Source: a virus
Strand: one strand, 5' to 3'
DNA: 27,619 bases
IMG/VR virus record: IMGVR_UViG_3300046488_000097
Location: 1 to 27,619 of that record
Both the position numbers and the translations under genes were made by a program. Every line of letters starts with the position of its first letter. Within the stretch, counting starts at the first letter, position 1. A model generated the notes under the pieces. That model was given only the letters and a program-made list of their open reading frames with translations, ran no database searches and was not told where the DNA came from. Below, piece by piece: positions 1 to 27,619 of the stretch.

Positions 1-1
1 G

Positions 2-1075
2 ACGGATACCCATGTCATCCGAGACATTGATGTCAGTGGTATGTATCCTGCTGTTGCTATCGCTAATGGCTTCGCTCCTGAGCACTTAGGTAAAGACTTC
101 ACTGTCGCCTATAAACAACTTCAAACTGATCGCAAGCTCTATAAAAAAGGTACAGCAATGAACCTGATTTTAAAACTTGCAGGGAACGGTGCCTTTGGAA
201 ATAGCAATAATCCTTTCTCGCCACTCTACGACCCCAAGTTCACGTTTTCTATTACTGTCAACGGGCAACTTCAACTGTTACAGCTTGTCGAATTATTATC
301 TCTCATTCCGGGTATTCAACTTATTCAAGCTAACACAGACGGCATCACAGCATTGGTCCCTCGCGGAGTTTCGTATCTCTTTGATCTCTGGAAAAACGAC
401 TGGGAAAATAACACCGGACTCAAACTCGAAGACGTTGAATATTCTAAAATGTGGATCCAGAATGTTAACAATTATATTGCCATCGACACTAAAGGTAATA
501 TGAAACGCAAAGGTGCTTACTGGTATCCGACTTGCGAGGAAGATTATCACGGCTCAAGCGGCACCAATTATAATAAAGATTTCTCCAACATGACAGCCCA
601 AAAAGGAGTCGAGGCAGTTCTCACTCTTGGTTGCGAACCCGAAGATGTGGTGAAGCTTTTCACAGATCCGTTTGATTTCATGCTCCGGTATAAAACTAAA
701 GGTGATGCTAAGGTCTACATCGGCGAGAAAGAAATGCTCAAGACTGTAAGATATTATGTCAGCACCAACGGTGAGAAGATGATCAAGCGAGCCAATCCCA
801 AAGGTGAGATCGGAACTTGGAAACGAAGGAGCGGTCTATCGGATGCGGAGTTCAATAAAATACTTGAGAGTGTCCCGGCAGGTGCATGGGATGAAAGATG
901 TCACACCAAGAATAGATCGAAATACGTCGAGGTTGTTACGTCCATTGAAAATGGTCGCTTGGTTAAGTGTTGCAATCGTGCTGAGGATTTTAATTGGAGC
1001 GATGTTGACTATTCTTATTATTGTTCAGAAATTCAAAAGCTCGTCATAGGAGATAAAAATGTTCTCACCCCTTGA
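2..1075 (+). CDS. Family B DNA polymerase, C-terminal part (5' end outside window)
   Basis: Replicative DNA polymerase, palm, fingers and thumb portion. The frame is open to the first base of the window, so the gene starts upstream; the ATG at 41 lies inside motif A and is not the start. Motif A is DVSGMYPAVAI (bases 29-61), matching the DxxSLYPSII pattern. The fingers helix follows closely, with an Arg/Lys-rich LYKKG stretch and KLAGNGAFG standing for the usual KxxxNSxYG. Motif C is NTDG in QANTDGITAL, where most family B enzymes have DTDS; the second Asp is kept. Motifs A and B are only about 45 residues apart, much shorter than in cellular or T4-type enzymes, so the fingers must be compact. 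No exonuclease domain is visible because the N-terminus is missing. The family is clear; whether it is protein-primed cannot be judged. Confidence 0.9.
   Translation, partial: TDTHVIRDIDVSGMYPAVAIANGFAPEHLGKDFTVAYKQLQTDRKLYKKGTAMNLILKLAGNGAFGNSNNPFSPLYDPKFTFSITVNGQLQLLQLVELLSLIPGIQLIQANTDGITALVPRGVSYLFDLWKNDWENNTGLKLEDVEYSKMWIQNVNNYIAIDTKGNMKRKGAYWYPTCEEDYHGSSGTNYNKDFSNMTAQKGVEAVLTLGCEPEDVVKLFTDPFDFMLRYKTKGDAKVYIGEKEMLKTVRYYVSTNGEKMIKRANPKGEIGTWKRRSGLSDAEFNKILESVPAGAWDERCHTKNRSKYVEVVTSIENGRLVKCCNRAEDFNWSDVDYSYYCSEIQKLVIGDKNVLTP
1048..1052 (+). promoter_or_regulatory. Ribosome binding site AGGAG
   Basis: AGGAG six bases before the ATG at 1059. It lies inside the last codons of the polymerase gene and supports the overlapping start of the winged-helix-like gene. 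Confidence 0.7.
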
Positions 1076-1292
1076 AAATAAAATTTTGAAAGTTCTAGGT
1101 CACAGGAAGTTGACGATCTTAGAAATAACGAGACTCGTTCATGAGCACAAGAGACAACCTTTTGGTGCCAACAACGGGATCGGTTTTGCGATCAGGAAGA
1201 TCAACAAAAAATGTAAGTACCATAAGCTCAACTGGTTTTTAAACGGTATGGGTTACGGTCGTGGTGGTCGTACAGTTTGGCGTGACAAATGA
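1059..1292 (+). CDS. Small winged-helix-like protein (putative DNA binding)
   Basis: A 77-residue basic protein of unknown function. Residues 3-13 and 18-30 (LTILEITRLVHEHK) look like the first helices of a helix-turn-helix. Residues 38-55 look like a recognition helix rich in Lys/Arg, and the C-terminal GYGRGGRTVWR (residues 65-75) resembles a beta wing. It overlaps the polymerase end by 17 bases and the exonuclease start by 4 bases (ATGA), so it is translated with them. The position suggests a replication accessory factor or an early-gene regulator. Fold assignment is by pattern only; no direct function is recognised. Confidence 0.7.
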   Translation: MFSPLENKILKVLGHRKLTILEITRLVHEHKRQPFGANNGIGFAIRKINKKCKYHKLNWFLNGMGYGRGGRTVWRDK

Positions 1293-1663
1293 AAGATCAA
1301 GTGATGTTAGATTTTGAAACTCTCGGCACGACTCCTGATTCTGTGGTCGTATCTCTTGGCGCTGTGAGATTTACTATTGATGGAATTAAAGAAAAACATG
1401 AGTGGCATTTCAATTTAAACCAACAACTCAAAGCTAAGCGTGCCGTCTCCGGAGACACGCTCATTTGGTGGATGGCTCAAGGTCCCGAAGCTAAAGCGGT
1501 CTTTGAACGATCAAGCAAGACCGGCATGGCTGTTGGAGCATTTGCTCAAGAGTTTGCCGCATGGCTTGCTCCGCTTGATGTCAGAATGTGGGGTAACGGT
1601 GCGACTTATCAGGCGGAACGTATGATTGATTTTTTTAAACAATATCCAAACGCGGGAAGGTAA
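1289..1663 (+). CDS. Truncated DEDD 3'-5' exonuclease-like protein
   Basis: The N-terminus matches the Rv2179c-like 3'-5' exoribonuclease/DEDD family: LDFETLGT at residues 7-14 carries the Exo I Asp8 and Glu10, followed by SVVVSLGAVRF, the WWMAQ signature (60-64) and WGNGATY (101-107). In relatives WGNGA(S/T)(F/Y) is followed by the catalytic Asp of motif II; here residue 108 is Gln, and the protein stops at 124. Motif III (the HxAxxDA-type region) is absent altogether, and relatives usually run to about 170-180 residues. No obvious frameshift restores the missing part in the following bases. It may be a decayed gene, a product that retains only nucleic-acid binding, or part of a recombined gene. 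It starts inside the winged-helix stop (ATGA) and ends 2 bases before the next start. Confidence 0.75.
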   Translation: MKDQVMLDFETLGTTPDSVVVSLGAVRFTIDGIKEKHEWHFNLNQQLKAKRAVSGDTLIWWMAQGPEAKAVFERSSKTGMAVGAFAQEFAAWLAPLDVRMWGNGATYQAERMIDFFKQYPNAGR

Positions 1664-1665
1664 TT

Positions 1666-1905
1666 ATGGGAAGATTTGATTATGTAAAGTATGACGACAT
1701 TTCGAATGTGGCTCAGAAGGAATTCAAAAAACAAGTTGAGATTATGGAAGATATCATCGTCAGAGAGATGAATCCAGGTCGAGCACAATCTTTAGCTATG
1801 ACTAAACTTGAGGAGTTCTATATGTGGATCGGTAAAGCGATTCGTGATGACCAAATCGCTCGAAGCGGTGGTGCAGAACTTCAGGAGGAACGAAAAAATG
1901 GGTGA
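1666..1905 (+). CDS. Acb2/Tad1-like hairpin protein (putative anti-CBASS/anti-Thoeris sponge)
   Basis: A 79-residue, mostly helical protein. Residues 38-59 (GRAQSLAMTKLEE, then FYMWIGKAI) match the second helix signature of the Acb2/Tad1 hairpin family: GRxxSLAxTKLEEAxMWxxKAI. Family members such as phage Acb2 bind cyclic di- or trinucleotides made by CBASS, and Tad1 binds the gcADPR signals of Thoeris, so immune effectors are not triggered. The first helix spans about residues 12-35. The start ATG follows a GGGAAGG Shine-Dalgarno at 1654-1660 and lies two bases after the exonuclease stop. Its last codons overlap the next gene (ATGGGTGA). The family call rests on remembered signature residues; which signal it binds, if any, cannot be told. 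Confidence 0.75.
   Translation: MGRFDYVKYDDISNVAQKEFKKQVEIMEDIIVREMNPGRAQSLAMTKLEEFYMWIGKAIRDDQIARSGGAELQEERKNG
1883..1888 (+). promoter_or_regulatory. Strong ribosome binding site AGGAGG
   Basis: AGGAGG nine bases before the ATG at 1898. It decides the start of the Tad2-like gene: a longer frame opens upstream at 1808, but the conserved domain begins only after 1898. Confidence 0.8.
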
Positions 1906-2128
1906 ACAAGATTTTTCGTGGGCGCTCAGAAAACTCAAACAAGGCTTTAAACTTTATCGGATCGGATGGAACGGTAAAGGGTTATGGTGTGCTCTCCAGG
2001 TGCCGGACGCTCATTCAAAAATGAAACGTCCTTATCTTTACCTGAAGGCTGTCGATGACAGCCTTGGACCTTGGCAACCCAGTCAGACAGATATGCTCTC
2101 ATCCGACTGGGACTTATTTGAATCTTAA
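1898..2128 (+). CDS. Tad2-like protein (DUF2829 family), putative anti-Thoeris sponge
   Basis: A 76-residue protein that matches the whole DUF2829/Tad2 domain from end to end: FSWALRKLKQGFKLYR (6-21), RIGWNGKGLW (21-30), RPYLYLK (44-50) and PWQPSQTDMLSSDWDLF (58-74). Tad2 proteins form tetramers that sequester the gcADPR signal of Thoeris, and some homologues also bind CBASS cyclic dinucleotides. The start at 1898 is chosen because of AGGAGG at 1883-1888 and because it overlaps the previous stop by 8 bases, giving coupled translation with the Acb2/Tad1-like gene. The stop at 2126-2128 directly abuts the stop of the opposite-strand gene. Domain assignment is strong; ligand and activity are inferred from the family. 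Confidence 0.88.
   Translation: MGEQDFSWALRKLKQGFKLYRIGWNGKGLWCALQVPDAHSKMKRPYLYLKAVDDSLGPWQPSQTDMLSSDWDLFES
2045..2065. repeat. Perfect 9-bp inverted repeat, 3-base loop, inside the tad2-like gene
   Basis: AAGGCTGTC (2045-2053), loop GAT, GACAGCCTT (2057-2065). It would form a tight RNA hairpin from either strand. There is no T-run on either side, so it is not a standard terminator. It encodes the KAVDDSL residues of the protein. Confidence 0.7.
2078..2111. repeat. 7-bp inverted repeat near the convergent gene junction
   Basis: CCCAGTC (2078-2084) and GACTGGG (2105-2111) with a 20-base loop, followed on the + strand by ACTTATTTGAATCTTAA. It could help stop converging transcripts, but the loop is long and the T-run weak. 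Confidence 0.4.
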
Positions 2129-2722
2129 CTATCCCTGAACACTGCATTTCGTAACGACACTCAACTGCCCAGCTGTAACACTCAGATAACAACGCACGTA
2201 GTTAACATTTAACTCCGTATCGCTCAGGTAAAAGTTGGCAGTTGCGGTGACTGTTCCGGACTTCGTTGCGTCTCCTGTGGCTTTAATAGGAAGGTCCGCC
2301 CATGCAGAATTGTCCATTGAGCCCTGGAGTTTAATCGACCCGCCTGCGAGTGCTGTGGGCGTTATGGTGTGGACGCCTGTTCCGGTGTCAGTGATATCAA
2401 CCGGTGTTCCGGCTTGAGCCAAGAGAAGAGTCGTTGCCAGTTTAAAAGTATCTGCGCCAATTTTGATCACAAAATAATCTGTAGAAAGTGAGAGTCCGGC
2501 GGGAAGTGTCGTTGTCGTTGTGAGTTGGACTTTAAGACCTGTTAAGAATCCGTGAGCTACTTTCGTGCAAATATCCGTAATCGCTGCGGTAAATGCTCCA
2601 GCGGCAGGCGCGGAGTTAGTGATCGCGGCAATCACCGAGAATCGTTTCTTACCTTGTACCGGGATTGAAGCAACTCCAACGGGTGCGGCGGTTGCTGTGG
2701 TGACTCCTGGATCTATGTTCAT
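2129..2722 (-). CDS. Beta-rich virion-like protein, last gene of the late block
   Basis: A 197-residue Thr/Ala/Gly-rich protein without signal peptide. Residues about 56-122 hold a segment common in phage virion proteins (GFLTGLKVQL, LPAGLSLSTDYFVIKI, DTFKLATT, then TPVDITDTGTGVHTI). Residues 126-197 resemble a small beta-sandwich (SIKLQGSMDNSAWADL, NVNYVRCYLSVTAGQL) seen in phage decoration or tail proteins. A good Shine-Dalgarno (AAGGAG) precedes the ATG at 2722. It lies after the endolysin, 14 bases downstream, far from the other structural genes, so it may be a late-added decoration or tail accessory. Exact role unknown. Confidence 0.7.
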   Translation of the reverse strand: MNIDPGVTTATAAPVGVASIPVQGKKRFSVIAAITNSAPAAGAFTAAITDICTKVAHGFLTGLKVQLTTTTTLPAGLSLSTDYFVIKIGADTFKLATTLLLAQAGTPVDITDTGTGVHTITPTALAGGSIKLQGSMDNSAWADLPIKATGDATKSGTVTATANFYLSDTELNVNYVRCYLSVTAGQLSVVTKCSVQG

Positions 2723-2736
2723 AAAATCTCCTTAAA

Positions 2737-3165
2737 TTAAGCAGGTTCAACGGGTACTAAAATACCACTGTCCCTTAACTGTCTCCATAAAGCAAACTCA
2801 ACGTGGGGGAACTCCCTGAACGTACAGCCTGGTCGTCCATACCAAACGATCGTTTTTGGAAGTGCAGGGGGAAGGTATTTATTAAACCACTCTTTGTCGT
2901 ACATACTTCGACCTGCGACTTGAATGAAAAGATCCATGGCGGCGTTGTAGTTGTGAGCTGACTCAAGCCAATGAGCTTTACTTGCTCGCTCTAGAAAGTC
3001 CTCTTCTTGCTTCGCCTTGCCTCGCCCAGCCTCCGATATGTGAAATTCCGGGTGTTGGTCTTGAAAGAAGACGAACCACGCTCTCAAGGGTCTGTAGAAG
3101 TTCAGGTAGAGGTTCATGATTTCAAGGCAGTGATCACAGCGGCCGTTGTTAAGATGATGCGTCAT
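2737..3165 (-). CDS. Endolysin, M15-family peptidase (VanY/L-Ala-D-Glu type)
   Basis: A 142-residue enzyme expected to cut peptidoglycan stem peptides at lysis. The zinc-site pattern of the M15 family is present: SAHNYNAAMDLF (residues about 69-80) supplies the SxHxxxxxxD His and Asp, and PHVEF (about 120-124) supplies the C-terminal His. EAGRGKAKQEED upstream corresponds to the S(x)xR...Q region. The protein has no signal peptide or membrane segment, so it needs a holin for export. No in-frame upstream ATG exists before a stop. Its Shine-Dalgarno is weak, and a hairpin (3182-3208) lies just before the start. Family clear; exact bond specificity is inferred. Confidence 0.85.
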   Translation of the reverse strand: MTHHLNNGRCDHCLEIMNLYLNFYRPLRAWFVFFQDQHPEFHISEAGRGKAKQEEDFLERASKAHWLESAHNYNAAMDLFIQVAGRSMYDKEWFNKYLPPALPKTIVWYGRPGCTFREFPHVEFALWRQLRDSGILVPVEPA

Positions 3166-3181
3166 GTTGCACCAATAAAGT

Positions 3182-3208
3182 GACCGGGCGCCATGGGAGC
3201 ACCCGGTC
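3182..3208 (-). repeat. 7-bp GC-rich hairpin upstream of the endolysin
   Basis: GACCGGG (3182-3188) pairs with CCCGGTC (3202-3208) across a 13-base loop. On the - strand it is followed by ACTTTATT, a short T-rich run. It may be a weak terminator or attenuator that lowers endolysin expression. Confidence 0.45.
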
Positions 3209-3225
3209 TTAGGATAGCCTGACGT

Positions 3226-3267
3226 GTTCTAAACATCTATCGGTCCCCTCACCTAAAACTTTAGAAC
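3226..3267. repeat. 8-bp inverted repeat GTTCTAAA/TTTAGAAC in the lipoprotein-endolysin gap
   Basis: GTTCTAAA (3226-3233) and TTTAGAAC (3260-3267), 26 bases apart, the second touching the lipoprotein stop codon. The roughly 100-base gap 3166-3266 holds this and the GC-rich hairpin, and no gene. Confidence 0.4.
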
Positions 3268-3491
3268 TATTTTGCCTCACAGTGCTTAATAAAATCCAGT
3301 AGATCATCGCGGTCTGATTCTCTGCACAGACACGCACACTTAGGTTCAGTTGGGACAAGCTGCGCAAATGTAAAATCAGGATGAAAAGTCACAGGACTTG
3401 TCGAACAGCTACTTAACAGTTGCAGTAAAAATATTGTTGAAATGAGCTTTGTCGTCTGCAAGCAAATACTCATGACTCTTTTTAATACCAT
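3267..3491 (-). CDS. Small lipoprotein, candidate outer-membrane spanin (Rz1-like)
   Basis: A 74-residue protein with a signal sequence (hydrophobic about residues 17-27) ending in the lipobox LSSC, with lipidation expected at Cys29. The mature part is about 46 residues and has a Cys-rich KCACLC stretch (51-56). It overlaps the upstream small gene by 83 bases in another frame, an arrangement like Rz/Rz1, and sits directly before the endolysin. An alternative start is the ATG at 3473 (residue 7), which leaves a more typical signal peptide. The mature part is not notably Pro-rich, unlike many Rz1 proteins, so the spanin role is inferred from lipobox, size and position. Confidence 0.6.
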   Translation of the reverse strand: MVLKRVMSICLQTTKLISTIFLLQLLSSCSTSPVTFHPDFTFAQLVPTEPKCACLCRESDRDDLLDFIKHCEAK

Positions 3492-3606
3492 CAGCCACCG
3501 TCCCCTTTATTTCATTCTCTTTCATTGACACCTTCACTGACTGATAAATTCCCCACAGTTCAGTGATGATGGCAATGGCAGCTTTGATATCCGCGAGAGT
3601 TATCAT
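3409..3606 (-). CDS. Small hypothetical protein in lysis region
   Basis: A 65-residue protein not recognised. Residues 4-26 could form an amphipathic helix (IKAAIAIITELWGIYQSV), with no clear membrane span or signal. The remainder is charged. Its ATG overlaps the stop of the upstream gene (ATGA), and its last 83 bases overlap the lipoprotein gene in a different frame. By place it could be a holin regulator or a spanin partner, but nothing in the sequence proves this. Confidence 0.55.
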   Translation of the reverse strand: MITLADIKAAIAIITELWGIYQSVKVSMKENEIKGTVADGIKKSHEYLLADDKAHFNNIFTATVK

Positions 3607-3962
3607 GTGTGCTTCGTATTCCCTTGGATAAAGTCGACAACGCTGCCGAGTACCAAACAGATTTTATTGACGGTTGTAAGAGTCGTTTTATCCGCAGGAA
3701 TCGTGTCACCTTCTTTAACACCGTCGTAAGCGTAGAGGATTTTTCTAAGTGCTGAGAGTGCGGTGAAGGTTGACATCACGATAAATAAAATTGCCGCTTG
3801 GAATCCACCGTGAGCTTGGATCCAACCAAGGATGCCGGTAGCGGGTGCAGCGATGACTGCGATCGGTGCGCTGGCTGCTACGACAGCCGGTGCGACAGGT
3901 GTCATCTCTTGAGCGAACGCGAACGATGCGCAAACTAGGATCAGTGCAAAAATCAGTTTCAT
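3603..3962 (-). CDS. Secreted/membrane protein with signal peptide, candidate holin
   Basis: A 119-residue protein. The start at 3962 is preferred over one 11 codons upstream because AGGAG sits just before it and because a clean signal peptide then begins at residue 1 (hydrophobic 3-16, cleavage after AFA at 18). An Ala/Pro/Val-rich stretch follows (20-42), then a strong membrane segment at about 53-72 (FQAAILFIVMSTFTALSAL) with a positive flank, and a weaker hydrophobic segment at 100-113. It lies between a one-span membrane protein and the lysis genes. Small size and membrane segments fit a holin, but the cleavable signal peptide is unusual for one. Function uncertain. Confidence 0.6.
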   Translation of the reverse strand: MKLIFALILVCASFAFAQEMTPVAPAVVAASAPIAVIAAPATGILGWIQAHGGFQAAILFIVMSTFTALSALRKILYAYDGVKEGDTIPADKTTLTTVNKICLVLGSVVDFIQGNTKHT

Positions 3963-3963
3963 T

Positions 3964-4182
3964 TTAAACTCCTGTGATTTGGGTTGATAGGTCATCTATC
4001 CGCTTATCGGATTTATCAATTCTTACATGAGCCCTTACTCCGCAGTCCTTGGCGTCAGAGATACCCATTCGTGTCTCAGAAACGAACATGCCGCCTTTAA
4101 ATATCCAACCGACAATAAGGCCGATGGTGGCAAAGTTTGTCAGAATCATTCCACCAATCCAATATTTGATATCGTCGTTCAT
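3964..4182 (-). CDS. Small one-span membrane protein, candidate holin or inner-membrane spanin
   Basis: A 72-residue protein with one membrane segment (about residues 8-29, WIGGMILTNFATIGLIVGWIF) followed by a charged C-terminal region (about 38-68) that could form a short coiled coil (KDCGVRAHVRIDKSDKRIDDL). This plan fits a small inner-membrane spanin or an XhlA-like/holin accessory. Its ATG overlaps the TAA of the 956-aa fibre gene (TAATG), so translation is probably coupled. The TAGGT before the start is a weak ribosome site. Confidence 0.6.
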   Translation of the reverse strand: MNDDIKYWIGGMILTNFATIGLIVGWIFKGGMFVSETRMGISDAKDCGVRAHVRIDKSDKRIDDLSTQITGV

Positions 4183-7052
4183 TAGTTACCTACTCGGGCT
4201 AGTGAGAAATAGTTTGTCGCAACATTTGCAACAATCGTCGGAGTCGTTGCGTTCGACGATATTTGAATAGACAGCGTATCACCTGCCACTAGTGGAATTA
4301 CGTCACTTAAGCCAACGTTAAACGATAGGGAGGTAATTGCTGACACACTATATTGAGTCGCAGAATATGATGCCCCATTTTTATATATATAAAAGTCAAC
4401 TACCTGCCCAACGGTAAAAGAACCCGTCACAAATAGAGATGCATTGACTTGATATTTACCTGGAGACTGGACGGTGTAGGTCGAACCAGAATAGGATCCA
4501 TGGGAATCAAAATCTTTCGTCGTGTATGTAACAGCCGATGCGGACCCTGTTATGGTAGCCGTCGCCGAGTGGTACCTCGCATTCACGCTCTCGGAACTCG
4601 CCATCTGCGCGGGGCCTGAGATGCGCTGTACTGTAAACCGGTTAAAGGCCGCGCCAGCTGATAGTGTAAGACTGGTATCAATTCTTAGTGCTATTGTGTC
4701 ACCTGCGATAAAATATCTCAATGCACTTACTTGAGTGGCCGCAGTAGCTGTCCCGAGCGTACCTGCTACAGCACTTGAACCATTAATATAAATATAAATC
4801 GTAGGTGTGCTAGATGATGCGTAAGCCGCCCCGTTAATCTGATAAAATCCAGAAACTGGAACCGTGTATACTCCAGCGCTATATGCTCCGTTGGTATCTT
4901 TAATAACGTTTGTGTAGTTTATGTTTGTGACGTTTGCAGTACAAACTGTGACTGACGTGTCTGATACTAGAGCAACTACATTCGTAGCCGCGTCGCTTGA
5001 CATTATGACTGATGAGGAAAATCCACTCACAGGCACTCGGAAGTTAACTAAAACATAGTCAGCGTTTCCAAAAGCGAACGGTAGAGCCTGAGTTACAGCA
5101 TCTTCGCCAGTAAGATATGTGCCGCTAGCTTTAGGAAGCATAACGGCGATAGATGTCGTTGTATTATAAGTTGGTATCACTGGATATACTTGAACGCCTG
5201 AATCAAGAGCTATTCCATCTCCAAGCGGGTTCAGCGTTGCGACTGTAGGCGTAAGTTTTGACGTATCAATTGTTACTGGGAGATTGATAGTTAACGCTGC
5301 TGATGTTGGCGCTCCAGAGCACAAGACCTTAATTTGATATTCCTCTGAGTCTCCGACACGTCTGCGCAGCCCCGTATAGGTCGTATTCGTTGACCATGAG
5401 CCGGTTGGAGTGAAAGCAACCCAATCCGTTACCGGGCTGCCGTAGGCTACGGACTGTTGTTTTACGACGAAATTATCTAGTAACAAACTCGATGCGCCAA
5501 CTGGAGCTACCGGCGAGTAAATGAATACTTGTATTCCCGTGGTCGTGGAATTTGTTTGAAACGTCCCGCGATAGTCGCCAACGCCTGAAGACTGAGTTAA
5601 TCCAAATGCGCCGTTTATTCCTAGAAATGAGTTATTGGTTACGTCGTAAACTGCGACGGCATATGTGTCTGTGGCTGTTCCGCCCATAACAGGGGCACCG
5701 GAAGCGGACTTAAACTTGAACTGCACCGTCATTACTTTTGCTTGGTAACCGATCGCAATTGGTATCAACTGCGAGACATAGCCGTCACCGATTGTACCGG
5801 CGCCAGAAGTCGCGAGATTCAGAGAGTATATTTTATCAATTGGGCTTGATGATGTTACGGCTGCCGCTGTTGTATTTCCGCCCTTAGCCCGACCGCCGTT
5901 TGAAGTCGTGAGAACTGTACCGCCGGAACCTACACAAGCCGGAAGTCCGTTTGTTATGGTGGCACAACCCATTGCTGACCAACCGCCCGTATCACCGTCT
6001 TCAAAGTCGGTGCCAGCGATCATTAGGTTAGGTTCTGAGTGAGATTGTGTGTTTATAAGCGTCCACTTACCAGCGGCAATGTCAGCCTCGATAGATGAGC
6101 CCGATGTATGAGAGACGAGGCAATTATAGACGTTTCCGCCGTAGGTAACAAAACTTGTGCTCGCGGTGTAGGAAGTTGAAGTTACCCAGGCCGGAAGCCC
6201 CCCGGCAGCGGCAGCGGTCCACGTTGGCGCGGTAGTTGTTCCGCTAGAAGTTAGAACCTGACCATTAGTCCCATTGGCAAGTCGTGTTGGCGTTCCCGAG
6301 GCTCCGCCGTAAATAATGTCGCCTCCGGTTGTCATTGGATTTGTAAGACCGGCGGCGCCCCATGTTGGGGCGAGCGTTGTACCCGCAGAGGTTAAAACTT
6401 GGCCTACAGTGCCGTTAGCGAGAAGAGCGGTCGTTCCGGCGGCGGACTGATACGGGATTTGGCCGCCCGCTCCGCCTGCGATATTTGTCGCAGTTGTGGC
6501 GGTTGTCGCATTACCCGTTAAAGCTCCGGCAAAGGTCGTTGCCGTTACAAGTCCGGTTGAGGGATTAAATGTAAACTTAGTGCTTGATAACTTCGACGGT
6601 AAATTTCCGGTCGTAGTCGTCACCCATAGCGGGTACATCGTAGCATTTGTCGAGGTATCGTCTGTGACTGCAACATTTGTTGAATTTGTAGCAGTCGTTG
6701 CGGTGCTTGCATTACCTGTGAGTGCTGACGTTATCCCTGTAACTGTCATCATTCCCGTTGAGGGATTAAAACTCCACTTGGTGCTTGAAACTTTTGCCGG
6801 AAGATTTCCGGTAGTCGTCGTAACCCAAGAAGGATACATTGTCGCGTTGGTTGTGGTATCGTCTGTAATACCGATGGCTGTCGCACTCGATACATTATCG
6901 ACCGTTCGTGCCAAGGTGCCGGATGACGCAGGCATTGCCCATGTCTTGGTGTGTGCGGGATTTTTAACTCCATCGGCGTCTATATACTTGGTGGCGATAC
7001 CCCAAGCAATTGTCGGTAAAATAATAGTAAGTAATATTAGATATTTTTTCAT
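4182..7052 (-). CDS. Modular tail fibre-like protein with signal peptide and two C1q-like domains
   Basis: A 956-residue likely receptor-binding fibre. Residues 1-18 look like a Sec signal peptide (MKKY, then LILLTIILPTIAWG). Two 60-residue repeats follow (63-122 and 130-189; both contain NATMYPxWVTTTTGNLP and FNPSTG). Two shorter repeats come next at 193-235 and 243-284 (GQVLTSxGTT). A small chitin-binding-like (CBM5/12-type) module is at about 286-333 and a carbohydrate-binding-like beta-sandwich at about 340-532. DWVAFTPTGSW (543-553) opens another common phage fibre domain to about 675. The C-terminus holds two C1q/TNF-like trimer heads (about 694-812 and 826-954). It has a good AGGAG and starts 2 bases after the T7-like fibre gene stop. 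A signal peptide on a fibre is odd. Confidence 0.8.
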   Translation of the reverse strand: MKKYLILLTIILPTIAWGIATKYIDADGVKNPAHTKTWAMPASSGTLARTVDNVSSATAIGITDDTTTNATMYPSWVTTTTGNLPAKVSSTKWSFNPSTGMMTVTGITSALTGNASTATTATNSTNVAVTDDTSTNATMYPLWVTTTTGNLPSKLSSTKFTFNPSTGLVTATTFAGALTGNATTATTATNIAGGAGGQIPYQSAAGTTALLANGTVGQVLTSAGTTLAPTWGAAGLTNPMTTGGDIIYGGASGTPTRLANGTNGQVLTSSGTTTAPTWTAAAAGGLPAWVTSTSYTASTSFVTYGGNVYNCLVSHTSGSSIEADIAAGKWTLINTQSHSEPNLMIAGTDFEDGDTGGWSAMGCATITNGLPACVGSGGTVLTTSNGGRAKGGNTTAAAVTSSSPIDKIYSLNLATSGAGTIGDGYVSQLIPIAIGYQAKVMTVQFKFKSASGAPVMGGTATDTYAVAVYDVTNNSFLGINGAFGLTQSSGVGDYRGTFQTNSTTTGIQVFIYSPVAPVGASSLLLDNFVVKQQSVAYGSPVTDWVAFTPTGSWSTNTTYTGLRRRVGDSEEYQIKVLCSGAPTSAALTINLPVTIDTSKLTPTVATLNPLGDGIALDSGVQVYPVIPTYNTTTSIAVMLPKASGTYLTGEDAVTQALPFAFGNADYVLVNFRVPVSGFSSSVIMSSDAATNVVALVSDTSVTVCTANVTNINYTNVIKDTNGAYSAGVYTVPVSGFYQINGAAYASSSTPTIYIYINGSSAVAGTLGTATAATQVSALRYFIAGDTIALRIDTSLTLSAGAAFNRFTVQRISGPAQMASSESVNARYHSATATITGSASAVTYTTKDFDSHGSYSGSTYTVQSPGKYQVNASLFVTGSFTVGQVVDFYIYKNGASYSATQYSVSAITSLSFNVGLSDVIPLVAGDTLSIQISSNATTPTIVANVATNYFSLARVGN
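6201..6476 (-). repeat. Two short coding repeats in the fibre gene
   Basis: Encode residues 193-235 and 243-284 of the 956-aa fibre. Both copies share the pattern xxxIxYxxAxGTxxxLANGTxGQVLTSxGTTxAPTW, a stacked motif frequent in fibre shafts. Confidence 0.65.
6483..6866 (-). repeat. Tandem 201-base coding repeat in the fibre gene (two copies)
   Basis: Encodes residues 63-122 and 130-189 of the 956-aa fibre, starting 67 codons apart. Both copies read TDDTxTNATMYPxW through LTGNAxTATTATN. The copies have drifted at DNA level but stay well aligned at protein level. Confidence 0.75.
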
Positions 7053-7054
7053 GA

Positions 7055-8332
7055 TTAACTCCTACTCGTTTCAACCCAAAGAGATCGACCGGCATCCCAA
7101 TCGAGATCGAGAACTCTGTTTGCTTCAGCAAGCCAAGCACCTTGGATATTTAAACCTGTTCCGTCTTCAAAAAGAACCGTATCACTATCGGAAGTTCCGA
7201 TGAGTCTAAGCGTTTGACCCTCGTTGGTTGCGGCGGCAATTTGAGGATTAGCCGACATATCGACTCCGCCGGTTCCCTTGATATACTTTTTATTCATGTA
7301 AGCGATACCAGTAAAAGGAACTGTTGTTCCTGCAATACACGCATAAGGTGCTGCAAAAGTTCCGACAATGTTTGGAGTTGCTGCGGCTGCGGCAGAAGCG
7401 GCGGCTGCTATGGCACTGTTGGCTGCGTTAGTCTCTGATATGGCGGCAGCGTTCTGACTCGCAAGAGCGGCGGCTGCTTCAGCGGTCACGTCGATGACAG
7501 ACTGTGCGGCCGCTACTGAAGAAGCGGCAGAGTTAGATGCCTGTAGTGCGCTTGCTGCGGCCTGGTTTGCTGAAGTTACGGCACTTGCTGCTGCGGCACC
7601 GGCAGTTATTACTGCGGCGGCAGAACTTGCGGCTGCGCTAACAGCACTTCCGGCAGCATTGGTTTCTGATATAGCGGCGGCTGCGGCAGAAGCGGCGGCG
7701 GCAATGGCACTTGCTGCGGCTGCGACTTCACTCGCATAAGCGGCTCCTTGGCTTATCAGGGCGGCGGCTGCGGCAGCAACGGCGGCAAGAAGATCAGTTA
7801 CGGGGGTCCAACTTGTAATCGCATTCCACGCGGTCCCGGCCGCATTAGTAGAAGGTATTAAACCCAAGGTGCTTGTAGTCGTTATTCCTTTTGGAAGTGT
7901 AGGATCAAATTCTTCAGGATCGTCATGGTCTGAGAGCTTAACGCTCCGATGACCAAGATAAGCAAGGCGCTGAATACTTCCGGCGATCCAATCAAGGGCG
8001 GCTTCTAATTTTGGAAGCGATAGACCACGCTTGCCTCTAAATTCGTAGGGTTGAGTTGGTGAGTCGTTGGCCTGTAAAATGATCAATCGATATTGATCTG
8101 CTAAAACTGCAAGAAGTGTGATCGTTCCACCACCCGCAACAGGATCAAATTCTACACCACTTAAATATGTTGTTGTGTCAGACCCTCGAACCCGGTGAGT
8201 CTCAGCACCAGCACTGTTGACTTCAATGATCAAGAGTTGGTTGAGTGCTTCGATTTTAAAGTCGAACGTGTAGGCAGCTAAAGTGCCATTTCCGAGATAT
8301 TCTTCGTTTGGTGCAAATTCACTTCGTGCCAT
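7055..8332 (-). CDS. T7 gp17-like tail fibre with alanine-rich shaft
   Basis: A 425-residue fibre. Residues about 1-130 resemble the N-terminal tail-attachment domain of T7 gp17 (YTFDFKIEALNQLLIIEV, TTYLSGVEFD, GGTITLL, PYEFRG, SLPKLEAALDWIAGSIQRL). Residues 182-319 are a very Ala-rich, Ser/Asn-punctuated shaft that should form a trimeric coiled coil; SETNAA appears twice (near 221 and 299). Residues 320-425 are a small C-terminal domain. The shaft ends without a large receptor-binding head, so the following 956-aa fibre may carry the adhesin function and dock on this one. AAAGGA precedes the ATG. It lies 4 bases downstream of the giant ejection protein gene. Confidence 0.85.
   Translation of the reverse strand: MARSEFAPNEEYLGNGTLAAYTFDFKIEALNQLLIIEVNSAGAETHRVRGSDTTTYLSGVEFDPVAGGGTITLLAVLADQYRLIILQANDSPTQPYEFRGKRGLSLPKLEAALDWIAGSIQRLAYLGHRSVKLSDHDDPEEFDPTLPKGITTTSTLGLIPSTNAAGTAWNAITSWTPVTDLLAAVAAAAAALISQGAAYASEVAAAASAIAAAASAAAAAISETNAAGSAVSAAASSAAAVITAGAAAASAVTSANQAAASALQASNSAASSVAAAQSVIDVTAEAAAALASQNAAAISETNAANSAIAAAASAAAAATPNIVGTFAAPYACIAGTTVPFTGIAYMNKKYIKGTGGVDMSANPQIAAATNEGQTLRLIGTSDSDTVLFEDGTGLNIQGAWLAEANRVLDLDWDAGRSLWVETSRS
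7376..7789 (-). repeat. Low-complexity alanine-codon region of the fibre shaft
   Basis: About 138 codons dominated by GCN alanine codons (residues 182-319 of the T7-like fibre), with the block AAAISETNAA(G/N)SA occurring twice 78 codons apart. This bias also creates a long open frame on the other strand that is not a gene. Confidence 0.7.
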
Positions 8333-8336
8333 GAAG

Positions 8337-11300
8337 TTAATCCTTTACTTTAGAGTTTTGATTGTCAAGGGATGCCCCGGTCTTACTTCCTTGAACTTCA
8401 GTGCCGAGCCATAATTTAAACGATTCCACTTCAAACTTATCACTAAATCCATTGGTTTCTAAAAAGTCCTTCGATACAAAATTACTGAGTTTTTCTGCAC
8501 CGGGCGCAGTCAATATCTTCACAGCTTTATCGACACCAAGTAGATTTACCGCGTAGACGTTTTCTGGACTAGGTGAAAGTTTAGCGGTCTCCAGAGCCTT
8601 GGACTCTTTCTGGGTCAAGGCTTCAAGCTTGATTCCATAACTCTGAGCGGCTTCAGTTTCTTTAGGTTTAAATTGATCTCCTAGTTCTTTGAGTCGTTCA
8701 AGAAGTCCATCAGGTAAATCTCCGGCATGAGCTTCCAAATCTTTTAATTTACTGAGGAACGCCTCAAGCTGAGGAATGGCTTTACCTTTTTGAAAATATT
8801 GTTCAGCGTTGTAGATATTTTCAAAGAGATGAACTGGGATTGGAGTCCCAGTAATCCCGCTGATTGTAATTCCTGCACCCTTGAGTGCCGCCTTACTTGG
8901 TGCTGATAATTTTTTATCGTATAAAAGAGCATCGATAAGATTATTTGCAATATCAAAAGTCAGTGCTGCATCTTCCTGAAGTGTGGAGAAAATGTTGGAT
9001 ACCTTCTTACGTTGAGACCCTTGGACTTGTGCCGTCTCCGAGTAATCAATATCTTTTAAAAATGGGAAGTCTCCAGCAAGAACTGCACTAGGTGAACTTA
9101 AAACATACCAACCAACCTTAGTTGCGAAACCTTTTTTGGTAATTTGTTTAGGATCAAATCTGTGAAACTGTGGACTATATCCACTCACGCCCTGAGATGA
9201 CCACGGGGTTTCATAACCACGAGCCAAATCGTAGAACATTCTCAGCATTGTCATGGTTGCAAATGCACTCGCAGTACCAAGAGCAGCTTTCCAGTAGTTG
9301 CCTCTCTTATAATTTCTCACAATATTTCTACCCATCAAAAGACCTTGGTTTAAGGAGTTTCGTGGGTCAGTTGAGAACAGTGCGAGGAGTTTATGATTCC
9401 GCTGAAATGGACTTTTTGAAATCTTATTCGTACTCGTTAAGTTCTGACGAGAGATGGAGTTTGAAAAAACCTTTGCCATGTGATCGATCTCATCGGCATC
9501 CATCTTTGCTAATTTCTCAAGCGGAAATCCTGGAGCTTCACCATGTAAAAATTGTGTATAGCCCGCATGAGCAACAATTGCTTTTTGAACTAAGTCAGGA
9601 ACCGATAGAGTATGAAACCCTTTTTCATTTAAGATGTGCATTGCACCGGTCACAAGTCCTGTCGTAGTCGACCATGTTTTTCTTGGTAACAACTTACTGA
9701 TCGGATCTCTCATGTTGTCATTCACATCGGCCAAGTGCGCGGCAATATCGGGATTGATCTTTGCGGCTGACTGAATGTAATCACCCCATGAACCCGGATT
9801 TGTAAGAAACGCGTGAATTGCGTTGGTCAGATGTTTGTTGATTATGTGATTTCCAAGTGCTCGATTCGCGTGGATCATCGAGGCGAACTGGACACCATGA
9901 GATGTTAAGTTACCAACCAGAAATCCACTCGATACAGCTGATGAAAACTTGGAAGCCAGGTTCTCAGTCCACCTACTGTACTCTAAAAGATTTTGGTCTC
10001 TATGACCTGAGCCCGAAAGATCAACGATCGAATTCACCATGACGTTTAAGTTCTGCGAACCAAGGAGAGCAATCACATCTTCAGCAATCATTGGGTGAAG
10101 TAGAGTTTTTAAACTATCCGCGATCGGTTCTCGGAAATTAAGATCGTGTAAGAAATTGTCCGCAGCGATACCAATATTATTTAAACTGAAATTTAAAGGC
10201 TCATTGCTCCCGGTACGTTCCATCAAATGAGAGTGCTGAGTCATGTCATCGACTGCAAAATTTCTGATCATTTGCTGTGGATCTCGTTCGTCTTGAACTG
10301 AATTTCTTGTGATCTTCCTGACGCTCAGACCTTCCTGAGTGATCAGAGGGAAGTATCCCCCGCGACGTTCAACACCACGATGAGTTTGTTTCTGAGCTGG
10401 AATCAGTTCTGGTTTTTCTCCAGTGATTCGCTCATGAAAATCCATAACCCTTGGACGATAACTCTCAAAAATATCCATCACACCTTGAGCGAATTCAACA
10501 TGCTCAGGCTCAAGCTCTCGATCAAAAACCTTGCGGAGTGTTTGAATATCAGTCGATGCAAGAACTTGTTTGTCACTGTTGGTGTGAGTGAGACCCTTGA
10601 TCATTCGCTCACTATTACTCGCAGTGCCGTCGTTCATGTACATCATGAGGAGATCTGACTGTCTGATCCGTCCGTCTCTAAAACCAATCAACGGATTATC
10701 GGCAAACTCCGGAACGTAGATGATTTTGTTGACCATTTTTGCAATCTTACTTGTTCCGAGTTTTCCTGAAGTATCTCCAGACTCACCGTTGAGTTTTTCA
10801 ATCAATCCTCTAACACTCTCAGTGAAAATTTTGATATCATGCGCTTTTCCGGCAACACCTTGATTCCCGAATTTTCCATCACCATAAAGATTAGCGACTA
10901 TATGTTGAGCAAGTGGACCGGCCGTCATGTCATCGGCGGCAACGGTTAGGTGCTCTAAGTTTCTAAATGTCGAGAGTGCATCACTTGTTGAGTCTATGAT
11001 GCTGGTGGGAATTGGTTTATCTTTCCCACCAATCTTACGATTTACGTCATATCCTGTGACACCTTTAAGATGCTCGTGAATATTATCTATTGCGTCTTGC
11101 AGGAGTTGTCGTTGTTTTGCAGGATCACCGAACTCGTTGTTCAATCGGTTGTATCGTTTGGCTCGATGTAAAAGGGTCCTGAGAGCCTTTCCTACAGCTT
11201 TAAACTCAGCAACCGTCATATCGCCCGTTTGAGTTCTGATGTCCTTGGTCAGCTTCTCAGAGATTCCAAAGTTACCGACTCCAGCGATTGCTTGTTCCTT

Positions 11301-14300
11301 GACCCACTCCAAATAGGCGCCTTGTTTTACTGCACCCTTTTTGCTCTTGGTCAGATTGTAGACACTTGTAATCTCATTCCAAGCATCGAGATTTCCGGCA
11401 GCTTTAAGCTCACGTAGAGTCTCAGCGTTATGAAGATTGCTTGCTAAGAATTTTTGGATCTTGTTCACTTCGCCGATTGCGATGTGGTTTGCGATTGCCA
11501 ACTCAGACGCAAGGGCTGCGTGGTATTCACTGATGTAAGCTTTAGGAACGTCATTGTCAGTTATGGCATCGATCGCAGTTTTATGATTTCTATTTTGGGC
11601 AACTTCAAATTTTTTACCGTTGAGATTTTTAATCAAAGTTTTTTCGGTGGCGTTTTGAGCTTTTTGAGTCAGTTCCTCAATTCTCGGTAGTCCCATAGCT
11701 ATCGACTTGATTCCCTTTTTAGTCGAAGGCCATTTGTTCTCTCTCATGAATTTCATTTCAGCAATATGGTTTGCTGTAGAATTATGAAAAGATCTAGAAA
11801 CCTCCAGATGATCGAGATCAACTTTGCTTCTAATTTTATCTCTGAGCACTGCTTCGTTTTGGATTCTACGGTTTTCTAAAATCTGATCGCGGGTTGGAGT
11901 TTCCGCCATCATCTTCATGAGATCATTACCGTTTCTAAATCCAAGAGCATAAGCTGCATTATCTGGACTAATACCACCTTTGACGAAAAAGTTATGAGCG
12001 CGGAGTTGTTTCCGAGAAGCCTTATCACTTATGAATGCTTCTTTTTGCGCCGGAGTTAAGAGTCTTGGATCAACTGCAAACGGTGAGAACCCCGGCTTTT
12101 GATGTGCTTCTGTGAACTGACTTTTCTCCCAGTACCTATTGCTCGGTTTAAAATCGACGTTTGCAATAGGATTCGGATTATAGAACTTCTCGACCGTCTT
12201 GATGTTCGGATTATTTTCAAGTCGTTGTTGATCTCGTTGAGCATCGATAAGTGATTGTTCAGCAGTCTTGGCATCGATCACTTTCTCCATATCATTTTCG
12301 TGAAGTTGATTAATATAATCGGCACGATTCTCACGGGCCAAACGCTGGTCGCGATTGATATCATGAACTAGGCTGGGCGGAAGATATTTTTCAACTTCGT
12401 TTGGAAATAGACGTTGATTGAGATAATCTTTCTGATAAAAAATATTATTATCAGGTTGAGTATTTTCTAGTGCGGCAGTGAGTGTCGATTTTTCTTCGGC
12501 ATCTGTCGGTAGAGTCTCTTTGATTTTTTGAACACGACCAATGAGATCGACATATTTCTGTATAGGAACGGGATTTTCTACTTTTTTCTGATAATCAGCA
12601 ATTGTGTCTTTTTTGAATTTGACATTATTTTCAAGATCTTTTTTCTTCTGATTCAATGATTTTTCAGCAATAAATCGTTGATCTTTTATGAACTTCTCTT
12701 TTGCAATCGCAATATCTTCTAGTTTTTTAGCCGCAATAGAAGACGGGGTTTCCAAATAACTTTTTCTATGTTCAACCTGATTCTCAAGATCAATAAGTTT
12801 TTGATCTTTTCCAAGTTTTAGAGTTTTTCCTTCTTCGGAATTTTTATAATCACTCAATTGTTTTTCAGTCCGTTCTAGGATCTTCTTATTGAGTGCGGTA
12901 TCATCTTCGAGAGTTTTATATTTCTCATCGATCTTTTTGAGTTTAGAATCTAGTTTCTCTTTCGCCCACGAATCCTTTACGTTGGTTATGTCAAGTGGTG
13001 GATTTTTCTGAGATAGATAGTCCTGAAGTTCCTTTTCGTGATCGACAAGTCTCTCTTTATGATAATCGACCATTCTTCGGTCTGTCTCTTGTAGTAAATT
13101 GGAGACTCTAGTGTGTTGTTTATCCAACTCTTTCAAATAAGCATCAGCAACTTCTTTTGTACCAAGAGATTTAGCTAAAGTCGTATCATCAGCTTCTCCG
13201 GTAAGATTGACATATTTTGCACGATCTTCTGGTGTCTGATCTCCGACTTTTAACTTCGTCTGAATCTCCGCTCGTGCCGCTTCCTGCGCTTTGATATTTT
13301 CGTAAAGTTTCCTGGCATCGTTCGGTGTTGGTCCGTTCGGATCAAGTTTTACATGATCACCAATCTCCGGATGAGCATCATGAATTGCAGCAATATCTTC
13401 AGGTTTAAAAGCTATCGGTGCATTCAACTGTGCTGACAAAAATCCAGATGGATCAATCTTATCTTGAATCGCTTTCGCCTTCTCGGGAGTATTGGAAAAT
13501 TCTCCGAGTTTGTCTTTGTCGATGTAAATGCTGGGCATTCCGAGTTTATCGAAAATTACCTTACGAACATTTTGAGCTGTCGCGGGATCGATTTGATGAA
13601 CCTTGGTATCTTGTAAAATTTTACTCGTTGCATCTAGAGTGTCCTGAAAATTTAAGATCTCAATAGCCTGAGAATGTGGACTAGGAGGTGGAGACTTCGG
13701 CCGTGGCGCTTCATTTCCTGGAGCACCTTCAGGTGCTTGTGGTCTAAATGGTCCTACGACCTTTGCATTATCTCCGGGACGATAAGCTGACGGTGGTGTA
13801 CCAAATACCTTCTCAAGTCCCATGCCGGTGCCGTGGAGCAGAGCACCCGTTAAAGCTCCAACACCGAAGGTATCAGCTAACTCTTTCGGATCAAGGTCAC
13901 CCAGACCGTTTAAAATACCATTAGCTAAATCTACGTGACCGGCCGAGTTCTCGGTCTTAGCAAGTGAGGTTCCAAGGTTTGACACGATCTGTTGAACAAC
14001 AGCCGCTCCACCCATGATCCCACCAGACTTAGAAACCGCCTGACCAAGTTTGATTATAGATTCCTTGAGAGCAATATTCGCCGGATCTGAAACGAGTTCA
14101 GGTGCTTTGGATAATATATTTTTAAGAAACGGTAAGCTTTTCGATAAAAGTTTGGTTGCCCCAGCGGTGACAGCGGCGTTTAGAACACCAACACCTTGGG
14201 CGATAAAGACCTTATTGCTCTCATCGATCTGCATCGGATTGCCAACACCGATCGGTGAGTAATTTCCCGAAGATGTAGTTTCAGGGATTGTAAGTTTTCC

Positions 14301-15032
14301 GAGATCTCGATAGGTCTGATTTTTGGTGCGTTGATAAGCGTCAAGAACCGAGGCGGCAAAATAACCATGCCACGCTCCGATGACTGCTCCACCGGTTGCA
14401 CTGATTCCACCGGCGACAGGTGCTCCAACTCCACCAATGGGCGCTGTGAGTGCTCCAGCTGCCATTGCTGTTGGAATTCCGTAGAGTGCCGCTTCAGTTG
14501 CAGCTAACCCCGCAACGATCTCTTTATGTCTCCAAGCGGTGTGAACTAGATCGGCCGCCGTACCCAATGCACTTCCGGTAAATTTTGCAAGTGTGCCCAT
14601 TTCCCCAACAGGATGTTGAGGATCGGCGATCATTTGGTTTTCAAGAGAGGTCGCAATGGCGTCATCGTCTTCAGATAATTTTCCACCATTCGCCATTTGC
14701 TTTTCAGTTAAGGCATCAAGATCTTGGAGAGTCGTAGTTGAATTTTTAATTTTATGAATACTGTCGTGCCAAATATTCTCCATCGTGGAGAGGTGTTCAG
14801 TATCAGGCAGATATGCTGAGGCTTTTTGCTGATCCTCTCTCATGATCCCCGCAAGGATCGGAGATGCCAAAGGTGGGCGAACAAGTTTATCGGCTTCAGG
14901 TTGAAGCGTTTCTTTATTGTCAGCAAAAGTCATCGGAGGAATTCCGAGAGTATTTGCACTCTGGATATTTTTAATCGCGTCAGGTTGAGGAGTGTCCGCG
15001 AGATATCCTTGCGGTGTTATGTCTTCCATCAT
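8337..15032 (-). CDS. Giant internal virion/DNA ejection protein (T7 gp16-like role)
   Basis: A 2231-residue protein, longer than T7 gp16 (1318). It is called by size and by position after gp14- and gp15-like genes and before the fibres. Residues about 172-232 are Gly/Ala-rich and hydrophobic (likely membrane-inserting), with a second such stretch around 385-415. A Pro-rich linker lies near 424-454, a long highly charged Lys/Glu coiled coil near 647-934, then a helical body, and a membrane-like segment near 1910-1938 (YWKAALGTASAFATMTMLRM). The C-terminal third resembles large phage ejection proteins. I see no N-terminal lytic transglycosylase or RNA polymerase motif. The start (ATGATGG) overlaps the upstream stop. 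The role is inferred from synteny; no enzymatic domain is recognised. Confidence 0.75.
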   Translation of the reverse strand: MMEDITPQGYLADTPQPDAIKNIQSANTLGIPPMTFADNKETLQPEADKLVRPPLASPILAGIMREDQQKASAYLPDTEHLSTMENIWHDSIHKIKNSTTTLQDLDALTEKQMANGGKLSEDDDAIATSLENQMIADPQHPVGEMGTLAKFTGSALGTAADLVHTAWRHKEIVAGLAATEAALYGIPTAMAAGALTAPIGGVGAPVAGGISATGGAVIGAWHGYFAASVLDAYQRTKNQTYRDLGKLTIPETTSSGNYSPIGVGNPMQIDESNKVFIAQGVGVLNAAVTAGATKLLSKSLPFLKNILSKAPELVSDPANIALKESIIKLGQAVSKSGGIMGGAAVVQQIVSNLGTSLAKTENSAGHVDLANGILNGLGDLDPKELADTFGVGALTGALLHGTGMGLEKVFGTPPSAYRPGDNAKVVGPFRPQAPEGAPGNEAPRPKSPPPSPHSQAIEILNFQDTLDATSKILQDTKVHQIDPATAQNVRKVIFDKLGMPSIYIDKDKLGEFSNTPEKAKAIQDKIDPSGFLSAQLNAPIAFKPEDIAAIHDAHPEIGDHVKLDPNGPTPNDARKLYENIKAQEAARAEIQTKLKVGDQTPEDRAKYVNLTGEADDTTLAKSLGTKEVADAYLKELDKQHTRVSNLLQETDRRMVDYHKERLVDHEKELQDYLSQKNPPLDITNVKDSWAKEKLDSKLKKIDEKYKTLEDDTALNKKILERTEKQLSDYKNSEEGKTLKLGKDQKLIDLENQVEHRKSYLETPSSIAAKKLEDIAIAKEKFIKDQRFIAEKSLNQKKKDLENNVKFKKDTIADYQKKVENPVPIQKYVDLIGRVQKIKETLPTDAEEKSTLTAALENTQPDNNIFYQKDYLNQRLFPNEVEKYLPPSLVHDINRDQRLARENRADYINQLHENDMEKVIDAKTAEQSLIDAQRDQQRLENNPNIKTVEKFYNPNPIANVDFKPSNRYWEKSQFTEAHQKPGFSPFAVDPRLLTPAQKEAFISDKASRKQLRAHNFFVKGGISPDNAAYALGFRNGNDLMKMMAETPTRDQILENRRIQNEAVLRDKIRSKVDLDHLEVSRSFHNSTANHIAEMKFMRENKWPSTKKGIKSIAMGLPRIEELTQKAQNATEKTLIKNLNGKKFEVAQNRNHKTAIDAITDNDVPKAYISEYHAALASELAIANHIAIGEVNKIQKFLASNLHNAETLRELKAAGNLDAWNEITSVYNLTKSKKGAVKQGAYLEWVKEQAIAGVGNFGISEKLTKDIRTQTGDMTVAEFKAVGKALRTLLHRAKRYNRLNNEFGDPAKQRQLLQDAIDNIHEHLKGVTGYDVNRKIGGKDKPIPTSIIDSTSDALSTFRNLEHLTVAADDMTAGPLAQHIVANLYGDGKFGNQGVAGKAHDIKIFTESVRGLIEKLNGESGDTSGKLGTSKIAKMVNKIIYVPEFADNPLIGFRDGRIRQSDLLMMYMNDGTASNSERMIKGLTHTNSDKQVLASTDIQTLRKVFDRELEPEHVEFAQGVMDIFESYRPRVMDFHERITGEKPELIPAQKQTHRGVERRGGYFPLITQEGLSVRKITRNSVQDERDPQQMIRNFAVDDMTQHSHLMERTGSNEPLNFSLNNIGIAADNFLHDLNFREPIADSLKTLLHPMIAEDVIALLGSQNLNVMVNSIVDLSGSGHRDQNLLEYSRWTENLASKFSSAVSSGFLVGNLTSHGVQFASMIHANRALGNHIINKHLTNAIHAFLTNPGSWGDYIQSAAKINPDIAAHLADVNDNMRDPISKLLPRKTWSTTTGLVTGAMHILNEKGFHTLSVPDLVQKAIVAHAGYTQFLHGEAPGFPLEKLAKMDADEIDHMAKVFSNSISRQNLTSTNKISKSPFQRNHKLLALFSTDPRNSLNQGLLMGRNIVRNYKRGNYWKAALGTASAFATMTMLRMFYDLARGYETPWSSQGVSGYSPQFHRFDPKQITKKGFATKVGWYVLSSPSAVLAGDFPFLKDIDYSETAQVQGSQRKKVSNIFSTLQEDAALTFDIANNLIDALLYDKKLSAPSKAALKGAGITISGITGTPIPVHLFENIYNAEQYFQKGKAIPQLEAFLSKLKDLEAHAGDLPDGLLERLKELGDQFKPKETEAAQSYGIKLEALTQKESKALETAKLSPSPENVYAVNLLGVDKAVKILTAPGAEKLSNFVSKDFLETNGFSDKFEVESFKLWLGTEVQGSKTGASLDNQNSKVKD

Positions 15033-16858
15033 TCACCGGCCGGACTATATTTTGAAGGAAGTTTGGCACCCTTTGATTTTATGAAATCAGTAAGACTCTC
15101 ACCGGCACCAAGAGCGTGACCGGAATCTTCTCTAAAATACTGAAGCCAACTCTGCTTAGATTTTGCGTTGAGTTCTGGAACTTTCACGTCGGCTGGTGCA
15201 GAGAGTGATCCTTGAAACGCAGGCTTCTCAATGACTTTTTTATAAGTGTCATTGACTTTCATTTTCGCCACAAATCCATTGATAGCTTTTAATTGTCCGG
15301 TCTCAGATTTATCGTGAGTCGCTTCCATGATCGGAGCAAATTCTTGATACATTCTATAGAGTTGGTTCTCATCCTCGACACTATATTTCTGTCCACCGTT
15401 TATATTGTACTGAGTAGGAACGACCATCTCTGCATCTCTGAGAGCAGTCTTTAAATTCGTCGTCATGAATCGATCGCGCTTGGTATTATCGGCACTCGCG
15501 GGATCTTTGGCTTGAGCGACCTTCTGTTTGAAAAATTTCCGATCTTCACTGTTGAGACCATAGGACGCTTGAACCAATTCAGATTCACTCATATCCGCGA
15601 TCGTTCCGTCTGCAACTTTATTCTGAAGTGCAACATAAGCGGAAGGACTTGAGACTTTGTTCGATCCTCCGGTTGCATCTTCGATTATTGCATTTCGGGC
15701 TTTTGGATCGAGTCTCGTTCCGGCCGCTTTAAACAAACTCTGAATCACTTGGTTATTATCGATCTGATCCTTATTCGTTAAATGTTTTGAAAAATCAGGA
15801 TCCGCATTGGTTTTTTGAATATAAGAATTAATCTTATCCGAGAAATATTTTCCAGCCTGCTTGTCGTTGTTCTCTTTTTGAACTTCAGCGATATTGAGAT
15901 TTTTTCTGACTTCTTGTTTTTCGAGAGGATCAGTAAGTTTATCCACTGCCGCAAATCGATCGGCAGGATTTGGATATTTCGCTAGAAGTTCCTCAGAGAT
16001 CCCCGCCGCTTTAACTTTTATCACTGACTCTTTATGATCAAGTAGAAGTCCGGCTTTGGTTTTTGAGAGCATGTTGTCGCCAAACTTATCCATCACCATT
16101 TTGGCCAACTCAGGTTTTCCGGATCGATTAAATGTGTCGACGACATCCTTAACGGGACCATCGGTGGCTTTTAAGAGCGCAAGTTTTACGGTGTCATTTA
16201 GAGCGATATTTCCATCTTTATCTTTTGTGGCTTGTCCATCCATGATGGCTTTATCTAAGACCAACTTTCTAATCTGTGAAACTTGATCCGTCATTGGTTT
16301 AAGTGAAGTATTCGTTCCATTCTCATCGACCGGTGCATTGGAACTGATACCCTCCGAGGCATCTAAGACACCTTGACCGCGCATGGCGATTCCGTCATCG
16401 AAGGTTTTTTGTTTATAAGTTTCATACTGAATCGACGATTGAGTTGCTTGCTTCTCTCTTAGATTCGTATCGGAAATACTAAATTTCTCACGCATTGCCT
16501 GAGCCATGCGAGGAGTAATATTTGGAATCGCTGCAATGATGGCGTCTTTTCTCGCCTGTCTTTCAGAATCGATCTTGTGATATGCGTCGGTTGGGTCTCC
16601 GAGAATTTTTCTAGCTTGACCAAGCAATTCTCTCTCGCCAACTTCATAATTGTTATTCGCACTTACTGCGGCCGTTTCAATTGCGTGTTGTTCAACCTTA
16701 GCTTGATAGTCTGCAACTTCATTGATTACACTTCCGGCCGCTTGACCGATCGCTCCGGTCGCTTTTGAAGTATCCGCGACTGCGGTGTTTATTTGACCAT
16801 TTGATTCTGGTGCTTGTGGTTCAAATCTATTTAGTGTTGGTATTTGTACGCCTGGCAT
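15029..16858 (-). CDS. Internal virion protein, T7 gp15-like
   Basis: A 609-residue, mainly helical, highly charged soluble protein with no membrane segment. The N-terminus (MPGVQIPTLNRFEPQAP) is like that of ejection proteins in many podoviruses, followed by a long helical region (about 20-170) rich in Lys/Glu/Gln. Gene order gp14-like, then this, then the giant protein is the order of T7 genes 14-15-16, which together form the DNA ejection channel across the periplasm. It starts in the stop of the gp14-like gene (TAATG) and its stop overlaps the next start. Identification rests on order, size and composition more than on a motif. Confidence 0.75.
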   Translation of the reverse strand: MPGVQIPTLNRFEPQAPESNGQINTAVADTSKATGAIGQAAGSVINEVADYQAKVEQHAIETAAVSANNNYEVGERELLGQARKILGDPTDAYHKIDSERQARKDAIIAAIPNITPRMAQAMREKFSISDTNLREKQATQSSIQYETYKQKTFDDGIAMRGQGVLDASEGISSNAPVDENGTNTSLKPMTDQVSQIRKLVLDKAIMDGQATKDKDGNIALNDTVKLALLKATDGPVKDVVDTFNRSGKPELAKMVMDKFGDNMLSKTKAGLLLDHKESVIKVKAAGISEELLAKYPNPADRFAAVDKLTDPLEKQEVRKNLNIAEVQKENNDKQAGKYFSDKINSYIQKTNADPDFSKHLTNKDQIDNNQVIQSLFKAAGTRLDPKARNAIIEDATGGSNKVSSPSAYVALQNKVADGTIADMSESELVQASYGLNSEDRKFFKQKVAQAKDPASADNTKRDRFMTTNLKTALRDAEMVVPTQYNINGGQKYSVEDENQLYRMYQEFAPIMEATHDKSETGQLKAINGFVAKMKVNDTYKKVIEKPAFQGSLSAPADVKVPELNAKSKQSWLQYFREDSGHALGAGESLTDFIKSKGAKLPSKYSPAGE

Positions 16859-17394
16859 TATTTACCTGTCCTATTGCTACCACCGAGAGCTTCATTTTTT
16901 AAGCCCGTATCATTTCCGGATTCTTGAGTATACGCACGATAACCCGTAGCTCCGGCATTTAAGATACCTGAAGTTTCGGTCGCACTTGCGTTGATTTCAG
17001 ACTGAGATCTTCCGACACTCATTCCTTGTCTGATGTTTCTGGCTTGCAAAGTGAGTCCACGCGCTTTTGCTCTTGCCTGATTTTGGATATCAAGAATATT
17101 TAAAACTCCGTTGAGTTTTGTTTCGTTCTGAACTTCAGCAGCCGTTCCAAATCCAACATCAACTCCTGCCGAAGCATAACCGGCTTTTTGAGCACCGACA
17201 GTTTGGTCGATTTGTTTTTCATAATTGGCAACCTGTGTGTCTCCAAATTTTTGAGCTTCATAGGCATCTTGTTCGACATACTTCGCATTGACCTCATTGA
17301 GAGCGTTAGTGAGTTCAGCACCTTGTCTAATTTCATCGGCCTGTTTTAGAGCAGTGCCAGCTTGTAGAGCAGCTAATGCGTACATCCAAATCAT
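16858..17394 (-). CDS. Internal virion protein, T7 gp14-like
   Basis: A 178-residue protein. The N-terminal WMYALAALQAGTALKQADE helix followed by long helices (NALNEVNAKYVEQDAYEA; NYEKQIDQTVGAQKAGYASAGVDVG; ARAKARGLTLQARNIRQGMSVGRSQ) and the short GYASAGVDVGFGTAAEV turn are characteristic of the gp14-type core proteins, which insert in the outer membrane on ejection. T7 gp14 has 196 residues. AGGAG lies before the ATG, which sits 2 bases after the nozzle gene stop. Good family confidence. Confidence 0.82.
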   Translation of the reverse strand: MIWMYALAALQAGTALKQADEIRQGAELTNALNEVNAKYVEQDAYEAQKFGDTQVANYEKQIDQTVGAQKAGYASAGVDVGFGTAAEVQNETKLNGVLNILDIQNQARAKARGLTLQARNIRQGMSVGRSQSEINASATETSGILNAGATGYRAYTQESGNDTGLKNEALGGSNRTGK

Positions 17395-17396
17395 AG

Positions 17397-19817
17397 TTAT
17401 CTCCTCTCGTCTTCAAGATCAGGAATGATCGAAAGAATTTCAAAATGCACCGGATCCACCTGTCTTAAACACACTCGACCTTGACGTGACCAATCACCCG
17501 GAAGTGAAACTTCATAACGTCTCGTTGTTGGCTTTTGAAACGTGTTCGCGATGATTGGATTCTCATCCTCATAGTTCACTTCAAATTCCTCTAGATCCTG
17601 CATTCCGTCGACTTTATTGTCAGCTGGAAATTTGTTTCCAACATAGAGTCCACGAGAATTGTAGGTCTTGATATAAACCTTATTGACGGTCTTTGATTCG
17701 AGTAGTACCGGACGCTGCTCCACCGTGTCTATATCGAGAGTTTCGATATCAGATGTAATTGGACGACCCACGTGAACGATCGCGCCTCTGACGCCGTCCG
17801 GGAGAGTCAAGACCCCACCCACAACTTGGAGTGATTCATACTTTTCGATATCGTTATTTGGAGAACAAAGAACGCCACCATCAACCATCACTGCGGGATA
17901 TTCTCCCTCAAGGTGGCTGAGTCCCGACATACTTGATGCGGTTTTATAGAGTCTTGCGGTTGTTGCATAGCTGGACGGAAACTCACTGTCTGGTTGGACT
18001 GTGATATCTCTGGGTCCAACATTTCCAACTACTTCCAAATCGATAGCAGAACCATCACTATCAAAAAAACGATAAATAGAACCAACGTCACCAACGCCGG
18101 GAGAGGGAAACACATTGCTCGCTCCAGTCGTTATTCTTAAAACTCCAGTCCAATCATCGGCAACCACAGGTGCGATCGTGAATACATCGGTCCCAACGAG
18201 TGAGTCATTGAGAAGAGTTCTAAACGATAACATGCCGTCCATCGCCGCAATCGAGTGACCCATGTAAGCCTCAGGATCACTCTCTAGAGTTGCACCCGAA
18301 ATATATCTCGGGACCGTGAGTTCCAAATATCGATAACCATTTTTTTCAACTACGAAAAATGTTTTGTTAGGATATCCGGTTTCAACAACATCTTCAACCA
18401 CAACATCAGACGAATCATGACGAGTCCAAGCTCGCATTTGTTGGAGTGGTTCATAGGTGAAACTTGCAAATGTACCGTCATCAAACACAGTAAAAAGGCA
18501 AGGGACTTCACCTTGATGAAATGCCATTGATAGAATTCGTTTTCCAATAAATAAATGAGAACTAAAACTTGTGAGTTCATCGCCGGAATATGAAGCGGCT
18601 TCAGTGGACCAAGAGAGTTGTCTGATCGTATTTGTAGAAATATCGACAAAGATCACGCCACCCGGAACGCAGAGGGGTGTGACAGTTTCATCGACTACCC
18701 AGTTGCCTTTTCTCGATAGTCCTAAATTTGTCGGTGAAAGTTCACCGTTATTTAAAAACACTCCAATGGTGGTAAAAACCACGAGACCATCATTGTCGAC
18801 CATTCGTAGAACTTTTGCGCGGCCGCTGGTTCCTGCCTTAAATGTTAAAGCTGAAGCAGCATTGATCGGATAGTCTCGATAAAAATTCGGAAGGCTCTTA
18901 AGACTATTGGGATTAACTCCCGGTCGACTCGCGTGAATCGCTTCAGGATTTGCAAAAGCAATCGAACCCTCAGTAATCAATAGACGCTGTTGATAGATTG
19001 CTCCGGTTTTTGAAAGCTGATTTATTGATGATCCCGATGTGTCAGCGGCCGGAGGTAGATGAGTGTAATCGGCAACTTGACCTTTATCGGAAAATGTAAA
19101 TGAAGTGAAGCCACCACCGGTTGATTGGGATGTAGAACTTCCAATATAACCAAATGCTCCGCCTGATCTTGGTCTTCGATAAACCCGCATCTCAGTGACA
19201 TCATAAACTCCCGATGGAGTTTTGAAAACTATGTCATTTGTTTCGGTCACTGCGATCGGAAGTTTTCCAGTAGCGGTTATCGTTCCAAGACACTCCTGAC
19301 CGTTACATATCATCGTCGCATAATAATCAACATCATAACCTGTTCCACCTGCGGAGTTACTGACGTAAATTGTCGAAGACGGAAAAGCATCAAAGATCGT
19401 GGTCACAAATGCGACGTTTAAATAATCAAGGAGTAGTGTGGTTTTACCGTCACAGAAAATGAAAACGAAACTTCCACACGTAACAAAATGAACATTCGGA
19501 AGATCAGCTTCAGTCAGTGCATGACCCGCGTCTCCACCAATATCCAAAGCGTTGAAATCATAAACTCTTGTGTACTGATGACCAAACTCAATCACGTAGC
19601 CAGAATTTGGAGGGGAGTAATATTTAACTTTTCGATTTTGGAGTTTGGCAGTTACAAAATTCGCTCGACCCATGCGAGAAATGAGTCGGCCGGTTTTACC
19701 GACGATTGGACCCCTGCCAGTTTTTAGACCCGATTGATACTTATCGAAATTCGTTCGCTCATGTAACGCCGGATCCAATTCACCTGCTGAAAAAGAAGAT
19801 TGGACCTTTAACGCCAT
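17397..19817 (-). CDS. Tail nozzle protein, T7 gp12-like (tail tubular protein B)
   Basis: An 806-residue protein close in size to T7 gp12 (794). The N-terminal SFSAGELDPALHERTNFDKY, then GLKTGRGPIVG and GRLISRMG (about residues 8-50), is the family signature seen as F(x)GGExSPxLxxRxDxxKYxxGxxxxxNxxV. The rest is rich in beta strands, as expected for the propeller-like nozzle at the tail tip. It follows the adaptor gene with a TGATG overlap, so the two tail-tube proteins are made together. High confidence. Confidence 0.9.
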   Translation of the reverse strand: MALKVQSSFSAGELDPALHERTNFDKYQSGLKTGRGPIVGKTGRLISRMGRANFVTAKLQNRKVKYYSPPNSGYVIEFGHQYTRVYDFNALDIGGDAGHALTEADLPNVHFVTCGSFVFIFCDGKTTLLLDYLNVAFVTTIFDAFPSSTIYVSNSAGGTGYDVDYYATMICNGQECLGTITATGKLPIAVTETNDIVFKTPSGVYDVTEMRVYRRPRSGGAFGYIGSSTSQSTGGGFTSFTFSDKGQVADYTHLPPAADTSGSSINQLSKTGAIYQQRLLITEGSIAFANPEAIHASRPGVNPNSLKSLPNFYRDYPINAASALTFKAGTSGRAKVLRMVDNDGLVVFTTIGVFLNNGELSPTNLGLSRKGNWVVDETVTPLCVPGGVIFVDISTNTIRQLSWSTEAASYSGDELTSFSSHLFIGKRILSMAFHQGEVPCLFTVFDDGTFASFTYEPLQQMRAWTRHDSSDVVVEDVVETGYPNKTFFVVEKNGYRYLELTVPRYISGATLESDPEAYMGHSIAAMDGMLSFRTLLNDSLVGTDVFTIAPVVADDWTGVLRITTGASNVFPSPGVGDVGSIYRFFDSDGSAIDLEVVGNVGPRDITVQPDSEFPSSYATTARLYKTASSMSGLSHLEGEYPAVMVDGGVLCSPNNDIEKYESLQVVGGVLTLPDGVRGAIVHVGRPITSDIETLDIDTVEQRPVLLESKTVNKVYIKTYNSRGLYVGNKFPADNKVDGMQDLEEFEVNYEDENPIIANTFQKPTTRRYEVSLPGDWSRQGRVCLRQVDPVHFEILSIIPDLEDERR

Positions 19818-20431
19818 CAGCTAAGTCTTTCTTTTACAAATTCCGATTCGATTGAAGGATCATTGAAAACGAAATTTTCGAGTCTGTCTTGTTCTTGGGC
19901 TTCAGCCTTGGTCATCATGTATGTTTTTTGGATACTCTCCATGAGAGTCTTAGAGCCCTTTCCAGTCACGAGAGGTGAAGACATGGAAGCTAATCGATAA
20001 GCGACCGCAAGACCGGCTGTGGCGCTCAGAGAAGACAAAGGAACGTCGGTGCTGATATATTCTATAATCGCGTCAACTTCATTCGTGAAAATACACTTCT
20101 TTCCACCCTTGATTGCAACTCGCTTATCGATATGAGTCGAGCGATCATCGTTAATAACAGGTGACTGAAGTCTACGAAAAAATGCACAGTCTGAAGGATA
20201 CTTGTAGGAAAAATCCCATAGATCATTTGGATCTTGTTCAATGAGTTCAAGGTTTGTTTGAGTGGACGTTGAGTCCAAATTAAGATCAGCCAGAGTCGCG
20301 GCGAATGCGGCTTTAAAGTGAGTATTTAAAACATTGCATTCGTTGGATTTGTCAGTGTCGGTATCAGTAATTCGACGAGACAGGAGAAGTGCGCCAAGAG
20401 CCAAATTGTAAATTTCAGCTTTTGAGTACAT
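19817..20431 (-). CDS. Tail adaptor protein, T7 gp11-like (tail tubular protein A)
   Basis: A 204-residue protein matching T7 gp11 in size (196) and pattern: N-terminal IYNLALGALL, the mid ECNVLNTHFKAAFAATLAD helix, LWDFSYKYPSDCAFFRRL (the WxxxYxxPxxCxxxxR signature), DAIIEYI and a C-terminal helical part with AVAYRLASMSSPLVTGKG. Twelve copies are expected to ring the portal and hold nozzle and fibres. GGGAG precedes the ATG at 20431. Confident. Confidence 0.9.
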   Translation of the reverse strand: MYSKAEIYNLALGALLLSRRITDTDTDKSNECNVLNTHFKAAFAATLADLNLDSTSTQTNLELIEQDPNDLWDFSYKYPSDCAFFRRLQSPVINDDRSTHIDKRVAIKGGKKCIFTNEVDAIIEYISTDVPLSSLSATAGLAVAYRLASMSSPLVTGKGSKTLMESIQKTYMMTKAEAQEQDRLENFVFNDPSIESEFVKERLS

Positions 20432-20459
20432 TGTTCTCCCGCCCTTTCACCTGGCAGGA

Positions 20460-20810
20460 TTATTTTCCCGCAGATAGTTTTCGTTCTTTCATCATTGCAA
20501 TGTGCTGTTTCTCCAATTCGGGATCAACACATTTCATCCATTCGCCAACTTTTTCCATGACAGGGATAAAGAGAACATCACCTTCATGTTTTCTGCAACC
20601 TTGCCAAATGCCCTTTCGTGTCACAACAACTTCGATTCCTTTTTTAGGAACTACCGGTGCGCTCTTAACTTGAGCGACCGGTGCCGGAGACTGAACAGGT
20701 CCGGGAACGTCGAGAGACGGCATAGCAACTGAAGGTTGAGTTTCTTCCGCTACAGGGACAGGGATCGGCATTTGACCCCTGTTATTTCGATTCCGATTAT
20801 TTGGTTCCAA
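20460..20810 (-). CDS. Small Pro-rich protein with conserved phage C-terminal domain
   Basis: A 116-residue protein. The N-terminal half is Pro/Val/Gln-rich and probably disordered. The C-terminal half (about 57-100: KKGIEVVVTRKGIWQG, REGDVLF-like HEGDVLFIP, GEWMKCVDP) matches a short domain often found near capsid genes of podoviruses, function unknown. The reading starts at TTG (20810) with AGAGGT six bases upstream; an ATG at 20771 with AGGGG is an alternative that would remove 13 residues. Its place between cement protein and tail adaptor suggests a head-completion or virion role. Confidence 0.65.
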   Translation of the reverse strand: MEPNNRNRNNRGQMPIPVPVAEETQPSVAMPSLDVPGPVQSPAPVAQVKSAPVVPKKGIEVVVTRKGIWQGCRKHEGDVLFIPVMEKVGEWMKCVDPELEKQHIAMMKERKLSAGK

Positions 20811-20822
20811 AATTTACCTCTA

Positions 20823-21263
20823 TTAAACAGCAGCGTTAACAACTTTTGGAAACGATTTGTATTTTGAAATCTCATCAGAAGGCACGAGATAACAATCACC
20901 AGTTACGGTCGTTGTTCCACCAGTTGCGGTGTTTCTGAATCCAAGATACTGCAAATTCATTGTACCTTGTGGGATTGGGATTTCAATCACTGCTCCAGGG
21001 ATCAGAGCGGCTGCTAGAACCGTCACTGCCGACAAAACAACAAGACCGGCAGTCAAAGCGGCGTCAGTCGTTTGAATCGCTTCCAGAGTATGCGTGGATC
21101 CCGCACCAGCTGCGACAGTCGGTAAGAACACCAAGGACATCCGTCGACCGATGCTCAGGTCTTGGGCTGCGCTTTGTTTCTTGTAAGAATTTGTCGAAAC
21201 GGTAGCTGCGCCCGTGAATGATTGAGCAGCTGACAACTGGTTCTGTACGTCCATAAAATTCAT
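20823..21263 (-). CDS. Capsid cement protein, Bbp16-like
   Basis: A 146-residue protein that resembles the Bbp16 cement protein of Bordetella phage BPP-1: N-terminal DVQNQLSAAQSFTGAATVST, SIGRRMSLVFLPTVAAGAGS, a hydrophobic beta stretch with GAVIEIPIP and LQYLGFRNTATGG, a typical order of strands for this jelly-roll. The start is ATG 21263 because GGAGG lies nine bases upstream (21273-21277). It follows the capsid gene after a terminator, so it may be made at a different level from the capsid protein. Likely decorates and stabilises the capsid. Confidence 0.78.
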   Translation of the reverse strand: MNFMDVQNQLSAAQSFTGAATVSTNSYKKQSAAQDLSIGRRMSLVFLPTVAAGAGSTHTLEAIQTTDAALTAGLVVLSAVTVLAAALIPGAVIEIPIPQGTMNLQYLGFRNTATGGTTTVTGDCYLVPSDEISKYKSFPKVVNAAV

Positions 21264-21298
21264 GATATGAATCCTCCACAAAAATTAAAATCAAAGTC

Positions 21299-21324
21299 AA
21301 AAAGAAGGCCGGTATTCTCCGGCC
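21299..21324 (-). terminator. Rho-independent terminator after the major capsid gene
   Basis: On the - strand GGCCGG, a 6-base loop, CCGGCC (stem at 21307-21312 and 21319-21324), followed by TTCTTTTT (21306-21299). It lies 7 bases beyond the capsid stop and before the cement gene. It probably ends many transcripts here and makes the capsid the most highly expressed gene. The clearest terminator in the window. Confidence 0.82.
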
Positions 21325-21331
21325 GTTTCTA

Positions 21332-22354
21332 TTATGTTATTTGGTCTTCAGAACTGAGCAGAGCATCCATTCGGCGAACAGGATCGCCAAGGAACATCAA
21401 GCAAGGTTTGCCTTGATAATTATCATAGGTGATCCCTGCACCAGCTCCAACTTTCGTTAGAGATTGCTTATGCAAGAAAGCCTGAATGGTTCGATTCACA
21501 TACCAAACGCCTGTTCCGTTTTCCAGGGTGTGGATTTTGTAGTTTGCGCTGATCATAAGATCAATCAAATCAGCGGCGCCAACTCCCGATTTCAAAAGGG
21601 CTGGATCAATATTTGCGATCCTGGCAGCTTGGCGATAATCTTTAACAACCAAACCGTGATCCATTTCGAAATCTTCTTCGTATCCCCAGAAAGTTCCAGC
21701 TGCGCCGTTCTCATCTGTTCCGGCAATTTGAACAAGTTGCTTACCGGGAGATCGATCGGTTCTCTTCAAACCAGCCTGAGTTCCTTCAGGATAAACACCG
21801 AAGATCGAACGCTCACCCCAATGAACTTTGAGGATTGAACAGTTGTCAGTGGTTGTTCCACCAGCGTCGATAATTTGTTTCGAGGTTTCTTCAGATGCAC
21901 TCAAGGTTGAGTACACATCAAAGAATCCAGGGCATTTTCGATTTGAATCAATGGGAGATCCGTAAATTGCGAGAGAGGCAAGTTCCAAAGCCATCGCTTG
22001 GATGTGACCTTGAGCTTGGTTCCATCGATTGTACCCGATGCGATCTTGACCACCACGAGCAGCTACGGCGGCGTCGATCTGAGATTTCGACTCAAAGTGA
22101 GCGGCAGAATATGTGCGCTCCTCACTTGTCGTTTTAGAAGCAGGAATTGGCTGGTTCGCTTTACGGTAATAAACCGTAGGGAGACCAGAACGGATAGATT
22201 CTTTGTGGATGGTTTTTTCGTTCATCACCATATAAGGGATGTCGTTCAACATCGCATTTTCTTGAATCAAAACTTCGGCCACGTCGCCAATGTTGTTGCC
22301 TTTTTCTTTTGCGACGTCAGCTAGTGTTACTAAGGTTGCGCCAAGAACTGCCAT
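21332..22354 (-). CDS. Major capsid protein, GP7/Bbp17 family
   Basis: A 340-residue protein of the GP7-type major capsid family (BPP-1-like fold): TLADVAKEKG, DVAEVLIQENAMLNDIPYM, IRSGLPTVYYRKANQPIPASKTT (the RTGLPxxxWRxxNxGxxxSKST signature, about residues 55-77), then a SKSQIDAAVAARGG helix, ALYG-type LAIYGSPIDSNRKCPGF and a C-terminal NRTIQAFLHKQ/GIPCLMF-like strand. In BPP-1 this family has a rearranged HK97-like fold. GGAGG (22362-22366) is placed seven bases before the ATG. Scaffold upstream and cement downstream agree. Very confident. Confidence 0.93.
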   Translation of the reverse strand: MAVLGATLVTLADVAKEKGNNIGDVAEVLIQENAMLNDIPYMVMNEKTIHKESIRSGLPTVYYRKANQPIPASKTTSEERTYSAAHFESKSQIDAAVAARGGQDRIGYNRWNQAQGHIQAMALELASLAIYGSPIDSNRKCPGFFDVYSTLSASEETSKQIIDAGGTTTDNCSILKVHWGERSIFGVYPEGTQAGLKRTDRSPGKQLVQIAGTDENGAAGTFWGYEEDFEMDHGLVVKDYRQAARIANIDPALLKSGVGAADLIDLMISANYKIHTLENGTGVWYVNRTIQAFLHKQSLTKVGAGAGITYDNYQGKPCLMFLGDPVRRMDALLSSEDQIT

Positions 22355-22378
22355 TTAAAATCCTCCGTTAAAAAGAAA

Positions 22379-23188
22379 TCAATTACTATAATATTCTAAA
22401 GGGTTGCGTTTTTCACCAGCGGGTTTTTCAGGTATAGACGGTTCTCCCTGAATCAAATTTTCAGTGGAATAGAGATGTTCGGCTAACTTTGCAAGATCCC
22501 GCATGACATAAGGAGGCAACACGGACCCCCGGTCAGTCAATTCTTTTTTTGTAAGCGGCATAAATTCTTGCAAAACTTTCTCCACGTGCATCACGTTGTG
22601 TTGCATTTTCTCACCACCAAAGACCGGATCGGCCTTCAGTTCTGAGTACCACTTCGAGCGAGTCGCTGCGACTTCTCTCTCAGCATTTTTAATAGCTTCA
22701 GCCTGAGCTGTTGCAATCTCTTTTACCTCGCCTGCTCTTAAATCCAAGTAAGCTTGAGCCGCCGTCTGAGTAAGTCCATGAGCTTTTGCGAACTCTTTGA
22801 CTTTTGTCACTTCGTCTTTCGGAATAACTTCGTCAACCTTTAGTTCAAATCCTAGCTCAACAGGCGGTTCAACAACCGGAGGTTTAACTTCCTCAACGAT
22901 TACAGGTGGTTCTTTATCATAACCAGTTGCAAGTTTTTCAATTTTATCATCTGGCTTTTTGTCTAGTTTTTTGGCTTTGGGGTCTTTATCTCCCTCATCC
23001 TTGGAGATTTTTTCGTACCCAAATTCGTCGAATTGTTTATCCCCTGTTCCTTCAGGCGCCTTATCAATTTTTTCCGGAGGTGGCGTTGGTGTAATTTTGG
23101 GCTCAACGACTGCTGATCCGACACCGGTTCCTCCTGTGGCATCATCTGCTTTGTCGAGCGGTATTTTGTTCTGCAACTTTTTGATCAT
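22379..23188 (-). CDS. Scaffolding protein
   Basis: A 269-residue protein that should guide capsid assembly and then leave. The first about 110 residues are acidic/basic, Pro/Lys-rich and likely disordered. The C-terminal half is helical (VTKVKEFAKAHGLTQTAAQ; AQAEAIKNAEREVAATRSKW; the ADPVFGGEKMQHNVMHVEKVLQEF segment) and typical of scaffold proteins of GP7-type phages. The start is set at ATG 23188, where AAAGGA lies just upstream; an upstream in-frame start at 23257 lacks such a site. It overlaps the Bbp19-like gene by 47 bases in another frame, and ends 24 bases before the capsid gene. Confidence 0.85.
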   Translation of the reverse strand: MIKKLQNKIPLDKADDATGGTGVGSAVVEPKITPTPPPEKIDKAPEGTGDKQFDEFGYEKISKDEGDKDPKAKKLDKKPDDKIEKLATGYDKEPPVIVEEVKPPVVEPPVELGFELKVDEVIPKDEVTKVKEFAKAHGLTQTAAQAYLDLRAGEVKEIATAQAEAIKNAEREVAATRSKWYSELKADPVFGGEKMQHNVMHVEKVLQEFMPLTKKELTDRGSVLPPYVMRDLAKLAEHLYSTENLIQGEPSIPEKPAGEKRNPLEYYSN

Positions 23189-23474
23189 AACGATCCTTTT
23201 CCTTTCTTGCGAGCAGCGTCCCGGCTTGTTCGTAATCAGCCTCAGACGCGAGTTCAAAGATTGCTTGTCCTGCTCGCAAGTGACCTAACATCTCTCGGAT
23301 AAATTCCTGTGGCAAACCAATTGCTGGAATTTCTCCTACTTGGAACTCTTTAAAAAAATACTTAAAGAGTTCTCTACCCGAAGTTGTGGCAAGGACTGCG
23401 CGGGTATGAAGCACAACATCTCTGTGCTCAATCGCTTCGCGCTGTTCTTCCTCAGTCAACTCCGGCCGTTCCAT
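23142..23474 (-). CDS. Bbp19-like protein
   Basis: A 110-residue helical protein with the pattern of the Bbp19 family: TTSGRELFKYFFKEFQVG, then LRAGQAIFELASEADYEQAGTLLARK. Homologues lie between portal and scaffold genes of BPP-1-like podoviruses; their exact role is unknown. Its ATG overlaps the stop of the upstream secreted repeat protein (TAATG), so it is translationally coupled to it. Family confidence moderate to good. Confidence 0.72.
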   Translation of the reverse strand: MERPELTEEEQREAIEHRDVVLHTRAVLATTSGRELFKYFFKEFQVGEIPAIGLPQEFIREMLGHLRAGQAIFELASEADYEQAGTLLARKEKDRYDQKVAEQNTARQSR

Positions 23475-24472
23475 TAGTACGTGAAAGCCACTGGTCCCAC
23501 GTCAGCTGTGAAGCTCGTAGGAGGTGTGATTGTTGCTACAGTTCCAAACGTCTGACCTGTGATATCTCCAGTATAACCCGCGTACTGGCCAACAGCTGGG
23601 GCAGTACGGAAACGATCGGTTGTTCCATTCATGTAAAGTCCGATCCAGTAGGTTCCGGTTTTGGCAGCATAGGTTCCTGTGAAAGCCAAAACCTGATAAG
23701 CATCTGCACCTGAAGTCGTAATACCAGAGAGTGAGGAGTTCGCAACAACGGCACCAGCACTGTTGAACAGAGCGACAATCCATTTATTGGTTCCGACTGT
23801 GGCTGCGTTATTGACATAAACACCTGTGAGAGTGGAGTTATGAGGGATGACAATCTGACTCACATAGACGTGAGTTGCTACAGCGGCCGTTGAAGTCCCA
23901 GCAGTAAGAGTTGATGGTTTCCATCCCATGAAATTATGAAACAAATCACCAAGAGCGATACCGCCTGTGAAGGTCGTTGCGCCCGTATGAGTCGTTGCAC
24001 CGGTCACATTCAGTGTTCCACCAACGACTGTATTTCCACTTGAAGCTGCGACCGTGAAGCTGCTCGTATTTACTGCAACGTCACCTGTAACTCCAAGTGT
24101 TCCACCAACTACAGTATTACCGCTTGCGGCTGTAACTTGGAATTTGTTGGTTGCTACGGCGAAGTCGCTTGTGAGTGCCAGGGTTCCGGCAATCAGAGTA
24201 TTTCCGCTCGATGCTGCAACTGTGAATTTGTTTGTGTTGATGTCGAAGTTTCCGGCTGCGTGGAGAGTCGTACTGAGGGAGAGCGACGTTCCAGTGAGAG
24301 TAGGACTTGAGACCGCCGTAATCGTACTTCCGTTTTTTGTACACGTCAGTCCGGTCGAACACTTGAAAGTCGTAACGACTCCCAAATTGCTCGTTCCATT
24401 GTACATCAAAATTCCCGCTTGCGCGTTGGTAGCAAACAACGCCATCGCTATTAACAGTGAAACCAATTTCAT
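23474..24472 (-). CDS. Secreted-looking repeat protein inside the head module
   Basis: A 332-residue protein of unknown role. Residues 1-19 are a classical Sec signal peptide (MKLVSLLIAMALFATNAQA, cleavage after AQA). Residues 79-160 hold three copies of a 28-residue beta-repeat, (N/A)T(N)xF(T/Q)V(A)ASSGNTxxxGTLxxTxDxAV. The C-terminal region (180-332) is a jelly-roll/lectin-like domain with YWIGLYMNG and WIVALFNSAG strands. GGGGAA precedes the ATG. It stands where most BPP-1-like phages have portal followed directly by Bbp19. Possibly a head fibre, an adhesin or an exported surface protein; the signal peptide argues for export. No family recognised. Confidence 0.75.
   Translation of the reverse strand: MKLVSLLIAMALFATNAQAGILMYNGTSNLGVVTTFKCSTGLTCTKNGSTITAVSSPTLTGTSLSLSTTLHAAGNFDINTNKFTVAASSGNTLIAGTLALTSDFAVATNKFQVTAASGNTVVGGTLGVTGDVAVNTSSFTVAASSGNTVVGGTLNVTGATTHTGATTFTGGIALGDLFHNFMGWKPSTLTAGTSTAAVATHVYVSQIVIPHNSTLTGVYVNNAATVGTNKWIVALFNSAGAVVANSSLSGITTSGADAYQVLAFTGTYAAKTGTYWIGLYMNGTTDRFRTAPAVGQYAGYTGDITGQTFGTVATITPPTSFTADVGPVAFTY
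23993..24238 (-). repeat. Three tandem 84-base coding repeats
   Basis: Encode residues 79-160 of the secreted repeat protein as three units of 28 residues (79-106, 107-134, 135-160). Each holds F(T/Q)V, ASSGNT or AASGNT, and GTLxxT. The repeat is in phase with the codons. Confidence 0.75.
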
Positions 24473-24482
24473 AAATTCCCCT

Positions 24483-26201
24483 TTATTGACTTTGTTGTTG
24501 TTGCGCTTTCATTCCAACATCTTTTGCGGCCCCGGCCATTGCTGGGATCGTTTGTTCCATCATTTGTTGTCTCTGTGCCATTGCCTGCGCTTGTTCACGC
24601 ATAGCATCGACTTTTCCCTGTGGATTATTAAGTCCAGTAGGTAAGAAAAGTCTATCCTCATAAAGATCACAGAACTTGTCAATATTCACTTTATCCCAAA
24701 CCTTCGGTTGAATTTGACCAATCTCCATAATTTTTGCGATATATCGATCGATCGAAGGAAGATCCGCAGCCTTCTGAGCTTGGGCAAATACTGAGATAAA
24801 TTCAGCCTGTAGGAACTGACCCGAGAGTCCTTGTGGTGGAGGTTCCAAATAAGGATCCTTATCGAGAACAAAGTCCATCACGAATTCAAATAGAGGCACG
24901 TTATAGGTCCAGTTGAGTGACTGAAGACATGGTCCAATAATTAGTTGTTGTTCCTGGACGACAGCGTTGGTCTCTGTCGCAGTTCGAGTCTTTGGATTTT
25001 GAGAGAGATAAAGAAGATAGTCGGAATAGTATAATTTTCCAACTTGCTCTCTCATATCACTGACATCTTGAACGAGTGCACCTATTCCGGGATTGACTTC
25101 GAATATCGGGCGCAGTCCCTTTTGAGCAAGCGAAGTCGGATCGAGAGGCACATAAGAGTTAGACGCCGTTGTAATATATGACTTTCTAAGATTCGCTGGT
25201 CCCTGCAAAGCCGGTCTAAGCATTTGCTGGAGAGCTTCATCTTTTCCGATAGCTTTTTTATTGAGCGATTTAATGAGACCAAGTGCGTCAGATGTTGGTC
25301 CTTTTTCTCCGTACTCAAAATTTCCGCCAGCGTCGGACTTCCCGACAATAAAGGGTTTTCGTTTCGATGCTGATCTTTTCAGATACATTTCCTGTTCACC
25401 AAAAGCAGGAACACCGGGATTACCGATATCGTATCCGTCTTGAAAATATTGTCCGGTTGCTGAACCAATTTCATAGGTCACAGCAATCCATCTTTTATTT
25501 AAAAGTGCCTGAGGTTTATTCGGATCAAACGCGTTGTTCTCTTTTACAATATGAACCACGTCGATTTTTTGAGTGTAGTTTCCTACCTCATACATCCGTC
25601 TGACTCGATTTGAAAAGTTCGACCAGTCCCACTTGCCGTTAACTTTACGGCCGTAGGTATCAACGAGAGCTTTTACTGTGAGCGCAAACTCTCGAACCAA
25701 GACAGTGGCTTCATTGAAACCGTTGTTAATTACGAAGTAAGAACCCGGATCCATATTATGAAAATACAAGTTCCCACGAATCTCATCAATGTAGTGACCA
25801 CCGGTATTGAGTCCGCCGAAGTCTGAGTAAAATCCCGCAGCTGCATTGTAATAATTGCAAGAAGTAAGAGCATGGTGACAACGGTCAGTGTACTTTTGAA
25901 GCCAGGATTTATTTTCCGGTTGTTCATTGAGATCATCATTCTTTGAAAACACGCGAGCCCACGGCCGCGACGCTGAGGTGTTACCCTCTAAAAATCCGGC
26001 CACAAACGATCGGTGCGAAAGTATATGAGTTGAGTCTACGATATGTTGATTATTTCGCTCACCTTGAATCTGTGAAGTCATCCACTTGATACGGTGCGGA
26101 ATTACCCAACGGCCGCAATCAATCCACGTCTGTCTGACTTTTGTAAAATTTTGTTTGGCCTGGATTCGCAGATACTCATACTGGCCTTTTGTGAAATCCA
26201 T
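24483..26201 (-). CDS. Portal protein (T7 gp8/BPP-1-type head-tail connector)
   Basis: A 572-residue portal. Features of the head-tail connector family are clear: the N-terminal helix with RQTWIDCGRWVIPHRIKWMTSQ, then HIVDSTHILSHRSFVAGFLEGNTSASRPWARVF (the common DSTxxxAxxxLAxxLxxxLxxPxxRWF pattern, about residues 55-86), MDPGSYFV, then a long C-terminal part with NPGIGALVQDVSDMREQVGKLYY and TRTATETNAVVQEQ, and a Gln-rich tail. Size fits T7 gp8 (536). It starts with TAATG at the end of the small glycine-rich gene. High confidence. Confidence 0.92.
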   Translation of the reverse strand: MDFTKGQYEYLRIQAKQNFTKVRQTWIDCGRWVIPHRIKWMTSQIQGERNNQHIVDSTHILSHRSFVAGFLEGNTSASRPWARVFSKNDDLNEQPENKSWLQKYTDRCHHALTSCNYYNAAAGFYSDFGGLNTGGHYIDEIRGNLYFHNMDPGSYFVINNGFNEATVLVREFALTVKALVDTYGRKVNGKWDWSNFSNRVRRMYEVGNYTQKIDVVHIVKENNAFDPNKPQALLNKRWIAVTYEIGSATGQYFQDGYDIGNPGVPAFGEQEMYLKRSASKRKPFIVGKSDAGGNFEYGEKGPTSDALGLIKSLNKKAIGKDEALQQMLRPALQGPANLRKSYITTASNSYVPLDPTSLAQKGLRPIFEVNPGIGALVQDVSDMREQVGKLYYSDYLLYLSQNPKTRTATETNAVVQEQQLIIGPCLQSLNWTYNVPLFEFVMDFVLDKDPYLEPPPQGLSGQFLQAEFISVFAQAQKAADLPSIDRYIAKIMEIGQIQPKVWDKVNIDKFCDLYEDRLFLPTGLNNPQGKVDAMREQAQAMAQRQQMMEQTIPAMAGAAKDVGMKAQQQQSQ

Positions 26202-26596
26202 TATAACCCCAAAAAGTCAGTGGTGTCTTTGCCGCTTGGATTCGCCCAGTTAAGGTTGAATCCGCTCGTTCCTCTAGAAACCCAAGATGTCTTTTGAGCA
26301 CTCCCGGCTGCGCTAGAAGCCTTCACATCTGTGTTTTGAACCGCAAGCTGTTTATCGGCGATATCTTTTAACCTTGCGGCTTCTGCGTTGGTTGCGACTT
26401 GTTTCTGCCAGTCAGCTTGACGTTGACTGTTGGCACCAGAGATTTCACCACCTACGTTATTCAGATTTTGTTCAAGCTTTGGATTCCCACGATTGATAGC
26501 ATCACCAAGGCTTCCACCATTGACACCAAGAAAAGTGTTCACCATGTCTCCTAAACTTGGAAGACCGGGAGATTTACCACCGCCGCTGCTACCCAT
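26201..26596 (-). CDS. Small Gly/Ser/Asn-rich protein before the portal
   Basis: A 131-residue protein not recognised. It is Gly-rich at the N-terminus (GSSGGGKSPGLPSLGDMV), with a helical middle part (NSQRQADWQKQVATNAEAARLKDIADKQ) and a polar C-terminus. The start ATG at 26596 is preceded by AGAGG six bases upstream; a TTG two codons earlier is possible. It overlaps the acetyltransferase stop by 8 bases and the portal start by one. By position and composition it may be a small virion or portal-completion protein. Confidence 0.6.
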   Translation of the reverse strand: MGSSGGGKSPGLPSLGDMVNTFLGVNGGSLGDAINRGNPKLEQNLNNVGGEISGANSQRQADWQKQVATNAEAARLKDIADKQLAVQNTDVKASSAAGSAQKTSWVSRGTSGFNLNWANPSGKDTTDFLGL

Positions 26597-27041
26597 TATC
26601 AACCTCTAAACGATAAAGTGTTTCAAGCTCTTTGAATCCGAGTTTCTCCAAAGTCTGACGCTTAATGTTAGTTTTTGGAGTTACCATCGTGATCAGATGA
26701 TCGGCGTTAGACTTACCAAATGTCAAGAAATCATCCATCAGAAGTTTCGCAGCCCTACTGCCTCGTTCGGCAAATAGCAAATCCTGCATTAGAATTTTTA
26801 TACTTGGATCCAAAATGCTGTCGAAAAGTCTAGAAAGCATGATCCCAACCATCTCGCCGTCTCGTTCACAAATCATCACTCGGTGGTTGATCGCGTAGTC
26901 CCGTATTTGAAAATTGCGCCAATTAAATTTTTCACCATAGAGACTTGAAACCTTTTTGGCTATCTGTTCTAGATAGAGTACCATGTTTCCATCCCCGTAA
27001 GCTATTTCACCGTAAGTGAGTCGTCTAATCTGATATTTCAT
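26589..27041 (-). CDS. GNAT-family N-acetyltransferase
   Basis: A 150-residue protein with GNAT features: MICERDGEMVGIMLSRLF (about 56-73, strands beta 3-4), FAERGSRAAKLLMDDFLTFGK (about 89-110) holding RGSRAA, which fits the acetyl-CoA loop R/QxxGxG/A, and QTLEKLGFKELETLYRLEV, the usual C-terminal motif. It starts at ATG 27041, overlapping the terminase end by 17 bases; start codons further upstream would lie deeper inside terminase. Similar GNAT genes stand next to terminase in other podoviruses; the substrate is unknown, and could be a host protein or a virion protein. Confidence 0.8.
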   Translation of the reverse strand: MKYQIRRLTYGEIAYGDGNMVLYLEQIAKKVSSLYGEKFNWRNFQIRDYAINHRVMICERDGEMVGIMLSRLFDSILDPSIKILMQDLLFAERGSRAAKLLMDDFLTFGKSNADHLITMVTPKTNIKRQTLEKLGFKELETLYRLEVDNG

Positions 27042-27619
27042 AATACTCATCATTGTAGAGATCATCGACACTGTGGTCAGGCATTTTATAAGCACTATCA
27101 CCTGTCACAAATGCAGTGTCTCCACCGGTCTGATGTTCCGGCAGTCGATCCATCACAGGACGTGCTCCAGTTAAAACAAACGCATCAGCAACGTCGGGCG
27201 AGAATCCTATGCGCTTTTTTATTTCGAGCTTTGTCTCACATAATTTTTTAGTGGTGATCTTATGCCGAGTTCCCTTGGTCCAACAGAGTTGTTTTATAAT
27301 CGCCTCAAACCACTCCGGGTCTTTAGCGTCGAGCACCCCACCGTGTTGCAAAAATTTATTAAACTCCCAGTACATCTGCGCTCTGATATTATGATATTCA
27401 CTATTTTTACTCTCAGGTGTGTCGTTCGGTGATCCGGCGAAACTCACTAGCTCCCATGAGGTTTTCCCCGCGTTCATCGCAAGGGTGTAGATCGCCGTTC
27501 CCTCACCTTGGTCAATGAACACTGCATCGGCACCAAGCTCCCGCTCCCAGTGACATGCACGAGCGTAGGTAAACTGGTGCGTCTCTCCAGCAGCTTTATC
27601 GAGTTTATATTTTTCTAAG
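27025..27619 (-). CDS. Terminase large subunit, C-terminal nuclease part (5' end outside window)
   Basis: The reading frame stays open to the window end, so the ATPase domain lies beyond it; an in-frame GTG at 27522 is not the start. The visible part is the DNA-cutting domain of the packaging motor: ADAVFIDQGEGTAIYTLA carries a metal-binding Asp, NSEYHNIRAQMYWEFNKFL is the common YxNxRAxMWxxxxxxL helix, ITTKKLCETKLEIKKR and SPDVADAFVLTGA the C-terminal (S)PDxADAxxLT motif with the last catalytic Asp. It fits T7/BPP-1-type terminases. The acidic C-terminal tail may bind the portal. Confident. Confidence 0.9.
   Translation of the reverse strand, partial: LEKYKLDKAAGETHQFTYARACHWERELGADAVFIDQGEGTAIYTLAMNAGKTSWELVSFAGSPNDTPESKNSEYHNIRAQMYWEFNKFLQHGGVLDAKDPEWFEAIIKQLCWTKGTRHKITTKKLCETKLEIKKRIGFSPDVADAFVLTGARPVMDRLPEHQTGGDTAFVTGDSAYKMPDHSVDDLYNDEYYEISD

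Follow-up and report, generated by a model that had tools for sequence, protein, structure and literature searches.

Putative Sec-exported spike-like proteins encoded in the head modules of epsilon15/BPP-1-type phages

Introduction

The virions of tailed phages are held to assemble in the cytoplasm. The solved phage capsid proteins closest in predicted fold to the proteins described here are the capsid spike of phage Pa223 (PDB 9ny6), a virion protein of which chain C was identified by sequence search as PaP3 orf20, and chain Z of the capsid asymmetric unit of cyanophage A4 (PDB 9jwb), identified likewise as A-4L gp25. The PaP3 orf20 gene is placed at the end of the structural module and the A-4L gp25 gene between fibre genes. 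Both proteins lack a signal peptide, and spikes of this kind can therefore be produced in the cytoplasm. The same tip-module folds (Z about 9-14) occur in Douge gp20, Bxb1, phi812, CBA120 TSP4 and T4 gp9-gp10-type modules, although these are tail components encoded at other gene positions. To our knowledge, signal peptides are not a feature of the tail-fibre tip, TSP4 or T4 gp9-gp10-type families.

Phage genomes do encode exported proteins such as Llp, Cor and Lom of phage lambda, but these are lipoproteins or beta-barrels and do not have head-module spike folds. Llp of T5 is a functional precedent for an exported exclusion protein, with a different fold (PMC9586334), and lambda Lom is likewise exported and encoded in the late region (PMC12309495). 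A logic of signal peptide, fibre-like shaft and swappable tip, as found in the family described below, is known from the mosaic adhesive trimer (MAT) proteins of Bdellovibrio (PMC10769870). The MAT proteins are encoded by bacterial genes and, by their published description, carry a conserved beta-rich domain of ~130 aa directly after the signal peptide (PMC10769870). In the phage family, the conserved stretch at this place seems to span about 40 residues, with no evident domain of the MAT kind.

The locus and its gene neighbourhood

The window, i.e., the whole analysed stretch of 27,619 nucleotides of the IMG/VR record IMGVR_UViG_3300046488_000097, is a fragment of an epsilon15/BPP-1-type podovirus with a phrog_376 tail protein and with portal, scaffold and major capsid protein (MCP) genes in conserved order. 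On the minus strand, the portal or head-tail connector gene (24483..26201; PF12236, E 8e-73; phrog_332) is followed by the gene of a 332-aa signal-peptide protein, P0001 (23474..24472, ATG start), a gene in the position of Bbp19 (23142..23474, 110 aa), the gene of a scaffold/protease-like protein (22379..23257; phrog_458, E 1e-7) and the MCP gene (21332..22354; PF20911, E 3e-81). The Bbp19-position gene, for which Pfam and PHROGs had no match, was assigned from its place in the operon and from how it aligns with its counterpart in relatives. Ten bases separate the portal stop codon from the P0001 gene, the ribosome-binding site AAGGGG (24473..24485, minus strand) overlaps that stop codon, and the P0001 gene shares a TAATG stop-start overlap (23472..23476, minus strand) with the downstream Bbp19-position gene. 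No dedicated terminator was found for the P0001 gene, as a scan near the gene returned chance-level terminators only. This ten-base gap and the TAATG overlap differ from the arrangement of a moron, which has its own promoter and terminator between conserved genes.

The window also contains a fragment of a phage DNA polymerase gene, and no integrase gene was seen in this partial genome. Lipoprotein-like genes in the lysis region, identified by eye, suggest a Gram-negative host; Bdellovibrio was considered as host and dropped, since no host link supported it. Genome-contig scans gave no match with the window tip and two MAG contigs only with the MCP, and a single-sequence search of IMG/VR with the window portal found nothing.

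Architecture of the 332-aa protein

The Sec signal peptide covers residues 1-19 (MKLVSLLIAMALFATNAQA, followed by Gly20; 24416..24472, minus strand), was called with a heuristic score of 4.66 and has its predicted cleavage site between Ala19 and Gly20, which would leave a mature N-terminus GILMYN. It is followed by a conserved mature N-terminal segment (residues 20-57; 24302..24415, minus strand) that contains the pair Cys38/Cys44 in the motif CSTGLTC (context KCSTGLTC) and is predicted from the models to form a beta-hairpin. Residues 70-153 (24014..24265, minus strand) consist of three 28-residue fibre-type repeats (70-97, 98-125 and 126-153) with pairwise identities of 50-64%; the best tandem 28-mer identity was 0.71, whereas 200 residue shuffles gave at most 0.46, and the region matches phrog_697 (E 6e-13). 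The repeat is similar to the shafts of phage fibres that have no signal peptide at their N-termini, and relatives sharing only the repeat (L002-L032) were set aside as unrelated fibres. The C-terminal part (residues about 183-332; 23477..23926, minus strand) is a predicted beta-sandwich tip, here referred to as type B. The signal peptide, the three repeats and the TAATG coupling that a preliminary description of this DNA had reported are thus all seen in the sequence.

Scans of Pfam and PHROGs returned no family for P0001 beyond the repeat-type phrog_697, the L039 relative giving a sub-threshold match to DUF4082, and PDB sequence searches with P0001 and with profiles found no relative. In the phage isolate collection there was no match to the protein of L063 or to a fibre N-terminus, and none to the N-terminal or type A form of the family. 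With neither a Pfam nor a PHROGs entry, and with no isolate of that collection found to have its N-terminus or type A form, the family escapes current annotation.

Distribution of the family and position in the head module

A profile scan of IMG/VR with the MCP yielded 35 loci, and in most of those with portal and scaffold visible the slot between portal and Bbp19 is occupied by a signal-peptide protein of 154-651 aa. Four loci with related capsid proteins (L054, L058, L078 and L079) are without the family gene, which is therefore not essential for heads. A second scan, with the family profile, showed that phages with portals only 26-30% identical to that of the window also have a signal-peptide protein, here too between portal and Bbp19. 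After removal of near-identical entries at a 90% cut, the scans resulted in 42 distinct relatives, nearly all located in head modules and most of them between portal and Bbp19 of epsilon15/BPP-1-type phages. In phiV10, Mel-JY33 and AF the family is absent and the portal is directly followed by the small Bbp19-position gene; BPP-1, also without the family, has an unrelated gene lacking a signal peptide in the slot. The preliminary description had called the gene inserted, which is true relative to phiV10, BPP-1, AF and Mel-JY33; within the window's own clade, the gene regularly occupies the slot and is not a one-off insertion.

Outside this slot, judged by gene size and order, L149 has the family gene between its scaffold and capsid protein genes, and L145 has it near or after that of the capsid protein; the position in L139 is likewise near or after the capsid protein. 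The P22-like phages L034, L041 and L042 encode a signal-peptide protein with a type B tip after a capsid-protein-like gene, and the P22-like L040 was left out of the position count because no MCP is visible in the fragment. An exception is L138, with the family gene after a lysis-type gene. The repeated landing of the gene in head modules favours a role in the head, and the position would also fit a non-virion gene that is carried in the late operon. The preliminary description had proposed a comparison of gene order and had regarded conservation in all relatives as a head component as speaking against its view of an exported protein; the presence/absence comparison found a conserved gene in head position, yet the signal peptide is still kept.

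Several neighbouring genes were recorded besides. In L063 the signal-peptide protein and the Bbp19-position gene are separated by a gene with an HNH-like motif (5364-5891), and in L066 a second, unrelated signal-peptide-like protein (4719-5210, 163 aa) precedes the family protein in the same slot. Further signal-peptide-like N-termini were observed in the tail region of P22-like phages (L040:3936-5801, L041:12190-13182 and L042:13419-14345).

Conservation of the signal peptide and modularity

A simple heuristic written for this analysis called a signal peptide in 40 of the 42 distinct relatives, and the remaining two look like signal peptides by eye; in the same records, the background rate among the remaining proteins of 150 aa or longer was 6/279. 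All 41 relatives with a predicted site have Ala at -1, which is partly favoured by the scoring, and small residues occupy -3 throughout the family, resulting in predicted cleavage sites of the A-X-A type, as expected for signal peptidase I. As the signal peptide is conserved across the family, export of these proteins is well supported at the level of sequence. No family member has a Cys at +1, i.e., the lipobox of the Llp/Cor type is lacking, and the family protein contains no beta-barrel. Just after the cleavage site, a Cys pair was detected by pattern in 39/42 relatives, or 40/42 if the wider-spaced pair of L039 is counted, and type A tips have a second, invariant Cys pair. Such conserved Cys pairs suit an oxidising compartment.

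The middle region is variable and ranges from absent in L039 (222 aa) to long repeats in L046 (651 aa), so that the repeats are dispensable in the family. The tips fall into several types. Type B is found in the window, L033 and L039, a distribution that takes no fewer than two independent changes on the starred branches of the MCP tree, and tips are therefore exchanged. The mature N-terminus remains conserved under the swapped tips. Both gene losses and tip changes are scattered over the tree. A 76-aa in-frame remnant of a family protein in L068 (5615-5845) keeps only the signal peptide and the end of the tip.

Predicted tip folds

AlphaFold2 modelled the tips with confidence, whereas the shafts came out weakly. 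The best match of the type B tip of the window was 9jwb_Z (Foldseek E 3e-5; Z 15.2, rmsd 2.8, 139 aligned residues), and a profile comparison of the window family with A-4L gp25 showed no significant sequence similarity. The end of the protein, which had been described as lectin-like, models as a confident beta-sandwich; its nearest solved match is a capsid protein, and CBM and lectin folds rank lower (Z about 6-8). Type B tips match tail-fibre tips as well. The type A tip gave the Pa223 capsid spike, 9ny6_C (Foldseek E 4e-5), and residues 61-161 of L072 align to residues 197-294 of this chain (Z 11.1, rmsd 2.5), with CBA120 TSP4 and T4 gp9/gp10-type modules matching equally. Hence, the nearest solved structures of both modelled tip types include capsid proteins, and the predicted tip fold is common to solved capsid spike or decoration proteins, a fold that in itself shows no function. 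The window protein and its relatives differ from both solved proteins in carrying a signal peptide, from PaP3 orf20 further in the N-terminal part and from A-4L gp25 in having repeats.

A second signal-peptide fibre and a holin candidate

Two other proteins of the window's late operon have signal-peptide-like N-termini, as the preliminary description had noted. The 956-aa fibre (4182..7052, minus strand), a second member of the set, has a signal peptide by heuristic call and a weak chitin-binding-like CBM5/12 module. This module (residues 288-319; window 6096-6191) is a sub-threshold match (E 1.4e-4), with 1ed7, chitinase A1, at E 0.003. The 130-aa holin candidate (3603..3995, minus strand) combines a signal-peptide-like N-terminus with a further hydrophobic segment. 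Next to the fibre lies an adaptor-like gene without signal peptide (7055..8332, minus strand) encoding a T7-fibre-like N-terminus and an Ala-rich stalk; in relatives, the signal-peptide fibre gene comes after a homologue of this gene. Long signal-peptide fibres are present in the window and ten relatives and adjoin, or lie one gene from, the adaptor-like gene in the window and nine of the ten. In G011 the adaptor gene is overlaid by an opposite-strand ORF and was confirmed, and G014 showed no adaptor homologue. Adaptor and fibre occur as two pairs in G001, and in G007 a single adaptor is followed by two signal-peptide fibres. Additionally, five small genes with signal-peptide-like N-termini form a run after the fibre in G009 (25316-28158, in L099), and gp25 of Pseudomonas phage AF (340 aa; L120:24808-25830) has a signal-peptide-like N-terminus and follows Rz-like genes.

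This second fibre, together with the conservation of the signal peptide in the P0001 family, bears out the earlier suggestion of a set of exported proteins rather than an accident. That suggestion had envisaged envelope or cell-surface proteins. The capsid-spike, fibre and gp10-like folds of the tips, the sites in head modules of several phage types and the pairing of the fibre with a tail-fibre adaptor gene point to virion appendages instead.

Discussion

The reading that we favour, tentatively and short of calling it probable, is that P0001 and its relatives are modular proteins of the head-spike or head-fibre type that enter the Sec pathway, are exported to the periplasm and dock on virions at lysis. 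In such a pathway, translational coupling within the late operon would yield the precursor, which would be cut between Ala19 and Gly20 and fold outside the cytoplasm, in the periplasm of the presumed Gram-negative host. A disulfide between Cys38 and Cys44 could then sit at the base of a beta-hairpin bearing the optional fibre-repeat shaft and the exchangeable beta-sandwich tip. At lysis, mature spikes would meet released virions and dock via the conserved N-terminal segment, and the tip displayed on the head could bind host or environmental glycans or surfaces. The computation supports the conservation of the signal peptide, the Cys pair, the head-module position and the exchange of tips, and the capsid-spike-like fold of the tips is predicted; from these we infer that the precursor is cleaved, that the disulfide forms, that the protein docks on virions and that it has a ligand. 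Late mounting is physically plausible, since tailspikes of P22 can join heads in vitro.

The main rival to spike docking is an exported exclusion or decoy protein, i.e., a spike-like protein that stays in the periplasm or on the outer surface, or is released at lysis, and whose tip masks receptors or glycans. Like Cor and Llp, which have another fold, it would block superinfection or keep progeny from re-adsorbing to debris. The signal peptide, the Cys pair, the diverse binding-type tips with CBM-like folds and the precedent of exported exclusion proteins from late operons (Llp of T5, PMC9586334) fit such a role, but it predicts neither the head-module position across phage types nor a mature N-terminus conserved under swapped tips, the proteins have neither lipobox nor beta-barrel, and the second fibre goes together with a virion adaptor gene, so that we consider it rather doubtful. 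That the hydrophobic N-terminus is retained and tethers an otherwise ordinary cytoplasmic head fibre to the membrane, with assembly proceeding close to the inner membrane, would agree with the adjoining portal gene and with the match of the tip to capsid spikes; it is improbable, as the Ala at -1 and small residues at -3 fit signal peptidase I, a pattern that a tether does not need, and the Cys pairs speak against it as well.

An in-frame ATG at codon 24 of the window gene could make a cytoplasmic head spike from a downstream start, the exported form being incidental. This model was rejected as very improbable, because the segment from signal peptide to Cys motif contains no conserved start codon and has a Met in only 4/42 relatives, and because in the relatives listed the long start is preceded by a ribosome-binding site. 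Least probable of all is a moron or lysogenic-conversion gene that landed in the head operon by accident: phiV10, AF, BPP-1 and Mel-JY33 manage without the gene, and the scattered losses and tip changes would suit such an origin, but the gene is translationally coupled with no promoter-terminator unit of its own, has been conserved in the slot across the clade over the long term, and stands in a partial genome with a phage DNA polymerase gene and no visible integrase.

Spike docking after export, if extended to both kinds of protein, would mean that a tailed-phage lineage makes its head spikes and a second fibre via Sec, with folding and oxidation of these parts taking place in the periplasm and their attachment to completed virions delayed until lysis. 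We regard this wider proposal as possible, with more doubt than the docking of the P0001 family itself. In the openly accessible papers searched, with subscription literature outside the search, neither such a Sec-dependent assembly route for tailed phages nor signal peptides on phage spikes were described. Kept across divergent phages, the combination of capsid-spike-like tips with an export signal would mean either that virion assembly can include a secretion step or that exported phage fibres form a large class so far overlooked. It hints that some phages may make surface parts of their virions via the secretion pathway of the cell.
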